From: a virus
Length of the DNA: 43,028 bases
Strand: one strand, 5' to 3'
Virus record (IMG/VR): IMGVR_UViG_3300017527_000281
Span: 1 to 43,028 of that record
A program made the position numbers and the translations under genes. Below the pieces are notes generated by a model. The model made no database searches and was not told the DNA's origin. It saw only the letters and a list, made by a program, of their open reading frames with translations. Below, piece after piece: positions 1 through 43,028 of this stretch. How positions within the stretch are numbered: the first letter of the stretch is position 1; the number at the start of each line of letters is the position of its first letter.

Positions 1-1
1 G

Positions 2-181
2 GGTGAGATGCGCATAGACTGGCCTATGTTCTGGTTTGGGTGGCGGCGACGATCCGCGCAGATAATGGACAACGCAGGCGCTCCGCCGTGGCTATCCCGT
101 CTACGCTGTCCGAGCTTGAAACGGTGGGGCCGGTTGCTACAAGTGGAACCTACTAGACCCAACGAAAGGAAAAGACAGTGA
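2..181 (+). CDS. Partial small ORF, open at left edge
   Basis: This frame is open from the left edge to a TGA that overlaps the GTG of the next gene (GTGA), the junction style used all over this genome. An internal ATG at position 8 would give 57 residues beginning MRIDWPMFWFGW; the rest is Arg- and Pro-rich. If the contig is circular, the frame continues exactly from the unfinished ORF at 42931, giving about 92 residues. I recognise no family. The GTGA coupling and the continuity across the edges are the main support. What remains uncertain is which start is used. Confidence 0.5.
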   Translation, partial: GEMRIDWPMFWFGWRRRSAQIMDNAGAPPWLSRLRCPSLKRWGRLLQVEPTRPNERKRQ

Positions 182-993
182 CTACTAGAGTTGTGATACT
201 CAGCGACCTACACGCGATGCACCAGACAGGACTCACACATCCCGACTTTGAGATGCGCCCGGAGGACCGGGAGTCGCCACATTTCAAGCTGTACAACATC
301 CGGCGTAAGATGTTCAAGTTCTACAAGGAAACCCTGGCTTCGCTACAGCCCATTGATCTCTTGATCGTCAACGGTGACGCGGTGGAGGGCAAGGGAAACA
401 AGTCGGGCGGCACGGAGGTTCTGACTACGGACAGATCAGAACAGGCCAGTTGTGCGGCTGCGCTCATCAACATGGCTGAGGCCCACGTGGTCGAGATGAC
501 ATACGGCACGCCGTATCACACCGGACTAAAGGAAGATTGGGAGAACGAGGTCGCAAAAGAGGTTGACAACCTGTCTAAGATCGAGTCCACCGGGCACTAC
601 AAGGTGGAGAAGGTCATCATCCAGGCCAGGCACTTTGCCAGCCGGTCCAGCATCCCGCACGGACGTTTCACCCCCATCGCAAAGCAGCACCTTTGGAATG
701 TGCTCTGGAAAGAGCGCGGCGAGTATCCAAAGGTGGACATCATCATCCGGTCCCACGTCCACTACTTCACGCACTGCGGTGAGGCTGATTGGATCGCATT
801 CACCACACCCGCGCTCCAGGCATACTGGACAAAATACGGGACGCGCGTCTGCACGGGGACCGTGGATTTTGGCCTTATGTGGATCGATGTCAACGGGAAG
901 GACTACGAATGGGATTACAGGCTGCTAAGACTTCGCCGTCCAGGCGAGGCCGTCACAGACATCAACAAGCTGCTAACATCCTCACGGAAATAG
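178..993 (+). CDS. Calcineurin-like metallophosphoesterase
   Basis: 271 residues from a GTG start that overlaps the upstream stop. Metal-ligand motifs of the calcineurin-like phosphoesterase fold appear in order: SDLHAMH (D10, H12), NGDAVEG (D67), TPYH (H114, where the family usually has GNHE) and RSHVHYF (H193, H195). The enzyme should be a cytoplasmic two-metal phosphodiesterase or phosphatase. Phages often carry such proteins, with roles proposed in nucleotide or RNA-end processing, but the substrate cannot be read here. It probably ends the rightward early unit together with the next gene. The altered H114 motif leaves the exact subfamily open. Confidence 0.8.
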   Translation: MTTRVVILSDLHAMHQTGLTHPDFEMRPEDRESPHFKLYNIRRKMFKFYKETLASLQPIDLLIVNGDAVEGKGNKSGGTEVLTTDRSEQASCAAALINMAEAHVVEMTYGTPYHTGLKEDWENEVAKEVDNLSKIESTGHYKVEKVIIQARHFASRSSIPHGRFTPIAKQHLWNVLWKERGEYPKVDIIIRSHVHYFTHCGEADWIAFTTPALQAYWTKYGTRVCTGTVDFGLMWIDVNGKDYEWDYRLLRLRRPGEAVTDINKLLTSSRK

Positions 994-1035
994 CAGAGAG
1001 TATTCAGGCAATTACAACCAAGGGAGGCACGAGAG

Positions 1036-1629
1036 ATGACGAAGAAAGCGGGCTTGCCGGATATTACGATCCGACGGGTGAAACTGGAAGGCTTTACGCC
1101 GATCATGTTCGACAGGTATGCGGGGGACAACAAGACCCAACTCGAGCCGGGGGAGAAAATGTACTTTGTTCCCGGTACGCAGACTTTATGTCTGCCGACG
1201 ATGAACGTGATGAGTTTTTTGAGCGCACAGAACACGGATAGCGTTGCCAAGCTGATCGGCGGGCGTGGATACAAGAAAATCGCCCAGGCGCTGCTAGGGT
1301 TCGTCCAGATCACGCCGATGCACATTCCCATCACACGGGAAGGTGAGGCTATCGAGTTTCACGGGTTCGTTGACGACAAAGACAAGCAAGCCGGGATCTA
1401 TGTTGACCGTCGCGTGGCGCGGTTGCCAAAGGGCATCCCCAATCCCAAGGTGCGCCCGGTCGTGGATCTGCCGTGGGAATTGTCATTCACGATCCACATA
1501 TTCAAAAATGACGAGTTTGACGAAAAGCTCGTCAAGACCGCGTTTGTGCGCGGCGGGATGGCAATCGGCCTGGGAACGTATCGTGGGCTTTACGGTAAAT
1601 TCATCGTTGCCGAATGGCGCGAGGAATAA
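1036..1629 (+). CDS. Hypothetical phage protein, 197 aa
   Basis: This gene is the last of the rightward unit, 42 bases after the phosphoesterase, with a Shine-Dalgarno-like GGGAGG before the ATG. The product is soluble, with no signal peptide or membrane segment, and is of mixed alpha/beta character. A stretch near residues 100-125 (HGFVDDKDK) and a C-terminal part ending GMAIGLGTYRGLYGKF look well folded. I do not recognise the family. Its last bases border the GGCNN array, so it is the final gene before the convergent junction. Coding is likely from length, ribosome site and context. Confidence 0.75.
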   Translation: MTKKAGLPDITIRRVKLEGFTPIMFDRYAGDNKTQLEPGEKMYFVPGTQTLCLPTMNVMSFLSAQNTDSVAKLIGGRGYKKIAQALLGFVQITPMHIPITREGEAIEFHGFVDDKDKQAGIYVDRRVARLPKGIPNPKVRPVVDLPWELSFTIHIFKNDEFDEKLVKTAFVRGGMAIGLGTYRGLYGKFIVAEWREE

Positions 1630-1634
1630 AGCAC

Positions 1635-1894
1635 GGCTAGGCTAGGCTCGGCAAGGCGAGGCGCGGCAGGGCCGGGCTAGGCTAGGCAAGGCAAGGCAAG
1701 GCAAGGGTAGGTATCATTCAGCGTGGCTAGGCATGGCCAGGCGCGGCATGGCCAGGCGAGGCAAGGCGGGGCAAGGCTAGGCAAGGCGAGGGTAGGTATC
1801 ATTCAGCGTGGCGAGGCTGGGCGCGGCCGGGCGGGGCGCGGCACGGCGAGGCTCGGCGCGGCCCGGCCAGGCGAGGCGAGGCAAGGCGAGGGTA
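1635..1894. repeat. Degenerate GGCNN pentamer array in three blocks
   Basis: There are 43 pentamers of the form GGCNN in blocks of 14 (1635-1704), 13 (1725-1789) and 16 (1810-1889). Each block ends with GGGTA, and the blocks are separated by a constant 15-mer GGTATCATTCAGCGT (1710-1724 and 1795-1809). The two variable bases take at least 13 of the 16 possible dinucleotides while GGC never changes. The phase is kept at 5, not 3. It fills the gap between the convergent operons. Short ORFs across it encode only Ala/Arg/Gly-rich text and are probably not genes. Confidence 0.95.
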
Positions 1895-1926
1895 GCCAGG
1901 GGCATCCTTCTCGGGTGCCCCTGGCT
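1894..1926. terminator. Strong hairpin at convergent gene ends
   Basis: An 11-bp perfect stem (1894-1904 with 1916-1926) extends by a wobble and two more pairs to a 5-base loop, TTCTC. It sits between the end of the GGCNN array and the stop codon of the last leftward gene at 1934. No clear U-tract follows on either strand, so a bidirectional terminator or mRNA 3'-end protection is inferred from position and stability. Confidence 0.65.
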
Positions 1927-1933
1927 CAAATGG

Positions 1934-2251
1934 CTAGGCGTCCAACCGCTTGCTGCCGTGGATCGCCTGCGCAGCCAGAACGGACAAGGCCACGACCGAG
2001 AATATCTGCTCGATCCACGCCTGGGCCTCCACCGGCCACGGGCGATAGGTCATCGCGCCTTGAATGAAATAGCCAGCCACACCGATCAGGACGCTGATCC
2101 CGAGACAGATCCACCGCTCATATCGGGCGGGGATATTTGCCAGATCGGGAATCTCGTTTTCGAGAAACGCCCACAACGCATAGGCGGCAACACCAGAACC
2201 GCCACCAGCCACGAGCCAGATCAACACCTCTGCAAGTTTCGTCCAGTCCAT
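1934..2251 (-). CDS. Holin-like membrane protein
   Basis: 105 residues from an ATG at 2251 with an excellent AGGAGG 6 bases upstream; a longer in-frame start lacks such a site. Hydrophobic segments lie near residues 8-30, 47-65 and 80-97, separated by charged turns (ENEIPDL, ARYERW). The C-terminus is basic (HGSKRLDA). Size, several membrane spans and the position after a one-TM protein and a glycosidase-like protein fit a phage holin that permeabilises the inner membrane. It is the last gene of the leftward unit. Holin families vary widely in sequence, so the call rests on topology and context. Confidence 0.65.
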   Translation of the reverse strand: MDWTKLAEVLIWLVAGGGSGVAAYALWAFLENEIPDLANIPARYERWICLGISVLIGVAGYFIQGAMTYRPWPVEAQAWIEQIFSVVALSVLAAQAIHGSKRLDA

Positions 2252-2253
2252 CG

Positions 2254-2526
2254 CTATCCTCCTGAGTTGATGAAATACGCTACAATTTGAGTGAGTACCG
2301 GCAAGATCACCGAGGCGACCATGATCATTCGGGCCTGCTTGATGAACTCGCAATGGTGCTGCTGCTCAACTTGCAGGTGCGTGATCGCCTCCCTGAACTC
2401 TTTATGGTTCTCGCGGTCGTGTTCAATAAACCGGTCGACCGTCGCCGTGAACATCTGCGTAGCGTTCGTCTGCGCTTGTAACGTCTTTTCCCACAAGTCC
2501 CGTATGTCTGCGTTTGTGACCGCCAT
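2254..2526 (-). CDS. Small one-TM lysis-cassette protein, XhlA-like architecture
   Basis: About 90 residues if translation starts at the ATG at 2526. The N-terminal two thirds are polar, helical and probably coiled-coil (residues 5-65, rich in Q, E and H). One hydrophobic segment lies at about residues 68-87 (MIMVASVILPVLTQIVAYF). This is the layout of haemolysin XhlA-type proteins that partner holins in Gram-positive phages. The gene lies between the glycosidase-like gene and the holin-like gene, with only 2 bases before the latter. Sequence similarity to XhlA is not evident to me; the call is architectural. Confidence 0.55.
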   Translation of the reverse strand: MAVTNADIRDLWEKTLQAQTNATQMFTATVDRFIEHDRENHKEFREAITHLQVEQQHHCEFIKQARMIMVASVILPVLTQIVAYFINSGG

Positions 2527-2536
2527 CGCGTCCCCA

Positions 2537-4291
2537 CTACTTCCTGAACATCCGCACGAGTGACGCGACGAGCCGCCCCACCGGCTCAAGCGTCAGGGCC
2601 GTTGCAACCGCCCGCCACGACTGATCATACACCGTGTCATCGTTGACCAGCACCCGAATGCGGATCAGGTCGCCGATGGGATCGGGGTCTGGGTCCGGGT
2701 CTGGGTCTGGGTCCGGGTCGGGTGGTTCGGGTTCTACCACGTCGCCCTCGACCTCTACCAGCAGGTCGTCCCAGTGCGAATGGGCAGGGTTTGCAAAGCG
2801 CTTGCGCAAGTGCAGCATCGCCCATACCCGGCTGCCGGCCGAGGTGACGACCGGGGACCACAGCTGCTCCCAGTGCCCATCACTGGTGTCCGATTGCCAG
2901 TCCATCCCCCATTCAGCGAGTGCGTCCAGTGCGCCCGTGAATCCCTCCCCGCTGGGGAAGACCTCGATCGGCCCTTCGCCGGGGTCGGTCACGGCAATAC
3001 CCAACCGTGTCCCATAGCCAGAGTTGGCGGCGTCCTGTGCCATCGTCCACACACTCGCGCGGATCTTTTCCCCGGGCGCAACGTTGACCGGGAACACAAT
3101 GCACGCCTCGAGCGTCGAATACATAGAGAACATTCCCGCCGCGTTCGGCGCTGTGCGGATGTGCGGGGTCAGTCGCCGATCGCATTCGGGCTGCACAAGC
3201 TGCCCTGCGCTCTGGTTGATGTCGTGCTCAAACAAGAGCACCGCATCCCCAAGATGCCCGTTCCCCAGGGGCAGCGTGACCTCCCCAATCCCGTGCCAAT
3301 CATAAAAGCCTTGATCCATAGACGTCCTTGCGTACTCGTTCCAGCTCACTGGTTCCTCCTCTGGTGGTTCTGGTTCAGGCGGCTCCGGTTCGGGCGGCTC
3401 GGGTTCCGTGTCTGTCCACGTGTACCCAATGTCAACCGCCTGCCTAAAGTCCTCGACGACCGCGCCCTTACCTGCAATGCCCCACTGGTCATAGTTGGGG
3501 TAGCGGTACAGGCACGCGCAGCGGATCACGCGGTCGGGTTGGTCCTGGTTCCATTGGTTTACCTCGCGGCACATCTCGCGCACCCATCCCCGGTTTTCGT
3601 TGAGCCACGCGATGTCCTGGTCGGTCTCGGTGATGTAGGCCGGCACACCGGCGGGGACATAGTGCATCAGGTCGCGGTACACGCGGAAGTGGTAGTGCGC
3701 TCCTGTCAGCGGCGCGCCCATCGTCTGCTCGCTGGCGATCAGCGCCGGGTCTGCGCCGTGGGTGTAAGCGTGCAGCGTGACCCCATCATAGCCCCCGTCG
3801 AGGAACTGCAGGACCGCGCCAAAGTAGCCCCGAAAGTCACCCGTCTCTGCGTTGTACGGTGCAATGCCCCCGACCAATACCTGCGCCCCCGGCGTCTCCG
3901 CCTTGATGCTGTCCCGGCACATCCTGAAACAATCGGCATAGTCCAGCGCGTAGATCGGGACTCCGTTGGGGCGTTCCTGTGAGTGGTTCGGTTCGTTGCC
4001 AATGATCCAGCCGTCCACGCCCCGCGAGTTCTTGACGTGCATCGCACAGGTGGCGGCAAAGTCGGGATAGCTGGCCTTCTCGGGGATCGTTCCGTTGGGA
4101 TGGTAGCCGTGGTTCAGCCGGACGAGGACGCCATAGCCGCGATCTTTGTACAGGCTATAGTCGCCCCCATCGATCCCGGCGATCTCTGTGAATACGATCC
4201 AGCCGGGGCGGTCCTCCATATTGTGCGCACCAGTCGAACTGTACCCGTCTCGTATGCTTCCCGCGTGGAATCCGTGCAGGTATTTGCTCAT
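2537..4291 (-). CDS. Modular glycoside-hydrolase-like protein, candidate lysin
   Basis: 584 residues. Residues 1-290 look like a clan GH-A TIM barrel: WIIGNEPN places a possible acid/base at E100 and YITETD a possible nucleophile at E222. A Pro-Glu linker (about 294-313) joins a beta-sandwich-like region (about 315-530) that may bind carbohydrate. An Asp-Pro linker (about 531-549) leads to a basic C-terminus. It lies between a LamG-like tail protein and two membrane proteins, so it may be the lytic enzyme or a virion-borne depolymerase. There is no signal peptide. The family number is uncertain, and no amidase, peptidase or lysozyme domain is seen here or elsewhere in the window. Confidence 0.65.
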   Translation of the reverse strand: MSKYLHGFHAGSIRDGYSSTGAHNMEDRPGWIVFTEIAGIDGGDYSLYKDRGYGVLVRLNHGYHPNGTIPEKASYPDFAATCAMHVKNSRGVDGWIIGNEPNHSQERPNGVPIYALDYADCFRMCRDSIKAETPGAQVLVGGIAPYNAETGDFRGYFGAVLQFLDGGYDGVTLHAYTHGADPALIASEQTMGAPLTGAHYHFRVYRDLMHYVPAGVPAYITETDQDIAWLNENRGWVREMCREVNQWNQDQPDRVIRCACLYRYPNYDQWGIAGKGAVVEDFRQAVDIGYTWTDTEPEPPEPEPPEPEPPEEEPVSWNEYARTSMDQGFYDWHGIGEVTLPLGNGHLGDAVLLFEHDINQSAGQLVQPECDRRLTPHIRTAPNAAGMFSMYSTLEACIVFPVNVAPGEKIRASVWTMAQDAANSGYGTRLGIAVTDPGEGPIEVFPSGEGFTGALDALAEWGMDWQSDTSDGHWEQLWSPVVTSAGSRVWAMLHLRKRFANPAHSHWDDLLVEVEGDVVEPEPPDPDPDPDPDPDPDPIGDLIRIRVLVNDDTVYDQSWRAVATALTLEPVGRLVASLVRMFRK

Positions 4292-5077
4292 TTACACTCC
4301 GCCGAATAGATCGCGTGTCTGTTGGTACATCAGATCGCACCAGGAATCACTCGGATAGGCGGCTGCGACACCAGCCAGAGATAGCTCCCCCTCAAACGGT
4401 GAACCCCCTGCCCCGTCCGCCCCAATCGCAAAGTCAGTTGCCGTATTGAATATAGATGCCCGTGCCGTGGCCTGAGCAACGGTTACGCCATTGACGATGA
4501 TCTCCACATTTGAGGATGGCTCAAAGCGGCCTACAACAAAGTAAGCCTCCCCTATAGTTATTGCGGCACTTGTCGCTACATCAGAATTTGTCCCGTCGTC
4601 GCTGATCTCAAAATTAAATTGGTCGCTGGCGTCAAGATAGAGCCGGTAGGCGCGGCTGGCTGCTGCGCCCCATTTGCTGATCACGTACTCGACTGTCCCC
4701 GTTTCCCCCGGTATTACCCACGCCCAACAAGCGATTCCATTTGAAACTATAAATGTCTCTGTTCCGGTGATGTCAAAGGCGTTTGAGCTTGCCGCGTCCG
4801 TGATGTCGAAATAGTCCCCGGTCCCGTCAAGCTGGACAAACGGCGTCAAGGTAGAGTCAAACTGCGGATTCCCGTGGAGAGTGAGGTGGTTTCCTAGTCC
4901 CTGAAGATCGATCAACTCACCTGACACGCCGGCGGGGGCACAAGGCCATAGACCGCGCAGTCCGGCCCGCATTTGCATCAGCGACACGGCGCGAGCCATA
5001 GGATGCGCGATGTCCATAATCGTTTTTAGCTCTGCCGCCTCTGCCTCGAAGGACCGTGTTCCCAGCTTCCTTGTCAT
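4292..5077 (-). CDS. LamG/concanavalin-like tail protein
   Basis: 261 residues; the ATG overlaps the upstream stop as ATGA. Residues 1-50 are helical (SFEAEAAELKTIMDIAHPMARAV). From about residue 50 the pattern is that of a LamG or concanavalin A-like jelly roll: FVQLDGTGDYFDI, then WAWVIPGETG, a middle strand pair around RLYLDASDQFNFE, and GEAYFVVGRFE with EIIVNG. Such domains in phage tail tips usually bind glycans or the host surface. The position after the tail-hub genes and before the glycosidase-like gene fits a receptor-binding or tail-tip role. No enzymatic motif is visible. Confidence 0.7.
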   Translation of the reverse strand: MTRKLGTRSFEAEAAELKTIMDIAHPMARAVSLMQMRAGLRGLWPCAPAGVSGELIDLQGLGNHLTLHGNPQFDSTLTPFVQLDGTGDYFDITDAASSNAFDITGTETFIVSNGIACWAWVIPGETGTVEYVISKWGAAASRAYRLYLDASDQFNFEISDDGTNSDVATSAAITIGEAYFVVGRFEPSSNVEIIVNGVTVAQATARASIFNTATDFAIGADGAGGSPFEGELSLAGVAAAYPSDSWCDLMYQQTRDLFGGV

Positions 5078-6204
5078 CTGGTTCCCCTCATCCGCCGCGC
5101 CAGGATGGACGCTGATGGCGCCGCTCCATAATAGTGCATTCTCAGGACGTCGGTATCCACCCCGCGTTCGTATGTGACCTCATCCACATAGCCGATACGC
5201 GGGTCGTTCCAGTCATCTGCTGCCGTGGTCGGGCGCGTCCATCCCGTCGGGGCGTTGCCATTGAACAGGAGAAAGCCCGGCTTGACGGTAGGCAGTTCCA
5301 CCGGCTGCCCGGCCTTGTTCAGCAATAGATCCCCCTGGAGCTGATAGATCCACTCGGTGTCGGCCTGCTCATAGACGAACAGGCGTCCCGCGTACACGCC
5401 GCCCTCCCACAGGTTGCCCGAGCTGTCCCCCTGTTCTATGATGTCAATGATCAGGTCGTGGATGCGCCGTGGAATAGTTATACAGTCATAAGATAACGTG
5501 TCGCTGTTTGTCTCAATACGTCCAGCAGTGACAAAATCGGTGTTATTGACCAGATTGGTAATCAAATTACTTGCGGTATCCTCGTCGCTCTCCTCACTAT
5601 ATCGCCAGCCTGTCGATTCAAAATAACCGGCGCAAGTGATGTGCAGCTCATCGGGCAGCGGCTCATTGCCTTTGTGCTCCCGTGCGTCGCCGCCGGTGAT
5701 GCGCGATCTGGGCCAGGCGTGGGTATTGAGGAACGTGTCTCGCCATGCTTCGGCTCCCGCTGACGTCGTAGAGCCTAGTGACTCGATCCAATCACACTCG
5801 CCAAAAATAGCTTGGCTGTCCTCATTATAGTCATATGCTGCACGCTGCCGCACACCGTCCCCGTCCGTGTACAGAACAATAATGCCATTGCGGAAAAACT
5901 CAGGCTGTATACTCTGGGTGAACTCTGCCCCCTGCGTAACCAGCGTCATCTCGGCAATGTAGCCTTCCCAGGTGACGCGGCCTAGTGTGATCTCCTCTAT
6001 GCGGCATCCGATGTTCAGGTTATAGAATTGCTCAAGCTCGGAGGCGGTCAGGTTCTCCTCGGACAGGGTGAACGATGCTTCGATGTAGCCGCCAATGCGG
6101 TTAGACTTGTGGCGGTAGTTGCGGGCGATCTGGCCCAAACGCCCAAGCTCTTGTCGGCCTGCCGTACTTTCCGCAAGTCGCTTATAAAGCCACAAATTGT
6201 CCAT
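5074..6204 (-). CDS. Tail-tip/hub protein (inferred)
   Basis: 376 residues from the ATG at 6204, which overlaps the stop of the previous gene (TAATG) and has GAGGGG upstream. A longer in-frame start exists but would overlap the upstream gene further. The protein begins with helices, then strand-rich segments (GYIEASFTLSEENL, RVTWEGYIAEMTL) like those of baseplate hub or Dit/Tal-type proteins. The C-terminal third has VKPGFLLFNGNAPTGW and ends in Arg-rich residues. Order after tape measure and distal tail protein supports a tail-hub role. No peptidase or hydrolase motif is seen. The specific family is unknown to me. Confidence 0.6.
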   Translation of the reverse strand: MDNLWLYKRLAESTAGRQELGRLGQIARNYRHKSNRIGGYIEASFTLSEENLTASELEQFYNLNIGCRIEEITLGRVTWEGYIAEMTLVTQGAEFTQSIQPEFFRNGIIVLYTDGDGVRQRAAYDYNEDSQAIFGECDWIESLGSTTSAGAEAWRDTFLNTHAWPRSRITGGDAREHKGNEPLPDELHITCAGYFESTGWRYSEESDEDTASNLITNLVNNTDFVTAGRIETNSDTLSYDCITIPRRIHDLIIDIIEQGDSSGNLWEGGVYAGRLFVYEQADTEWIYQLQGDLLLNKAGQPVELPTVKPGFLLFNGNAPTGWTRPTTAADDWNDPRIGYVDEVTYERGVDTDVLRMHYYGAAPSASILARRMRGTR

Positions 6205-7628
6205 TATTCGGCCCCTCTGAGATTGTACCATCTAGGAAATAGGCTCATTGTGGCATCATAGGTATCCGCTAAAGTGTTGGTGTTGGTGCTGGTTGCCATT
6301 ACACAGTACATTCGCCCATCGCCCACAGGCACACCTAGACCTTGCGGCGCGATAGTCCCGGCGGCGTACCAATAACTTGTGACGGACTCTCGCCACGACA
6401 TCACATGCCACAGACCCTCGGGGCTTTGAGTAACGACGGCGCGCTCCCGAACCGCCCCGCCTTCACTGGACATTCCATCCACATACATGAATAGCTCGTC
6501 GGCAGGAATAACCATAAAGCAATCCATATCAAGATCGTTCGATCCACTTGTGCGCCGCGCCCATAGCCAGAATTGATCTTCCTCATCATAGTCATCGATC
6601 CAGGTGGCAAGTGGGAAGGCGTGCAAGTCACGGATGGGGATGGTAAACGTGCCAAGGTTATGAATCGTCCAGCTTGTAGACGAAACCTCTACAATTGGCC
6701 CCTCGTCGTAGAACTCGCTATCACCCCAGGAGACATGGTGGCGCAGCTTGACCTCACATGTCGTAGTCGCGCCAACCTTGGCCCGTAACAGGATCACAAA
6801 ACGCCCGTACATATCGCTATAGTTGGTGGTGTAAACATCGCTCAGCTCTAGCTTGATCCGGTTAAGCCAGTCTGCGGTCCCGCTGAAGTCGCACGTGGCC
6901 TTAGTATTGCCCCCGCCGCCGGGGCTGGCTGTCGCGTCGGCAGCCAAAGCCACATCGCCAGACGATCCTGAAAAATCTTCGCATTCCCAAAGCGGCTCAA
7001 AGTTGGCAAGTGTACCGTGCTTGTTGGCCGATCGAAACCCGATCCAGGCTCGAGTATATGCGTCTGTGGTCCCATCGCTTGAAAGCTGAAGGGAGGCTAT
7101 CCGCGCCGGCGCGTCCCCCACGACATCCGCTCCGCTGTAGTCGTATGCCCCCGCAAAGATAGACACGTTGCTCCCCACCGTCTTTGTATTCGCCGCCGTG
7201 TCCTCCCAGAACGGCCCCCGCGTGATCTGCGCTCTGATCCGGGCCTGGTTGGCACAGACATCCTGATCCGTCTTGTCGACCTCCTCAGTCTGCCAGGCCA
7301 TCGAAATGTTATGAACCAGTGCGCGGCGTTCTCCTGTCTCGTTCTCCATCTGTGCGTGCAGCCAGACGGGATGCTCCTGCGTGCGATCCTTGACGTACTC
7401 GCGGGCCAACCAACGATAGTTGTCCATGTCCTGAAAGTCAACGCTCAGAACGTCGTGGCTCGTGGCGTCCGCAAGGATGTCTACCGTCTCAGTAACCAGC
7501 GGCGGCATACGGTTGCCTGTGGTCAGGGCCGTGCGCGGTCGCCACTGGACGCCACGCCATCCCGCGTTCTCGGCCTGGAGTAGGTCTACTGCGACCGCGT
7601 TGCGTACTAGCTCAAATGTCGATGCCAT
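6204..7628 (-). CDS. Distal tail protein candidate
   Basis: 474 residues, directly after the tape measure gene, the place of distal tail or baseplate-upper proteins in siphoviruses. The N-terminal 130 residues contain a conserved-looking block (RDVL-type SVDFQDMDNYRWLAREYV) followed by beta-rich regions with several WDD/DEEDQFWLW motifs. The middle (about 200-390) resembles a carbohydrate-binding sandwich: paired WTIHNLGTFTIP and LDMDCFMVIP strands. The C-terminus contains MSWRESVTSYWYAAGTI. No signal peptide or catalytic motif is visible. The role is inferred from order and size rather than from a recognised family. Confidence 0.55.
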   Translation of the reverse strand: MASTFELVRNAVAVDLLQAENAGWRGVQWRPRTALTTGNRMPPLVTETVDILADATSHDVLSVDFQDMDNYRWLAREYVKDRTQEHPVWLHAQMENETGERRALVHNISMAWQTEEVDKTDQDVCANQARIRAQITRGPFWEDTAANTKTVGSNVSIFAGAYDYSGADVVGDAPARIASLQLSSDGTTDAYTRAWIGFRSANKHGTLANFEPLWECEDFSGSSGDVALAADATASPGGGGNTKATCDFSGTADWLNRIKLELSDVYTTNYSDMYGRFVILLRAKVGATTTCEVKLRHHVSWGDSEFYDEGPIVEVSSTSWTIHNLGTFTIPIRDLHAFPLATWIDDYDEEDQFWLWARRTSGSNDLDMDCFMVIPADELFMYVDGMSSEGGAVRERAVVTQSPEGLWHVMSWRESVTSYWYAAGTIAPQGLGVPVGDGRMYCVMATSTNTNTLADTYDATMSLFPRWYNLRGAE

Positions 7629-7636
7629 TGTGTCTC

Positions 7637-9496
7637 CTAGCGGCGTCCATCATTGATCGCGTCGCCGATCGCTCTATAGTCCGGTTGGCCTGATGTGTCG
7701 GTCATTGTAGGGTCCATCACCACGGGGGCGACAACAACGGTAGATGCCCCGCCGCGTTCGTCGCGCTGCTGTGGTGTCATTGGGACCATCTCGGACCCGC
7801 TGCCCCCGGCCCTGGACTGGCGGATGATGATGTCGATGAACTTTTCAGAGGGCAGTTCCCCAAGCGAGGCGTTCAGATCGCGCACGAGCTGAATGTTTGC
7901 GTCGAGGTCAGATACCACCTCATCGGCGCTCTTGCTAAAATCCTTTGCCCATCCTTCCCAGGTAGCAACGGACAGATCCACGATCTGCGCTTCTTCATTC
8001 GAGATCAGGCCATACTCTTTGGCGATCGCCGTGCGCATCTCGAGCATCTTGTCGGCTGGGATCTGCTTCATCTTGGCCCAGTCCTCAAACTGCTGCATGA
8101 GGAGCATAGCCATCTGTTGACGCTGTAGCTCTTGGGTCTTGGCAATTTCCTCATCAAGACCCGCAATGGCGGCAGCGTGGCGCCTATTTTCCTCTGCGAT
8201 CAGCTTGTCGTTTCCTTCGATCGCAAGGCCCGCCAGCGTGGAATGGTGTACGCCCTCCATAGCCTCGCGCGCCTGGGCGTGTTCCCTGGATTGCTCGGCT
8301 ACATCAGCAAAGTATCGCGCCCACGCCATACCAGCATCAAGGGCAAAAGACTCTAGCGCGATCTTGGCATCATACGCCGCCGATGCCTGGGCCTTCATCG
8401 CCTCAGTATGTTGCCACGCATCATAGGTCGCCTGGTCGGACGCTGTTTGTGCTGACTCGAGAGCTTGGGTATACTGCTCAAACGCTCTACCGCTCTCCTC
8501 TGTCAAGTCAAGCTGGATCTCCTCAACATATGTAGCATCTGCAATGGCATCCGCGTACTGATCCCACAACTCGGAACTATCAGCAAGGCGTGCATTGCGC
8601 ATTGTAGATTCTTCCTGGTTCGTGCGCTGTGCGTCGCTGAGTCCATCTAGTCCCTCTTGCAATGCGTCTAGCCCCAGGAATTGATTTAAAGCAGCGCGCG
8701 TGACCTCCTCTAGAAGGCTGGCGGTCTGGGGCAATTGAACACCCACATCCTCAAAAGCATCGGCGGTTTCTGCCAACTCGATCGCCAGCGTCTCGCCTAC
8801 CGCTGCCTTAGCATCCGCAGCCTCGGCGCTCAATTGCTCTAGCCGGGTAGCCAGATCCGTGGTGCCGTCCCCTAAGCGTGCCACATTCTCGGAACCTTGA
8901 CGCAACATCTCGTTAAGAAATGCCTGCTTTTTCTGTGCGTCATCCATTGCGTCAACGGTAGTATTGTTTGCTTTTGCGTAGCGTTCTTGTGCATCCGTGG
9001 CACTGACCGTCAAGCCGAGGTTGTCAGCGATCATCTTGGATTGGCGACCGGCCGCGACAACGAAATCATCAATTGACTTCGCTGCGTCCTGACCCATCGC
9101 CCGGCCTAGCTTGGTGGCAATGTTTGCCAGTTCAGCGAACTGTTCCGGGGTTTGCGCCACACCTAGAAGCATTGCCTTGTTGGCAGCTTCCATCGCAGTC
9201 ATCCGGTCAATGGTAAAATCGGACGCCGATTGCATTGACTGAACAATCGCCTGCCCGGACTGACCGAACGAGGCCGCAAGGCTGTCTACGCTATTGGACG
9301 CACGTTGCACGCCTGCGCCGAACTTGACTAAGTCTACAGCAGCTTGCGCGCCCTTAAGCGACACATACGCCGCCGCCGCCTTAAGTGCCTTTTTAGTGAG
9401 ACCCTCGAGGCCGCTGGCTGCTTTTTTCGCCGGCTTGCTGGTCTGGTCCTTTGAGCTGATGACTATATTGACGCGGTATTCGCTACTTGTGACCAC
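7637..9496 (-). CDS. Tail tape measure protein
   Basis: 619 residues from a GTG with GAGGG upstream, 6 bases after the frameshifted chaperone gene. The product is almost wholly alpha-helical, Ala/Glu/Gln-rich and coiled-coil prone. It has the typical N-terminal block of tape measure proteins: a basic Ala/Lys stretch (KKAASGLEGLTKKALKAAA), then FTIDRMTAMEAANKAMLLG and DDFVVAAGRQSKMIADNLGL. It sets tail length and may be ejected with DNA. A length of 619 residues predicts a tail of roughly 90 nm by the usual 1.5 angstrom per residue rule. No lytic domain is seen at either end. Confidence 0.9.
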   Translation of the reverse strand: MVTSSEYRVNIVISSKDQTSKPAKKAASGLEGLTKKALKAAAAYVSLKGAQAAVDLVKFGAGVQRASNSVDSLAASFGQSGQAIVQSMQSASDFTIDRMTAMEAANKAMLLGVAQTPEQFAELANIATKLGRAMGQDAAKSIDDFVVAAGRQSKMIADNLGLTVSATDAQERYAKANNTTVDAMDDAQKKQAFLNEMLRQGSENVARLGDGTTDLATRLEQLSAEAADAKAAVGETLAIELAETADAFEDVGVQLPQTASLLEEVTRAALNQFLGLDALQEGLDGLSDAQRTNQEESTMRNARLADSSELWDQYADAIADATYVEEIQLDLTEESGRAFEQYTQALESAQTASDQATYDAWQHTEAMKAQASAAYDAKIALESFALDAGMAWARYFADVAEQSREHAQAREAMEGVHHSTLAGLAIEGNDKLIAEENRRHAAAIAGLDEEIAKTQELQRQQMAMLLMQQFEDWAKMKQIPADKMLEMRTAIAKEYGLISNEEAQIVDLSVATWEGWAKDFSKSADEVVSDLDANIQLVRDLNASLGELPSEKFIDIIIRQSRAGGSGSEMVPMTPQQRDERGGASTVVVAPVVMDPTMTDTSGQPDYRAIGDAINDGRR

Positions 9497-9502
9497 AATC
9501 CC

Positions 9503-10020
9503 TCACTTGCCCCTGCGTGCCTTTGCGTCCGCTGCTAGATACTGCTGTTCTGCCGATTTGATGGCACGGTGAACCATCACAGTGTCATAGTCCTCCCCTG
9601 CTAATTCAGAGGGGCGACAACTGTACATTTCACACAGTCGTAGCGTGAACACATCATCCACGATCCAATCAGGATAGACCCCATTATGGACCCATAGGTG
9701 GCGCACGAGGCGCCCGGTCAGTTTTTTGGGTCTTCCATCTGCCCAGAGAGCAACAAGGTGACGAGCCGCTGCAGCTCGGCGATATACAGGACTGCATTGA
9801 TCTCTGACTTATCCTTGGGGCTTGGCATCTCGTGCCCCTCGTCATCTTCGATCCCCTTCCAGTCTAGGAGATGGTCCTGCACTATCTGAATATCGCCATA
9901 TTCAGGATCGTTGATCCATCGGTCGCGAGTGCCGACGGTGATCAACTTAAACGTGACCTTGGCGCCCTCATTCCCCTGGACGGACTCAGCATCAACCGTA
10001 AACTGGTTCCTACGTGCCAT
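9503..10020 (-). CDS. Tail assembly chaperone GT fusion via -1 frameshift
   Basis: This is the predicted long product: 100 residues encoded in the 0 frame from 10020 joined at AAC (9723-9721) to 72 residues read in the -1 frame, starting with the Leu codon CTG at 9721 and ending at 9503, about 172 residues. The join follows A AAA AAC at 9727-9721, a canonical slippery heptamer, with the 0-frame TGA directly behind it. The -1 frame is open without interruption into MRHLWVHNG-type sequence. Short/long chaperone pairs made this way are conserved between tail tube and tape measure genes in siphoviruses, exactly the position here. Confidence 0.85.
9718..10020 (-). CDS. Tail assembly chaperone G (short form)
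   Basis: 100 residues, read if no frameshift occurs. The protein is acidic and starts MARRNQFTVDAESVQGNEG. A central region GDIQIVQDHLLDWKGIED and a helical C-terminus (SEINAVLYIAELQRLVTLLL) precede the MEDPKN-stop end that overlaps the slippery site. In lambda-like phages the short form (gpG) coats the tape measure protein and the long form (gpGT) recruits the tube protein. The gene follows the major tail protein by 9 bases. Identification rests on position, size and the frameshift signal. Confidence 0.85.
   Translation of the reverse strand: MARRNQFTVDAESVQGNEGAKVTFKLITVGTRDRWINDPEYGDIQIVQDHLLDWKGIEDDEGHEMPSPKDKSEINAVLYIAELQRLVTLLLSGQMEDPKN
9721..9730 (-). promoter_or_regulatory. Programmed -1 frameshift site
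   Basis: On the minus strand the sequence is CCCAAAAAACTGA. The heptamer A AAA AAC (9727-9721) permits simultaneous slippage of both tRNAs, and the 0-frame stop TGA follows immediately at 9720-9718. GC-rich sequence downstream (ACCGGGCGCC) could form a stimulatory structure, but I did not find a clear stem. Confidence 0.85.
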
Positions 10021-10029
10021 TGTGGCCTC

Positions 10030-10485
10030 CTATGCCCATGCAGCTCGGGTCAGAGCTGACGAACGGACAACGAACTGGTACATGATCGTGTCTGCGCTGC
10101 CAGCGTCCCCACCGGGGAACGTCAGGCTGACGATCTCGGTGTCTGTCGTGTGGGTGCTGAACGCGTCGTGGCTCGTAGCACACCCGGCCGGCGAGTATCG
10201 TACCGCCAACGGATCGCCGCAGGGCGCGGTGAACTCTGCGTAGACGCTGTAGAACGGGTCCGCCGTCCCTTCCGCCCACACACCCCGCACCGTGACCTCG
10301 ACCGGCTCACGCTTGCCGACGGTCGTCACTGCCGTGTCCTCACCGAACACGTAGGTCTCGGCAGACATCCGCGTCTGCTCTGGGGGTTCGACCACCCCCA
10401 TGTTGTCGCTCACGTCCACCCACACTGTGCCAGTCATGATCTCGACACACATTGCGCAGGCTGACATTCCATCTGGTAGTGCCAT
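10030..10485 (-). CDS. Major tail tube protein
   Basis: 151 residues, start MALPDG with AAGGAG upstream. The sequence is strand-rich, with a long VEVTVRGVW and a hydrophobic beta hairpin EIVSLTFPGG...TIMYQFVVRS. Position just before the chaperone pair and tape measure gene is the hallmark of the major tail protein, which polymerises into the tail tube. Three Cys residues cluster near residue 10 (SACAMC) and may be structural. The family itself is not recognised by sequence; length and order support the call. Confidence 0.75.
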   Translation of the reverse strand: MALPDGMSACAMCVEIMTGTVWVDVSDNMGVVEPPEQTRMSAETYVFGEDTAVTTVGKREPVEVTVRGVWAEGTADPFYSVYAEFTAPCGDPLAVRYSPAGCATSHDAFSTHTTDTEIVSLTFPGGDAGSADTIMYQFVVRSSALTRAAWA

Positions 10486-10500
10486 GTTGATCTCCTTATG

Positions 10501-10755
10501 CTAACAGTTCTTGCACGGTTCGGCCTTGAGGGTGATGTCGTTCTCTGGTTCACCATCTGCCGTCTCAAAATACCCCTGATCCACAAAATGTTTGATAGAC
10601 GCCGGGGGCAAGTGCGATAGGTCCACAATAGCGCCCGGATCACGCTGTAGGCGATCCGAGGACAGGACCACTGTGCGCAGCACCCTGTAGATCGGCTGCG
10701 CGTTGCTCTTGAGTCCCGGCTTGACCTCGGCTACTTTCTTGCTCTTACTTGTCAT
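10501..10755 (-). CDS. Small protein with winged HFVDQGYFE motif
   Basis: 84 residues. The start overlaps the end of the methyltransferase gene by 11 bases and has GGAGGG 4 bases upstream. The N-terminus is Lys-rich (MTSKSKKVAEV), the middle contains a strand-helix pattern (YRVLRTVVLSSDRLQRDPG) and ASIKHFVDQGYFETAD, and the end is AEPCKNC. Similar short proteins precede the tail tube gene in other phages, sometimes described as tail-terminator or adaptor accessory proteins. Function is not established. The two Cys near the end could bind metal or form a disulphide. Confidence 0.6.
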   Translation of the reverse strand: MTSKSKKVAEVKPGLKSNAQPIYRVLRTVVLSSDRLQRDPGAIVDLSHLPPASIKHFVDQGYFETADGEPENDITLKAEPCKNC

Positions 10756-11311
10756 TGATCCCTCCGCTTTCTGGTCTGACCTTGTAGGCCAGCGCCTTCA
10801 GTCCATACCCGCCACCCCCGATCACAATGTACTCGAATCCCGCGCGCTTTAGGGCTTGGCCCAGCAGCCGCCGGCTGAATCCTGTTTTGTGAGCATAGTA
10901 GTCGTGCCCGCTCTCGCGGATCTCTTTCTGATAGCCCCACAGGACGTCACACACTCGGATCGGCCCGACGGATGACTCGTAGAGCACAGAGTCCAGGGCT
11001 AGATCACGCTGGATGACCGCCTCGATCACTGCCCTCGCATCCGGTACGCGCACATCAACGAACCCGGTATCTGTCAGGACGTGGTAGAATCCGGCCAGAA
11101 CGGCGTCGGCCTCGTGCTCGTAGTAGTGTTCCAGGTTGTGCGAACAGTACACCGCGTCGAATTGCCCCGGCTCGAGGTGCCCTATGTCCCGCGCATCCAT
11201 CAGGAAATTCGGCTTGTACTTGGCGTCAATGTCCAGCGTCCAGCACTCCCAGTCCTCATACTCGGGGGAGATACGCACAGGACCGCCGCCCACGTTCAGC
11301 ACTTTATTCAT
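10745..11311 (-). CDS. Class I SAM-dependent methyltransferase
   Basis: 188 residues from the ATG at 11311, which overlaps the glycosyltransferase stop; a start 24 bases upstream is possible. VLNVGGGPVRI is the SAM-binding motif I, TLDIDAKY ends in the acidic residue that binds the SAM ribose, and FDAVYCSHNLEHYYEHEADAVLAGFYHVL matches motifs IV-V of the Methyltransf_11 group. DVRVPDARAVIEAV resembles methyltransferases that act on small molecules or sugars. It is encoded with a glycosyltransferase, so it may modify a glycan on the virion or host. The substrate is unknown. Confidence 0.75.
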   Translation of the reverse strand: MNKVLNVGGGPVRISPEYEDWECWTLDIDAKYKPNFLMDARDIGHLEPGQFDAVYCSHNLEHYYEHEADAVLAGFYHVLTDTGFVDVRVPDARAVIEAVIQRDLALDSVLYESSVGPIRVCDVLWGYQKEIRESGHDYYAHKTGFSRRLLGQALKRAGFEYIVIGGGGYGLKALAYKVRPESGGINDK

Positions 11312-12053
11312 CAGTCCACTCTCGCATCTGTCCATCCTCGCGGGCCCGCGTGCGCTTGAGTTCGTCCAGGAACCTGTGACCGCTCATAAAGTCGAACGCG
11401 CCAATGATCCGGTCTGTGGATGCGTGCCCGACTAGGACAGACATATCAACGAACGTCTTGACGCCCATCTCTGCGGCCTTCTCACAAAAGTATTGGTCCT
11501 CCCCGCCAGGCATATAGCCCTTGAACCAGGGTTCTTCCATCTCCTCAAGCACGTCCCTCCGGATGAGCAGACAGTGGCATCCCGTGAACCCCACCTCGAG
11601 TAAGCTGTCCTCTGTCGGCTCTGCCAACATCTGCGGCGCGTTGATCTCAAAGTTCAAGTGCTGCCCGATAAACCTGTACACCTCTGCTGCCTGGACGCGG
11701 TAGGCGCCCTCTGCGTTCTGGCCCTTGAGCGCCATTGGGTAGCACATATCGGGCATCCGCATCATCTCAAGTGCGGACACGATGGGTAGATCCCGTCCGA
11801 GCAGGCGGTCCAGTGTCCCCGGTAGCCACGCGGCATCCTGGTCGAGACACCACATCCAGTCCGCGTCCGTGTCTAGGAACTGCCTCACTAGCAGGTTGCG
11901 CGCCACGTCGATCGGCAATGACCGCTTCGGGCGGATGTGAATCACGCCCACGTCTGCGTGTTCTGTAAAGTGGTGGATCTGCCACTGGAGCATACTGTCG
12001 TAAAAGTGCCACGATGGCGGCCCGCAAGTTGGTGTGCATACGGCTACTTTCAT
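11304..12053 (-). CDS. GT-A type glycosyltransferase
   Basis: 249 residues. The start KVAVCTPTCG is the first strand of a GT2-like fold. DADWMWCLDQDAAWLP supplies a DxD-like metal/nucleotide-sugar motif near residue 70. VGFTGCHCLLIRRDVLEEM and GGEDQYFCEKAAEMG are the acceptor-site and catalytic-base blocks (ED motif) of family 2 enzymes. The ATG overlaps the upstream small gene as ATGA and the 3' end overlaps the methyltransferase, so the three are co-translated. The protein is cytoplasmic, with no membrane segment. It probably transfers sugar to a phage or host glycan; the acceptor cannot be told from sequence. Confidence 0.75.
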   Translation of the reverse strand: MKVAVCTPTCGPPSWHFYDSMLQWQIHHFTEHADVGVIHIRPKRSLPIDVARNLLVRQFLDTDADWMWCLDQDAAWLPGTLDRLLGRDLPIVSALEMMRMPDMCYPMALKGQNAEGAYRVQAAEVYRFIGQHLNFEINAPQMLAEPTEDSLLEVGFTGCHCLLIRRDVLEEMEEPWFKGYMPGGEDQYFCEKAAEMGVKTFVDMSVLVGHASTDRIIGAFDFMSGHRFLDELKRTRAREDGQMREWTDE

Positions 12054-12229
12054 TGGGCGGCCTCGATGCGATCGGCTTCATCCCGCACAAGCTGCGCAAA
12101 CCATTGTGCGGCCTGGTCTGAAACCCTAACGAACTCACTTCCGGACACTCCATATCGACCATTATGCTCGAGGGCTTCCGCAAACTCCCTCATCCATTCA
12201 GGGTTGTCTGTCTTTCCTATACATTTCAT
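12050..12229 (-). CDS. Small helical protein, 59 aa
   Basis: An ATG at 12229 with GAGGAG 7 bases upstream opens a 59-residue frame that ends by ATGA overlap with the glycosyltransferase start. The product is acidic and helical: MKCIGKTDNPEWMREFAEAL at the start and VRDEADRIEAAQ at the end. Coupling and ribosome site make it a credible gene. No family is recognised. It lies at the head of a three-gene insertion in the tail module and may be a partner of the glycosyltransferase. Confidence 0.65.
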   Translation of the reverse strand: MKCIGKTDNPEWMREFAEALEHNGRYGVSGSEFVRVSDQAAQWFAQLVRDEADRIEAAQ

Positions 12230-12248
12230 TCTGTAACTCCTCTCGGGT

Positions 12249-12668
12249 TTACCCTCTGCCTGTTACCTCGGTTAAGACTGCCCAATATTCCACGCCGGAC
12301 ACCTCTTGAATGGTCCCCATGCGCTGCGTCCATTGAATGTGCGCTTTCCCCAACGTTCCGCAAGACAGCGCCCGCAGCGCCGTGTTCATCGCGTCCATAA
12401 AGTCCACGGACTTGTCAAAGTTGACCGGCTGTAGGTTCTGCGCGGCGGCCTGCACCAGGATGACGTGTGTCGCTATGAGTTCAGGCCAGCCGCCCTGGTT
12501 CTGGAATACCCAACCACGATCCCCTATTCGTGGGGCCATGACGAACGTACACGGAATGTCGGGATCATTCGTCTGCGTCGGCGGTCCTTGCGTGTATTGT
12601 CTCAGGATGCCCGTGATCGTGATCGCCTCTAGCGCGTCCACGAACTCCCGAACTGTGGTGGTTGCCAT
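12249..12668 (-). CDS. Tail completion/minor tail protein
   Basis: 139 residues, starting MATTTVREFVDALEAI. The gene overlaps the connector gene by 1 base (TAATG-like junction). Features such as ITGILRQYTQGPPT, FVMAPRIGDRGWVFQNQGGWPELIATHVILVQAA and DFMDAMNTALRAL match the general pattern of head-tail joining or tail-terminator proteins of about 140 residues. In siphoviruses this slot, after the connector and before the tube protein, is usually the tail-terminator. The identity is by position and general pattern only. Confidence 0.55.
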   Translation of the reverse strand: MATTTVREFVDALEAITITGILRQYTQGPPTQTNDPDIPCTFVMAPRIGDRGWVFQNQGGWPELIATHVILVQAAAQNLQPVNFDKSVDFMDAMNTALRALSCGTLGKAHIQWTQRMGTIQEVSGVEYWAVLTEVTGRG

Positions 12669-13246
12669 TAGATGTACCTCTTGTACCGTTCAAGAATCCG
12701 CGTCACCGTTGCGGGGATGCCCTGTGGCACAACCAGCGCGCCACTCTCAAGGACCGCCGTAGTGTCAAACATTTGAGCATCCTTTTGTCGATAAAAGTAT
12801 GCCGCAAGTGCCGTACACGCTCGCACGATATCCGCCGGAGGCGTGTTGCTGTATCCCCACGTCCCGAGCACGCTGACCCACTTATCCGTGTCCCACTCCC
12901 AATAGTCGCTGATGTCCTGATATAGCTGTATCTGGTGATAGGGCGGACTGCCATTCCTGGGCAAGAGCCAGTATTTCGTGGACGCGATCACGGTGCTTGA
13001 GCTGTCCCCATTGGTCAGCGTGGTCACAGTGAGCAGGTCGGTACCCATATCCAAGATCCGACTGTCGTGATCGTCCCGCGCCCACCGGCCAAAGTAGCGC
13101 GTCTCGGTGTTGGCCTCAAAGCGCCGGTTGGTCTGGGATTCGATGTAGCTCTGCGCATCCTCTACGGCCTCTTGTAGCAGGTCATCATCCGTGGTTAGGC
13201 CGATGCCCAGGTACGCCCGTAGATCCTCAACTCCGATATAGGCCAT
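12668..13246 (-). CDS. Head-tail connector protein, gp6-like
   Basis: 192 residues. The N-terminal segment MAYIGVEDLRAYLGIGLTTDDDLLQEAVEDAQSYI followed by QTNRR is the signature of the gp6/gp15-like head-tail adaptors, all-helical proteins that form a ring below the portal. The middle has beta hairpins unique to such adaptors (YFGRWARDDHDS, LTVTTLTNGD). A helical tail (DIVRACTALAAYFYRQKDAQ) follows. Order and motif agree. The gene follows a row of virion beta proteins rather than the capsid gene directly, which is less common. Confidence 0.8.
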   Translation of the reverse strand: MAYIGVEDLRAYLGIGLTTDDDLLQEAVEDAQSYIESQTNRRFEANTETRYFGRWARDDHDSRILDMGTDLLTVTTLTNGDSSSTVIASTKYWLLPRNGSPPYHQIQLYQDISDYWEWDTDKWVSVLGTWGYSNTPPADIVRACTALAAYFYRQKDAQMFDTTAVLESGALVVPQGIPATVTRILERYKRYI

Positions 13247-13247
13247 C

Positions 13248-13712
13248 TCAGTACCTCTCGTGCCAGCCGTTCAGGGCCAGGGTAAACGTTGCCCCGGCGT
13301 CGTTGGTTCTTACCCTCGCCGTGACCGCGCCGGCTGTAGTGTCCTTAACGATGATCGGTGGGTTAAGGCCCGTCACGGATGGCGACGCTCCCTCTCTCGC
13401 GGCCCCGGTGTCTACTCTGAATTTTGGCGTGAGTGCCGTGAACGTCCCCGATCCGTCTGCGTTGGCCGTGTAGCCCAACTCACACCATACCCAGTCCGAG
13501 GCGGTGGACAGGTAGAGGTAGAAGCAGGTTAGGACCGCCTGCTCTCCTGTCGGGATGGCGTACAGAAGGCCCGCATCGGTCAGCACAGTGTCAGCCGCGT
13601 TTGTGCCTGCCTTGTCGTTGACCTTGAGGCATAGCCCGCGCCCCTCGCGTGATGCTGCCAGGTAGTCGCTGCCATCGTGGTGGTCTCGCTTGCCGTTCAG
13701 TGTTTGTGCCAT
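13248..13712 (-). CDS. Beta-rich virion protein
   Basis: 154 residues. It begins MAQTLNGKRDHHDGSDYL, sharing the MxQTLxG opening with the next gene (MVQTLDG), which suggests an old duplication or a common assembly tag. The rest is strand-rich with alternating hydrophobics (VLTCFYLYLSTASDWVWCELGY) and ends FTLALNGWHERY, in the manner of a jelly roll. No catalytic motif is visible. Because it lies between the capsid gene and the connector, a head decoration or fibre role is inferred. Confidence 0.6.
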   Translation of the reverse strand: MAQTLNGKRDHHDGSDYLAASREGRGLCLKVNDKAGTNAADTVLTDAGLLYAIPTGEQAVLTCFYLYLSTASDWVWCELGYTANADGSGTFTALTPKFRVDTGAAREGASPSVTGLNPPIIVKDTTAGAVTARVRTNDAGATFTLALNGWHERY

Positions 13713-13713
13713 C

Positions 13714-14190
13714 TCATACCGCCTTCACAGATCCATCTAGAGACAAGGGCATCCACAGAGCGTGGAAGTCACAATCGCCCGCTGTCAGGTCTGCTGCCCC
13801 AACGGTCAAGATCACATCCGCACCGTTGGCAATCACAAAGTAGGCGCCCATCGCCGTAACCACGTTGCCGGGATTCGCCTCTGGCCCTGCGTCCTGCCAC
13901 GTCTCGTATGCGTCCAGGTCGGTAGCGGTCGTCTGTGCAATCAGCGCCGCCGTATTGCCTGCAATGCCTAGCTCGATCGTGGCCGCGCCGCCGCTGTCCA
14001 TCAGCACCTGGCATAGGCCGAACACATGGATCAGCACGTCCCCGGTCACGGTGTAGATGGTAAACGCGCCTTGCGCCCCAGCGTCATCGGTGAAATTGTA
14101 GTTCCCGATCGCGTGCCGGTACTGGCCCACGTCTACGGCGTAGGTTGCCGCATAGTTTGAGACGTTGACTCCATCTAGTGTCTGGACCAT
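13714..14190 (-). CDS. Beta-rich virion protein, paralogue-like
   Basis: 158 residues. It starts MVQTLDGVNVSNYAATYAVDVG and has Gly/Ala/Thr-rich strands such as AFTIYTVTGDVLIHVFGLCQVLMD and GAYFVIANGADVILTVGAADL. The product lacks charged patches and membrane segments and looks like a single beta-sandwich. It shares its opening residues and size with the preceding gene. Probable virion surface or decoration protein by location; no family is recognised. Confidence 0.6.
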   Translation of the reverse strand: MVQTLDGVNVSNYAATYAVDVGQYRHAIGNYNFTDDAGAQGAFTIYTVTGDVLIHVFGLCQVLMDSGGAATIELGIAGNTAALIAQTTATDLDAYETWQDAGPEANPGNVVTAMGAYFVIANGADVILTVGAADLTAGDCDFHALWMPLSLDGSVKAV

Positions 14191-14192
14191 CT

Positions 14193-14534
14193 CTATACCG
14201 CCTTATACGTGACCACGAGGCCATAGTTCACCACATCTGTATTGTCGTACTGGACCACGATCGCATCCTCACCCGTCAGGATGATCTCCTCGTCTGGCTG
14301 CCACAGGATGTCAGAGGTGCTTGTCGTGCCTGGGTCCAGGGTGTACAGGAGCAGGTCATAGATCGCCCCGTTGTGGTTGTCCCAGGTGATTGTGAAATCC
14401 TCTGCGCTGGTCGGCGCTGCCACAAAGTTGCACGTCACCGTCATCAGGCGGTAGGAATCACTGGCAGGCACGACGGCCCGATGGTTCATCAGACCGGTGC
14501 CGGTGAATGGAAATGTTGGAAGATTCGCGCTCAT
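14193..14534 (-). CDS. Small beta-rich virion protein
   Basis: 113 residues from the ATG at 14534, which has AAGGGGG 5 bases upstream and lies 17 bases after the propeller gene stop. A longer in-frame start would intrude into the upstream gene and lacks this site. The protein begins MSANLPTFPFTGTGLMNHRAV and is mostly strands (RLMTVTCNFVAAPTSAEDFTITW). It ends with a hydrophobic beta hairpin ending VVTYKAV. Placement suggests a virion decoration protein; function is unknown. Confidence 0.6.
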   Translation of the reverse strand: MSANLPTFPFTGTGLMNHRAVVPASDSYRLMTVTCNFVAAPTSAEDFTITWDNHNGAIYDLLLYTLDPGTTSTSDILWQPDEEIILTGEDAIVVQYDNTDVVNYGLVVTYKAV

Positions 14535-14551
14535 TTTGCCCCCTTGAGCTG

Positions 14552-15175
14552 TTACGTGATTGCTATTTGATAGATTCGGTTCGCTGTATAGTCGCAATGC
14601 CAAAGTGTACGCCCGTCAGAGCAACAACTGAACGGGTCATTGGCCGGCGCGGCGAACGACTGCAGTACTGCTCCTGTAAGCGGGTCCAGTTGGTATATCC
14701 GCGCCGCTCCCGGATCGCAGTGCCAGATGTGCCCACCTGCCCAGCATAGATCCCCCGGTGCGCCTGCGGGCGTCAGCCATCCCGGTGTCATCGTCGCTCC
14801 TGTCACCGGGTCCACTTGGTAAATCCGTGTAAAGTTCAGATCGTTGATCCACAGTGCGCGCCCATCCCAGGCGATGCCGTAGGGCCACTGCAGGCCCACG
14901 GGCAGCGCCCTGATCATTGTTCCCGTCACCGGATTCCACTGGTACAGGCTTCCTGTTTTCCAGTTCGTTGTCCATAGCGTGCGCCCGTCCCAGGTCAGCG
15001 CATAGAACGGGATCGTTGTTGTGAACGCATATTTCACCGTCCCCGTCACCGGGTCGATCTGGTAGAGCATCGACGTGAAGCTGTCGATCACCCACAGCGC
15101 CGATCCATCCCAGGCAATGCCTATCGGGTCCGCCGCCGGACTGGCAAAGTCCCTGATCACCGTTCCGAGTGCCAT
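14552..15175 (-). CDS. Beta-propeller virion protein
   Basis: 207 residues containing about five repeats of 40 residues with the pattern GIAWDGxALWxxD followed by YQIDPVTG. These are the four-strand blades of a beta-propeller, similar to NHL/YVTN, SMP-30 or glutamine-cyclotransferase-like repeats. The repeats start at about residues 18, 59, 100, 142 and 182. The repeat number suits a five- or six-bladed propeller. It is encoded amid virion genes with a translational overlap to the next gene, so display on the capsid or tail is inferred. Propellers often bind glycans or proteins; no catalytic residues are recognised. Confidence 0.7.
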   Translation of the reverse strand: MALGTVIRDFASPAADPIGIAWDGSALWVIDSFTSMLYQIDPVTGTVKYAFTTTIPFYALTWDGRTLWTTNWKTGSLYQWNPVTGTMIRALPVGLQWPYGIAWDGRALWINDLNFTRIYQVDPVTGATMTPGWLTPAGAPGDLCWAGGHIWHCDPGAARIYQLDPLTGAVLQSFAAPANDPFSCCSDGRTLWHCDYTANRIYQIAIT

Positions 15176-15633
15176 CAGGCGTGCGCTGTCCCATACGAGC
15201 CACGAAATGCCCTAAGCCAGACGCGCACATCAAATGTGGCGTTCGCTGCCGTACCCGTTCCGATGGCCCTAAACCGTACCCAGTCATGGCCACCGCAGGG
15301 CAGCAAGTAGGTCTTGTGTATCCCCGCTGCCGTGTCGGTGTCCTCCCAGTACAGCGATGCCCATAGTCCCTCCTCAAAGTCCCACCAAACCAGACCATCG
15401 TGTGAGAATTGAGCCAGGATGCGCACGTTTGTCGGCGCTCCTGTGCTGTCGATGTAGATCAGTACCCACGCCCCGGACGCTGACTGAATGTCCTGTTCTG
15501 CTGTCGTGATTTGTGTGCGGTCTGCATTCAGCTCACCATCGATCACTAGCTCCCACCCGTCAGCAGTGGAAACCACCTCGACCGAGCGCCCTACCTCATT
15601 TAGATCCGCCAGATGGTCATTTGGGCGTGCCAT
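15175..15633 (-). CDS. Beta-sandwich virion protein
   Basis: 152 residues. The start overlaps with the propeller gene by one base. It begins MARPNDHLADLNEVGRSVEV and has alternating strands: GAWVLIYIDSTG, VRILAQFSHDGLVWWDFEEG, FDVRVWLRAFRGS. This resembles single beta-sandwich decoration proteins. A GC-rich hairpin lies just upstream (15647-15672). No signal peptide or catalytic motif is evident. Function is inferred from location. Confidence 0.6.
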   Translation of the reverse strand: MARPNDHLADLNEVGRSVEVVSTADGWELVIDGELNADRTQITTAEQDIQSASGAWVLIYIDSTGAPTNVRILAQFSHDGLVWWDFEEGLWASLYWEDTDTAAGIHKTYLLPCGGHDWVRFRAIGTGTAANATFDVRVWLRAFRGSYGTAHA

Positions 15634-15646
15634 TCATTCTCCGATT

Positions 15647-15672
15647 GGGGCGGGCAGTTGCCCACCCGCCCC
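15647..15672 (-). other. GC-rich intergenic hairpin
   Basis: An 8-bp perfect stem GGGGCGGG/CCCGCCCC with a 10-base loop lies between two virion genes, just upstream of the ribosome site of the next gene (ending at 15633). No U-tract follows, so it is more likely an mRNA stability or processing element than a terminator. Confidence 0.55.
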
Positions 15673-15679
15673 GTGGTTG

Positions 15680-16411
15680 CTAGTCTTGAATCTGAAAGTA
15701 CTTGAACCGCTTGATCGTGCAGGTGTTGGCGACGGCCTCGCCAGTCAAGAACTCAAACGACAACCGCAGCAACTCATCGTTGCAGAAATTGGCGTCCGTG
15801 TCGGCGATAGTGGCCATCAGAGCGCTGTTAGCGTATACATACACGTTGCCGTCCGCTGCATAGTAGAACTCAAGCGTCACGTCGGTCGCGTCCGTCATCG
15901 TGTTGACGGCGGTGACGGTCTCAACGCTGTCCTGCTCAAGTACAAAGTTTACCACCGCTGTCTCGTCCACCGAACGGAAGTATAAACCGTCGGTCATACC
16001 ACCGAGAAGGGAGGTGTCAGTGATGCAGAGGCCGGCCACAAAATCGGTCTGGTCCACATCATTGATCTGGAGCGTTATCCCAAAGTACGTGGGATAGCGC
16101 AAGGCGAATGAAATGCTCTCTCCCGCACCGGCCAACTCGTCACCGAGCTGCATCGTCATGCCGTCGTTCTCGGCATTGTCAGCAGTGATGAGTACCGCAC
16201 CGCCCGCCACATCCGTGTGAGCAAACGTAGTCGCGTTGACCAGAGTATTCGTAAACTCAGTGGGCATACCCGTAGTGTCATCCGTCGGGCAGCCTGCCGT
16301 GTTCAGCTCGAACTTGTTGACGTGCGTGCCCCCGGCATCGTACCACCTAAACGGGTACTCGACGCTGCGCATCACAAGAGCGTCACCGATTGTAACCCAT
16401 TCTACAGTCAT
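15680..16411 (-). CDS. Concanavalin-like lectin virion protein
   Basis: 243 residues. A segment around residues 15-30 (VEYPFRWYDAGGTHVNKFEL) is followed by a jelly roll: GAVLITADNAENDGMTMQLGDEL, SFALRYPTYFGITLQINDVDQTD, then a second sheet with VTLEFYYAADGNVYVYANSALMATI and LLRLSFEFLTG. This pattern is typical of the concanavalin A-like fold that phages use for surface recognition or capsid decoration. The gene is 11 bases from the beta-helix gene. No enzymatic motif is seen. Confidence 0.6.
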   Translation of the reverse strand: MTVEWVTIGDALVMRSVEYPFRWYDAGGTHVNKFELNTAGCPTDDTTGMPTEFTNTLVNATTFAHTDVAGGAVLITADNAENDGMTMQLGDELAGAGESISFALRYPTYFGITLQINDVDQTDFVAGLCITDTSLLGGMTDGLYFRSVDETAVVNFVLEQDSVETVTAVNTMTDATDVTLEFYYAADGNVYVYANSALMATIADTDANFCNDELLRLSFEFLTGEAVANTCTIKRFKYFQIQD

Positions 16412-16422
16412 GTCATTCTCTC

Positions 16423-17331
16423 CTATGTCGCTGCCGGTTCAAGGATACCGCTCAGGTCTTCGCCATCAACAGACTGATAGTTGTTGAACTTGCCGATAGC
16501 TGCACCCGTGATAGCATTCCCTTGCAACTGTGGGGTAGTGACCATGTTCCCAACGATCCACCCGCCATCCGCTGCCGTGTTGATACACGTGTCGTTCACG
16601 GCGGCGATGTTCCAGATGTAGTTGTTCTCGATGGTCGGGCGAATAACCACGCCCGCCCCGCCGATCGCCATCGTGCCCCAGTCGCCATAAAGCCAGTTGC
16701 CAGAGATCACGTGGCCGTAGCCGTCCCCAGACAGGTTGATTGCGTGCGTATTGCTTGCGTCCGGGTCATAGAATCGGCAGTCCTTGATAGTCAGTTCATC
16801 GACGTTGTTGGCGTCTTGGAACCAGATCAGCGCATTCAGCCCAGCGCCGTCGCCCTCAAAGCGGCAGTCGATGAACGATGTGTGACAGGCGTTGATGTCC
16901 ATAACCGCCGTCATATCAGCAAGGCCCGCTACGAATTTGATGTGTTTGACGGTGATGTTGACCGCGTCGACATCTACGTCCGTAGCAATATCCGTGTCCA
17001 GCGTGATGGTTGGCATCAGCAAACCATTGCCAATGCCGAGGATGGTGATGCCAATCACGTCCAGGGCCAGCCCGCCCGCTGCGCTGATGGTTTCCGTGTG
17101 CCCCGGCATCACGATGATGTAGTCGCCCACCGAGTCGGTGCATTGCCCCACTGCATAATCCAGCGTTGCGAACGGGGCGTCGGGGTTGGCCCCAAAGCCT
17201 GCCGAATCGCTGGCTGATGCGTTGGTTGAGTCCACAAAGAACAGGTCCGCCGGGAAATACTCCATGTTGATGACGTTGAACACACCTCCCGGCTGATGCT
17301 GTGCAAAGAGTGGTGAGTGTCGCTTGGTCAT
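16423..17331 (-). CDS. Right-handed beta-helix (pectate-lyase-like) virion protein
   Basis: 302 residues. From about residue 90 the sequence shows the short repeated coils of a parallel beta-helix: GITILGIGNG, VNITVKHIKFVAG, HTSFIDCRFEG, ELTIKDCRFYDP, GHVISGNWLYG, TIENNYIWN, GWIVGNMVT. The N-terminal part (FFVDSTNASASDSAGFGANPDAPFATLDYAV) is the typical entry of polysaccharide lyase-like phage proteins of DUF1565 type. The role could be decoration or polysaccharide binding; catalytic residues are not assignable. Confidence 0.75.
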   Translation of the reverse strand: MTKRHSPLFAQHQPGGVFNVINMEYFPADLFFVDSTNASASDSAGFGANPDAPFATLDYAVGQCTDSVGDYIIVMPGHTETISAAGGLALDVIGITILGIGNGLLMPTITLDTDIATDVDVDAVNITVKHIKFVAGLADMTAVMDINACHTSFIDCRFEGDGAGLNALIWFQDANNVDELTIKDCRFYDPDASNTHAINLSGDGYGHVISGNWLYGDWGTMAIGGAGVVIRPTIENNYIWNIAAVNDTCINTAADGGWIVGNMVTTPQLQGNAITGAAIGKFNNYQSVDGEDLSGILEPAAT

Positions 17332-17385
17332 TTGATTCTCCTGTGATTGCCTGTCCTGGGTTGTCCATTGTCAGGCCATAGAGGA

Positions 17386-17403
17386 GGCGGGCCGAAACCC
17401 GCC
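17386..17403 (-). other. GC-rich intergenic hairpin
   Basis: GGCGGG/CCCGCC closes a 6-base loop in the gap (17332-17414) between a virion protein gene and the beta-helix gene. No U-tract follows. It resembles the hairpin at 15647-15672 and may protect or set the amount of segmental transcripts in the highly expressed capsid region. I see nothing else in this gap. Confidence 0.5.
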
Positions 17404-17414
17404 CCCCGATTAAA

Positions 17415-17900
17415 CTACACGATCGCCGTTGCCGGCGTTGTCTGCGGGTATCGGTTCTGGATGAAGTAGGTGGCCGATACATAGTTGTTGGCCTGAGCAC
17501 TGGTTGCGATAGTGCCGCCCAAAAACGAGAACGTGGCATTCTGTGCCACGACATCCGCCGGGTCGATCTGAATCACGATCATCTGGTCGGTTGCGGCTGC
17601 GGTGCAAGGACTCGTGGTCGCTGCGGCGATGGCCACGAGGGTATCCGTGGTCGCCATGTCCGCATTTCTCCACCAGTGGGGAGTGAACGTAATCGCGGTC
17701 GCCGCTGCAACCGTGGTACCCACGACCGGCTGAATGGTCGTAGCGTGCCCCACGTCCTGATGGAACTGCGCAACGAGCCAGACCATCACCGCTTGCTCGA
17801 GGTTCACAACGTCAAACGTGACCCCGCCGTTCGTGGTGACCGGCCCCGCCGGCGTTGCTGAAACGATCTTGAAATGTTCTGGAAGAAAGATGTTGCTCAT
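17415..17900 (-). CDS. Virion protein next to capsid gene
   Basis: 161 residues, 12 bases after the major capsid gene. It begins MSNIFLPEHFKIVSATPAGPVTTNGG and is Ala/Thr-rich with long strands (VVNLEQAVMVWLVAQFHQDVG, ITFTPHWWRNADM, QMIVIQIDPADV). The place directly after the capsid gene is usual for a decoration or head-stabilising protein. The sequence pattern FxVVNLExxxMVWL recurs in phage proteins of unknown function beside the capsid. No catalytic motif is found. Confidence 0.6.
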   Translation of the reverse strand: MSNIFLPEHFKIVSATPAGPVTTNGGVTFDVVNLEQAVMVWLVAQFHQDVGHATTIQPVVGTTVAAATAITFTPHWWRNADMATTDTLVAIAAATTSPCTAAATDQMIVIQIDPADVVAQNATFSFLGGTIATSAQANNYVSATYFIQNRYPQTTPATAIV

Positions 17901-17912
17901 GTCATATTCTCC

Positions 17913-19280
17913 TTATGGCCGCGCAGCCAACACGACAAACGGTGACTGTGTTGGTCCGCCACTGTTCGGGGTCAACGGGACATTCCACTTCGGTTGACCA
18001 TCCACGCGGTAAACGAATCTAAAGATCGTTTCATCTTGCAGGAACGCCACATGGATGCTCGATGCCTGTTGGATGCCGCCTTTTTCGATCATCTGGTATT
18101 CTGACATATCGAACAGAGCGATGTCGCCCTGGGTTCCGAGTAGCGCCTGGTACTCTGTGGCGACGACCGGCCTGCCCATCAACGTTGCGTATGGGGTCTG
18201 TGAAAGCCCGCCGGGAGGCTGGTACAACGCCACGCCGCCGGTGCCCACGCCCATAGCCATGTTGTACAGTTCCGGCTCACAACTCTGATCGATGAACCAT
18301 ACCGCATTCCTGCGGCTAGGCGCATAGAGTCTGGACCACATGTCCATGATATTCTGACCGACGATGGTAGCCGCTGCCTGCCCAGGCACGATAGCCTCGG
18401 CAATGAGCGCACCGCTGGGCATAATGCCCATAGGTTGACCTGCGCCGGTGCCGTTGAAAATCGCATCCTCGACGACGAAGCGCAATTCCTCAGGCAGGTT
18501 GTTCAGAATCCACGATTCAAGCGCGTTTGCATCCTGCAACAGTTCATCAGTCGAGTAGACCAAACCAACGCACTTGTGCAATCGCAATTCAAGCTGCCGG
18601 AACGCCGGTTGACTAGCGACCTTTGTCCCGCCCTCTGCTGTCCAGTAGGCTCGGATGCCGCCGCGTCTAAACCCGTCGGCTCGGCTCGCTTCGTTGATGG
18701 CGTTGAACGTCATCCCATTGGCCCCAGATGAGAGGCCCGTCATATCCACACGCTGCAACAACTCGCCCACGCTGTACACGCGCTGCATAATCGAGTTGTC
18801 ACGGTCGGTGTCCACCAGGAACCCGCCAGTCGCGCCCAGGCCTTCGTGAAGGCCCGTCTGTTTGCGGAATGCGGATTTTGTGAGTCCGCCCACAAACTCA
18901 CTGCCCATCGCGCCGCCCAGGTTGTATCCGGGCTCTGCGGAGTCTCTGGATCGCAGGGGCAAGAGCCGCTTGTCAGTGGTTCCCATCGCTGCGTCTTTGA
19001 CATCCAGCAGGAACGCGCCGAAGGTCTTATAAGGGTTGCCCTCAAGCGCCCTGTCTGCCTCGTCCTCAACAACGACAATAGGCGGCGCCGTATCAGATAC
19101 GGTCACCTCAAAGGTCAGCGCCTTTTCGATCTTTTCTGCCCGGCCTCGCAGCTTGTCCGCGTCCGCAATCAAGGCATCCGCCTTTTCGACGTCCTCGGTC
19201 GTCGGCTCCTCGGCCTCGAGCAGTGCCTGAGCCTCAAGCGCCTTGTTGTGCGCCAGCTCACGCAGTTTTGTTGCGTTCAT
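17913..19280 (-). CDS. Major capsid protein, HK97 fold
   Basis: 455 residues. Residues 1-110 form the helical, coiled-coil scaffolding (delta) domain (KLRELAHNKALEAQALLEAEEPTTEDVEKADAL) that is normally removed by the prohead protease. The mature part has HK97 features: GGFLVDTDRD entry, RVDMTGLSSGANGMTFNAINE (E-loop region), LELRLHKCVGLVYSTDELLQDA (spine helix), FNGTGAGQPMGIM, then MGRPVVATEYQALLG and FVYRVDGQP. It starts by ATGA overlap with the protease gene, so the two are coupled. The size is within the usual range for this fold. Confidence 0.93.
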   Translation of the reverse strand: MNATKLRELAHNKALEAQALLEAEEPTTEDVEKADALIADADKLRGRAEKIEKALTFEVTVSDTAPPIVVVEDEADRALEGNPYKTFGAFLLDVKDAAMGTTDKRLLPLRSRDSAEPGYNLGGAMGSEFVGGLTKSAFRKQTGLHEGLGATGGFLVDTDRDNSIMQRVYSVGELLQRVDMTGLSSGANGMTFNAINEASRADGFRRGGIRAYWTAEGGTKVASQPAFRQLELRLHKCVGLVYSTDELLQDANALESWILNNLPEELRFVVEDAIFNGTGAGQPMGIMPSGALIAEAIVPGQAAATIVGQNIMDMWSRLYAPSRRNAVWFIDQSCEPELYNMAMGVGTGGVALYQPPGGLSQTPYATLMGRPVVATEYQALLGTQGDIALFDMSEYQMIEKGGIQQASSIHVAFLQDETIFRFVYRVDGQPKWNVPLTPNSGGPTQSPFVVLAARP

Positions 19281-19933
19281 TGTTTTCTCCTGTGGTTGCT
19301 CTGATAAAGTGAGAGATTGACCTTCGCCTTACCGACCGCAACCACCGACGCCGATGCGCCCTCTGGCGTTGCCTCTGTTGGTTCTGGCTCTGGTTCGTTA
19401 TCGTCAGGCACGGGGATTCCCAGCGCCTTAAACGCTACTAGCTGATTCTCGTTTAGCATTCGGGGTTCCATCGGCTGTACGGTGATGGTGTCCCGCTCTA
19501 GTGGCCAGCGGGTGATTGCCCCGTCCGCCGCCTTTTCCACGCCGGCGGGGTTGGCCTCCGAACTCGTGCCCAGCGTGCCATTGTCGAACCACCCCAACTC
19601 ATCCAGCCATTGCACGTACTGGTTACGGCGGCTCAAGACACGCTCGACGAATACGCCCTTGTCGGTGATCTGTGCTGTTTTCCAGTCCACAACTCCAAGC
19701 AGTTCGTCACCCAGCTCCCCGTCGCTGTGCTCCCAGTCCACGTACAGCGCCCCGGCCTTGGTATATTTGCTATCGAGCACGGTGTCAGCGGTAAAGTATT
19801 CACCCCGGCTCCCGTCCTCGTTGATCGTGGGGCTGCCTACGCCCTCGAGGTCACGCCCGCCGAATAGGACGATGTGATTGCCCACGCGTAGCTCGTCGTC
19901 TGTCCTGCCGATTGCCTTCAGTGCGTTGTCCAT
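19277..19933 (-). CDS. HK97-type prohead protease
   Basis: 218 residues. YFTADTVLDSKYTKAGALYVDWEHSDG carries a candidate catalytic His (H69), and GTLGTSSEANPAG a candidate Ser (S124 or S125), in the order of the herpesvirus/HK97 capsid maturation proteases. The C-terminal 45 residues are Pro/Glu/Ala-rich. It precedes and overlaps the capsid gene, as expected. The motifs are looser than in classical HK97 gp4 (WEH rather than NHD), so this is a divergent member. The role inferred is cleavage of the capsid N-terminal domain. Confidence 0.75.
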   Translation of the reverse strand: MDNALKAIGRTDDELRVGNHIVLFGGRDLEGVGSPTINEDGSRGEYFTADTVLDSKYTKAGALYVDWEHSDGELGDELLGVVDWKTAQITDKGVFVERVLSRRNQYVQWLDELGWFDNGTLGTSSEANPAGVEKAADGAITRWPLERDTITVQPMEPRMLNENQLVAFKALGIPVPDDNEPEPEPTEATPEGASASVVAVGKAKVNLSLYQSNHRRKQ

Positions 19934-20079
19934 TGCTCACCTCTTAAAATGTCAAGCCACAGCACAAAGTTCTCGCGCACAAGCCACAGTGTGAATCGCG
20001 GGCTTGTTGTGCGAATCCACCGCGGAATGCGGGACAAGGTTCGTATCGGATGACCCAGTAGGTATTTTGTCTTGTCCAT
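19918..20079 (-). CDS. Small basic protein, 53 aa
   Basis: An ATG at 20079 with GAGGTGAG just upstream opens a 53-residue frame that ends 16 bases inside the protease gene. The product is basic and aromatic: MDKTKYLLGHPIRTLSRIPR at the start and ENFVLWLDILRGEQWTTH at the end. It lies directly behind a terminator hairpin. Its ribosome site and first codons are an 18-base copy of those of the protease gene, so it may be an inserted gene or the product of a local duplication. Function is unknown. Confidence 0.5.
   Translation of the reverse strand: MDKTKYLLGHPIRTLSRIPRWIRTTSPRFTLWLVRENFVLWLDILRGEQWTTH
19926..19943 (-). repeat. 18-bp direct repeat over ribosome site and start, copy 1
   Basis: The 18 bases include the ribosome-binding site and ATG of the protease gene and recur identically at 20072-20089, a spacing of 146 bases. 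The two copies flank the 53-residue ORF. Confidence 0.9.
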
Positions 20080-20089
20080 TGCTCACCTC
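20072..20089 (-). repeat. 18-bp direct repeat over ribosome site and start, copy 2
   Basis: Identical to 19926-19943. This copy provides the ribosome site and ATG of the 53-residue ORF that ends inside the protease gene. Confidence 0.9.
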
Positions 20090-20096
20090 GTGAAAC

Positions 20097-20150
20097 GAAA
20101 AAACGCCGCTAGACTCAGGAATGTTTACATTTCCTGAATCGAGCGGCGTT
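20097..20150 (-). terminator. Rho-independent terminator before capsid genes
   Basis: On the minus strand a 9-bp stem (AACGCCGCT/AGCGGCGTT, 20102-20110 with 20142-20150) encloses a second, nearly perfect stem (TCAGGA/TCCTGA extended through AATGT/ACATT with one bulge). A run of six T residues follows. It separates the packaging and accessory genes from protease and capsid. No promoter is obvious directly downstream on the minus strand, so readthrough or antitermination is likely needed. The 20080-20193 gap contains nothing else. Confidence 0.8.
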
Positions 20151-20193
20151 CCTATCGGACTGCCAGTTATGCGGTTGTTAGGTCAAGTGCTGC

Positions 20194-20547
20194 CTATCTG
20201 TATTCCCACTCCACGATGCCGCGACGATCCTCAATCACAGCATCGCCGTGGTCATCTATGCGGAATCCAACCACATCGAATCCGTCTATGCTTTTGTCTC
20301 GAATCACGCCCGTCAGCAATTGGGCAATACCAGAAATAGGCCGCCTTGCGTCTCGGTGCGCGTACATCCCGGTACAAATGTCGCTCACGTCCTCGCCGTC
20401 CAGCAGGACGCGCATATCAGGCGGCTGGTCCTCTGCATATCTCCAGATGCACGGCTCTGCTTCTAGCTCCTCCACTGGGACCAACCGCGCCAGGAGCGCC
20501 CCGAACAGCCCGCCCAATCCACTCTTTAGGAACTCGCGTCTATTCAC
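20194..20547 (-). CDS. Tat-signal-bearing small protein
   Basis: 117 residues from the GTG at 20547, with GAGGAGG upstream; the upstream gene stops (TAG) inside its second and third codons. The N-terminus MNRREFLKSGLGGLFGALLA is a textbook twin-arginine signal: RRxFLK, then an uncharged hydrophobic stretch, here ending near residue 25. The mature part contains DMRVLLDGEDVSDICTGMY and DGFDVVGFRIDDHGDAV, with no known domain. Export across the cytoplasmic membrane in folded form is inferred. Functions such as superinfection exclusion are possible but not shown. Confidence 0.65.
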   Translation of the reverse strand: MNRREFLKSGLGGLFGALLARLVPVEELEAEPCIWRYAEDQPPDMRVLLDGEDVSDICTGMYAHRDARRPISGIAQLLTGVIRDKSIDGFDVVGFRIDDHGDAVIEDRRGIVEWEYR

Positions 20548-20554
20548 GGTTTCC
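20518..20554 (-). repeat. 37-bp direct repeat, copy 1
   Basis: This 37-base segment spans the ribosome site, the GTG start and about ten codons (MNRREFLKSG) of the Tat-type gene. It recurs perfectly at 20894-20930, a period of 376 bases, and the two copies flank the gene ending at 20540. Confidence 0.95.
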
Positions 20555-20887
20555 CTCCTCAAGTACACACAGGACGTTGCTATCTGGCTCGTATCCTATC
20601 CAGTATTCCCCAACCTGCTCCAGATTGACCTCGACCTGTCCGAAGCGCGGGCCGAACTTGTCCATAATCTCGCGCCTACGTTCTGCGCTGTAGTGCTCTG
20701 GATGTAGCTCCATATAAGCACGCACAAAGTCCCACTGATAGTCCTTATTCTGCAACTCATCCCAAGACAAGGGCAGAACTCTCGGAAAGATAACTTGCTT
20801 CGCTCTGCTCCTAAAGACCGGCGTATCCAGCGATAGACCAGGCCATCTCGTGCGTGCCCTTTGACACCACTCTTGCGTTGTTGCCAT
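20540..20887 (-). CDS. Hypothetical protein between direct repeats
   Basis: 115 residues from the ATG at 20887 (GGAG 5 bases upstream), or 127 from the GTG at 20923 inside the 37-bp repeat, which would add MNRREFLKSGVT. The protein is basic and aromatic, with QWDFVRAYMELHPEHYSAERRREIMDKFG and a strand-rich end (VEVNLEQVGEYWIGYEPD). Without a hydrophobic segment after the Arg pair, the longer form would not act as a Tat signal. The gene is flanked by 37-bp repeats, as if inserted or duplicated. No family is recognised. Confidence 0.55.
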   Translation of the reverse strand: MATTQEWCQRARTRWPGLSLDTPVFRSRAKQVIFPRVLPLSWDELQNKDYQWDFVRAYMELHPEHYSAERRREIMDKFGPRFGQVEVNLEQVGEYWIGYEPDSNVLCVLEEGNRE

Positions 20888-20893
20888 CGTCAC

Positions 20894-20930
20894 TCCACTC
20901 TTTAGGAACTCGCGTCTATTCACGGTTTCC
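20894..20930 (-). repeat. 37-bp direct repeat, copy 2
   Basis: Identical to 20518-20554. Here the repeat lies between the stop of the zinc-ribbon gene and the ATG at 20887, and it could provide a longer GTG start at 20923. Confidence 0.95.
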
Positions 20931-20940
20931 TTTCCTCTCT

Positions 20941-21276
20941 TTACGAATATACAAATGGCCTCGGCGCTGCGCATTCGGTGCATTTGCGTGCCTGCCGCTC
21001 GTTCGGCGTCCTACAGTAAACACATTGCCACTCCGTCGCGCTTGTGTATGTCTCTCGCTCAGACATTTCCATCCGTCCGTTGCCGACGATCTCAAGTGTC
21101 CACTGTTGGCGTCCTGCCATAAAGACCGGGGCATCGTCGCCATACGTAGTGACATCGATAGTATCACATTCATACTCCAGGCTGACGGGAAACCCCTTAC
21201 CCGTGAACACGCGCCCGTCTGGTGTTTCCAAAGTGATCACTAGATCGCTGTCCAAAATGCTTGGTGCTGGAATCAT
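20941..21276 (-). CDS. Beta protein with C-terminal zinc ribbon
   Basis: 111 residues; GGAGGG lies 6 bases before the ATG. Residues 1-75 are strand-rich (LVITLETPDGRVFTGKGF, WTLEIVGNG). The end, CVYCRTPNERQARKCTECAAPRP, contains two CxxC pairs spaced like a zinc ribbon or RanBP2-type finger. Binding of DNA, RNA or protein through this ribbon is likely, but the partner is unknown. The gene is part of an accessory cluster between gp10-like and protease genes. Confidence 0.6.
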   Translation of the reverse strand: MIPAPSILDSDLVITLETPDGRVFTGKGFPVSLEYECDTIDVTTYGDDAPVFMAGRQQWTLEIVGNGRMEMSERETYTSATEWQCVYCRTPNERQARKCTECAAPRPFVYS

Positions 21277-21277
21277 G

Positions 21278-21445
21278 TCACTCCCTCCGGGTTGACTTTC
21301 GCTCTTTCCTCAGTTCACTTGTGCGCGGACCCTTGAATGCGCCCACGCCCTGCAGGTACCGCTCCATTGCATCGACTTTCATAAGCTCGGCCTGGCGCTG
21401 TGCCAGGATCAGGGCGATGTAGGCGGCAAGGGCACGGTCGGTCAT
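21278..21445 (-). CDS. Small helical basic protein, 55 aa
   Basis: The ATG at 21445 overlaps the stop of the upstream gene (ATGA) and has GAGAGGG upstream. The 55 residues are helical (TDRALAAYIALILAQRQAELMKVDAMERYL) with a charged end (KERKSTRRE). A longer in-frame start exists but would overlap the upstream ORF more deeply. The family is unknown. Confidence 0.55.
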   Translation of the reverse strand: MTDRALAAYIALILAQRQAELMKVDAMERYLQGVGAFKGPRTSELRKERKSTRRE

Positions 21446-21609
21446 CCTGCCCTCTCGATTCGCACGCTCTCCCTGTACTGCCTGCCCCACCGGTATGCGG
21501 TGCGCACCCGCGCCCTCAGTCCCGGCGCACGCTCTGGGAACTCACACAGCGCCCGGTAGGAGCGGCAAAAGGCCCACAGGAACGGAAGGTATCGACGTAG
21601 GCGGTTCAT
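21442..21609 (-). CDS. Small Arg-rich protein, 55 aa
   Basis: The ATG at 21609 overlaps the stop of the gp10-like gene by ATGA, and the TGA overlaps the next start by ATGA. The product has about 13 Arg residues and six aromatics: MNRLRRYLPFLWAFCRSYRA at the start, then RTAYRWGRQYRESVRIERAG. The double coupling makes it a credible gene. No known domain. Confidence 0.55.
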   Translation of the reverse strand: MNRLRRYLPFLWAFCRSYRALCEFPERAPGLRARVRTAYRWGRQYRESVRIERAG

Positions 21610-22103
21610 CCCAGCCCCCTGAACACTTCATTCAGCATCGACGTGATCTCACCTAGCACGATCCTCTGCACCGTCCCGTCCTGCATAACCCGATCGGCGG
21701 CCTCTTTGTCCGTCGTCCAGCCCGTCGCCTTGTGCTGCCGCGTCTGGTGCTCGTGGCTGTAGACGCTCGGGCCATACGTCGCCGGGTTGCCCAAGAGGGC
21801 GCCGCCGGCAGTGCGCTTTGTTGCCCACGATAGCTCTGATTTCTGCGACCAGTTATCAGAAACGCGCGCGTACTTGAGCGGCAGTCCATCCTTGTGCCGT
21901 CCTGCAAAATACGCCTTGCGCTGCTTCTCGCTGTCCCACAGGACCGGGCGGTGCGATGCCCCCGGCGCCCTGGCTAGTATGTCCTTCAGTTCCTCCGCGA
22001 CCTTGACGCCTGCGCGCTCCCCGACCTTGTTGACCTGGGGGCCGCTGAGTTTGGCGAAAGCCTGTTGTAGCTGGGTTAGGTCGGTGTAGACGATTTCAGT
22101 CAT
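21606..22103 (-). CDS. HK97 gp10-like head-tail joining protein
   Basis: 165 residues. MTEIVYTDLTQLQQAFAKLSGPQVNKVGERAGVKVAEELKDIL followed by ARAPG and later GPSVYSHEH matches the general pattern of HK97 gp10-type minor tail/joining proteins (about 100-170 residues). The start overlaps the end of the GIY-YIG gene, so translation is coupled to it. A second, truncated copy of its first 13 codons lies at 22508-22573 beyond the GIY-YIG gene. Function: tail completion or head-tail joining (inferred). Confidence 0.7.
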   Translation of the reverse strand: MTEIVYTDLTQLQQAFAKLSGPQVNKVGERAGVKVAEELKDILARAPGASHRPVLWDSEKQRKAYFAGRHKDGLPLKYARVSDNWSQKSELSWATKRTAGGALLGNPATYGPSVYSHEHQTRQHKATGWTTDKEAADRVMQDGTVQRIVLGEITSMLNEVFRGLG

Positions 22104-22494
22104 AGCCTTTACCTAACACATTATATGGGGGCTGAAGATACTGTATCAGCTCCTCCTCCGCGTGCTCAACGTGCATATCTCGAATTATGTTATCTAGCGG
22201 AGTCCCATTCAGCTTGTATGGATATGGATAGATAGAGGCACAATCATGCACATCGTACAATTCCACGGGCCACGCTTGCGCGGCAGGCCAGCACTTGACA
22301 ATGTGCGTTCCGATACGGGAGCCACCAAACACATAAGAGCCAATCCCCATGTGACCACGCACGCGCTCAACAGCATCCTTTGATCTTCCTACATAAAGGA
22401 CTTGCCCGCCAGAATCTTTGATAACGTATATCCGCATAGTCGCCTTGGGTACGTACCCACCATAAATATTTCCGATAGACGTTGTTTCCATCAC
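22096..22494 (-). CDS. GIY-YIG nuclease-like protein
   Basis: 132 residues. MRIYVIKDSGGQVLYVGRSKDAVERVRGH gives the two short motifs of the GIY-YIG fold (here IYVI and YVG) and the catalytic Arg. EHAEEELIQYLQPPYN provides the downstream Glu and Asn. Stand-alone GIY-YIG proteins in phages are often homing endonucleases. The start is GTG at 22494 or ATG at 22491. The gene splits a region whose start-codon sequence occurs on both sides, so it is probably an inserted mobile gene that re-created the start of the next gene. Confidence 0.75.
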   Translation of the reverse strand: MMETTSIGNIYGGYVPKATMRIYVIKDSGGQVLYVGRSKDAVERVRGHMGIGSYVFGGSRIGTHIVKCWPAAQAWPVELYDVHDCASIYPYPYKLNGTPLDNIIRDMHVEHAEEELIQYLQPPYNVLGKGYD

Positions 22495-22507
22495 GCTATC
22501 CTCTGCC

Positions 22508-22573
22508 TCAAATCCCGCAGCGACTCCTGTGCCGCTGTAGCTGGTCCAGGTCGGTGAATGTGATCTCAGTCAT
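22508..22573 (-). pseudogene. Truncated duplicate of gp10-like N-terminus
   Basis: The 21 codons starting MTEITFTDLDQLQ resemble the first 13 residues of the gp10-like protein (MTEIVYTDLTQLQ), then diverge and stop at 22508. The ATG overlaps the stop of the small gene at 22570. It looks like the remains of the original gene start left upstream after the GIY-YIG gene was inserted. It could also still be translated as a mini-ORF. Confidence 0.6.
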
Positions 22574-22716
22574 CTAGATCCCTGCCGAGTCTCTAGCTGT
22601 AGCTTGATCGCTGCAACAAGGTTGCCCTTATCCTGAACGCTCCACCGAGGCGCGTTCTCATCATAGAGCAGTTTTATGATTTCTGATGTCACCTGTGACG
22701 GTTTCTTTGCCATCAT
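22570..22716 (-). CDS. Small helical protein, 48 aa
   Basis: The frame opens with ATGATG overlapping the MuF gene stop and ends by ATGA overlap with the truncated gp10-like start. The product begins MMAKKPSQVTSEIIKLLYDE and is basic and helical, ending LETRQGSR. The overlaps on both sides support translation. No family is recognised. Confidence 0.55.
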   Translation of the reverse strand: MMAKKPSQVTSEIIKLLYDENAPRWSVQDKGNLVAAIKLQLETRQGSR

Positions 22717-24356
22717 TCTATCCTCGTTGAGCGTATCTGTTCGGCCAAGTCTAGCTTTTGGTAGGCGTCCAGGCTCGGCATACTTAGCGGATCGAGTGCG
22801 GAATTGGCAAACGTTGCCGCTCGGTCAAAGTCCACCGCGTCAACCGCCGCCTCTCTGGCATCTAGCGGCACGGCGTCGATCTTGCTTGGATTGCCTGACG
22901 CCGTGGTCAATATATCCTTTTGACCGACCTCCTCAAGCAAGCGCACCCTTTGTTCATAGCTGGCCCCGGAAATGTCCTGGGAGGTGAACCCCGCCTCTTG
23001 TAGCAATTCGCCGGCGGCGTCTCTCAGTTCGTCCTTGGCCTCACTCCACACCTGGCCCTCGATCCGCTGTGCCTGGCGCACACTGAAATGACCCCGCTTG
23101 ACCTGTACCGTTTGACCGCCGACCTGCATATAACCGCTATCCTTGGCTCCCCTAGCCTGCTCTACGTGCAGCTTGATCCCCTCTTTTGTGTACCGCTCAT
23201 AGAGCTTTTGCGCCTGCCGGTCGAGGTCACTGGCTACGAATTCCCAGTCTCGGGCCGTTGCCTGATCTGGCGCGATCTGAAACGCATCCCACAAGGCTTG
23301 GTTCGCGGCCTGCTCTTTGTCTAGGCTCTCCTGTAGGCTGTCTAAATATTCTTTTACACCCTCATCCCCGCTCTGGCGATAGTATTCCTGCGTTTCGGTC
23401 AATTCTGCTAATAGCTCTTGTTCAGCTTGCGACGTCGGGCGCGGTGGTTCCACCCATAGCCCCTGCTCCCTCAGTATCTGCTCCCGTTCCCGCCCTGCCG
23501 CCGCTGCGCGTTCCTCTAGCACCTCTGCCGGCGCTGATGTCAAGGTGCTCCCGCATCGGCAGTTAGGATGTGCCGGCGGTCCATCTGGAAACTCACCAGA
23601 CCACACCGCCTCCGGCTGCTGATTCAATGGCCCACAGATAGGGCACACTAGCTCATCATTCCGCGTCTGCCAGATCCGCGTCATCGGGACACCGGTCTGG
23701 TTCACCTGGCGCTGGATCTCGTTTGTCGCCTCCGAGTATGCGCGTGTGACCTCAGTCGTGGCGATCATCTCCGCGCGCACCGGGCCGAATGCCGGCTTGA
23801 GCAGCTTTTCTAGGTCGCCCTGTGTCATCCCCGGCGTCTGGATAAAGGACTGCGTGACCTGGCTGATCTGGTTCCTGGTCGTGTTCGTCAGGCCAGACAC
23901 TAGCTCATAGCTGTAATCACGCGCCCATCTCAGGGCATCCGTGTTGATGATAGCCGGGTCGAATGCGATCCCGACGTCAGCCGACACGCTTAGAGCCTCG
24001 CCCACGATCATCTGGGATAGGTCCGGCTGGATCGCGGCCTGTAAATCCGCTGCCATCCCCGCATAATCAAACTGCTGTCCATTCTCGACCGCCCGCGCTG
24101 CATCGTCAAGGTATTCCTTCATAATGCGCTGAATCTTGAGCTTGATCCGCCGCTCCGCCGCTGCCCTGGCTGCAAAGTCCGTCCCCTTCAGAAACGAGAA
24201 CGCGCCCTCTACCCCTACCAGGTCCATCGCCGCTTTGATCTCGGCATCCAGCCACTCAGGGATTATGTCACTGTTAAAGTCGCACGGCTTACCTCGTCTG
24301 ATGGCCTTGTCTCGCCACCGGACTAGCTCTGCAATGAGACCCGGTGGGCGCCCCAC
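22713..24356 (-). CDS. MuF/SPP1 gp7-type head morphogenesis protein
   Basis: 547 residues from a GTG that overlaps the portal gene end by 34 bases. The N-terminal 200 residues are helical. ATTEVTRAYSEATNEIQRQ followed by WQTRNDELVCPICGPLN and PPAHPNCRCGS is the MuF signature (C238, C241, H263, C266, C268). The C-terminal 250 residues form an extension of unknown type, with a coiled coil (LAELTETQEYYRQS) and a second folded region (GQTVQVKRGHFSVRQAQRIEG). MuF proteins can carry toxins at this end; no toxin motif is recognised. It is a minor capsid protein near the portal. Confidence 0.85.
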   Translation of the reverse strand: MGRPPGLIAELVRWRDKAIRRGKPCDFNSDIIPEWLDAEIKAAMDLVGVEGAFSFLKGTDFAARAAAERRIKLKIQRIMKEYLDDAARAVENGQQFDYAGMAADLQAAIQPDLSQMIVGEALSVSADVGIAFDPAIINTDALRWARDYSYELVSGLTNTTRNQISQVTQSFIQTPGMTQGDLEKLLKPAFGPVRAEMIATTEVTRAYSEATNEIQRQVNQTGVPMTRIWQTRNDELVCPICGPLNQQPEAVWSGEFPDGPPAHPNCRCGSTLTSAPAEVLEERAAAAGREREQILREQGLWVEPPRPTSQAEQELLAELTETQEYYRQSGDEGVKEYLDSLQESLDKEQAANQALWDAFQIAPDQATARDWEFVASDLDRQAQKLYERYTKEGIKLHVEQARGAKDSGYMQVGGQTVQVKRGHFSVRQAQRIEGQVWSEAKDELRDAAGELLQEAGFTSQDISGASYEQRVRLLEEVGQKDILTTASGNPSKIDAVPLDAREAAVDAVDFDRAATFANSALDPLSMPSLDAYQKLDLAEQIRSTRIE

Positions 24357-25657
24357 TCCGGGGCCGGCGCTTTTGGGGCCGCTCGATTCTGTATGTTGGC
24401 TGCGATCTCGTTGGGTGCATCGTCCTCCTCGCCGGCGTCCTCCTCGCCGTCACCTAGCTGCAGGGGCGTCCGCTCCTCTGGCGTGAATGACGTGTCGAGC
24501 GCGGGCAGGTCTGCCTTGATCAGCAGTTCATTGCCCACGCGCCGTACCTCGTCTACCGAGACCGTGTTCTGCTCATACATCGGCAGCATCACACCACTCA
24601 TCACAAAGGCCAAACTCTCAGCCTTTGCAATCTCCTCTTTTTGGATCGCCTCGATCTCGCTGTACTTGAACGAAATGCGCAGGCCCAGCGGCTCAAATAG
24701 CTGTGCATTCAGCGCCGGGGTGATGCGCGTCCTCATATAGGGCACGATCGAGAATGTCCAGAACTCCCATTGTAGGGCGTCCCGCTCTGCCCGGTTCGTC
24801 TTGACGTCCCCCAGGCCCGGCGGGATGTTGTGTGCCGCTAGGATCTGGTGCCGCTTGGTTTCCTCTAGGTCAGGCATCGCTAGGTCAGAGATAGGCGTTC
24901 CGACCACAGTCGGAGTCAGGCCACGCTCCAAGACCACGGTCTTGAATGCCTTTGTCACCCCCTCTACCATCCGATTCCATACGGTCTGGATGCGTGTTTT
25001 TTCCTCGGGCGGCACTGCCCCGTCCGTGGTCAACATCACCGCAGGAATAGCACCATTCTCAAAGAATGCCGCTGCCCACCGATTGGCATTATAGATCAAT
25101 TCGCCGGCAGTCGTCCCTACTTCGCCCCCGCTCACCCCTTTGTTGATGTCGTCCTTGGGGTTGAACGTGCGAAAGTAGACGATCTGATCGGCGGGATAGA
25201 TGCGCTTATGCGTCCCGACCCTTTGCTCAAACGTGACCGGCCCGTCCTCGTCGTAGGTCTTGACCTTCATCGTGTTGGCGTTGAGGACTTTCAGTCCCTT
25301 GAGCTGGTTCCGCTTGCGCTTCTCTAGCCAATACGCCGCCCCGAGCAGCGTCATCCACGCCTCAGTATCCCAGAGCAGCGTCTCTAGCGGATAGGGCCAC
25401 TCCACTTCATTATCCTCGTCCTCGTCCCCTTCGGGCAGTGTCAGCGGGTAGATGCCATAGGGCACGCTGGCCAGGCTAGACGCTCTCAGGTTGGCACACC
25501 AGAACGACCACGACACGGCGGCGTATAGTTCCTGCGAGGTTGCCCCGCCTTCCCCGCTCACGAGCCAGTCCAAGAACTCATCCAGGTCGCCCAGGCTTAC
25601 GGCCTTTGACCCCAGCACGCCGCCGGTGAACATCGGTGTCGTTTTTTGTCGTCTCAT
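24323..25657 (-). CDS. Portal protein, HK97 type
   Basis: 444 residues. YAAVSWSFWCANLRASSLASVPYGIY is the N-terminal helical motif, and LLWDTEAWMTLLGAAYWLEKRKRNQLKGL and RIYPADQIVYFRTFNPKDD are portal-core blocks. LAAHNIPPGLGDVKTNRAERDALQWEFWTFSIVPYMRTRITPALN is the conserved helix-turn region of phage portals. The C-terminal 60 residues are acidic and Pro/Ala-rich. It forms the dodecameric ring for DNA passage. It lies between terminase and MuF genes as expected. Confidence 0.92.
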   Translation of the reverse strand: MRRQKTTPMFTGGVLGSKAVSLGDLDEFLDWLVSGEGGATSQELYAAVSWSFWCANLRASSLASVPYGIYPLTLPEGDEDEDNEVEWPYPLETLLWDTEAWMTLLGAAYWLEKRKRNQLKGLKVLNANTMKVKTYDEDGPVTFEQRVGTHKRIYPADQIVYFRTFNPKDDINKGVSGGEVGTTAGELIYNANRWAAAFFENGAIPAVMLTTDGAVPPEEKTRIQTVWNRMVEGVTKAFKTVVLERGLTPTVVGTPISDLAMPDLEETKRHQILAAHNIPPGLGDVKTNRAERDALQWEFWTFSIVPYMRTRITPALNAQLFEPLGLRISFKYSEIEAIQKEEIAKAESLAFVMSGVMLPMYEQNTVSVDEVRRVGNELLIKADLPALDTSFTPEERTPLQLGDGEEDAGEEDDAPNEIAANIQNRAAPKAPAPEWGAHRVSLQS

Positions 25658-25661
25658 ATCA

Positions 25662-26909
25662 TCATCCCAGCAACGTTATCCAAGAGCCACGCAACTGCAT
25701 TGCATTGGCCATCAAGGCACGAGCGATCACCACGTCGTCATGTAGCCCCTCAGGCGCCGAATACGAGGGCCGTCCAGTGTTCGCGCTCACCTTCATCTCA
25801 TATGCCTCTAGCTCTGCCGTGGCAATCGGGTTGTCTATAAATTGAATCTCCTCGCGCTCAAAGCAGAGCACAAGGTTTTCGATCAATGGCGGCTTGCTGC
25901 TGGCCGTGGTCGCAAACCCCCGCACCGGCAGCCCTGCATACTGCATATCCTCTATGTTCGGTTCGCCCATCGCGTTGGACTCTGCGAGAATGTCGTACAC
26001 GCCCCACTTTTCAGCCAGGGCGCCGATGCGTTGTCTCTGTAGCCGGTACTCGATCCCGTGGAAACGGTCAAGGGCCACCTCTCGCTTGCACTGCCTGCAG
26101 CCCACCGAGACAACGGTATAGTCCTCGCTCTTACCCCAGTCCACGCCCATCACCGTCTCGTGTCCCTTGTGTTCCTCTGGCGTATCGCCTCCAGGGTACA
26201 GGCACGCCCCGATGTTGCGGAACACAGCGCCCTGTCCTTCTAGAAATTGCGCAAGTATCTCTTGCCTGAACGTTCTCAGGGATACCGTTTGGAACATCTG
26301 TTCAATCTCTGAGAACGGTATATCTGGGTTCTCCAGCGGGTGCGGCTTGCGTATCAACCGCCCCGCACCGTCTGCTACTTCGCATCCTACGGTCGGAATC
26401 TGCCAGGCCATTGTGTCCTCGCGATCCGCAGATCCCACGTGTTCCTTCCAAAACCAGTTTCGCCCTAGTGGCGTTCCCATCCCCCAGGCCCATCCGCCCG
26501 TATCGATCAACATCGGGCGCAGCACTTCATACCACGCCTCCGCCTTGACCTTCTCTACCTCGTCTATTATCACACCGTCCGCAGTATGCCCTCGAGCATT
26601 GTCCGGGTCGTCTAGGCTGCGAAAGATGACACGTCCCCCTGTTGGAAACTCTGCCACCATTCTCTGCTGCGTGAATCGTGCAGCGGTCCCGACGCCATGC
26701 CTCATCTCTCCCCAGCCGATACGCACTTGGTCGAATGTAGGCGCGCCCCACACAATCGACTGCCCCTGTACTGCGGCCTCAACGGCTATTGACATTCCCA
26801 GCGTGGTTTTTCTCCATCTTCGTCCTGCTGCTAACCAGTTAAACCTCTGGGCTTGTTGTCTGACAATTTGCTGTCCTCTATGCGGGTACGGCAATCTGAT
26901 ATTTGACAC
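25662..26909 (-). CDS. terL: Terminase large subunit
   Basis: 415 residues from a GTG with TAGGAG upstream. The ATPase domain shows a non-classical Walker A, AGRRWRKTT (28-36), and Walker B VIIDEVEK (D116, E117). The nuclease domain has MGVDWGKSEDYT (D257), AESNAMG and GLHDDVVIA (D391, D392). Both domains are complete, so this is a full packaging motor with headful or site-specific cleavage. The Walker A Arg in place of the usual Gly/Ser is shared by several phage terminases. Length is typical. Confidence 0.92.
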   Translation of the reverse strand: MSNIRLPYPHRGQQIVRQQAQRFNWLAAGRRWRKTTLGMSIAVEAAVQGQSIVWGAPTFDQVRIGWGEMRHGVGTAARFTQQRMVAEFPTGGRVIFRSLDDPDNARGHTADGVIIDEVEKVKAEAWYEVLRPMLIDTGGWAWGMGTPLGRNWFWKEHVGSADREDTMAWQIPTVGCEVADGAGRLIRKPHPLENPDIPFSEIEQMFQTVSLRTFRQEILAQFLEGQGAVFRNIGACLYPGGDTPEEHKGHETVMGVDWGKSEDYTVVSVGCRQCKREVALDRFHGIEYRLQRQRIGALAEKWGVYDILAESNAMGEPNIEDMQYAGLPVRGFATTASSKPPLIENLVLCFEREEIQFIDNPIATAELEAYEMKVSANTGRPSYSAPEGLHDDVVIARALMANAMQLRGSWITLLG

Positions 26910-26931
26910 AAGACTCCTAAGCCGGTATAAT
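26903..26931 (+). promoter_or_regulatory. Perfect sigma70 promoter, antisense to terminase small gene
   Basis: TTGACA (26903-26908) and TATAAT (26926-26931) are separated by exactly 17 bases on the plus strand, overlapping the GTG start of terL. Transcription would begin near 26938 and run antisense to the terS gene. No plus-strand gene follows. The other promoters of this phage have the same consensus and spacing, which makes this site credible. Confidence 0.6.
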
Positions 26932-26976
26932 ACTCTTACTCACGCAATACCGACTGGAAACCAGAACACACGGCAC

Positions 26977-27357
26977 TCAAGACGAACGCCGCCAATCATT
27001 GACATACTCGATCTTTAGCCCCACGTCCCCCTCGTGATCCACTTTCAGTCTGTCACTGTACTTGTCCGGTCGATGTGCCGTGAGCAGATACATCAGCAGT
27101 CGATCGCTGTGATCGCGGGCGCGTTTCCACGCCTCGCCCTCAAGCAAGTCCAGGGCATCCTCAAGCGCCTCGTCCCATTCGTCCGCAAACGTGGCAAACC
27201 GATCACGCCAGCGGTACGCGGTGCGTCGGTTGATGTCTGCTGCCTTGCACGACAAACGGACATTACCACTCTCTCGCAACTTCTCCAGAAAGCGGTCCAT
27301 ATCGTCCCTATGCTTGGCAAGTGTGCCGTTTGTGACGTGCCGTCCGTTCTCACTCAA
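26977..27357 (-). CDS. terS: Terminase small subunit
   Basis: 126 residues; the start overlaps the previous gene. The middle GNVRLSCKAADINRRTAYRWRDRFATFADEWDEAL is a helix-turn-helix of the terminase small-subunit type, which recognises the packaging site. The C-terminal part (HRPDKYSDRLKVDHEGDVGLKIEYVNDW) is a typical oligomerisation tail. It lies directly upstream of terL. A 67-base gap before terL contains the plus-strand promoter. Confidence 0.8.
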   Translation of the reverse strand: MSENGRHVTNGTLAKHRDDMDRFLEKLRESGNVRLSCKAADINRRTAYRWRDRFATFADEWDEALEDALDLLEGEAWKRARDHSDRLLMYLLTAHRPDKYSDRLKVDHEGDVGLKIEYVNDWRRSS

Positions 27358-27556
27358 AGGTGTACACGTCCTCTACTGTGTTTGGTCGCTCCTCGCCCCT
27401 CGGCGTCATCTCCACGTCGATCACGGTCCCGTGTCGCTTGTAGGCCATCATCTCAGCAGCCGGGACAATCGCGTCCTCTGGTAAGTCCAGGTACACACGT
27501 AATCCACCATCGGCCATCGTCTGCACGCGGGCAACGGAGCAGTAGAACGAGGTCAC
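27350..27556 (-). CDS. Small beta protein upstream of terS
   Basis: 68 residues. Both ends overlap neighbours by 4-8 bases, a sign of coupled translation. MTSFYCSVARVQTMADGGLRVYLDLPEDAIVPAAEMMAYKRHGTVIDVEM is a compact alpha/beta unit with a hydrophobic middle strand. Small proteins of this kind occur beside terminase genes in other phages, with unknown function. No known motif. Confidence 0.6.
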   Translation of the reverse strand: MTSFYCSVARVQTMADGGLRVYLDLPEDAIVPAAEMMAYKRHGTVIDVEMTPRGEERPNTVEDVYTFE

Positions 27557-28299
27557 GCTACCGCCCTTGTAGCATCTGCTCTCACCCTACACCTGCCCAT
27601 CGCCGGCGTGGTAACATCGGTCCCGTCTGCCCATTGAATGTCATAACTCAGTTTGGCAGTAGGCGTTAGCTCATCCGTAGCCGTCGGGTTCATCCAGATC
27701 GTGATGTCCCCGGCCACGGCGTCAGTAACGGTAATCGTGCCCTCTGCCGCGCGGGTTGCACTCACATCCTCCCCGTTCAGGATCATCAGTCCGGTCGTCT
27801 CGCCGATCATAATAATGGCGTCTGCATCCAAGTCGTCGAGCTGTTCCTTGACCGTGAACCAGACCTTCTCACCTGCGCGCGTGCTGATGTCCCCGAGGTC
27901 TGCGACGTCCTGGTCCATAGAGTCGCCACGGTAAATCAGGATCTCGCCTGCCGCAGCCGTGGCCGTACTCGCCACCACCGCATCAGAGAGATCGGACAGG
28001 ACCACCGTGCTTGTAGGAATTGTGATCCCGCCATCGTCCCATTCAGCGCCGGCAGCATCCGACCATCTCAGGTTGACATTGGTCGCGTTCGTCTCGGCCT
28101 GAGTGGGCAGCCACCTCACCCAACCGCTGCCCGCTGGGGTCTCCGCTGGCAACACAGCCGGGTTAGCCTCTGCGCCCCCGTCCAGGCTGACCTTAAAATC
28201 CCCCGCCGCAATCGTGGGGGTAGTGATGGTATCGACGCCACTGAATAGCATCAGGAACACTGCCTGGCTTGCCGTATTCCTTTTCATTGGGACTGTCAT
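27553..28299 (-). CDS. Beta-sandwich virion protein
   Basis: 248 residues. MTVPMKRNTASQAVFLMLFSGVDTITTPTIAAGDFKVSLDGG begins a repeated Ig-like beta-sandwich pattern found in phage structural proteins (FKVSLDGG...ANPAVLPAETPAGSGWVRWLP). A second half (VWFTVKEQLDDLDADAIIMIGE and GTITVTDAVAGDITIWMNPT) suggests two or three domains. Its position before the terminase is unusual for a virion protein. It may belong to fibres or appendages. The start ATG overlaps the neighbouring glycosidase gene end. Confidence 0.55.
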   Translation of the reverse strand: MTVPMKRNTASQAVFLMLFSGVDTITTPTIAAGDFKVSLDGGAEANPAVLPAETPAGSGWVRWLPTQAETNATNVNLRWSDAAGAEWDDGGITIPTSTVVLSDLSDAVVASTATAAAGEILIYRGDSMDQDVADLGDISTRAGEKVWFTVKEQLDDLDADAIIMIGETTGLMILNGEDVSATRAAEGTITVTDAVAGDITIWMNPTATDELTPTAKLSYDIQWADGTDVTTPAMGRCRVRADATRAVA

Positions 28300-29216
28300 T
28301 GACTGTATACCTCACCGAACGGGGTCAAGGCCCCATCCAAGACCAGCGATGTGTCGTATTCGCCCCACCAAAAGTCTGTCAGGTCCAGAGCGAACCAAGC
28401 CCAACGAGTGACGGTCGGCTGAGCTTGAAACCAAGCAATCATTGCCGTCATATAGTCAATGGGTTTCTGCGGATCGCCCCTTGGTTGAACAGCGAATTCT
28501 GTTACCCAGACCTCAGGAATGCCATGCTCTGCCGCAAAGTCAATGGCAGCTTGGACGTCGTTTATGCTCCGTTGAATAAGTGTACTTGCCAGTGCATCCC
28601 CAGGAATTTGTGGGTAGCTGTGAATTGCAAGCGCATCCATTCGTGGCTGTTCCCCATACTGCTGCTCATAGTAAAAGTGAAAGTCCTCCGACCACCAGAG
28701 ATGAACTACTGCCGGACCAATGAGTTTCTTGTCAGGGTGCAGAGATTCAACATACCGATAGTAGGCCGCCGCCTCGTGTGGTGTGAGGTTCGCCTGACTC
28801 TGAAACTCTGGCTCGTTGAACACCTGCAGCCACTCGGAATTACCCTGCACCGAGACGTGTATCTGTGTCTCGTCCCATATCATCGGCACGGCCTCGACGC
28901 CCGCGCATTGAATCGGATACGGTGTCCAGTCGTGATACCACTCTACCCCGGACATCGTGAGTGCCGGGCATAGCCAGTCCGCTTCACCCTGTACCCATTT
29001 CCGATCGTGCCCCACGCCCTGCAGGTTCACCGGGGCAGCCGCCGGCGGGAATGCCTTGTCACCGCCCATCACCACCGGGATATAGAGCATCGAGAGTGGC
29101 GACCGTAGCGGGCTAGGCAGCGGACTTTGCGCAATCGCCGGTCCACTCTGGCCCAACCACCACGCGATCGCGGCGGACAGGAGCAGGATGACCAGGACGA
29201 CAAAAGCGCGCCTCAC
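28296..29216 (-). CDS. Signal-anchored glycoside-hydrolase-like protein
   Basis: 306 residues. Residues 1-30 are a signal peptide or membrane anchor (MRRAFVVLVILLLSAAIAWW), followed by a Ser/Pro spacer (SPLPSPLRSPLS) and YIPVVMGG. From residue 60 it resembles a TIM-barrel glycosyl hydrolase of the GH128-like catalytic core: LQVFNEPE gives a possible acid/base E135 and VWVTEFAV a possible nucleophile E240; LAIHSYP lies between. It may be secreted to act on the cell surface, or be part of the virion. The spacer style resembles exported Chloroflexota proteins. The substrate is unknown. Confidence 0.65.
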   Translation of the reverse strand: MRRAFVVLVILLLSAAIAWWLGQSGPAIAQSPLPSPLRSPLSMLYIPVVMGGDKAFPPAAAPVNLQGVGHDRKWVQGEADWLCPALTMSGVEWYHDWTPYPIQCAGVEAVPMIWDETQIHVSVQGNSEWLQVFNEPEFQSQANLTPHEAAAYYRYVESLHPDKKLIGPAVVHLWWSEDFHFYYEQQYGEQPRMDALAIHSYPQIPGDALASTLIQRSINDVQAAIDFAAEHGIPEVWVTEFAVQPRGDPQKPIDYMTAMIAWFQAQPTVTRWAWFALDLTDFWWGEYDTSLVLDGALTPFGEVYSQ

Positions 29217-29506
29217 TATTGCACGGAACTCAGGAACAGGAACACGTGATCCCGCACGTCATCAGGGATCACAAAGCCCGGCAGCGCACTCAGCGCCACA
29301 TAGAGCGCGATCATATCAGCCTTAGTATAGCCGTTCTCGAATGCGTGGTCATTGAGCACGCCGCCACCGATGGCGTCCATCAACTGTACGATGTGCCGCA
29401 CCTCTGAACCGAGTTGATCACACAGCCCTTCAATACGTGACAAGGATGCGTGTGTCTCTCGGACCAGGTAGTCTGCTCTTGTTGCCAAGTATGCCTCCAA
29501 GGACAC
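29216..29506 (-). CDS. Helical small protein, 96 aa
   Basis: 96 residues from a GTG at 29506, without a convincing ribosome site. The sequence LATRADYLVRETHASLSRIEGLCDQLGSEVRHIVQLMDAIGGGV is helical and could form a coiled coil, followed by FENGYTKADMIALYVALSALPGF. It has no membrane segment. It lies between the LamG-like gene (19-base gap) and the glycosidase gene (1-base overlap). Function is unknown. Confidence 0.6.
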   Translation of the reverse strand: MSLEAYLATRADYLVRETHASLSRIEGLCDQLGSEVRHIVQLMDAIGGGVLNDHAFENGYTKADMIALYVALSALPGFVIPDDVRDHVFLFLSSVQ

Positions 29507-29525
29507 GCAAAGATGCGTGTCGTAC

Positions 29526-30233
29526 CTAAAGTGCCGCCATTGCGTTTGCGACCGCTAACATCTGGGGAGCGGTGAGGGTACAATCATAGATGACCACTGC
29601 CCATACATTAAACGTCCCGAAGCCTCCGGCGACACCTGCCATATTTCGGCAGCCAATATAACAAGACGCCACGGCGGCTCCGGCCCAGGCTCCGAGGGCG
29701 GGCCCATCTGCGGCACCGTTACGATACCCACTGTTACCTGCGATCCCTATGTTGCCTGTTGCCAGCGGAGGCACTACAGTTTGCGCACCTCCGTTTCCAT
29801 AGAGGACTCGTGTACCGTTCTGGTTCGGTAGCAACTGAACCAGCCGACTAGCGCCATCCCGCATTCCGAAAATATAGCCGTTGATAGTGATGGCATTGGC
29901 ATACTGAACTAGAACAGATTGCGTCTGATCATTCTGTGGCACAAACAACGTGTCCAACCACTGCGCATTCGCCGCTACAAACCCCCACCCCGCGCCCGCT
30001 GCCCACGGGACCGCGCCGTTGCCTTCAGCGAGGTTGTTGCCGTTGCCGCTGAGATCAGTCTTGGACGTGGCATAGTCAGCCGCGCCTTTGGCCTTCCACG
30101 CCGCCCAGACACACAGACCCTCGCCATTCGGATCCCACCAGTCTGGCACCACCGGCACAAAACGCCCCTTCCAGACGCGCGTCCCGCTCCAGGTAGTATG
30201 TTGACCGCTTCCATTGCCTCTGAATATGGTCAC
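29526..30233 (-). CDS. LamG-like surface or virion protein
   Basis: 235 residues from a GTG that overlaps the upstream stop as TAGTG. The N-terminal part (MTIFRGNGSGQHTTWSGTRVWKGRFVPVVPDWWDPN) precedes a LamG/jelly-roll region: SLSGNGNNLAEGNGA-like pattern DLSGNGNNL, VLVQYANAITINGYIFGMRDG, and FGTFNVWAVVIYDCTLTAPQM. This is a frequent design of phage proteins that bind sugars on host or virion. There is no signal peptide. The place at the start of the leftward unit suggests an early-expressed appendage protein. Confidence 0.6.
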   Translation of the reverse strand: MTIFRGNGSGQHTTWSGTRVWKGRFVPVVPDWWDPNGEGLCVWAAWKAKGAADYATSKTDLSGNGNNLAEGNGAVPWAAGAGWGFVAANAQWLDTLFVPQNDQTQSVLVQYANAITINGYIFGMRDGASRLVQLLPNQNGTRVLYGNGGAQTVVPPLATGNIGIAGNSGYRNGAADGPALGAWAGAAVASCYIGCRNMAGVAGGFGTFNVWAVVIYDCTLTAPQMLAVANAMAAL

Positions 30234-30577
30234 TACTCACCCCAGCCCGACAGCTCATACCCGCAGCCGTTCCAGTAGAGCGGGTAGCCCGTGTCCGGGC
30301 CGGTCCACCACATCGAGACGTAGATTCGATCGCCAGGAATGCAAGCATCCGTATCCACCGGCACGGCGACCACGTTGACCACGGCAAACACCGGTGTCAG
30401 TGTGGGCCGTGGGGTCATCGTGGGGGTTGCTCTTACTCCCGGCGTGCTGATGGGGCTTACGGGGCTTATCGGGCTCGTGGCGTACTGTGCGTCCACGTTC
30501 TGCACCAGGCAGTAGCCCAGCAGGAACGCCAACACAGCCACTAGCACCAGGCTGAGAGCGGAGCGTGTTTGTCGCAT
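30233..30577 (-). CDS. Exported Pro-rich protein, first gene of leftward unit
   Basis: 114 residues. Residues 1-30 form a signal peptide or anchor (ALSLVLVAVLAFLLGYCLVQ; the Cys at about 23 sits in GYC, which is close to a lipobox). Residues 33-60 are a Thr/Pro/Ser spacer (SPISPVSPISTPGV), then a short folded region with VYISMWWTGPDTGYP-like pattern and three Cys. The ATG directly follows a 7-codon leader ORF and has no ribosome site of its own. It is probably anchored at the cell surface; a superinfection-exclusion role is only a guess. Confidence 0.6.
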   Translation of the reverse strand: MRQTRSALSLVLVAVLAFLLGYCLVQNVDAQYATSPISPVSPISTPGVRATPTMTPRPTLTPVFAVVNVVAVPVDTDACIPGDRIYVSMWWTGPDTGYPLYWNGCGYELSGWGE

Positions 30578-30601
30578 CTATTGCACAGACCCTGAGAACA
30601 T
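30578..30601 (-). CDS. Leader mini-ORF, 7 codons
   Basis: ATG at 30601 with AAGGAG 5 bases upstream opens MFSGSVQ and a TAG whose last base is immediately followed by the ATG of the next gene. The main gene lacks its own ribosome site, so translation by re-initiation is likely. Confidence 0.5.
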   Translation of the reverse strand: MFSGSVQ

Positions 30602-30754
30602 TCGCGCTCCTTAGGCGGGTCCGGCCTTTACGCCTCGCCCGCCCGTAGGGAGGAAAGAGAGAAACCGTCCGGCCTTGCTCCTGTCACCCGGTTTTAGTGG
30701 GCCGCTGCTCGAGCCGGGGCGGCTTGTCACAAAGCTATAGCACGCTGCATACTG
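30602..30754 (-). promoter_or_regulatory. Structured 5' leader of leftward unit
   Basis: About 150 bases between the leftward promoter and the leader mini-ORF contain GC-rich stems: GCCGC/GCGGC around CCCCGGCTCGAGCA, and GGCGGG/CCCGCC just before the ribosome site. I do not recognise a riboswitch family. The gap has no other gene. Confidence 0.5.
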
Positions 30755-30783
30755 ATTTTAGCACATCTGGGCCACGTTGTCAA
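30755..30783 (-). promoter_or_regulatory. Leftward sigma70 promoter
   Basis: On the minus strand TTGACA (30783-30778), 17 bases, TAAAAT (30760-30755). It drives the leftward unit with a leader of about 150 bases. It is divergent from the rightward promoter at 30848. Confidence 0.8.
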
Positions 30784-30787
30784 GTTA

Positions 30788-30825
30788 AAGTTACACCAAT
30801 GTCACGCCCAGAACATATGTAACTT
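30788..30825. promoter_or_regulatory. Inverted repeat between divergent promoters
   Basis: AAGTTAC (30788-30794) and GTAACTT (30819-30825) form a 7-base inverted repeat with a 24-base spacer, lying between the divergent promoters and centred close to both -35 boxes. It could be an operator for the ribbon-helix-helix protein of the adjoining gene. Confidence 0.45.
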
Positions 30826-30847
30826 CGTCTATATGAGCAGACTATGC

Positions 30848-30876
30848 TTGACACCGTACAGAGTTTATGGTATGAT
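30848..30876 (+). promoter_or_regulatory. Rightward sigma70 promoter
   Basis: TTGACA (30848-30853), 17 bases, TATGAT (30871-30876). The first gene starts at 30901 with AGGAGG upstream. This is probably the main early promoter. Confidence 0.85.
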
Positions 30877-30900
30877 GTAATCACTCAGGAGGAAATAGAG

Positions 30901-31110
30901 ATGAGCGAACAGAAAGACACCGTGTTTTACATCCGAGTAGAAAAGTCCCTCGGGGACCAAGTCCGCGCCGAGGCCGCCGTCCGTGGGCACCACGTTTCCG
31001 GGTTCATCCGCTGGGTATTGCGCCAGTGGTGCGACGCCAACGCCGTGACCCTCGAGCAGGCCCGCCACCTGGCGGACGCCGCCGAGACGGAGGAGGCCAC
31101 CGATGCCTAA
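30901..31110 (+). CDS. Ribbon-helix-helix regulator candidate
   Basis: 69 residues, with AGGAGG 7 bases before the ATG. DTVFYIRVEKSLGDQVRAEAAVRGHHVSGFIRWVLRQW has the layout of a CopG/Arc ribbon-helix-helix: one strand, a helix, a turn with RGHHVSG and a second helix. The C-terminus is Glu/Ala-rich. As the first gene of the rightward unit, beside divergent promoters with an inverted repeat, it probably represses one or both promoters. The ORF overlaps the next start. Confidence 0.7.
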   Translation: MSEQKDTVFYIRVEKSLGDQVRAEAAVRGHHVSGFIRWVLRQWCDANAVTLEQARHLADAAETEEATDA

Positions 31111-31426
31111 CTGCCGACACTGCGACCGCCCTATCACGTCCTCGTCCAAGTCGTGCGAGATGTGCCACAAAGGGCTGCAAGAGGGAATGCGCTACTGGTC
31201 CCGCGTGATGATGGACCAGGCTGACCTTATGGCCCGGTATCGAGAGCTGCACAATCGCGGAAAGCTAGGACCAGTGGGGTTCAACTGGTGGGGATCTGCA
31301 AAGATGTACTATCGACAGGCGCAGCAGGAACACGACCGCCTTGAGCAGATATGGCAAGCGGCGATCACGTTGAGAGCACAGGACGTGCGCGACCAGGCAG
31401 AGACACACGCCGACGCGATTAGGTAG
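31103..31426 (+). CDS. Zinc-ribbon protein with helical tail
   Basis: 107 residues. The N-terminal CRHCDRPITSSSKSCEMCHKG has two CxxC pairs (C4, C7, C18, C21), typical of a zinc ribbon. Then a helical stretch (MRYWSRVMMDQADLMARYRELH) with a phage-like middle (GPVGFNWWGSAKMYYRQAQQEHDRLEQIW) follows. It starts 8 bases before the stop of the regulator gene. Function is unknown; nucleic acid or protein binding is likely. Confidence 0.6.
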   Translation: MPNCRHCDRPITSSSKSCEMCHKGLQEGMRYWSRVMMDQADLMARYRELHNRGKLGPVGFNWWGSAKMYYRQAQQEHDRLEQIWQAAITLRAQDVRDQAETHADAIR

Positions 31427-31445
31427 GACTGAGAGGAGTAGGGAG

Positions 31446-31652
31446 ATGGCAACAAAGCAGTGTGACACATTCGTGCAAGAGTGCGCCTTGGGTGATCTCC
31501 TTGTGTGGACCGACGCATCCAAGGAAACACTCGGTGCAATCCCAGGTATTGCCAAGGGTTTCCTGCATGCGGGGTATTCAAACATGTACACCGTAAGGCT
31601 TGATCCTCGCTACGATCGAGATGAGACCATTGCAGAGATCAAGGCGCTCTAG
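31446..31652 (+). CDS. Small hypothetical protein, 68 aa
   Basis: 68 residues with a GAGGAG-like site upstream. MATKQCDTFVQECALGDLLVWTDASKETLGAIPGIAKGFLHAGYSN and TVRLDPRYDRDETIAEIKAL suggest a small alpha/beta fold. It lacks signal or membrane segments. It is likely a real early gene from spacing; the family is unknown. Confidence 0.55.
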   Translation: MATKQCDTFVQECALGDLLVWTDASKETLGAIPGIAKGFLHAGYSNMYTVRLDPRYDRDETIAEIKAL

Positions 31653-31673
31653 CCACCACCAAAAGGAGGCCGA

Positions 31674-31781
31674 GTGCCACACGTCACCAACTTAGGCGGG
31701 AACGCGATAGGTGAACGTAGGCGAACACCGACCGAATACCACCCGCCACAAAATGTCAACGATCCGAGAGGCGCGCTCTAG
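31674..31781 (+). CDS. Possible 35-aa ORF
   Basis: GTG at 31674 follows AAGGAGG at 4 bases distance, giving MPHVTNLGGNAIGERRRTPT and ending DPRGAL. The Arg/Pro-rich sequence has no recognised motif. The ribosome site is its only support. The rest of the 31653-31845 gap contains GC-rich hairpins (GCCAG/CTGGC near 31782-31802 and GACGCC/GGCGTC) and no other gene. Confidence 0.35.
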   Translation: MPHVTNLGGNAIGERRRTPTEYHPPQNVNDPRGAL

Positions 31782-31845
31782 CGCCAGACGCCGACAGGCT
31801 GGCACCCTCAAGGCGTCGCAGGTAGCAAACACGGGAGAATGAGAG

Positions 31846-32667
31846 ATGTCTGAGAACGAAATCATTGTCAGAGAACAGCCAAAAACACTTTCACTGGGCG
31901 CGCTGCCCACCACTGGGCCGGTCGCACTCATTCAGGCGGCTAGTGGCATAGCGTCAGAGTTGGCCAACATCATCAAGGCCAAAGGACTGTCAAGCCGCAT
32001 TCAGGGCCGCGAGTTTGTCCACGTCGAGGGATGGTCCACGATGGGCGCGATGTTGGGCGTGTTGCCACGAGAGGTAGACACGCAGCGTCTTGAGGATGGC
32101 AGCTATGAGGCAACCGTTGAACTGATCCGCATCAACGACGGCGCGATCATCGGACGCGCCTCGGCTCTTTGCGGGATGGACGAAAAGGACCGGCGCGGCA
32201 AGCTGACCTGGGGCAACCGGGCCGAATACGCCCGGCGCTCGATGGCCGTCACACGCGCAACGGGCAAGGCGTACCGCCTGGGATTCTCTTGGATCATGGC
32301 ATTGGCTGGTTACGAACCGACGCCGATGGAGGAGATCATTGATGGTACATTTGAGGAAACGAAGGCCGCAAAAAGTGCGAAGGCGAAGGATGAACCGCCA
32401 CCGCACTGGATCAAAGACCCGGCCGCCCGTAAGCGGTTCTGGGCTTGGACCAACGGCCTTACATTGACCAAAGAGCAGGTCCACGCCGCGCTAGAGGTTG
32501 AGCACGTCGAGGACTACGCAGGCGCCAAGCAGGACGCGATGGACGCGATCAACAAATGGATCGCCGAGCAGGACCAGGCCGACGCCGAACCCAGCCCCTT
32601 TGCCGAGGCAGTAGAGGACTTGTATCCCAACGCCTCCGAGAACATCGTTCCCCCAGGTGCATCGTGA
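31846..32667 (+). CDS. Possible ssDNA-annealing protein (Erf/RecT-like group)
   Basis: 273 residues. The middle has VEGWSTMGAMLGVLPREV, EATVELIRINDGAIIGRASALCGMDE, then NRAEYARRSMAVTRATGKAYRLGFSWIMALAGYEPTPMEEI. This block, with the SMAxTRAxxKAYR run, recurs in phage proteins placed with recombination genes and probably belongs to the Erf/Rad52-like annealing superfamily. The last 90 residues (WIKDPAARKRFWAWTN) are a helical tail of variable type. The TGA overlaps the next GTG. A role in recombination or replication start is inferred; the family assignment needs a profile search. Confidence 0.5.
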   Translation: MSENEIIVREQPKTLSLGALPTTGPVALIQAASGIASELANIIKAKGLSSRIQGREFVHVEGWSTMGAMLGVLPREVDTQRLEDGSYEATVELIRINDGAIIGRASALCGMDEKDRRGKLTWGNRAEYARRSMAVTRATGKAYRLGFSWIMALAGYEPTPMEEIIDGTFEETKAAKSAKAKDEPPPHWIKDPAARKRFWAWTNGLTLTKEQVHAALEVEHVEDYAGAKQDAMDAINKWIAEQDQADAEPSPFAEAVEDLYPNASENIVPPGAS

Positions 32668-32828
32668 CCCGCCGGCGCGTGCTACTCGGGTGCCTCATCG
32701 TCCTGGTCCTGCTGACGGTGGCGTGCATCAAGATCGACACGGGGGACGGCGACGGCATCACGTTGGAGGAACACGATCACCTCTATGACGTGACGATGAC
32801 GACACCGACACCGAGGGCAGAGAGATGA
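32664..32828 (+). CDS. Small phage lipoprotein, 54 aa
   Basis: A GTG at 32664 overlaps the upstream stop. MTRRRVLLGCLIVLVLLTVAC is a lipoprotein signal: basic n-region, hydrophobic core and a lipobox LTVAC with a Cys at 21. The rest (IKIDTGDGDGITLEEHDHLY and a Thr/Pro end) is short and acidic. The product should be lipid-anchored outside the membrane. Phage lipoproteins often block superinfection; this function is inferred only. The ATGA at the end overlaps the next gene. Confidence 0.65.
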   Translation: MTRRRVLLGCLIVLVLLTVACIKIDTGDGDGITLEEHDHLYDVTMTTPTPRAER

Positions 32829-33046
32829 ACCCAACCCTAACCCTCGTACCCTGCGACGCTCCCCGTGCTCCGTCGAGCCGCATGGAGCACGTGCTGATCC
32901 GCAGCAGCACCGGTATTCTGATTGCCTTCGCGCACATTGACACGTTCTGGACGGGTGCGGGCGAGAATAAGGTATGGGATCACCTCGAGGCCGGACGCAC
33001 GATCGAGGTGGAGCTTAGTGTACGCCCTGGGTCCGCTAGGGACTAG
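32825..33046 (+). CDS. Small beta protein, 73 aa
   Basis: 73 residues beginning by ATGA overlap with the lipoprotein gene. MNPTLTLVPCDAPRAPSSRM then MEHVLIRSSTGILIAFAHIDTFWTGAGENKVWDHLEAG and IEVELSVRPGS are strand-helix-strand elements. No membrane segment or known motif. A credible early gene from coupling. Confidence 0.55.
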   Translation: MNPTLTLVPCDAPRAPSSRMEHVLIRSSTGILIAFAHIDTFWTGAGENKVWDHLEAGRTIEVELSVRPGSARD

Positions 33047-33101
33047 GGATAGCCCGCCCCTACCGCGACGTGGGGACGCTGACGGTCTGGGGCGGGTACA
33101 C

Positions 33102-33178
33102 GGGCCTGAGAATAGTTTCGACGCCGGTTAAGGCCGAATGGCATCCGGTGGACGCGGGGGCAGTACCCGCCAGGTCCA
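33102..33178 (+). ncRNA. Miniature tmRNA-like tRNA-like domain, copy 1
   Basis: The 77-base element has a 7-bp acceptor (GGGCCTG, 33102-33108, with CAGGTCC, 33171-33177) including G3-U70, a D-region AGAATAGTTTCGAC with no D-stem, a 6-bp middle arm (33122-33127 with 33145-33150), a 5-bp T-stem (GCGGG/CCCGC) and A at position 73. This is the plan of tmRNA's tRNA-like domain without the tag-coding region. The T-loop is GGCAGTA, not the usual TTCRANY. No encoded CCA follows. It lies in the 33047-33222 gap, which has no gene. Confidence 0.55.
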
Positions 33179-33222
33179 TTGGTAACATTGAACAGGCAAT
33201 AGCAGACAAGGAGGAAACAGAG

Positions 33223-33576
33223 ATGGACTGCAACGAATTGACAGCACTGGCGGAACGATTCCCAGGCGCGACGCTGGCAGAGATCGCCGCGCTGTTGTCG
33301 GGGAATGTCACCGATGATCCGGGTCCGTGGCGACTCGGGCAGGCATACCACATCCGCACCGTAACGAACTACTGGATCGGGCGGCTCGTGTCTGTTAGCA
33401 ATCAAGAGTTGGTACTGGAGGACGCGACGTGGATCGCAAGCACCGGGCACTTCTCGGACTTTTTCAGCGACGGCCCGGACGAATGCGAACCTGTGGACGG
33501 ACCCGTGATCGTCGGGCGCGGATCGATCGTAGACGCGCAGCTCTGGACGATCCAGATCCCGAGGGCACAGAAATGA
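33223..33576 (+). CDS. Hypothetical protein, 117 aa
   Basis: The ATG at 33223 has AGGAGG 8 bases upstream; an earlier in-frame start lies inside the tRNA-like element and is less likely. MDCNELTALAERFPGATLAEIAALLSGNVTDD is helical, followed by a beta region (AYHIRTVTNYWIGRLVSVSNQELVLEDATWIASTGHFSDFFSDG). The pattern resembles short phage proteins with SH3-like or beta-barrel cores that are found beside replication genes. The function is unknown. The gene ends in ATGA overlap with the SR-repeat ORF. Confidence 0.6.
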   Translation: MDCNELTALAERFPGATLAEIAALLSGNVTDDPGPWRLGQAYHIRTVTNYWIGRLVSVSNQELVLEDATWIASTGHFSDFFSDGPDECEPVDGPVIVGRGSIVDAQLWTIQIPRAQK

Positions 33577-33791
33577 ACGCAGCGATTGCTCGGACTGGGT
33601 ATGATCAGTCGCGGTCGCGGTCGCGGTCGGGGTCGTGGTCGCGGTCGGGGCCGTGGTCGCGGTCGCGGTCGCGGTCGCGGTCGCGGTCGGGGTCGTGGTC
33701 GTGGTCGCGGTCGGGGTCGTGGTCGTGGTCGTGGTCGGGGTCGCGGTCGGGGTCGTGGTCGGGGTCGCGGTCGGGGTCGGGGCCGTGGTAA
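33573..33791 (+). CDS. Ser-(Arg/Gly/Trp) dipeptide repeat protein
   Basis: 72 residues: MNAAIARTGYDQ followed by 30 dipeptides. The second residue of each is Arg, Gly or Trp (two dipeptides start with Pro), set by the variable base of a TCGNGG hexamer. The ATG overlaps the preceding stop (ATGA) and has GAGGGCACAG upstream, which favours this frame over the Gly-Arg and Val-Ala frames also open through the array. The product is strongly basic and could bind RNA or DNA in a disordered form, like RS/RGG tails. It could also be only a by-product of the repeat. Confidence 0.5.
   Translation: MNAAIARTGYDQSRSRSRSGSWSRSGPWSRSRSRSRSRSGSWSWSRSGSWSWSWSGSRSGSWSGSRSGSGPW
33609..33788. repeat. TCGNGG hexamer array, 30 units
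   Basis: There are thirty consecutive 6-base units with the pattern TCGNGG, in which N is C, G or T (never A); two units begin CCG. All frames on both strands stay open for long stretches. The unit is a multiple of 3, in contrast to the 5-base array near 1.7 kb. Confidence 0.95.
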
Positions 33792-33800
33792 CACTTTACA

Positions 33801-33964
33801 AGTTGATAACGGTGCGCCCGTCGGGGACGGTGCGCAGCAAGCGTGGCGGGTAACGAGGCGTTGCTGTCCTGGTCGCAACCGCCCGCACCGTTTCAAGCCT
33901 GCGCTGGTCGAAGGCTCACGCTCAGTGCGTGGGGTAGGCAACATCTAGGCCAGCGCGGGTTTTC
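33801..33964 (+). ncRNA. Structured RNA element, copy 1
   Basis: AACGGTGCG (33808-33816) pairs with CGCACCGTT (33884-33892); GCCTGCGCTGG (33897-33907) pairs with CCAGCGCGGGT (33950-33960) with two GU pairs, followed by TTTT. The same two stems occur in copy 2 with different interiors. Inside are smaller stems, for example AGCAA/TTGCT and CACGC/GCGTG. The second stem plus T run could end transcription. No protein gene is credible here. Confidence 0.55.
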
Positions 33965-33988
33965 TAGACTAGACAGGAGGTTGGTATT

Positions 33989-34153
33989 ATGTCTGAACAC
34001 GAGTATGAATACGAGGCGCATGTACGGGGAACCGTTTATGCCAGTAACCTGGAAGAGGCCAGACGAGAAGTACACAACACCATCGGACGGTTCTCGTGCG
34101 TTGACATCGAGAGCCTGTTCCCGGTGGACGGTGAACCAGAGGAAGACGACTAG
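33989..34153 (+). CDS. Small acidic protein, 54 aa
   Basis: ATG at 33989 with AGGAGG 9 bases upstream. MSEHEYEYEAHVRGTVYASN starts a strand, EEARREVHNTIG is a helix, then FSCVDIESLFPVDGEPEEDD. The alternating pattern resembles small phage proteins with an alpha/beta core (DUF-like, strand-helix-strand). The acidic end is notable. Likely real; function unknown. Confidence 0.6.
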   Translation: MSEHEYEYEAHVRGTVYASNLEEARREVHNTIGRFSCVDIESLFPVDGEPEEDD

Positions 34154-34169
34154 TCAGGCGCAGGCACAT

Positions 34170-34196
34170 CCCCCACGTGGGGAGAGGAGCAGAGAG
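34170..34196 (+). promoter_or_regulatory. Palindromic leader hairpin, copy 1
   Basis: CCCCACGTGGGG (34171-34182) is a 12-base palindrome followed by GGAGAGGAGCAGAGAG, which includes the ribosome site. The same 27 bases occur at 34776-34802 before another gene. The hairpin may regulate translation or act as a protein-binding site. Confidence 0.7.
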
Positions 34197-34406
34197 ATGG
34201 GACAGACATACGCGATCTATGAGGAACGAGGCCGCAACAAGGAGCTGCACAAGCTATTCGATTTCAGTTTCCTGCTGGGCACACCCCTGCCCGGCGACGT
34301 CATCGACACTGGGGAGCACGAGCGGGTCACCATTGGGTATCGGCAATGGACCGCACAAGGCAGGTTGATCCTGGTGACTCGACCCACTGGGCTGGTCCAA
34401 GCGTAG
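34197..34406 (+). CDS. Small hypothetical protein, 69 aa
   Basis: 69 residues from an ATG with GAGAGGAGC upstream. MGQTYAIYEERGRNKELHKLFDFSFLLGTPLPGDVIDTGEHERVTIGYRQW has a beta-rich, short folded core (ITIGYRQWTAQGRLILVTRP-like pattern). It ends 8 bases before the second tRNA-like element. No known motif. Confidence 0.55.
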   Translation: MGQTYAIYEERGRNKELHKLFDFSFLLGTPLPGDVIDTGEHERVTIGYRQWTAQGRLILVTRPTGLVQA

Positions 34407-34413
34407 CACCGTC

Positions 34414-34489
34414 GGGCCTGGAAATGGTTTCGACCTCCCGCAACGCCAAGCGCGAGCGGGGGACATCGGTTCGATTCCGATCAGGTCCA
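34414..34489 (+). ncRNA. Miniature tmRNA-like tRNA-like domain, copy 2
   Basis: The 76-base element has acceptor GGGCCTG (34414-34420)/CAGGTCC (34482-34488) with G3-U70 and A at position 73, D-region GAAATGGTTTCGAC, a 7-bp middle arm (34435-34441 with 34456-34462), T-stem ATCGG/CCGAT and loop TTCGATT. The D-region matches tmRNA's GGxTTCGAC signature with the same 14-base spacing, and G3-U70 is the alanyl-tRNA synthetase identity pair. There is no tag ORF and no encoded CCA (CACT follows). It lies in a region without a gene. Confidence 0.65.
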
Positions 34490-34500
34490 CTAGCAGCACA

Positions 34501-34770
34501 TTGACAAGTTGATAACGGTGCGGCAGCGAGGGCAGCTCGTCACAGTGACGTAACCTGGGGAGACCTTGCGGGGCTCAAGAGACCCAATAGTAGGCCATCA
34601 GGTAACTGAGCGACCTGGCCCGCACCGTTTCATAGCCTGCGCTGCAAAACGCCACCAATGGCAGGGTGGACGAATAGGGATCGCCTTCCCTACGTACTCG
34701 GAAAGCCCTATGTACGGGATCGGTGCATAGGGACAAGGGGTCCGGTTCGAACCCGGTGCGCAGCGCGGGC
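34501..34770 (+). ncRNA. Structured RNA element, copy 2
   Basis: AACGGTGCGG (34514-34523) pairs with CCGCACCGTT (34620-34629); GCCTGCGCTGC (34635-34645) pairs with GCAGCGCGGGC (34760-34770). Compared with copy 1, G-U changes to G-C at the base and G-C changes to C-G at the top of the second stem, so pairing is kept by compensatory change. A T-arm-like hairpin (CCGG TTCGAAC CCGG, 34742-34756) lies just inside the second stem. The interior of the first stem is different from copy 1. No gene lies in 34490-34802. Confidence 0.55.
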
Positions 34771-34775
34771 AACAC

Positions 34776-34802
34776 CCCCCACGTGGGGAGAGGAGCAGAG
34801 AG
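34776..34802 (+). promoter_or_regulatory. Palindromic leader hairpin, copy 2
   Basis: Identical over 27 bases to 34170-34196, again directly before a start codon (GTG at 34803). Confidence 0.7.
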
Positions 34803-34949
34803 GTGATCACATTCCTGATCTGGATCATAGAGAACATCGACGCGATAGGCGCGGTCCTTTGCCGCGGCGCGCTGGTACTGTTCACGATCTCGGTACTCTG
34901 GACTGTATGGCTGATGACACACGCACCAGAATGCCCGGACTGTGAGTGA
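34803..34949 (+). CDS. Small membrane protein, 48 aa
   Basis: GTG at 34803 preceded by GGAGAGGAGC. The product MITFLIWIIENIDAIGAVLC then GALVLFTISVLWTVWLMTH has two hydrophobic segments with a short polar end ECPDCE (a CxxC pair). The second segment is a likely TM helix. The end overlaps the next start by GTGA. Early phage membrane peptides of this sort often modify host physiology; function is unknown. Confidence 0.55.
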   Translation: MITFLIWIIENIDAIGAVLCRGALVLFTISVLWTVWLMTHAPECPDCE

Positions 34950-35169
34950 CCACGTGACCCTCTCCCGTGACCAAGCAGCACGCCCGCCGGCAACCACCAA
35001 CGTTCGCGGCAACTATCGCGTGGGCGTCTACTGCCACCAATGCGAGGCGCCGCGCGTGTTCAAGTTCGACACGGGACATTGGGTGTGTACGGAATGCTGG
35101 TTCGTCGAGCTGGACGCGGGCGGGAACCTGGCACCGAGTCCGTGGGTGAGTAGGGAGGATTCCACTTGA
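34942..35169 (+). CDS. Zinc-ribbon small protein, 75 aa
   Basis: 75 residues from a GTG overlapping the upstream stop. The core YRVGVYCHQCEAPRVFKFDTGHWVCTECWFVELD contains two CxxC pairs in zinc-ribbon spacing. Basic N-terminus (SRDQAARPP). It could be a nucleic acid or protein binder. A sigma70 promoter overlaps its last codons (35166). Confidence 0.6.
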   Translation: MSDHVTLSRDQAARPPATTNVRGNYRVGVYCHQCEAPRVFKFDTGHWVCTECWFVELDAGGNLAPSPWVSREDST

Positions 35170-35194
35170 CAAGCGGGAGCAGATCGGTTATAAT
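35166..35194 (+). promoter_or_regulatory. Perfect sigma70 promoter for helicase-methylase unit
   Basis: TTGACA (35166-35171), exactly 17 bases, TATAAT (35189-35194). The start of transcription would be near 35201, giving a leader of about 157 bases before the ATG at 35358. It is a second, internal promoter of the rightward unit. Confidence 0.85.
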
Positions 35195-35200
35195 CAAAGG

Positions 35201-35341
35201 CAGAAGTACAAGCCGTCCCAACGGCTCATAGACAGCGAGGCTGATCCGCTCCCTTGTGAGGGTCGGTGGTCGTGTTTGGTGCAAGCCTCGCTCGCCTATC
35301 GACCTTGGGCCGACCTTCACAAGAGCGCGGATCTTTGTTTT
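35201..35341 (+). promoter_or_regulatory. Structured leader with terminator-like hairpin
   Basis: A small hairpin (AGCCGT/ACGGCT, 35211-35226) is followed by two helices: A, 35234-35242 with 35284-35292 (9 perfect pairs), and B, 35243-35266 with 35310-35333 (21 Watson-Crick pairs, one GU, two mismatches). B is followed by TTTGTTTT, as in an intrinsic terminator. A and B cross in order, so they form a pseudoknot or exclude each other. The ribosome site follows at 35342. An attenuator or RNA switch is inferred. Confidence 0.65.
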
Positions 35342-35357
35342 AGGAGGAGTCGAGAGA

Positions 35358-37682
35358 ATGAACCCGTATCAGGAGTTTCTCAAGTCCAAGATTCTGATGG
35401 TACCGCCAAAAGGAAAAGAGGTAGACCCAAACGACATCCACCCGCTGTTGTTCCCTTTTCAGCGTGATGTCACCACATGGTCAATTCGCAAGGGACGCGC
35501 TGCCGTGTTTCTGGACACAGGACTCGGAAAGACCTTTGTCCAGCTTGAGTGGGCGCGGCTGATAGGAGAAAATACGCTCATCATTGCGCCGCTATCTGTG
35601 TCCCGGCAGACTGTGCGAGAAGCGCAAAAGATCGATCTCGATGTTCGGTATGTTCGGGGAATGGACGAAATGGACCCCAACCACAAACTGTGGATCACCA
35701 ACTATGAGATGGCAGAGCATTTTGACATGTCGCAGTTTGGCGCCGTGGTGCTGGATGAGTCGAGCATACTCAAGGCCATCAACAGCAAAACTCGCAAGCG
35801 CCTGACAGAAACCTGCCAAGTCATACCCTATCGGCTGTGTTGCACCGCTACTCCTGCACCTAATGATTACATCGAGATCGGCAATCATGCTCAATTCCTG
35901 GGCATTGCCTCCCAGTCTGAAATGTTGGCGATGTTTTTCATCAATGCCAATAAAGAGCACACCTATACCTATGGCGGCAAGACCTATCACCGCAAGGGCA
36001 GCAACAAGGGCGGGCAGGAGTGGCGGCTCAAGCATCACGGAGAGCAAGCGTTTTTCCGCTGGCTGTCCACCTGGGCAATCACGATGACAAAGCCCTCTGA
36101 CCTCGGCTACGATGATGATGGATTCATTTTGCCGCCCTTGAATATCATCCCCACATTTGTCCAGATTGACAACTATGAGGCTGACGATCAACTATTCTTT
36201 ACACATCTGAAAGGCATCAAACACAGATCCCAGGTACGCCGGGATACGTTACCACAACGGCTCGAAGTGCTGGCAGAGCTGGTCAACAACTCGGACGAAC
36301 AGTGGATTATATGGGCGGGGCTGAACGAGGAAAGCAAAGCCGCCACGGCCGCGATCGATGGCGCCGTAGAGGTACGCGGAGATCAGCCACCAGATTACAA
36401 GGCTCAGACCTTTGAGCAGTTCCAAGACGGCGAGGTCAAGGTGCTAGTCACCAAGACAAAGATCGGCGGGTTCGGCCTCAACATGCAGAATGCCCACAAC
36501 ATGGCATTTCTTGGGTTGTCCGATAGTTGGGAGAGCTACTATCAGGCTGTTCGCCGAGAGTGGAGATACCGACAGAAATATCCGGTCAACGTCCATATCA
36601 TTATGTCATCGCTTGAATCAGAGATATACCAGAACGTGATGCGCAAAGACGCAATGGCCGCACGGCTGCGGTCTGGTTTGGTTGAACAAATCAAAGAATA
36701 TGAGAAAGGGGAACTTGAGATGATAGACACAGAGCGCAGCATTTATGATGAGGACATTGTGCAAGGCGAAAACTGGACCGCGATGCTAGGCGATTCCTGT
36801 AAGCGAATGGGAGAGATCGCAACAGACAGCATTGACTTGTCTGTGTACTCGCCCCCTTTTGCAGACCTGTACACATACACAGACTCAGAGCGTGACCTCG
36901 GCAACTGCAAAGATTGGGGCGAGTTCTTTGGACACTATGCCTACATCGTGCGGGAGCTGCTCAGAATCACCAAGCCGGGACGCTTGACCTGCTGTCACTG
37001 TATGGACATTCCCGCAATGATGCAAAAAGACGGCTGGATGGGCCTGAAAGACTTTTCCGGCGCTCTCATTCAGGCATACACCCAAGAGGGCTGGACGCTT
37101 CACGATCGAGTTGTTATTGACAAGAACCCGCAGGCGCAGGCTATCCGCACTCACTCCCACGGGCTGCTGTTCAAGACCCTGGACAAAGACTCGATCCGCT
37201 CTCACACTGCTATACCCGATCAGATACTTGTGTTCCGCAAGGATGGCGATAACCAGAATCCAGTACGCCCAGTCGAAAACGGCGATATGGATAATGAGGT
37301 CTGGATTCAGTGGGCGCGCCCGATCTGGTATGCCGCTGATTATACCCCGGCACAATTGCCCAATCCAGGCGGCGGCATCTCTGAGACGGGAACGCTGCAG
37401 TTCGGCAAGGCGCGGGGCACAGGAGACGAGAAGCACATCTGCCCACTGCAGCTCGGAACCATCGAGCGGTGCATCAAACTGTGGAGCAACCCCGGCGAGA
37501 CTGTTTTCAGCCCGTTCGCCGGCATTGGCAGTGAGGGATACCAGGCTTTGAGCTTTGGGCGCAAGTTCATCGGGATCGAATTGAAACCGTCTTACTTTGC
37601 GATTATGCTGGAGAATCTCAACAAGTCTGAAATCAAAGCCAATACGCCTGACCTGTTCTCCTTGGCAGGGATTGCGGTATGA
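35358..37682 (+). CDS. SNF2-type helicase/DNA methyltransferase fusion
   Basis: 774 residues; ATG with TAGGAGGAG upstream. Helicase part: DTGLGKT (53-59, Walker A), VLDES (131-135, motif II), TATPAPND (163-170, motif III), KTKIGGFGLNMQNAH (366-380, motif V) and QAVRREWRYRQ (396-406, motif VI). Methyltransferase part: VYSPPF (496-501, catalytic motif IV) precedes FAGIGSEG (720-727, SAM motif I) and FIGIELKPSYF, the beta-class order of N6-adenine/N4-cytosine enzymes. The fusion probably modifies DNA while remodelling it, for replication or restriction evasion. The end overlaps the next gene by ATGA. Confidence 0.88.
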   Translation: MNPYQEFLKSKILMVPPKGKEVDPNDIHPLLFPFQRDVTTWSIRKGRAAVFLDTGLGKTFVQLEWARLIGENTLIIAPLSVSRQTVREAQKIDLDVRYVRGMDEMDPNHKLWITNYEMAEHFDMSQFGAVVLDESSILKAINSKTRKRLTETCQVIPYRLCCTATPAPNDYIEIGNHAQFLGIASQSEMLAMFFINANKEHTYTYGGKTYHRKGSNKGGQEWRLKHHGEQAFFRWLSTWAITMTKPSDLGYDDDGFILPPLNIIPTFVQIDNYEADDQLFFTHLKGIKHRSQVRRDTLPQRLEVLAELVNNSDEQWIIWAGLNEESKAATAAIDGAVEVRGDQPPDYKAQTFEQFQDGEVKVLVTKTKIGGFGLNMQNAHNMAFLGLSDSWESYYQAVRREWRYRQKYPVNVHIIMSSLESEIYQNVMRKDAMAARLRSGLVEQIKEYEKGELEMIDTERSIYDEDIVQGENWTAMLGDSCKRMGEIATDSIDLSVYSPPFADLYTYTDSERDLGNCKDWGEFFGHYAYIVRELLRITKPGRLTCCHCMDIPAMMQKDGWMGLKDFSGALIQAYTQEGWTLHDRVVIDKNPQAQAIRTHSHGLLFKTLDKDSIRSHTAIPDQILVFRKDGDNQNPVRPVENGDMDNEVWIQWARPIWYAADYTPAQLPNPGGGISETGTLQFGKARGTGDEKHICPLQLGTIERCIKLWSNPGETVFSPFAGIGSEGYQALSFGRKFIGIELKPSYFAIMLENLNKSEIKANTPDLFSLAGIAV

Positions 37683-38455
37683 GAAAATACGATCTGCCCG
37701 TTGATATGATTTTCAGCATCACGCCTACAGACCCCCTTGCCTTTATGGCGGCGCGAATGGGGTTCTTGATTGGCACAAACAGCGGGCAGAAATGTCTGGT
37801 GGAACGCCCAGAACATTATACATGGGCATTCCCTATTTCTTTCATAGACAATGAATTCAAGAAGTACGACCACGATGCACATATGGCAGCAATCAAGCAG
37901 CATCGGCCCAAATATGCCACTGTGCGAGATGCAATGACCTCAGTGCAATGCTGTCGCGCAGGGATTGAGCATTTTGACCTTGACATCATCCTGGCGTGGG
38001 CTGAGGAAGTAGAGCAGTATGCCGAGAACGTGATAGTCATTCCCAAGTGGGATTGTTTGGCAGAAATTCCAGAACGATTCATCCTGGGATACTCGATACC
38101 ATCACGCTATGCTGGAACCCCTCTCCCTTTTGAGATGTTCAGAGGCCGAAAGATTCACCTGCTCGGCGGTAGTTGGAAAAAGCAACTCAAATACCTGCAA
38201 TTTGCCAAAGATGACATCGTAAGCCTGGACAATAACAATCTCTGGAAATGCTCAGTGTATGGGGGATTCGACTGGCCCGATGGCAAGAAGGGATCGCTCC
38301 ATGATCTAGGAATCACAGAACTAACTAGCCCGATGTATGCCAGCGTAGCAATGAGTCTCGGGCATATCGCCACAAAGCTACATCAACTCTACAACGAACC
38401 ACAAAAATCAATCGAATTCGCAGTACAACTACCAGGAATGGAGAAAGTGACATGA
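37679..38455 (+). CDS. DpdA-like DNA transglycosylase (candidate)
   Basis: 258 residues. IVIPKWDCLAEIPERFILGYSIPSRYAGTPLPFEMF followed by RGRKIHLLGGSWKKQLKYLQFAKDDIVSLD resembles phage DpdA/TGT-like proteins (TIM barrel), which exchange guanine in DNA for a 7-deazaguanine base. DxxILAWAEEVEQYAENV is another barrel block. The length (258) is shorter than DpdA1. The following gene is a YhhQ-type queuosine-precursor transporter, which makes this function more likely. It overlaps both neighbours. Tests of the active site and of 7-deazaguanine in the virion DNA are lacking. Confidence 0.6.
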   Translation: MRKYDLPVDMIFSITPTDPLAFMAARMGFLIGTNSGQKCLVERPEHYTWAFPISFIDNEFKKYDHDAHMAAIKQHRPKYATVRDAMTSVQCCRAGIEHFDLDIILAWAEEVEQYAENVIVIPKWDCLAEIPERFILGYSIPSRYAGTPLPFEMFRGRKIHLLGGSWKKQLKYLQFAKDDIVSLDNNNLWKCSVYGGFDWPDGKKGSLHDLGITELTSPMYASVAMSLGHIATKLHQLYNEPQKSIEFAVQLPGMEKVT

Positions 38456-39030
38456 TTGTAATTTGTGCATACATCGCCGCTCAGATGTTTTCAGACATTA
38501 TGAGCCTCAAGATAGTCTCGTTATTTGGTCTTTCAATGGACGCGGGAACCCTGATCTATCCCATCACGTTCACGCTCCGCGATTTGGTCCACAAGACATT
38601 AGGCAAACAGAAAGCACGGCAGCTCATTGTTGTCGCCGCCGCCATCAATGTCGTGATGGCATTGCTCTTTTGGGTAACAAGCATCCTGCCATACGACTTG
38701 GGCGCAGGACCACAACCAGATTGGGATAGCGTTCTCGCTCCTGTATGGCGCATCGTTGTGGCTTCGATTGTGGCCGAAGTGCTCAGTGAGTTTCTGGACA
38801 CAGAAATGTATCACCTGTGGGTCACAAAGATCACGCAGCGATACCAGTGGATGCGCGTGTTGGTCAGTAATACAGTTTCGGTTCCTGTTGACAGCCTGGT
38901 CTTTTGCTGGATCGCTTTTGGTGGCATCCTGCCGGCAGCTATCGTGTGGGCAATTGTGTGGGCCAATGTTCTGCTCAAGGGTGCCTGCACTCTGCTTTCA
39001 TTACCTATGATCTACGCAGTCAAAGAGTAA
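38452..39030 (+). CDS. YhhQ/QPTR-type queuosine-precursor transporter
   Basis: 192 residues, ATGA overlap with the previous gene. FSDIMSLKIVSLFGLSMDAGTLIYPITFTLRDLVHKTLGKQKAR matches the COG1738 (YhhQ, Vut) signature. About six hydrophobic segments (near 2-20, 32-46, 57-80, 95-115, 140-158, 162-185) alternate with short loops; a DTEMYHLW and VTKITQRY loop follow the fourth. It should import preQ0, preQ1 or queuine into the cell. The coupling with a DpdA-like gene suggests supply of 7-deazaguanine for phage DNA or for tRNA modification. Confidence 0.8.
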   Translation: MIVICAYIAAQMFSDIMSLKIVSLFGLSMDAGTLIYPITFTLRDLVHKTLGKQKARQLIVVAAAINVVMALLFWVTSILPYDLGAGPQPDWDSVLAPVWRIVVASIVAEVLSEFLDTEMYHLWVTKITQRYQWMRVLVSNTVSVPVDSLVFCWIAFGGILPAAIVWAIVWANVLLKGACTLLSLPMIYAVKE

Positions 39031-39034
39031 TTCT

Positions 39035-39883
39035 ATGGCATCTAACTACTGGGCGAAACTGTGGATCGAGATGCTTGACGATCCCAAAGTGGCACGACTC
39101 GATGATCACCTGTGGCGTCGGTGGGTAGAGCTGATCCTGCTTGCCAAAGAGCGCAACGAGCGCGGCGGGTTTCTGCCCAGCCTGCAGGATATGGCGTGGC
39201 GGTTTCGCGTCAGTGATGACGATATGCAGATCGACCTCGGGAGCCTAGCACACATCGGCTTGATCCGTCTTGTGGATGGTAGTTGGCAGATCGTCAACTT
39301 TGACAAGCGGCAAGAGGCAATGGAAAACGCAGAGCGTCAGCGCCGGCACCGTGAAGGGCAGCGCAGGGATCAATACTATGGACGTGACACTAGCGAGTCA
39401 CGAGACTGTCACGATACTGTCACGGTTCGTAACGTAGAAGCAGATACAGAGACAGAGGAAAATACAGAGACAGAACCAGAGCATACCGCGTCCCCTTCCG
39501 GGACTCGCGAAAGTGCGCTAGGAGAGAACGAACGAACCCCCATCGTCTCAGCTCCTACCATTCCAGGCGAGAGCACCATAAAGGCGGTGCAAGCCGTACC
39601 CATTGCCCGCTTTCAGGAACCCGATCCCGCTCTAGGAGCCGTGTGGGATGAATTTATGGTGGACATACGCGGCCAGGTGGGGCAAACGATCTATGACGCC
39701 TGGTACACGGGTCTCAGTCCGGGGCCAATTGAGGACGGGTGCGTGTACATTGGCGTGCCACGCAACACCACCCGTGACTACCTGCAGGGCAAGCCGCAGC
39801 CAACGATCAAGCGGACGCTGGGCAGCATTCTGGGGAAACCCGTCGACGTGATGTTCCAGGTGATAGGAGAGGCAGGGTACTGA
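39035..39883 (+). CDS. Replication initiator with DnaA domain I-like C-terminus
   Basis: 282 residues. MASNYWAKLWIEMLDDPKVARLDDHLWRRWVELILLAK is the winged-helix N-terminus of phage replisome organisers (DnaD/gp36-like). Residues 110-195 are polar and disordered. From about 200 the sequence VWDEFMVDIRGQVGQTIYDAWYTGLSP, then VYIGVPRNTTRDYLQ and IKRTLGSILGKPVDVMF closely resembles DnaA domain I, the part that binds helicase or DnaB-type partners. The gene lies in the replication region. It likely recruits host replication proteins; no polymerase or primase gene is seen. Confidence 0.75.
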   Translation: MASNYWAKLWIEMLDDPKVARLDDHLWRRWVELILLAKERNERGGFLPSLQDMAWRFRVSDDDMQIDLGSLAHIGLIRLVDGSWQIVNFDKRQEAMENAERQRRHREGQRRDQYYGRDTSESRDCHDTVTVRNVEADTETEENTETEPEHTASPSGTRESALGENERTPIVSAPTIPGESTIKAVQAVPIARFQEPDPALGAVWDEFMVDIRGQVGQTIYDAWYTGLSPGPIEDGCVYIGVPRNTTRDYLQGKPQPTIKRTLGSILGKPVDVMFQVIGEAGY

Positions 39884-40044
39884 TGAACACGATCAAGCAA
39901 CCGCCACGCAAGCGCATAAAATGCCTGGTTTATTCCAGAATCGTTGGATACCTCCGACCCGTCCAGAACTGGAATGACGCCAAGCAACTCGAGTTCAAGG
40001 ATCGCCAGGTGTACGCACAGCCAACGAGGGAGGCACTGAGATGA
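39883..40044 (+). CDS. NrdD-like glycyl-radical tail protein, 53 aa
   Basis: ATG at 39883 overlaps the TGA of the previous gene (TGATG). The product has CLVYSRIVGYLRPVQNWNDAK followed by EFKDRQVYA, nearly the C-terminal block of anaerobic class III ribonucleotide reductase (NrdD), which carries the radical Gly in VVGYLRP. Only 53 residues are present and no catalytic domain. It may be a spare glycyl-radical domain, in the manner of GrcA/YfiD, or a decayed fragment. An anaerobic host is implied if functional. Confidence 0.65.
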   Translation: MNTIKQPPRKRIKCLVYSRIVGYLRPVQNWNDAKQLEFKDRQVYAQPTREALR

Positions 40045-40172
40045 AACGACACTGCTACCGCTGTGGATGCAAGACAGAGCACGTCCCGGTCGGATCGGCC
40101 GCACGTCCCCGCTGGCGGCGCTTCCAGTGCATCCGCTGCGGGCAGGTGAGGTACGCGAGGAGTGAGAAATGA
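40041..40172 (+). CDS. Zinc-ribbon mini-protein, 43 aa
   Basis: ATG at 40041, overlapping the previous stop; ATGA overlap with the next gene. The whole product is a ribbon: CYRCGC, then a basic turn (AARPRWRRFQ), then CIRCGQVRYARSEK. Two CxxC pairs would hold one zinc ion. It probably binds nucleic acid or a host protein. Such tiny ribbons are common in phage early regions. Confidence 0.6.
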   Translation: MKRHCYRCGCKTEHVPVGSAARPRWRRFQCIRCGQVRYARSEK

Positions 40173-40441
40173 GCATACCCGGCACACGCTTCGGCCCCCG
40201 GTGGCTGTCGGCATTCACCGGCAAACAGTTTGAGGAGAAGGACACCTGCCTCAACTGTCCGCTGCCCGACTGCGTAGGACGGGATCAGCCTGAATGCCCG
40301 TTACGTGCGGTGGAGCTGATAGAAAAGGAGAGGCAGCAGCGGGCACAAGACAAGGCCGCGCTCGATCGGGCGGTACGGGTGCTTGCCGAGTTCGGGCAGG
40401 ATAGGATCGTAGGCAAGGCGGTTAGTGAGGTGAGGAGATGA
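40169..40441 (+). CDS. Cys-cluster protein, 90 aa
   Basis: 90 residues. DTCLNCPLPDCVGRDQPECPLRA has four Cys spaced C-x2-C-x4-C-x6-C, likely a metal site, followed by a helical basic region (ELIEKERQQRAQDKAALDRAVRVLAEFG). Coupled to both neighbours by 4-base overlaps. Function unknown; resembles phage proteins seen near replication genes. Confidence 0.6.
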   Translation: MSIPGTRFGPRWLSAFTGKQFEEKDTCLNCPLPDCVGRDQPECPLRAVELIEKERQQRAQDKAALDRAVRVLAEFGQDRIVGKAVSEVRR

Positions 40442-40752
40442 GCAACTGGGAGTGGGGACCTAGCGGGTTGTACGATGGGGATGTAGAGATCCTGTGGGTG
40501 ACTCAGGATCGTACAGGCACGCTGTATCTAGGCGTGATGGCAGACTATGAGGATGCGATACGCGAGGTGCCCGACCTGCTGGCGGCGTGTGAGGCTGGGC
40601 TGGATGCCTATGTGGAACTACGCGAGGCCGGACACCAAACAGATGATGGCTGGTACGTGGGGAATGATGCCCTGATCGGAATAAGAGATGCGATCGACGC
40701 TATGCGCGCCGCCATAGCCCGCGCCAAAGGAGACGACGATGCCACACGGTAA
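40438..40752 (+). CDS. Small acidic protein, 104 aa
   Basis: 104 residues. SNWEWGPSGLYDGDVEILWVTQDRTGTLYLGVMADYEDAIREVPDLLAACEAGLDAYVEL is a strand-then-helix fold, followed by a helical C-terminus (IGIRDAIDAMRAAIARAKG). Similar small phage proteins are widely found, with unknown function. Overlaps with the next small TM gene by 14 bases. Confidence 0.6.
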   Translation: MSNWEWGPSGLYDGDVEILWVTQDRTGTLYLGVMADYEDAIREVPDLLAACEAGLDAYVELREAGHQTDDGWYVGNDALIGIRDAIDAMRAAIARAKGDDDATR

Positions 40753-40867
40753 GCTATTCCTGATCGGGTTCGTGATCGTTGCCGCCGGCGTCATCATCTG
40801 GCGCGTGTTCGAGTGGCAATGGGAGCACACGCAGCACCCGTATCTGCTGAACAGGAGGGATAGGTGA
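40739..40867 (+). CDS. Small single-TM protein, 42 aa
   Basis: ATG at 40739 with GGAG upstream (AAAGGAGACGACG). MPHGKLFLIGFVIVAAGVII is a membrane helix, then WRVFEWQWEHTQHPYLLNRR is an amphipathic, basic end. It ends by GTGA overlap with the RuvC-like gene. Function unknown. Confidence 0.5.
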   Translation: MPHGKLFLIGFVIVAAGVIIWRVFEWQWEHTQHPYLLNRRDR

Positions 40868-41316
40868 CTCTCCTAGCCCTAGACGCCAGCACAACCGCCG
40901 TGGGGTGGGCGCTGTTTGACGACGGTGACTACCGCGAGTCGGGCGTGTACGTGCCGGACGGCGATGACTGGGTAGAGCGGGTGATCAACATTGACCGCTG
41001 GCTGTACAACCTGTGCCTCGAGTTCGACGCGGTAGGCTACGAGATCGCCACAGGCAACCGGGGGAATATGGCAACCAACCGGAAACTAGGCGCGGTAGAG
41101 TTTGTGGTGCGCCAGTTCTGCAAGCTGCAGCATATGGAGCTGACCACCGTCACCGCGTCACAAGTCAAGGCGACGGGATGTCACAAGAACGCACCGTGGG
41201 TAGCGACGACGATCAAGCGGGGCCGGTTCCCCGAGGCCGACGTGGTGGGTGGCGACGAGGCCGACGCGATCGGCGTGGGCCTGGCGTGCTGGGGGAAGGT
41301 GAGGGCCAATGTCTGA
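40864..41316 (+). CDS. RuvC-like Holliday junction resolvase
   Basis: 150 residues from a GTG. LLALDASTTAVGWALFD is motif I (D7), FDAVGYEIATG supplies the second acidic residue, NRKLGAVEFVVRQF is the helix block, and ASQVKATGCHKN with DEADAIGVGLACW the last acidic pair. This is the RNase H-fold RuvC-type resolvase of phages, which cuts branched DNA before packaging. Length is typical. Confidence 0.75.
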   Translation: MTLLALDASTTAVGWALFDDGDYRESGVYVPDGDDWVERVINIDRWLYNLCLEFDAVGYEIATGNRGNMATNRKLGAVEFVVRQFCKLQHMELTTVTASQVKATGCHKNAPWVATTIKRGRFPEADVVGGDEADAIGVGLACWGKVRANV

Positions 41317-42010
41317 AATGATCAGTTTCGGTGCTGGCGTCAATAGCGTGGCGATGACCATTATGCTCGTGAACGACGGGTGGCGTGGCCCGATCGTGTT
41401 TGCGGACACCGGCGGGGAATGGCCTGAGACGTACTGCTATATCCGCTACTTTGAGCGGGAATGGTTGGGACCGAGGGGGTTGGAGATCACGCGACTGTCG
41501 CCAGGGTCGGAATGGCACGGGAAACGCGCGCAGGTGACGCTAGAGCAGTACTGTCTCGACCATGGTATTGTGCCATTGCTGGCGATGCGCTGGTGTACTC
41601 AGGCGTGGAAACAGCGGCCCGTCACAAAATGGGCGGGGGCCATGGTGCGCCTAGTGGGGCTGTCTGCCAGTGAACCGCGCCGCGCCGCACGGCAGGAGCC
41701 TGGCGTGCGCTTGCCGCTATTTGAGGAGTGTATCACCCGCGAGGAGTGCCAGCGCATCATCGCACGCGAGGGACTGGACTATCCGATCAAGTCAGGCTGT
41801 TTTTTCTGCCCTGGTCAACCGCTGGCGGCGTGGCGGCGATTGTACCACGAACACCCGGACCTATACGAGCGGGCGATCGCGCTTGAGGATAACGCCACGA
41901 CCGCGCTAGATCCTCACGGCATCAGCCTCCGAGAGCACGCCCGCCGCCGCTGGGAGGGGCAGATGCAGATGGATCTGAGTGCATGGATACCGTGTCTGTG
42001 TACGCTGTAA
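41309..42010 (+). CDS. PAPS-reductase-like (DndC-like) phage protein
   Basis: 233 residues. ISFGAGVNSVAMTIML takes the place of the PP-loop (normally SGGxDS), followed by IVFADTGGEWPETYCYI, the typical block of phage PAPS reductase/DndC-like proteins. RWCTQAWKQRPV, SGCFFCPGQP (two Cys) and ASEPRR fit the group, which has four Cys. An ATP-pyrophosphatase activity is possible; role unknown. In phages it may act in DNA modification or nucleotide metabolism. Overlaps the resolvase gene by 8 bases. Confidence 0.7.
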   Translation: MSEMISFGAGVNSVAMTIMLVNDGWRGPIVFADTGGEWPETYCYIRYFEREWLGPRGLEITRLSPGSEWHGKRAQVTLEQYCLDHGIVPLLAMRWCTQAWKQRPVTKWAGAMVRLVGLSASEPRRAARQEPGVRLPLFEECITREECQRIIAREGLDYPIKSGCFFCPGQPLAAWRRLYHEHPDLYERAIALEDNATTALDPHGISLREHARRRWEGQMQMDLSAWIPCLCTL

Positions 42011-42375
42011 CACAGATCGCTCTCATCATCCTCCTCGGCGTTGTCACCCGCTACGATGCGGACGCGCACGCCGGGAACCCGCTACGCTGTGGGCGCGTGT
42101 ACGACACAACGCACGCCTGGGTAGCGGTGGACATTGACAACACCGACTGGGAGTGCGGGGACGTGGCTGTGATCTGCGCTGCGGGTGAGTGTCGGCAATT
42201 GCCCGTGATGGACTCGGGCCCGCTGTCCCGGTACTGCGTTCAGGACGGGGACGTGTGCAGGCCGATCATAGCGGACATACCGGAGCACGTCTGGTGGGGC
42301 GGGGAGGGGATCAGTATGCGGGCACGGGTGGTGAATGCGACTAGAGTCAGAGAGAGGATGGAGGTGGAGAGGTGA
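41983..42375 (+). CDS. Secreted RlpA/double-psi-barrel-like protein
   Basis: 130 residues. The first 20 (VYAVTQIALIILLGVVTRY) form a signal peptide or anchor. GNPLRCGRVYDTTHAWVAVDIDNTDWECGDVAVICAAGECRQLPVMDSGPLSRYC resembles the double-psi beta-barrel of RlpA-like, 3D-type or expansin-like proteins (RCGxxY, CGD, DSGP). The end is helical and basic. It should be outside the membrane, possibly binding peptidoglycan. The first 28 bases overlap the PAPS-reductase-like gene in another frame. Confidence 0.55.
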   Translation: MDTVSVYAVTQIALIILLGVVTRYDADAHAGNPLRCGRVYDTTHAWVAVDIDNTDWECGDVAVICAAGECRQLPVMDSGPLSRYCVQDGDVCRPIIADIPEHVWWGGEGISMRARVVNATRVRERMEVER

Positions 42376-42725
42376 ACGACAAGTGGCTCAAGGATCAGCT
42401 AGTTCTAGCTCTGGCGATTATGGACGAAAAGGGCAGGGCTAGAATGGGGGAATCCGAGGTCAGTTTGTGGCGGCGTGATTGGGAGCGGCTGCGGGCTACC
42501 CTGCTGGAGTGTCAAGAGTACGCCGAGGCCAACGGGTACGTGAACACGATCGAGCGGATGAAACTCCGCGCCCGAGTCGCAGAGCTTGAGGGGGCGTTGC
42601 GGCTGTTTGCGGACACGGAGAATTGGTACGTAGGCTGCAGCGGCGAGACGGGCAAACCTCCTGTTGTCTGGCACGGGCCGGACGAACCCTGGGCCATCGC
42701 CCGCGCCGCACTGGGGGACGAATGA
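42372..42725 (+). CDS. Coiled-coil phage protein, 117 aa
   Basis: 117 residues from a GTG overlapping the upstream TGA. WLKDQLVLALAIMDEKGRARMGESEVSLWRRDWERLRATLLECQEYAEANGYV is helical; IERMKLRARVAELEGALRLFADT is a coiled coil. The end contains WYVGCSGETGKPPVVWHGPDEPWAIARAALGDE. Early phage proteins of this general type occur widely; function is unknown. The last ATG overlap links it to the membrane protein. Confidence 0.6.
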   Translation: MNDKWLKDQLVLALAIMDEKGRARMGESEVSLWRRDWERLRATLLECQEYAEANGYVNTIERMKLRARVAELEGALRLFADTENWYVGCSGETGKPPVVWHGPDEPWAIARAALGDE

Positions 42726-42934
42726 GCTGGTTCAAACGCCACACATCCGAGATCATCGGCGCGGGGCTGATGCTGGTCGCGGGCAGTGTCACCGCTGCGA
42801 TCTATGTCCAGTGGGCCAGGTTCCCGCAGATCACAGAAATGCAGGCACTGGTTTACTTGTGGCCCTGGTGGCTGGGGGTGATAGTCGTCATGCTCGCCGG
42901 GTATGCACTGATCGAGAGGGACGAGAGGAAATGA
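42722..42934 (+). CDS. Two-TM small membrane protein, 70 aa
   Basis: ATG at 42722 overlaps the upstream TGA. MSWFKRHTSEIIGAGLMLVAG starts the first membrane helix (about 11-28), and YLWPWWLGVIVVMLAGYALI (about 45-64) is the second; the ends are basic/acidic (ERDERK). The product looks like a small phage membrane protein, possibly a superinfection or lysis modulator. A longer in-frame start exists but overlaps the preceding gene fully. Confidence 0.6.
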   Translation: MSWFKRHTSEIIGAGLMLVAGSVTAAIYVQWARFPQITEMQALVYLWPWWLGVIVVMLAGYALIERDERK

Positions 42935-43028
42935 CCGACAATTCCCGCACCCGTTTCTCTGCGGGCGTTCTGGACAGAGTGAGTACATGGGGTGTACATG
43001 CACACTCACATGTACTCATAGTGAGTAC
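42931..43028 (+). CDS. Partial ORF running off right edge
   Basis: ATGA overlap with the previous gene, then MTDNSRTRFSAGVLDRVSTW and on, still open at the right edge. If joined to position 1, the frame continues to the TGA at 181. The last 50 bases hold inverted and direct repeats, so this part may be regulatory rather than protein-coding. Confidence 0.4.
   Translation, partial: MTDNSRTRFSAGVLDRVSTWGVHAHSHVLIVS
42978..43028. repeat. Short inverted and direct repeats at right edge
   Basis: GAGTACATG (42981-42989) and CATGTACTC (43009-43017) are a perfect inverted repeat; AGTGAGTAC occurs at 42978-42986 and again as the last nine bases (43020-43028). TGTACATGCACA lies in the centre. The cluster could be an operator, a packaging site or an assembly break at a repeat. 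Confidence 0.7.

Follow-up and report, generated by a model that had tools for sequence, protein, structure and literature searches.

VIPR, a form of RNA-guided DNA recognition that was reported recently, is a proposed ancestor of the CRISPR RAMPs. As described in the main text of a 2026 preprint (PMC13142463, doi 10.64898/2026.04.26.720920), phages use VIPR against each other. Vipr, a small RAMP protein, is led to DNA by guide RNAs named vrRNAs, which are built of 9-16 tandem GGY/NN units (conserved GGY, hypervariable NN) and an invariable tail. The target is encoded in the NN pairs and is read with a one-base skip. In the same text, SUSP1 is the model phage of VIPR, and nuclease vaps are tied to host-defence types. 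GGY arrays surround ALH47069 in SUSP1.

The window, that is, the whole stretch of DNA analysed here, is a 43,028-bp virus record that is metagenomic and incomplete. It encodes terminase, portal and major head proteins, the terminase and capsid giving remote matches only, and the locus thus lies on a phage contig. Near its start is an array of pentamers that we take, with a probability of about 0.94, to encode the guide RNAs (three vrRNAs) of a VIPR system carried by the phage. The basis obtained here consists of the anatomy, strand and position of the repeat, the homology and fold of the adjoining protein, the coupling of such arrays to vipr, and the irrelevance of NN order to folding. The features of the locus are as follows:

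178..993, + strand: calcineurin-like metallophosphoesterase (Pfam PF00149), 271 aa, candidate vap
1036..1629, + strand: vipr gene, RAMP protein of 197 aa; profile match to SUSP1 Vipr, predicted Cas7/Csm3 fold
1635..1704, + strand: putative vrRNA 1 guide tract, 14 GGCNN units (TA TA TC AA GA GC AG CG TA TA AA AA AA AA)
1705..1724, + strand: constant separator of 20 nt, GGGTA + GGTATCATTCAGCGT, identical to 1790-1809; putative vrRNA 3' tail and/or next leader
1725..1789, + strand: putative vrRNA 2 guide tract, 13 units (TA AT CA GC AT CA GA AA GG AA TA AA GA)
1790..1809, + strand: second copy of the constant separator
1810..1889, + strand: putative vrRNA 3 guide tract, 16 units (GA TG GC CG GG GC AC GA TC GC CC CA GA GA AA GA)
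1890..1926, + strand: GGGTA cap and 14-bp hairpin AGCCAGGGGCATCC-TTCTC-GGGTGCCCCTGGCT (hairpin 1894-1926, about -30 kcal/mol)

Comparison with known systems

Like the type II VIPR of SUSP1, the locus is carried by a phage and has a Vipr RAMP protein of some 20 kDa, with putative tandem GGY/NN vrRNAs placed in a downstream array with constant separators. It differs in that its Vipr is remote from SUSP1 Vipr and in that its units are all GGC, whereas those of SUSP1 are mostly GGT. The separator is 20 nt long and not strongly folded, in contrast to the pseudoknotted SUSP1 tail. The window vipr also has a metallophosphoesterase as its neighbour, a family not mentioned in the main text of PMC13142463, whose supplement lists vap1-6.

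The Cas7/Csm3 proteins of type III CRISPR share with the window Vipr an RRM/RAMP fold (Z up to 13.4) and a glycine-rich loop near the C terminus, but the window protein is only about 13% identical to them and its guides lie in a pentamer array instead of a CRISPR repeat-spacer array. Among the window proteins that were scanned, none was recognised as the product of another cas gene. Type III CRISPR-Cas was therefore rejected as an identity for the locus: there is no repeat-spacer array and no recognised cas operon, and the likeness is to the fold of Csm3 only.

Anatomy and statistics of the array

The array occupies 1635-1894, where 43 GGCNN pentamers form three blocks, of 14, 13 and 16 units. 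A sequence-only reading of this DNA had described 43 units with GGC fixed and at least 13 dinucleotides in the variable positions, in blocks of these sizes that each end with GGGTA and are split by an identical 15-mer. The coordinates confirm this description. Thirteen NN types were counted, the commonest being AA (9), GA (8) and TA (6), and AA and GA units are concentrated toward the 3' ends of the blocks. The GGGTA caps closing the three blocks are at 1705-1709, 1790-1794 and 1890-1894, and the 15-mer follows the first two caps only, with 1710-1724 identical to 1795-1809. We also agree with that reading that simple codon selection, given the 5-base period, and simple slippage, which would give uniform units, fail as explanations. 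All three block lengths are within the published 9-16 units, and this fit of the repeat to the vrRNA consensus argues for VIPR identity.

Runs of this length are not expected by chance: in 200 first-order Markov copies of the window, searched on both strands, (GGCNN)n runs reached at most 4 units, compared to 16, 14 and 13 in the real sequence. When both strands of the window were searched for GGY runs of at least 4 units, none was found besides the array.

Two features absent from the sequence-only reading flank the array. The stop codon of the + strand gene 1036-1629 lies 5 bp before its start, and the 14-bp hairpin stands just after its end. In place of a third copy of the 20-nt separator, GGGTAG and this different hairpin come after the third tract, and the genes beyond 1926 run on the - strand. 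It is probable that the array transcript ends, or is terminated, at the hairpin. No T-run follows it, and a consensus terminator scan did not list it.

The folding of the array RNA, hairpin included, gave a z of -4.46 against dinucleotide shuffles. Permutation of the NN units left the folding energy unchanged (z -0.6), and thus it is the GGC framework and the hairpin that account for the value of -4.46. The NN bases are therefore not there for self-structure, which supports the assignment to VIPR. No Rfam families were matched at the array, and a tRNA/tmRNA scan found none.

Elsewhere in the window, a period-6 GTCGCG repeat with 28.7 copies (33600-33790) is a coding arginine-glycine (RG) repeat in an open frame, in which the Arg wobble bases vary. 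Just past this region, a match to the Rfam family DUF3800-VIII RNA (RF03075) was found at 33893-33964 with 43.5 bits, above gathering.

A predicted Vipr homologue next to the array

Sequence profiles and a structural model predict that gene 1036-1629 encodes a Vipr homologue. A profile of 51 aligned sequences (A1), seeded from the window protein and with SUSP1 excluded, matched PDB 36pp chain D, annotated 'SUSP1 Vipr protein', with E = 7.8e-40. The profile of an alignment of 9 close relatives (A2) matched the same chain with E 7.2e-6 via the C-terminal G-loop region. SUSP1 ALH47069 scored 8.7e-8 in the first profile round, before SUSP1 joined the model, and is among the 91 ORFs from array-bearing loci that were recruited by the profile grown from the window protein. 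The family phrog_4652, which has no function assigned, matches 50 of the 51 family members. A single-sequence search for close Vipr relatives in the phage and viral-contig sets found none; only the family profile reached any.

The AlphaFold model of the 197-aa protein (pLDDT 95.0, pTM 0.88) matched Csm3/Cas7 chains in Foldseek, and its best VIA-align results were with type III Csm3/Cas7 chains (Z 13.4, 163 residues, rmsd 3.4). As modelled, the protein has a RAMP fold with an RRM core and a G-loop. The G-loop motif, GGMAIGLGTYRGLYGKF, is close to the C terminus. R140, W147, R183 and G187 are invariant among the 51 homologues, and G174, G178 and G180 are nearly so. The membership of the adjoining protein in the Vipr family and its predicted Csm3/Cas7 RAMP fold are a further argument for VIPR. 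The sequence-only reading also proposed a search for a protein that recognises GGC every 5 bases, and Vipr, encoded immediately upstream, is the candidate on homology and modelling.

Coupling of arrays to vipr

The pattern (GGCNN)x7GGC matched at least 120 viral stretches, most with several blocks. A vipr ORF was present in 83 of the 120 listed array-bearing viral stretches compared to 5 of 120 genome-contig stretches, a contrast that is indicative only, since a longer search pattern had been used for the genomes than for the viruses. The longer-pattern scan of genome contigs returned many high-GC actinobacterial stretches. Long GGCNN runs were observed in actinobacterial and other genomes (L122-L241), mostly without vipr in the stretch.

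The A2 profile scan matched 170 relatives, 80 of which were kept, making 81 vipr loci with the window. A GGY array of 6 or more units was found within 1.5 kb of vipr on the same strand in 65 of the 81 loci (window counted) and on the opposite strand in none. Arrays at the homologous loci lie just downstream, and often also upstream, of vipr, with several per contig. In the array-bearing viral stretches, an array that no ORF overlaps often starts 2-30 nt past one gene and stops a little ahead of the following one, and it lies on the coding strand. Unit number and NN bases differ freely between relatives. The closest relative, L282, has a Vipr that is 68% identical, and despite unrelated NN units it keeps an inter-array separator similar to that of the window (GGTATTATTC...AGCGTGGC, i.e. 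GGTAT[CT]ATTC...AGCGTGGC). Both the recurrence of arrays beside vipr and the retained separator point to VIPR.

Uninterrupted GGY arrays of 33-42 units adjoin vipr in L311, L322, L337 and L339, above the published range, and may represent staggered or fused guides. A 48-locus cluster of 'vap1-like' neighbours was dropped because translated array sequence links unrelated ORFs.

Other explanations for the array

The roles considered in the sequence-only reading (iterons, a packaging or segregation locus, an insulator or a diversity-generating tract) found no support, and the evidence favours guide RNAs. The period of 5, the constant separators and the location between convergent genes would suit a double-stranded DNA iteron or handle, where a phage protein binds GGC at each half-turn for replication, segregation or packaging. 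We regard this as very unlikely, since the arrays keep without exception to the coding strand of vipr (65 vs 0), a preference for which a strand-neutral DNA site has no need. The placement of homologous arrays around vipr, several to a contig, and the free variation in unit number and NN also speak against it. Extremely little probability is given to a role in terminating or insulating transcription between convergent genes. The window array does end in a strong hairpin that has a + gene on one side and - genes on the other, but in relatives the array often has genes of the same direction on both sides (27 clean ++ cases), and the GGCNN tract folds no better than permuted units. The hairpin may end the array transcript, yet this leaves the GGCNN tract unexplained.

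The presence of GGCNN runs in high-GC actinobacterial genomes without vipr, with vipr in only the 5 of 120 stretches given above, is what can be said for a functionless low-complexity pentanucleotide repeat or an assembly artefact. This explanation has a negligible probability given the 13 NN types among the units, the chance expectation of 4 units for the longest run and the array-vipr coupling in dozens of independent contigs. An assembly artefact, raised earlier as the result that would overturn the repeat, is unlikely because similar arrays occur in more than 100 independent viral contigs.

Putative guides and search for targets

With the array read as three vrRNAs, the guides under the published rule are:

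Guide 1: TAxTAxTCxAAxGAxGCxAGxCGxTAxTAx(AAx)4
Guide 2: TAxATxCAxGCxATxCAxGAxAAxGGxAAxTAxAAxGAx
Guide 3: GAxTGxGCxCGxGGxGCxACxGAxTCxGCxCCxCAxGAxGAxAAxGAx

IMG/VR was scanned under the skip rule for exact 16-base matches, using the first 8 units of each of the three guides and later units of guides 2 and 3 (for guide 1, the first 8 only). No match extended beyond chance; as 16 exact bases are needed, a target mismatched in both guide halves would escape these scans. The skip-rule matches that were obtained were rejected as targets because only the first 8 units were shared, the extensions were below the 5% family-wise threshold, and the codon phase was mixed. Those of guide 1 belong to two conserved sequence groups, in different frames. 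No target for the guides was found in 44 related viral records at up to 3 mismatches, and a full-length search with guide 2 revealed no self-target. This negative outcome speaks against the VIPR reading, as does the short separator without strong folding.

A total of 295 guides were compared with all fetched DNA at skips of 0-3. Skip 1 gave 13 matches at 85% or higher and the other skips gave 6, 9 and 10, an excess that was not counted as evidence because two of its top matches had been preselected by skip-1 scans. A 10-unit guide at L063 2380 (array strand) matches L042 at 19/20 bases under the 1-nt skip rule, where about 0.1 such matches are expected by chance across all guides by our own estimate.

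Candidate accessory genes

The neighbours of the array are the phosphoesterase upstream and genes without assignment downstream. The 271-aa protein matches PF00149 with 22.4 bits (E 1.8e-4; cut-off 21.5 bits) and retains the motifs DxH (DLH), GD, GTxxH (GTPYH) and SHxH (SHVH). Phosphoesterase homologues are found beside vipr, on the same strand, in 12 of the 81 loci (window counted). Loci with this arrangement are:

L284/L285, L300/L301, L291, L293, L303/L305, L315, L320, L358

A homologue is beside vipr in L109 too. On the Vipr tree the phosphoesterase label is clustered, yet 5 changes are needed. The archaeal virus vir555 has a phosphoesterase homologue with no vipr or array within the fetched 8.7 kb. 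Therefore, the tie to vipr is not exclusive, and we infer accessory status: the gene at 178-993 may be a vipr-accessory (vap) gene.

In L282 and L283, the two closest relatives, which group with the window Vipr on the tree, the position directly upstream of vipr is taken instead by a T5orf172/MUG113 gene (GIY-YIG-like). This suggests that the phosphoesterase and the GIY-YIG-like protein are alternative accessory enzymes, which may be nucleases. The T5orf172/MUG113 gene is at 922-1200 in L282 and 3712-3996 in L283, and its frame stays open far into vipr, which uses another frame.

Proposed working and meaning of the locus

By analogy with the published system, the array would probably be transcribed from the + strand after vipr, and its transcript would be processed into vrRNAs that form an RNP with Vipr. 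Vipr would bind the constant GGC triplet of every pentamer, and the NN pairs would base-pair with double-stranded DNA, with one target base skipped per unit (xNN). Once bound, the complex would act on DNA from a competing phage or another mobile element, by repression or, where a nuclease accessory takes part, by cutting.

The locus would then be a further member of the already known VIPR systems, possibly with an unusual accessory gene. It is conceivable, but rather unlikely, that its Vipr clade is a VIPR variant in which the phosphoesterase accessory acts as a nuclease and GIY-YIG/T5orf172 takes its place in L282/L283. If true, the guides would direct DNA cleavage in phage-phage conflict, unlike the nuclease vaps that the main text of PMC13142463 ties to host defence. 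The two enzyme families at the accessory position, the metallophosphoesterase and the GIY-YIG protein, are candidates for guide-directed nuclease activity. What the window contributes to the recently reported VIPR is a compact locus of an uncultivated phage, in which three guides can be read, together with a clade of 81 related loci.

Follow-up and report, generated by a model that had tools for sequence, protein, structure and literature searches.

Two phage elements predicted to be tmRNAs reduced to the tRNA-like domain belong to a large covarying family

The window, an IMG/VR virus record of 43,028 bases, encodes phage proteins including a portal protein, terminase-like and Mu F-like proteins, a helicase-methyltransferase, and a DnaD-like replication protein. 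Two short structured elements, called copy 1 and copy 2, lie on its + strand with a spacing of 1312 nt (Table 1). A sequence-only reading had described copy 1 as the second of two tRNA-like elements 1.3 kb apart; its boundaries proved exact, its arms pair, and the measured spacing agrees. The ORF directly 3′ of copy 1 matched nothing in PHROGs or in Pfam, the latter searched with the longer ORF 33070-33576. Two further structured units, A and B, are partly alike, and TTKACAAGTTGATAACGGTGCG and GCCCGCACCGTTTCA are common to both.

Table 1. Positions of the two elements, the parts of copy 1, and neighboring features in the window
Feature	Coordinates	Strand	Description	Score or support
Copy 1, predicted mini-tmRNA (tRNA-like-domain-only tmRNA)	33102-33178	+	77 nt; GGC-type T-loop	Family model 77.4 bits, E 7.6e-17 (seed of the model)
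Copy 1 acceptor, 5′ strand	33102-33108	+	GGGCCTG; pairs with CAGGTCC (33171-33177); G3.U70 and A73 (33178) are the alanine identity	
Copy 1 D-loop	33114-33122	+	AGTTTCGAC; A18 (33114), G19 (33115)	
Copy 1 P2 stem	33123-33149	+	GCCGG/CCGGT with short cap, inner hairpin GCC/GGC; occupies the place of the mRNA-like domain	Folds; P2 covaries in the family
Copy 1 T-arm	33154-33170	+	GCGGG-GGCAGTA-CCCGC; preceded by GGAC (33150-33153)	Loop class is that of the Rfam alpha_tmRNA consensus, 19.8 bits
117-aa ORF directly 3′ of copy 1	33209-33576	+	ATG 33223; ribosome-binding site AGGAGG (33209-33214)	
Structured unit A, between the copies	33785-33970	+	Contains Rfam DUF3800-VIII RNA (33893-33964)	Rfam 43.5 bits, gathering 40.2; fold z -3.2
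Copy 2, predicted mini-tmRNA (tRNA-like-domain-only tmRNA)	34414-34489	+	76 nt; T-loop TTCGATT; G18 (34426), G3.U70, A73 (34489)	Family model 71.8 bits, E 1.8e-15 (seed of the model)
Structured unit B, 3′ of copy 2	34490-34775	+	T-arm-like hairpin CCGGTTCGAACCCGG; flanking stems common with unit A	Direct repeats D6 and D8; fold z -3.6

From 5′ to 3′, copy 1 reads GGGCCTG AGAATAGTTTCGAC GCCGGTTAAGGCCGAATGGCATCCGGT GGAC GCGGG-GGCAGTA-CCCGC CAGGTCC A, and copy 2 reads GGGCCTG GAAATGGTTTCGAC CTCCCGCAACGCCAAGCGCGAGCGGG GGAC ATCGG-TTCGATT-CCGAT CAGGTCC A. The 7-bp acceptor stem (GGGCCTG/CAGGTCC) with A73 is the same in both, and GGAC precedes the T-stem in each. The earlier claim of a repeated acceptor therefore stands, but the D-regions are not the same sequence, being identical at 11 of 14 positions. 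As had been proposed, the middle and T stems differ in sequence between the copies and are paired in both. Each copy also has the further hallmarks of a tmRNA tRNA-like domain (TLD), namely a 5-bp T-stem with a 7-nt loop and a tmRNA-type D-loop, GTTTCGAC, that ends in TTCGAC and has no D-stem. The 26 to 27 nt between the D-loop and GGAC replace the mRNA-like domain and join the 5′ and 3′ halves of the TLD by a short stem-loop, a DS6A-type feature whose short P2 cap leaves no space for pseudoknots, a resume codon, or a tag. The encoded sequence of neither copy includes a CCA end. Copy 1 folds into the proposed structure (-37.2 kcal/mol, z -2.8, with 0 of 200 shuffles as good), and copy 2, when folded without constraints, has a minimum-energy structure that departs from it.

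In 91-base searches of each element alone, which are independent of the family model described below, the Rfam tmRNA model RF00023 aligned to copy 1 over positions 1-371 of 374 (23.5 bits, E 2.2e-8) and to copy 2 over positions 1-374 of 374 (42.2 bits, E 2.8e-16; 50.7 bits in another run), with about 300 model positions deleted in both alignments. The gathering score is 47, so that copy 1 falls below it and copy 2 falls above or below it depending on the run; many other family members exceed it. Rfam in E-value mode had initially returned 3′ halves only, and it was the single-element searches that gave end-to-end matches to ordinary tmRNA. Because RF00023 spans each element from one end to the other once its mRNA-like domain is skipped, we assign both elements to the tmRNA TLD: they are predicted phage-encoded tmRNAs with a short stem-loop in place of the mRNA-like domain and tag. 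The mRNA-like domain, tag frame, and pseudoknots of a full tmRNA are missing from both. A tRNA gene was rejected, since ARAGORN found neither a tRNA nor a tmRNA in the window and there is no D-stem and no anticodon arm with a 7-nt loop. A permuted two-piece tmRNA was likewise rejected, given that both copies have the ordinary 5′-to-3′ order with their halves within one RNA. Copy 1 is thus a tRNA-like element, as first described, but not a decayed duplicate tRNA, and its tmRNA domain had gone unrecognized.

The elements share with bacterial tmRNA (RF00023) the acceptor with G3.U70, the D-loop, GGAC, and the T-arm, but lack the pseudoknots and the tag frame, some 300 nt in all. Copy 1 shares its T-loop class, GGCRGYA, with the alphaproteobacterial and permuted tmRNAs (RF01849, RF04321) and has A18 as in the alphaproteobacterial consensus, but carries both halves in a single 77-nt RNA rather than in two pieces. 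Plastid tmRNAs of Mallomonadaceae that lack a CDS (~65 bp) are alike in TLD-only size and form; these are organelle genes, and the likeness is taken from their description (PMC11915505). The closest precedent is mycobacteriophage DS6A, whose tmRNA is described, in the passages of PMC4131195 and PMC11915505 that cite Mao et al. 2009, as a TLD only. As in the window phage, this gene would be little beyond the tRNA-like domain, with no tag frame, a likeness drawn from the published description. DS6A is the single phage case reported in those passages, whereas the window phage has two copies, one of which combines a GGC T-loop with A18.

Relatives of the two elements were collected by pattern scans, which gave at least 79 unique structured members of 63 to 82 nt, almost all from IMG/VR. 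A covariance model built from 26 members and run over the loci in hand gave 88 matches, 87 of them distinct. Note that both copies are among the 26 seeds, and their own scores (Table 1) are therefore not independent of the model; the next-best match in the window has 12.4 bits. The covariation test suggested by the earlier reading was passed strongly. Across the 17 pairs of the 87 distinct sequences, 98.2% of pair cells are paired; shuffling lowers this value to 64.9%, and sliding lowers it to 56% or less. Changes on both sides number 510 cells, as against 147 after shuffling and no more than 72 after sliding. Both sides vary in 13 of the 17 pairs. The 87-sequence alignment was fitted to the structure, and model-free anchored columns agree with it. 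The P2 stem covaries and is 94.7% paired; the inner hairpin of the cap is weakly supported (at least 3 bp in 79% of sequences and in 66% of shuffles). G3.U70 is found in all 87 distinct relatives, with acceptor pairs 4-6 varying and neighboring pairs covarying, and A73 in 79 of 79 members. The first scan had fixed G3.U70, and two later scans that left G3.U70 and A73 free still yielded G3.U70 only.

The family is large and mostly unannotated, and nearly all of its members are from phages. A tRNA lies within 300 nt in 15 of 79 cases, and the element sits unannotated in tRNA arrays of the Streptomyces phages LuckySocke, GiJojo, pSt2308, BRock, and Shaeky, with a hypothetical gene annotated over it in GiJojo; in Alone3 its D-loop is altered. 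Other genomes also carry two or more copies. No description of this large phage family was found in the literature searched. A TLD-only phage tmRNA was already known from DS6A; what is new is the predicted two-copy set with two elbow classes and the family itself. One phage with such a tmRNA has become a large covarying family that is unannotated even in well-annotated Streptomyces phages. Blastn of the region against INPHARED gave no similar DNA, copy 1 gave one weak match in a record that reads as a 3′ half only, and a query with another member (L076) matched mostly full or permuted tmRNAs. An ARAGORN "tmRNA" call over the member L026 was spurious, with an unidentified tag, and distant relatives of the helicase gene (45-49% identity) were without a mini-tmRNA. 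One locus (L060:8646-8720) has a weak second mini-tmRNA-like sequence of 28.1 bits, without GTTTCGAC, 791 nt before its good copy. A phage contig with a GGC-type mini-tmRNA and several tRNAs carries a ROOL RNA (L113:3627-4233, 319.8 bits).

The T-loop of copy 1, GGCAGTA, does break the TTCRANY rule, though it belongs to a normal tmRNA T-loop class. The Rfam alpha_tmRNA consensus has T-loop GGCgGUA and D-loop AGGAUCGAC; the combination of GGCAGTA with AGTTTCGAC is a known tmRNA elbow class and therefore does not represent decay. Copy 1 pairs A18 with a GGC loop, and copy 2 pairs G18 with a TTC loop. GGC loops occur in 12 relatives besides copy 1, and among the 87 distinct relatives A18 accompanies 55G (the GGC loops) in 12 of 13 sequences and occurs in 1 of the other 74 (Fisher p 9e-13, a value inflated by kinship among the sequences). 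Position 18 was unfixed in the search patterns; GTTTCGAC, GGAC, or the loop class was fixed in some scans. The coupling between positions 18 and 55 thereby offers evidence, drawn from natural sequences, that the elbow contact of tmRNA exists.

These data bear on the origin of the pair, which had been ascribed to duplication of one tRNA-like element within the phage followed by loss of the T-loop in copy 1. The identical acceptor stems and an overall identity of 62% speak for such an event, although 24% of all family pairs attain that value, and we consider it highly improbable given that alphaproteobacterial tmRNA and 12 other members also have GGC loops, which go together with A18. Recent duplication is further disfavored by T-arms that are identical at 6 of 17 positions, by more than 12 closer relatives of each copy in other genomes, and by a tree in which copy 1 joins the GGC-type members L028 and L113 and copy 2 joins L214 on a different branch (short sequences, modest support). 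Similarity of the upstream and downstream flanks is not significant; the downstream agreement reported earlier is confined to a shared 7-mer, ACATTGA (dinucleotide-shuffle p 0.11 to 0.38). Because the GGGCCTG acceptor is rare (6 of 87 members), some link between the copies is nevertheless favored, and they may descend from an older duplication that preceded the split of loop types. Integration often takes place at ssrA, and the 3′ end of this gene may be contained in the attachment site of a phage. Several of the blastn matches resemble attachment sites of this kind, which speaks for the elements being what integration or imprecise excision left behind of a host ssrA gene, but an origin of that sort is scarcely credible for elements whose 5′ and 3′ halves are both present and joined by a stem, and whose 87 sequences covary under strong pair-by-pair selection.

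A strict pattern was also run over 84,980 bacterial and archaeal genomes and matched three contigs, one of which is real; the other two (L258 and L259) are chance matches that the covariance model does not find. The real match (L257) lies in a Victivallales MAG that has its own 355-nt tmRNA, smpB, and five mini-tmRNAs. In the class around this MAG, mini-tmRNAs occur in 8 of 197 genomes, and the family model found none in 289 and 274 genomes of two other classes, a weak result in that few candidates per genome were scored. Genes for vWA, PP2C, kinase-like, and NYN RNase proteins are present on the contigs of the MAG, and one mini-tmRNA there adjoins WYL and Cas13b-like genes. PP2C_2 was detected (E ≤6.4e-27) on 5 of 10 mini-tmRNA-bearing contigs (G049:C33, G049:C184, G226:C149, G236:C190, and G169:C844), mostly together with vWA or kinase-like genes, at no more than 2 kb from the mini-tmRNA on four contigs and at ~7.4 kb on the fifth. 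One further mini-tmRNA in this class lies near a Csm3-like gene. Across the loci of the class (L257/L270 on CALXMJ010000033.1, L271, L272, L275, L279, L280, L282, and L284), the neighbors include vWA, PP2C, and kinase-like genes and, singly, WYL with Cas13b-like or Csm3-like genes.

Trans-translation is nearly universal in bacteria, and its manipulation by phages has, to our knowledge, been little studied. None of 48 virus records contained smpB, and full-length tmRNA was absent from all 24 viral or phage records that were inspected; the phage elements therefore depend on host factors. In tmRNA, the TLD is charged with alanine via a fully conserved G-U at the third acceptor pair, and the deformed D-arm contacts SmpB (PMC3985003; PMC8012679). 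Moreover, a molecule similar to the DS6A tmRNA strongly inhibits E. coli tmRNA, perhaps by titration of SmpB (PMC4131195; PMC11915505), and the inhibition held whether the molecule was chargeable or not (PMC4131195). We propose that mini-tmRNAs are alanylated, SmpB-binding competitors of host trans-translation, a reading to which we assign a probability of roughly 0.6. Host RNase P and 3′ processing would trim the RNA from the phage transcript, CCA would be added by the host, and AlaRS would charge it via G3.U70. Host SmpB would then bind the D-loop elbow and fill in for the absent anticodon arm, and the complex of Ala-TLD, SmpB, and EF-Tu would enter stalled ribosomes with no template to switch to. 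Through competition with host tmRNA, fewer nascent proteins, possibly those of the phage, would be tagged and degraded. The A18/GGC and G18/TTC combinations would be alternative ways of building one elbow, each perhaps suited to particular hosts or kinds of tmRNA. Because inhibition needed no charging and G3.U70 is nonetheless invariant in the family, pure titration of SmpB fails to explain the conservation, which suggests that charging matters in nature and provides testable ground for thinking so. Also against the competitor reading are the RF00023 score of copy 1, which is under the gathering score, and the presence of relatives in defense-like operons of some bacteria, which would not be expected of a simple decoy carried by phages.

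The invariant G3.U70 and A73 would equally imply charging if the elements were tagless tmRNAs, with the alanylated TLD taking the nascent chain and the peptidyl-TLD being released, for example by peptidyl-tRNA hydrolase. Ribosomes would then be freed and phage proteins spared tag-directed proteolysis by a molecule that is not an inhibitor. A parallel is offered by mitochondrial tmRNAs, which apparently have no tag frame either and are considered helpful (PMC11915505), but the known TLD-only construct inhibits tmRNA and does not replace it (PMC4131195), and release of the chain without a template has no known step; we regard this alternative as unlikely. A role off the ribosome, as an alanine-charged substrate, an RNase P-cut processing signal for an operon, or a part of a defense or antidefense system sensing tmRNA-like RNA, appears quite improbable. 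It draws on the position of copy 1, ~45 nt ahead of a gene whose start has a ribosome-binding site, and on the clustering of bacterial relatives with vWA-PP2C-kinase, Cas13b-like, and Csm3-like genes. Such a gene start is found within 120 nt in just 18 of 74 members, however, and the conserved D-loop and GGAC (partly fixed in the patterns) fit an SmpB-dependent tmRNA domain.

The bacterial gene neighborhoods recall TerY-P triads, in that vWA, PP2C, and kinase genes adjoin mini-tmRNAs in some bacteria. Those CoCoNuT systems that include TerY-P also have an SmpB-like domain, for which binding to tmRNA is predicted, and the passages of their description cited here mention no encoded tmRNA-like RNA (PMC11090510). 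In the class around the Victivallales MAG, the RNA may serve a defense system that targets RNA, as its sensor, bait, or effector. More broadly, but only tentatively, mini-tmRNAs might be a weapon common to both sides of phage-host conflict, by which phages would jam or redirect SmpB-dependent rescue and which bacteria would use in defense. If so, the TerY-P association, a purely computational lead, could tie tmRNA mimicry to defense systems. No TerY-P-type genes were seen near the elements in the window.

The window holds several other features around the pair. An ORF at 33601-33948 starts MIS(RG), contains ~30 RG units encoded by a GGTCGN repeat, and extends into the DUF3800-VIII RNA; the variation seen in it is almost wholly synonymous with respect to the RG frame. 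A 34-nt direct repeat (34166-34199 and 34772-34805, 94% identical) that includes CCCCCACGTGGGGAGAGGAGCAGAGAG precedes two small ORFs and is likely a repeated leader with a ribosome-binding site. The sequence CAAGTTGATAACGG, around 33800 and 34506, resembles a segment of Cas9 tracrRNA when reverse-complemented, a likeness that was set aside as chance, Rfam showing no tracrRNA in the window. A perfect sigma-70 promoter (TTGACA-17-TATAAT, 35166-35194) lies 5′ of the helicase-methyltransferase gene. Farther downstream, a member of the Vut_1 transporter family, of the queuosine precursor type, is encoded at 38452-39030, adjoining DUF6610 (37679-38455) and with a PAPS-reductase-like protein nearby (41309-42010); this set may point to 7-deazaguanine DNA modification.

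Follow-up and report, generated by a model that had tools for sequence, protein, structure and literature searches.

The locus examined here raises a simple question: what is encoded by a run of hexamers in which one base varies, and what keeps such a run in a phage genome? The window, i.e., the whole analysed stretch of 43,028 nucleotides of viral DNA (IMG/VR record IMGVR_UViG_3300017527_000281), contains 30 TCGNGG hexamers at positions 33609-33788 of the plus strand.

The hexamer array and its reading frame

The array reported in an earlier note on this DNA is real: the count of 30 units stands, TRF calls a repeat at 33608-33779 with a period of 6 and 28.7 copies, and the chance expectation for a run of at least five units is 5e-10, given the base composition and both strands of the window. 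The first hexamer position is T in 28 units and C in two, the latter reading CCG (proline). The variable place N is C in 12 units, G in 9, T in 9 and A in none; the remaining four positions are invariant in all 30. The open reading frame that holds the array, gene B, specifies a 72-residue product with 28 Ser, 13 Arg, 10 Gly, 9 Trp and 2 Pro among its residues, and a single acidic one. Its ATG overlaps the TGA of an upstream gene, gene A. The features of the locus are as follows:

33209..33214, plus strand: AGGAGG ribosome-binding site of gene A, 8 nt 5' of its ATG (direct reading)
33223..33576, plus strand: gene A, a predicted Sm-like protein of 117 aa, stop included (relatives, AlphaFold2, fold matches)
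33573..33576, plus strand: ATGA, overlap of the gene A stop and the gene B start (direct reading, relatives)
33573..33791, plus strand: gene B, Ser-X repeat protein of 72 aa, stop included (open reading frame, relatives)
33573..33608, plus strand: unique N-terminal codons of gene B, MNAAIARTGYDQ (motif conserved among relatives)
33609..33788, plus strand: array (Ser-Arg/Gly/Trp)n of 30 units, two of them Pro-Trp (TRF, direct reading)

The window alone offers three plausible frames, namely (Ser-X)n, an Arg-Gly (RG) frame opening at the ATG at 33601 and a minus-strand Pro-Arg (PR) frame. Either of the last two might be thought the true product, since in both the variable base falls on a wobble position, where its changes are synonymous in the window. 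The first search of viral contigs with gene A returned three relatives (L002, L003 and L004), and all three carry an open reading frame directly 3' of gene A with similar starts (MIQSVLRTGFDW, MNQAILRTGFDQ and MNAAILRDGYER, respectively). After the start motif, serine alternates in these frames with Trp, Arg, Gly or Lys. The serine codon is AGC in L002, TCA in L003 and TCG in L004 as well as in the window; as TCN and AGC codons lie more than one change apart, it is the protein that is kept. The +1 RG frame becomes His-Gly/Gln-Gly, Leu-Gly or Ala-Gly in the relatives and the PR frame meets stops where serine is TCA, while Ser-X persists, so both frames were rejected and a product from either has a practically negligible probability. 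These comparisons of sequence show (Ser-X)n to be the real coding frame of the array, in agreement with the coupled Ser-(Arg/Gly/Trp) frame proposed earlier.

A two-gene unit in many phages

The earlier note, right about the frame, had overlooked the Sm-like gene upstream and the wide occurrence of the pair. An alignment query with gene A gave 237 viral relatives, of which the best 80 were kept (79 loci); four further relatives were found in bacterial metagenome-assembled genomes. In all, 86 gene A loci were examined, among them the window and one GenBank phage, with the viral relatives of the query limited to those best 80 of 237. Six that repeat another array and two that end within 150 nt were dropped, leaving 78 testable loci. 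A Ser-X array frame stands behind gene A in 74 of these 78, the four without it being L039, L063, L076 and L086 (L063 and L076 are close relatives). In the relatives, gene B opens with a short conserved stretch of about 12 residues and continues as (Ser-X)n, where Trp, Arg or Gly fills most X places. The -4 overlap of the two genes recurs in 23 of the 37 relatives with a recognised start, i.e., those whose gene B start fitted a simple motif.

The viral contigs were also scanned independently of gene A with the patterns (TCGNGG)8 and (AGCNGG)7. Arrays were called mixed if they held at least two each of Trp, Arg and Gly, and uniform if at least 90% of X was one residue; intermediate arrays and further arrays less than 600 nt from a previous one were excluded, as were 31 mixed and 7 uniform arrays closer than 350 nt to a contig edge. 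Among the matches listed, a Sm-like gene lies directly upstream of 86 of 105 mixed arrays, gene A in 65 and a second family, A', in 21. The other 19 of the 105 listed mixed arrays have no adjoining partner; 11 of these have one elsewhere on the locus and 8 have none. Uniform arrays of the SRSR or SWSW kind have a Sm-like gene of either family in 0 of 70 cases among the matches listed, and Fisher's test on this contrast gives 1.3e-31, a value that serves as a guide only, the loci not being independent. Family A' was defined from genes upstream of arrays, 19 proteins building the profile that gave the 21 counted, and its share of the 86 is circular for this reason. Counted for gene A only, the contrast is 65 of 105 mixed versus 0 of 70 uniform arrays among the matches listed. 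An independent check, although the pattern scan had already picked up 3 of its 12 contigs, came from a reverse search with one A' protein: it yielded 12 loci, and an array is present in 10 of the 11 testable ones. Of the other two loci, L363 ends too soon to be counted, and L364 has another gene in place of the array; by eye, that gene reads like a single-strand binding protein.

The notion that the array is a neutral microsatellite without a product draws on the fact that hexamer slippage does occur and on the uniform arrays without a Sm-like gene. We consider it highly improbable, given a start motif conserved through synonymous change, serine retained in spite of switches between codon families, and the linkage of arrays with Sm-like genes. 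The contigs compared show both the conservation of the array and its linkage to two families of predicted Sm-like proteins. A and B form a widespread two-gene unit, present across many unrelated phages.

Uniform (AGCAGG, AGCCGG or AGCTGG)n arrays at many of the loci L208-L326 form a microsatellite-like background, which among the matches listed never adjoins a Sm-like gene. Two or three nearby copies of gene B, which start separately and differ in unit order, occur in L098, L144, L161, L261 and L268. Gene A and helicase searches returned no close relatives of the window phage, and a search of plasmids gave no match. In the searches made, the only GenBank phage records with relatives of gene A or A' were MW202573 and MW202825, both metagenome phages. 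MW202825.1 (L352) has an unannotated A' Sm-like gene at 3001-3255, followed by a looser Ser-X frame.

Among ten hand-picked proteins encoded near the unit, eight had a family match: a single-strand binding protein (L032), a clamp loader (L024), SNF2 (L038 and L041), ResIII (L067) and AAA_23 of the RecF/SbcC type (L013 and L047) were seen, together with a gp32-like neighbour in L003 just below the Pfam cut-off; the neighbours in L031 and L066 had no family match. Downstream of the unit in the window, a single frame at 35256-37679 on the plus strand combines a SNF2-type helicase with an N6/N4 DNA methylase. This setting bears on the proposal of a membrane-active or lysis function for gene B, as a peptide rich in Trp and Arg and regulated by gene A. 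A composition of 13 Arg and 9 Trp, with a single acidic residue among 72, would suit such a peptide, and MW202825 has a lysozyme gene about 1.2 kb beyond A', on the opposite strand. The neighbours that can be named, however, belong to DNA replication and recombination and not to lysis, and a Sm-like partner suggests nucleic acid, which makes the proposal rather unlikely.

Gene A and family A' are predicted Sm-like proteins

The AlphaFold2 model of gene A, built from a 77-sequence input, has a mean pLDDT of 91.9. All 50 VIA (structure comparison) matches listed are Sm/LSm, snRNP or spliceosome entries with Z from 8.8 to 10.0, including 1jri_B (Z 10.0, 2.6 A over 70 aa) and 1i8f_G (Z 9.9, 1.5 A over 64 aa). 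Foldseek agrees, its best match being 4c92_D (E 6e-4), and among viral models it finds a BFVD entry named DUF6948 (E 2.6e-4). The model has the short helix and bent five-strand barrel of the Sm/LSm fold. Searches by sequence gave no Pfam, PHROGs or NCBIfam family for gene A, no Sm or Hfq Pfam profile for any of 77 family members, no Sm match in the PDB at E<=1 and no convincing defence family in PADLOC (best E 0.013). The region around R99 resembles the Sm2 motif, by eye only. The Sm/LSm fold of gene A is confidently predicted from the model, placed by fold and by no sequence profile, and from that fold we infer a putative ring-type nucleic-acid binder.

The model of family A' is weaker (pLDDT 76.5, nine sequences); it too has the Sm fold, and its fold matches are Sm/LSm chains with Z of 9.8-11.2 (1i8f_C at 1.5 A over 65 aa). 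A profile comparison of A' with A by hhalign gave E 4.7e-7 over 42 columns.

Codon pattern of the arrays

For the codon counts, 17 of the 86 gene A loci were dropped because their arrays were duplicates, shorter than 8 units or too irregular, which left 69 arrays. Their 1816 units comprise 600 Arg, 516 Trp, 506 Gly and 194 other X residues. Glycine is GGG in 490 of 506 cases and arginine is CGG or AGG in 571 of 600, as against 105 of 507 and 98 of 361, respectively, in gene A of the same loci. At the N-terminus of gene B, all six codons occur for a conserved Arg (27 sequences) and all four for a conserved Gly (28 sequences); this set was picked by a motif with these very residues, so that their conservation is not independent, but the codon spread is. 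One serine codon accounts for at least 95% in 54 of the 69 arrays, the major codon being TCG in 39, AGC in 11, TCA in 9, TCT in 9 and TCC in 1.

The earlier note had also stated that A is never used at the variable place. This holds in the window (0 of 30), where A is missing because the array is a CGG array, and fails as a rule: of 52 arrays with at least five CGG plus AGG codons, 19 are pure CGG, 22 pure AGG and 11 mixed. The 41 pure arrays compare with 0.65 expected if the two codons were independent. Exactly three NGG types occur in 50 of 64 arrays, with C and A at N excluding each other.

This exclusion weighs against the idea of a targeted mutator that, like a diversity-generating retroelement, diversifies the variable base. 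It is true that one base in six varies and that near-identical phages can differ there. A random N, however, would put both CGG and AGG in nearly all arrays, while 41 of 52 are pure; moreover, the number of units changes too, and nothing beyond slippage with selection is required. Mutation targeted at this base was rejected on CGG/AGG exclusivity, and we regard a mutator of any such kind as very unlikely.

A further possibility is selection on the codons or the nucleic acid itself, in which an NGG array would brake translation, tie up tRNAs or form a G-rich structure. The third base of X is G far beyond synonymous need, and it has changed synonymously in 25 units from 10 of 64 arrays, fewer than the 99 units from 24 of 64 arrays that have a second-base change. 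As for a structure, GG recurs every 6 nt. One publication reports that NGG codons, read by CCN-anticodon tRNAs, provoke peptidyl-tRNA drop-off early in genes (PMC12204400). That drop-off concerns the early coding region, while the NGG codons of the array start at codon 14. Serine is also kept across TCN and AGC codons, and a free NGG rule does not predict one Arg codon per array. Since amino-acid selection and exchange by themselves yield an equal NGG excess in the simulations described below, selection on codons appears unlikely.

How the array evolves

Phages that are about 97-99.8% alike outside the array nevertheless differ within it. L045 and L047 share nine units and then diverge (17 vs. 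31 units), and L077 and L078 have 35 and 13 units, an assembly error being possible in both pairs. More generally, metagenome assembly may mis-size repeats, and some contigs end inside arrays. In L330 and L332, whose arrays both number 38 units, two variable bases are the only differences; judged from the two sequences, first-base substitution may explain this as well as two indels do. The unit is a multiple of 3 bp and its copy number changes in frame, as in in-frame coding tandem repeats. Relatives carry mixed units that change in 6-bp steps, the opposite of the uniform units, or random change with frameshifts, against which the earlier note had set its variable-unit reading. Repeated four-unit words exceed those of shuffled arrays (z>2) in 17 of 55 arrays, with a mean z of 1.25.

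A simulation combined point mutation, exchange in 6-bp steps and selection for serine and for a minimum share of 15% (or 5%) for each of Trp, Arg and Gly. Exchange of whole units gave an NGG share of 0.61-0.71, short of the observed one, and exchange gated by identity of the core, our first idea, gave 0.47-0.48; both were rejected. With breakpoints at any base, the NGG share rose to 0.89-0.99, glycine became GGG in 34-39 of 40 simulated arrays, and CGG or AGG emerged as alternatives for arginine. At faster settings, one serine codon prevailed within an array and different ones between arrays. When the mix was not selected for, 37 of 40 arrays fell to one X residue, with NGG at 0.57, which speaks further against a neutral microsatellite; with only Arg and Gly selected, NGG was 0.47. 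The simulation departs from the data in one respect: TCC is the major serine codon in 5 to 11 of 40 simulated arrays vs. 1 of 69 real ones.

Tryptophan is encoded by TGG only. The NGG core would follow because Trp allows no other codon, any other third base beside T giving a stop or Cys. The tail would grow, shrink and be reshuffled by slippage or unequal exchange in 6-bp steps with breakpoints at any base. Such exchange would homogenise the serine codon and the GG of X and unlink the variable base from its core, while selection would retain serine and the mixture of Trp, Arg and Gly. The simulations support amino-acid selection for serine plus this mixture, with the order largely free. Since ordinary 6-bp slippage and amino-acid selection reproduce the pattern, no mutator is needed; a code-like pattern in DNA can come from amino-acid selection and repeat exchange.

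Neighbouring RNA-like elements and other features of the window

The array had been likened to a pentamer array elsewhere in the window as a second repeat with a fixed frame and variable positions. The parallel does not survive: the codon frame is lost from one 5-base unit to the next, and the pentamer array at 1631-1891 has stops in all three forward frames. It is a GCNNG-type array with an 85-bp higher repeat, interrupted twice by GGTAGGTATCATTCAGCGT.

Two structured copies lie at 33798-33906 and 34504-34644 (plus strand). ACAAGTTGATAACGGTGCG, 19 nt, is identical in both, and a stretch of 26-27 nt ending in AGCCTGCGCTG is 96% alike with one gap; their inserts differ. The array is absent at the second copy, as claimed earlier, although the missing piece is not the array alone but the whole two-gene unit, 33223-33791. 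Two elements at 33102-33180 and 34412-34490 (plus strand), which we take to resemble tRNA or tmRNA, begin with a common stretch of 22 nt (86% alike) and show acceptor-like pairing; neither was called by ARAGORN.

Just 3' of gene B, Rfam places a DUF3800-VIII RNA at 33893-33964 (plus strand) with 43.5 bits against a gathering score of 40.2. At the gathering threshold this RNA occurs at 0 of 59 other loci, where Rfam found one tRNA (in L070); a partnership of the unit with a structured RNA was rejected on this count, the RNA being found in the window only. L077 and L078 have a short motif, AAGCCTGCGCTNG, behind their gene B. The phage window further contains a Vut_1 transporter family gene (38452-39027) and a PAPS reductase-like gene (41309-42007), both on the plus strand.

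Proposed function of the unit

Taken together, the data make one reading probable on balance: most of gene B, in a phage Sm-like two-gene unit, consists of the array, which slippage and amino-acid selection have shaped. More tentatively, and somewhat short of probable, gene B may be a separate, basic, Trp-rich and disordered tail for the Sm-like ring. It would serve in trans as a basic, aromatic and probably disordered tail, with Trp and Arg as stickers that bind nucleic acid or a partner and Ser and Gly as spacers, and RNA or single-stranded DNA would be gathered at the replication and recombination machinery of the phage. The role of the tail is proposed by analogy with the C-terminal domain of Hfq.

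A more specific version, possible but in our view doubtful, is a two-component Sm nucleoprotein made of a conserved ring and a separate hypervariable Trp/Arg/Gly tail, on a serine backbone, that slippage deals anew between close relatives. The order of units would then be free or under diversifying selection, each phage having its own multivalent binding string. If true, this would be a nucleic-acid-gathering system of a kind not known elsewhere.

Comparison with known systems

PHROGs, NCBIfam and PADLOC gave no family for gene B. No paper with the term DUF6948 was found in the literature, and nothing was found on a Ser-X module or a Sm-like phage pair, as judged by titles and the openings of abstracts in a literature with few subscription journals. 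Gene A resembles the DUF6948 phage proteins in the Foldseek comparison, although Pfam does not assign it to DUF6948. The variable region of a diversity-generating retroelement changes to any base at template-adenine positions, whereas the arrays mostly use three of the four. With in-frame coding tandem repeats the array has in common a unit of a multiple of 3 bp and a copy number that varies between near-identical phages; unlike the usual ones, gene B balances three unit types, mostly with one codon each.

SmB, SmD1 and SmD3 of eukaryotes have RG-rich tails, and these proteins and the SR proteins set Arg-Gly or Arg-Ser dipeptides beside Sm or RNA-binding domains. The unit is alike in having Arg dipeptides near a Sm domain, and homology is not claimed; in gene B, however, Trp fills about one third of the X places, and the repeat forms a protein of its own, encoded by a phage.

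The A-B unit shares with Hfq and the archaeal and eukaryotic Sm-LSm rings a Sm fold, predicted for A, and a low-complexity partner region. The disordered C-terminal domain of E. coli Hfq is described as tuning the ring (PMC5606850), and the amyloid-like C-terminal region of Hfq as reshaping single-stranded DNA (PMC10392684). In contrast to these rings, the putative tail here has its own gene, which at its start overlaps that of the putative ring; its sequence is a strict Ser-alternating Trp/Arg/Gly repeat, and no Sm profile finds gene A. Sm-like proteins with low-complexity tails are thus known, and a separate tail gene written in three letters is new to us. In many uncultured phages, the unit thereby gives a conspicuous repeat a defined partner protein. 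It also provides a natural sticker-and-spacer series, with one backbone and three letters in many orders and lengths, for testing disordered tails with Sm rings.

Follow-up and report, generated by a model that had tools for sequence, protein, structure and literature searches.

A 76-base segment of a viral DNA stretch of 43,028 nucleotides (the window) has the size of a tRNA gene and the sequence hallmarks of a tmRNA gene. It raises the question of which kind of RNA it encodes and what that RNA could do for a phage. The preliminary description of the window had read the segment as a complete tRNA-like domain (TLD) of tmRNA without a tag ORF, a reading now confirmed by the sequence, by the Rfam tmRNA model RF00023 and by a model, R1, whose training set was 44 sequences from other phages and excluded the window. 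The features of the element, together with a second copy in the window, are as follows.

34,414–34,489, + strand: TLD-only tmRNA (mini-tmRNA), whole element; R1 59.5 bits, E 7e-13; RF00023 50.7 bits
34,414–34,420, + strand: acceptor stem, 5′ strand GGGCCUG, with G3 at 34,416; partner 34,482–34,488; family covariation
34,425–34,434, + strand: tmRNA-type D-region core UGGUUUCGAC, without D-stem; core identical in full bacterial tmRNAs L261 and L266
34,435–34,462, + strand: closed P2 arm replacing the mRNA-like domain, with an inner CGC/GCG hairpin; sequence and P2 covariation
34,465–34,481, + strand: T-arm AUCGG-UUCGAUU-CCGAU; sequence and R1 match
34,482–34,489, + strand: acceptor stem, 3′ strand CAGGUCC (U70 at 34,486), and A73; sequence
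33,102–33,178, + strand: second, divergent and weaker mini-tmRNA copy; R1 47.3 bits, above the 39.9-bit ceiling of 346 bacterial genomes

Architecture of the element and its relation to tmRNA

A small ORF ends with its stop codon 7 bases before the element, which consists, in order, of GGGCCUG, GAAA, UGGUUUCGAC, CUCCCGC, AACGCCAAGCGCGA, GCGGGGG, AC, AUCGG, UUCGAUU, CCGAU, CAGGUCC and A. CCA is not encoded, A73 being followed by CUA, and two more structured segments come after the element. It has the defining features of a tmRNA TLD, namely the UGG-UUCGAC core, the T-arm and the lack of a D-stem. An mRNA-like domain with a tag reading frame and pseudoknots is missing at 34,414–34,489, where the 30 bases between the D core and the T-arm leave no space for a tag frame. 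The features of a canonical tRNA (cloverleaf, D-stem and 7-nt anticodon loop) are likewise missing, the D-stem being absent and ARAGORN giving no call.

RF00023 matches the element above its cut-off of 47 bits in an alignment that spans model positions 1–374. As the alignment extends to both model ends, the entire mRNA-like domain is missing from the element. The same model, again with this domain deleted, scores above the cut-off in 45 of 50 carrier records, and cmscan at default settings confirms it in 16 of 17 loci at 59–72 bits. Full bacterial tmRNAs, retrieved as off-family matches, carry GGGGGCG followed by UGGUUUCGAC on the 5′ side, and GGAC, the T-arm and CGCCUCCA on the 3′ side. The phage RNA and bacterial tmRNA (RF00023) have in common the acceptor with G3-U70, A73, the UGG-UUCGAC D core, the GGAC linker and the T-arm. 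In contrast, the phage RNA lacks the mRNA-like domain, the pseudoknots and the tag, and measures about 65–85 nt compared with about 350. With phage tRNA genes it shares length, a tRNA array context and a CCA that is mostly not encoded, but it differs from them in having neither a tRNA-type anticodon arm nor a D-stem and in being uncalled by ARAGORN. Mimicry of the tmRNA TLD, as proposed at the outset, is strongly supported by tmRNA covariance-model homology, covariation and the retention of G3-U70 and A73. Judged by its sequence, 34,414–34,489 can with strong support be assigned as a phage RNA gene encoding a tmRNA of which the TLD alone remains.

Some details of the preliminary description required revision. 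Its 7-bp acceptor with G3-U70, A73, missing D-stem and canonical T-arm hold, whereas its 7-bp P2 arm may instead comprise 5 bp (CCCGC/GCGGG) followed by GGAC rather than 7 bp followed by AC, since most family members, like bacterial tmRNA, have GGAC as the linker leading into the T-arm. Rfam and ARAGORN scans, which it had put forward as checks, succeeded in part, RF00023 matching as above but cmscan at default settings and ARAGORN not reporting the element. Minimum-energy folding, another such check, slightly favours an alternative fold over the TLD fold (−35.6 versus −32.5 kcal/mol). With thermodynamics favouring the alternative by about 3 kcal/mol, the TLD fold depends on comparative evidence, and on that evidence it stands.

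Phage relatives, covariation and alanine identity

Relatives were identified with a pattern made up of the D core and the T-loop only, separated by a short gap, with acceptor pairing not required. This first pattern retrieved 70 viral contigs, and variants of it yielded more; 186 of 234 pattern matches (130 unique) form acceptor and T stems. A filter for GGG, UCC and A73 gave 125 distinct sequences at 179 loci. These pattern scans put the family at 125 or more distinct relatives spread over about 180 viral contigs; a search of related contigs had been among the proposed checks. The spacer between the D core and the T-arm is mostly 30–36 bases, CCA is encoded in 32 of the 125 members, and tag-like frames occur across the family at chance (48 versus 49.2 expected in shuffles). 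A hidden tag frame was rejected, the coding potential across the family being the same as in shuffles.

Covariation was assessed in 44 sequences aligned by letters alone and pre-selected with GGG and UCC. Pairing in this set reaches 99.7% in the acceptor, 92.6% in P2 and 99.5% in the T stem, with abundant two-sided changes, and the P2 tip helix is 79.4% paired. Paired cells make up 94.7%, compared with 62.8% in shuffles, and the covariation score of 0.771 (0.155 in shuffles) was reached by none of 500 shuffles. Across the family, two-sided changes are found at all seven P2 pairs (7/7). The P2 tip carries a motif of its own, AARNCC-loop-GGNA, present in 63 of 92 sequences versus 10.9 in shuffles.

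Acceptor pairs 4–7 vary freely, while pair 3-70 is GU in 44 of 44 sequences of the set pre-selected with GGG and UCC. Without any acceptor restriction, G3-U70 is present in 125 of the 130 unique candidates. By our own sorting, the remaining five look like chance matches, a tRNA and a register shift, with L205 (G3-C70) as the sole real exception. A prospective check with two further D-region variants, in which acceptor letters were absent from the pattern, gave 18 matches; 14 form all pairs, and all 14 have G3-U70 and A73. The preliminary description had named loss of acceptor pairing and G3-U70 in relatives as counting against it, and both are retained.

The specificity of R1 was gauged on 346 bacterial genomes from two phyla, in which no match exceeded 39.9 bits. 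Twelve of the top matches were checked, and all but one (11 of 12) proved to be host tmRNA or tRNA-Ala. R1 recovers all 50 carrier records tested (50/50), with one strong copy apiece, a recovery that is not independent because training sequences are among these records. Across bacterial and archaeal genomes totalling 257 billion bases, the first pattern produced only 10 matches, four of which score 61–92 bits with R1 (L076, L078, L080 and L081), all in metagenome bins. ARAGORN ‘tmRNA’ calls in L015, L051, L035, L082, L084 and L099 join the 3′ end of a mini element to a far-off 5′ half and are probably false. Microbacterium phages Quenya (L235:1939–2027) and LeeroyJenkins (L236:1926–2024) encode tRNA-like RNAs with the acceptor GGGCCUG/CAGGUCC, G3-U70 and A73, which adjoin a tRNA gene and are uncalled by ARAGORN. 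They were excluded from the family count because their R1 scores (38 and 23 bits, respectively) lie at or below the noise ceiling.

Carriers, genomic context and the second copy

Named carriers include the Streptomyces phages LuckySocke, GiJojo, Alone3, pSt2308, BRock, Shaeky, Tomas and Naboo and the Stenotrophomonas phage Jojan60, in all of which the RNA has gone unrecognised; in GiJojo it sits inside an annotated hypothetical ORF. Elements of named phages are mostly found inside or beside tRNA arrays. A tRNA lies within 1 kb of 37 elements, and all but one of these (36 of 37) are on its strand. Another lineage has the element a little upstream of the gene for the major capsid protein, with 12 distinct elements at 29 loci. 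This placement is seen in L163, L103, L008 and L041, the L103 element following a prohead protease gene. A flanking ORF of 376–400 aa, first taken for a possible integrase, encodes the major capsid protein at four loci and the portal at one. None of the 50 carrier records encodes SmpB; as many of them are fragments, this does not establish its absence from each genome.

The copy at 33,102–33,178, missing from the preliminary description, has the acceptor GGGCCUG/CAGGUCC of 34,414–34,489, so that both window copies carry the alanine identity elements G3-U70 and A73. Its P2 tip reads AAGGCC-GAAU-GGCA. The stems are kept, but UGG is changed to UAG and the T-loop is replaced by GGCAGUA, and with these changes the copy departs from the D core and T-arm that define a tmRNA TLD. 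The Tomas and Naboo type likewise has altered D or T loops and retains G3-U70.

BLAST of the window and of the element alone gave no close named phage, and the proteins encoded next to the element gave no hint of its function. Other features of the window were noted in passing. A two-hairpin RNA module occurs twice, at 33,803–33,964 and 34,507–34,771, with common AAGTTGATAACGGTGCG...CCGCACCGTTTCA and an outer stem GCCTGCGCTG/CAGCGCGGG; a DUF3800-VIII RNA lies within the first copy, at 33,893–33,964, and the second, which is longer, contains the T-arm-like CCGGTTCGAACCCGG. The palindrome CCCCACGTGGGG, with GAGAGGAGCAGAGAG after it, stands ahead of a start codon at both 34,168–34,195 and 34,769–34,798 and is likely a repeated regulatory or ribosome-binding block. 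At about 33,600–33,790 there is a low-complexity repeat, one frame of which encodes a long tract of RG dipeptides (MISRGRGRG...) and a second frame an RS/GS/WS tract. A helicase-methyltransferase fusion at 35,256–37,682 has 46% identity to mycobacteriophage Emma proteins, and 38,452–39,030 is a Vut_1 (PF02592) transporter gene in a phage.

Possible roles in ribosome rescue

SmpB is expected to bind tmRNA-like molecules at their D and T loops. We consider it probable, at roughly 0.6, that the mini-tmRNA acts as an alanylated, SmpB-binding competitor of trans-translation; its expression, charging, SmpB binding and effect on infection are inferred. The transcript would be trimmed as a tRNA is and then receive CCA, be charged by host AlaRS via G3-U70 and be bound by host SmpB and EF-Tu, allowing it to compete with host tmRNA for SmpB and stalled ribosomes. 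With no message part, it could not tag the stalled chain for proteolysis, and trans-translation is proposed to be blocked or diverted during infection.

The preliminary description knew of no stand-alone version in phages, which does not hold: in 2014, Hudson et al. (PMC4131195) listed the mycobacteriophage DS6A as ‘TLD only’. It is the sole phage case named in that paper and in PMC11915505. The passages of these two papers that cite Mao et al. 2009 state that a TLD-only molecule is a strong inhibitor of tmRNA in E. coli whether or not it can be charged, perhaps, as PMC4131195 suggests, through SmpB titration. A decoy or regulatory role is plausible by analogy with this inhibition. However, since inhibition is reported not to need charging, pure SmpB titration does not explain the near-invariant G3-U70, a pair whose retention suggests that charging is important in nature. 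A simple decoy model also leaves the conserved P2 tip without a function, and the altered D or T loops beside an intact acceptor and P2 tip at 33,102–33,178 and in Tomas and Naboo also fit a pure SmpB decoy poorly.

The leading alternative is that the charged mini-tmRNA enters stalled ribosomes with SmpB and takes over the nascent chain, after which the ribosome is recycled and Pth cleaves the peptidyl-RNA. Phage translation would thereby be aided while mRNAs are cut, without tagging for degradation. The importance of charging implied by G3-U70 and the occurrence of elements in tRNA arrays near RNA ligase genes are consistent with such tagless rescue, as is the retention of mitochondrial tmRNAs without a tag frame together with SmpB (PMC11915505). 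We nevertheless regard it as unlikely, as the published data show inhibition, not rescue. Moreover, no route is known by which a ribosome would be freed like this when both message and release factor are lacking. Like the tagless mitochondrial tmRNAs, the CDS-less plastid tmRNAs of Mallomonadaceae resemble the phage RNAs in lacking a tag frame, and plastid versions of about 65 bp are described; in contrast to phage RNAs in tRNA arrays, these are organellar genes (PMC11915505).

The members with a changed D or T loop, the copy at 33,102–33,178 among them, together with the enrichment of the P2 tip motif, are also what one would expect if the RNA acted through AlaRS or another RNA-binding protein instead of SmpB, for example as an alanyl acceptor drawing charged alanine or as a binder of a host tRNA-targeting defence protein. 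Most members, however, retain two tmRNA features that AlaRS is not known to require, the D core and the GGAC linker, leaving this reading quite improbable. The short distance upstream of the major capsid gene in 29 loci could point to a tRNA-like element acting in cis on the processing or translation of phage mRNAs; this is very unlikely, given that downstream genes vary by lineage, many copies lie in tRNA arrays and G3-U70 is not known as a requirement for RNase P cleavage. Least credible is an attachment site of the phage derived from host ssrA, whether a working copy or a relic: phages do integrate into tmRNA genes, and TClif, reported to use the tmRNA attB-9 site (PMC10865867), has a 3′ ssrA-like stretch beside its integrase. 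TClif, however, has the 3′ half only (17 bits with R1), whereas both halves are present in the family, along with strong covariation and a P2 arm that host tmRNAs lack. The flanks examined hold tRNA arrays or genes for capsid, portal, protease or helicase, and DS6A is listed as integrating at tRNA-Lys (PMC10865867). For the window itself this site was rejected, the TLD being complete with covarying stems and an integrase being absent among the subset of window ORFs whose proteins were scanned.

The element is real, conserved and of a known but barely described kind. In the papers found, TLD-only phage tmRNA is confined to one phage, one table and a few sentences, and the breadth of the family is not described in the literature searched, which lay mostly outside subscription journals. 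What is new here is this breadth, the near-invariant alanine identity pair despite charging being reported as dispensable for inhibition, and the conserved P2 tip. The family suggests that many phages interfere with, or hijack, the host ribosome-rescue system. Phage control of trans-translation becomes directly testable in laboratory strains, given 125 or more distinct versions that covary and that had gone unrecognised in cultured phages of Streptomyces and Stenotrophomonas. Near-invariance of G3-U70, with charging dispensable for inhibition, points to a charge-dependent role so far unexplained. We offer, tentatively and with the odds against it, a broader view in which the members of a widespread phage RNA family would be alanylated and serve tagless rescue or diversion on stalled ribosomes, with the P2 tip as a second functional site. 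If true, charged tagless rescue or diversion would represent a distinct phage strategy for controlling ribosome rescue, beyond simple SmpB titration.

Follow-up and report, generated by a model that had tools for sequence, protein, structure and literature searches.

The virus analysed here very probably carries a two-gene, salvage-fed DNA modification module, for which we infer the chemistry, the DNA substrate and the protection. The window, i.e. the whole 43,028 nucleotide stretch of DNA that was analysed, pairs a predicted base-swapping enzyme with an importer, so the virus probably disguises its DNA without making the precursor itself. The transporter would carry preQ0 and/or preQ1 into the infected cell, and the DUF6610 enzyme, judging from its fold, motifs and relatives, would remove guanine from the phage DNA and insert the imported 7-deazaguanine. 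By analogy with known 7-deazaguanine phages, the modified genome would be less sensitive to host restriction. The precursor would not be made by the phage; related viruses have a full FolE-QueD-QueE-QueC operon instead of the importer. A first-pass annotation had proposed a minimal salvage-based DNA modification module, and sequence, predicted structure and comparative genomics support this proposal, the DNA modification itself being predicted from them.

The module lies on the plus strand. The first gene (37679..38455) encodes a 258 aa DUF6610 protein, a predicted DNA-guanine transglycosylase with a TGT-fold barrel according to PF20314, an AlphaFold2 model and PDB matches. The second gene (38452..39030) encodes a 192 aa hydrophobic membrane protein with several hydrophobic segments, a queuosine-precursor (preQ0/preQ1) transporter of the YhhQ/QPTR type by its matches to TIGR00697 and Vut_1. 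Both genes are found where the first-pass annotation had placed its overlapping pair, 37679-39030, and they share an ATGA (38452..38455, plus strand), an arrangement in the sequence that makes translational coupling of the transglycosylase and transporter genes probable. Another ATGA overlap on the same strand (37679..37682) joins the transglycosylase gene to the one before it (35256..37682, plus strand), which encodes a SNF2-type helicase fused to an N6/N4 DNA methyltransferase (PF01555 4.2e-17, Helicase_C 1.1e-8, SNF2 1e-5) and is the first of the overlapping run, followed by the transglycosylase and then the transporter. Proteins similar to this helicase-methyltransferase are also found near DUF6610 in loci L086 and L052. 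Relatives of the DUF6610 protein have about 40-48% identity and those of the transporter 45-64%, and the two genes stand side by side in other viruses. As both proteins are conserved and paired in other viruses, the gene pair goes far beyond chance. Elsewhere in the window there are a PAPS-reductase-like protein at 41309-42010 (PF01507 4.5e-5, phrog_424 1.7e-37) and, close to the packaging genes, a Glycosyl hydrolase catalytic core at 28296-29216 on the minus strand (PF11790, E 3e-32).

According to its profile match, the 258-residue protein belongs to DUF6610 (PF20314), a Pfam family of unknown function (128.9 bits against a curated Pfam cut-off of 27, E 2.6e-37). AlphaFold2, given an alignment of 25 sequences, folds it into a TIM barrel of eight strands alternating with helices, with a pLDDT of 90.8 and a pTM of 0.88. 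The first-pass annotation had set a structure prediction without a TGT barrel as grounds for giving up its reading; the barrel is confidently predicted, and the best 50 matches of the model in the PDB by Foldseek are all TGTs. VIA-align aligns 241 residues to the archaeosine TGT 1iq8 with a Z of 14.3 and an rmsd of 3.9, well above the level the tool quotes as usual for models without a clear match, and among its best 50 matches listed TGT accounts for 50 out of 50. Among viral models, a ParB/DUF6610-type phage protein and an HCTV-1 protein match best, and a phage queuine tRNA-ribosyltransferase comes next. In the predicted model the barrel is thus closest to TGT, which places the protein in the TGT-fold base-exchange superfamily by fold.

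The conserved residues agree with this placement in their order. D57, D84, P122, G137, H160, L162-G163-G164, S182 and D184 are invariant in the 25 aligned sequences, and the series D57, D84, P122, G137, H160-LLGG, S-x-D184 is almost wholly invariant in the same 25 and has the same order as in five phage DpdA/TGT-like proteins. Asp57 (codon 37847..37849, plus strand) sits in an F-I-D-N motif where strand 3 of the modelled barrel ends, and we propose it as the counterpart of the general-base Asp in the TGT/DpdA 'DSGxF' motif, assigned by strand order and not by superposition. Asp184 (codon 38228..38230, plus strand), in an S-L-D-N motif where barrel strand 8 ends, is likewise invariant and is the proposed nucleophile, corresponding to the DpdA 'S-x-D-S' motif, again by strand order without superposition. 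The two catalytic aspartates of the superfamily are thus represented at the ends of strands 3 and 8, with the equivalence assigned by strand order.

By sequence the protein is more isolated. A sequence search of the PDB gives no match for either the DUF6610 protein or the transporter. The canonical tRNA TGT family (PF01702) has no Pfam match anywhere in the 43,028-base record, there is no CxCxxC of the canonical TGT zinc site (CxCxxC...H) in the 258 residues, and the protein has no match to the Pfam DpdA family (PF23859) up to E 1. Profile-profile comparison of DUF6610 with the five phage DpdA-like proteins gives nothing significant, and therefore the kinship with DpdA rests on structure and motif order. 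The protein at 37679-38455 has a predicted TGT fold and a DpdA-like order of motifs, yet no match to Pfam TGT or Pfam DpdA; we predict DpdA-like activity for a protein that lies outside the DpdA Pfam family. The DpdA-like enzyme that the first-pass annotation had suggested stands as to fold and motif order, but not as to family, which is DUF6610. In the literature searched, no mention of DUF6610 was found. Cui et al. 2023 reportedly named a DpdA4 of archaeal viruses, and DUF6610 may be the same as DpdA4, so that the family may already be known by that name.

The transporter belongs to the TIGR00697 equivalog 'queuosine precursor transporter' (107.4 bits against a cut-off of 50.95), which bears out the YhhQ-type importer of the first-pass annotation, and it matches Vut_1 with an E of 2.4e-38. 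From membership in this equivalog family, the product of 38452-39030 would import preQ0 and/or preQ1. Substrates vary among QPTR members, with preQ0/preQ1 in E. coli and queuine in Chlamydia (PMC11130926). For eight of the nine phage-collection records that match the window transporter (MS1, phiFN37, phiLM21 in two records, RHph_N3_2, HCTV-1 in two records, and HCTV-16), a TGT-type or DUF6610 gene is adjacent or close by; in HCTV-16 the DUF6610 and transporter matches are about 1.1 kb apart. The ninth record (MT836020, 'Bacteriophage sp.', 13.8 kb) was not counted as a phage, as its genes resemble a bacterial chromosome; in it the genes for the transporter, queC and a QueF-like protein follow one another (L012).

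No synthesis genes accompany the pair. Family searches over all 43,028 bases of the record, with working positive controls, found no match to QueC (PF06508), PTPS/QueD (PF01242), FolE (PF01227), QueF (PF14489) or Radical_SAM (PF04055), and QueE was not found in the 43 kb record either, which confirms the absence noted by the first-pass annotation for this record. The record is labelled 'linear' and may be incomplete, which leaves room for synthesis genes beyond it. Given that there is no QueF in the record, the expected base would be dPreQ0, or else dPreQ1 should preQ1 be taken up or come from the host.

To see how the precursor is supplied in related viruses, neighbourhoods of the relatives were classed with one profile per pathway gene. 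When either of the two window proteins was used singly to scan viral contigs, no relatives came up, but alignment-based scans of viral contigs and bacterial genomes gave them, at about 40-48% identity. The count covers 31 non-redundant loci in one clade that includes the window (SH-aLRT 99). The transporter is found without FolE or QueD in 17 of these, among them the window, and FolE, QueD, QueE and QueC are found together without the transporter in eleven, while three have neither. No locus out of 31 has both the transporter and the full synthesis set (Fisher p 4e-6, or 5e-8 minus the three loci with neither, a test that treats related loci as independent, so the p-value overstates their independence). 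According to the tree there have been at least four switches between the transporter and the synthesis states. Whole-record searches did not find FolE in the transporter-bearing virus records tested, nor the transporter in the synthesis records. QueF is present at all synthesis loci and at some transporter loci, but not in the window. One enzyme is supplied by either import or synthesis, and the two behave as interchangeable.

YhhQ, QueF and QueC are found beside DUF6610, with no FolE or QueD, in three related loci, L020/L067, L021/L077 and L052, where an intermediate before preQ0 may be imported or borrowed. More distant DUF6610 proteins (L083-L096) are without the ParB domain described below, and the stretches read around them contain no transporter or synthesis genes. 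On haloarchaeal plasmids, too, DUF6610 proteins are common (85 records), and they may act there on nucleic acid of the host or of the plasmid, modifying it.

All intact relatives in the clade have an N-terminal ParB-like domain, which is absent from the DUF6610 protein of the window, and no ParB of the relatives' kind is found elsewhere in the window. In the Fusobacterium phage phiFN37 a free-standing ParB-like gene (L009 3264-3758) stands directly upstream of the genes for the transglycosylase, DUF6884 and the transporter, and it matches the ParB domain of the DUF6610 fusions. Our guess is that the ParB domain directs the enzyme to DNA. In the Mycobacterium phage Knocker a ParB-DUF6610 protein occurs together with a DpdA-like gene that is separate from it, and the two kinds of protein may therefore not do the same job. 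Knocker gp2 (L003 1310-1702) is annotated as a GTP cyclohydrolase I but groups with QueF by profile (E 5e-41), a profile of which it was itself a seed.

The closest transporter, with 64% identity, is on a 4 kb contig that belongs to a Chloroflexota bin (L044). This 6.3 Mb bin contains a TGT, FolE, PTPS and a second Vut_1; QueC has no match in it, and bins can be incomplete or mixed. Such a gene content would be consistent with a possible host that has its own precursor salvage.

This bin bears on a different account of the supply, in which the phage uses precursor made by its host and the transporter is either just a supplement or a chance acquisition. Salmonella phage 7-11 has DpdA alone and shows trace-level DNA modification (PMC6884629), and HF2-type haloviruses have DUF6610 with no transporter or synthesis genes nearby, as this account would allow. 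We consider it unlikely, since the transporter and synthesis genes never occur together in the clade and have been exchanged at least four times, which is unexpected from chance acquisition, and the bin with the close relative shows no QueC match. The transporter could also bring in another compound, e.g. queuine or another purine, so that a different, unknown base is inserted into the DNA. QPTR members do differ in substrate (PMC11130926), and the three related loci in which YhhQ, QueF and QueC occur without QueD and FolE would fit the import of an earlier intermediate. The window, however, has no QueC or QueF to process such an intermediate, and in relatives a preQ0 operon takes the importer's place, an exchange that suggests preQ0/preQ1 as the common product and makes another substrate very unlikely.

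It is most improbable that the pair serves tRNA, with the imported base put into host or phage tRNA in the manner of queuosine and aiding translation late in infection. The fold is indeed that of the tRNA TGTs, and YhhQ feeds tRNA queuosine in bacteria (PMC5372724). However, the protein is much shorter than a TGT and has neither the CxCxxC zinc motif nor a Pfam TGT match, both cellular bins examined have a TGT of their own, and no QueA, QueG or QueH turned up in 7-deazaguanine viruses (PMC6884629). The ParB fusion in the relatives suggests a DNA target, and the DNA of HVTV-1 contains a 7-deazaguanine (PMC6884629), for which DUF6610 is the only visible candidate enzyme.

Returning to the DNA modification module, we lean towards a wider reading, in which the DUF6610 proteins of bacterial viruses make up a viral DNA-guanine transglycosylase family of their own with a modular supply, import and synthesis having been exchanged repeatedly. 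In the import form, both modification and restriction resistance would depend on a precursor that the cell takes from its surroundings. With this, a Pfam family so far without a known function would gain a likely one and, if the reading is true, the protection of some phages from restriction would depend on a scavenged micronutrient.

Several known systems resemble parts of the module. Phages 9g, CAjan and Rosebush (PMC6884629) have, like the window, a TGT-fold transglycosylase linked to 7-deazaguanines, but the window is without their synthesis genes and its enzyme is DUF6610 with no PF23859 match. In HVTV-1, dPreQ1 is present in the DNA, yet a DpdA was not found (PMC6884629); its gp69, beside FolE among the preQ0 genes, is DUF6610, which we suggest as the missing transglycosylase of this halovirus. 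HCTV-1 and HCTV-16, in which YhhQ was reported in 2021 (PMC8651126), also have a DUF6610 protein and, as in HVTV-1, it adjoins preQ0 genes. These three viruses are archaeal with full synthesis, whereas the window comes from a bacterial-type virus with the importer only. For Sinorhizobium phage phiLM21 (p025-p026), Rhizobium phage RHph_N3_2 and phage phiFN37, a TGT/DpdA-type gene is zero to one genes from a Vut_1 transporter, and no synthesis genes were found in the stretches read. Their transglycosylases belong to PF23859 or phrog_887 and not to DUF6610, so the pairing arose with different enzymes; MS1 also pairs the transporter with a transglycosylase of another family.

The coupling of a transporter to a transglycosylase in phage and the idea of uptake, both raised by the first-pass annotation, are supported here but are not new (PMC6266253, PMC6884629). 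The first report of a preQ0/preQ1 transporter in a phage, in 2018, concerned Pantoea phage Vid5 and put forward salvage (PMC6266253). Like the window, Vid5 has a phage Vut_1/COG1738 transporter in a 7-deazaguanine cluster, but it has synthesis genes too, and its transporter is an addition and not a replacement (PMC6266253). Hutinet et al. 2019 described a third group of phages with DpdA only, which lack synthesis genes like the window, and suggested uptake of exogenous precursor; they found YhhQ in some phages, uncorrelated with any phage group (PMC6884629). In contrast to that survey, which did not find such a pattern, the transporter and synthesis are mutually exclusive here within one enzyme clade. 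The module of the window is a minimal and salvage-fed form, with a DUF6610 transglycosylase that is without the ParB domain of its relatives, and what is new is the either/or supply pattern around this transglycosylase in bacterial viruses.
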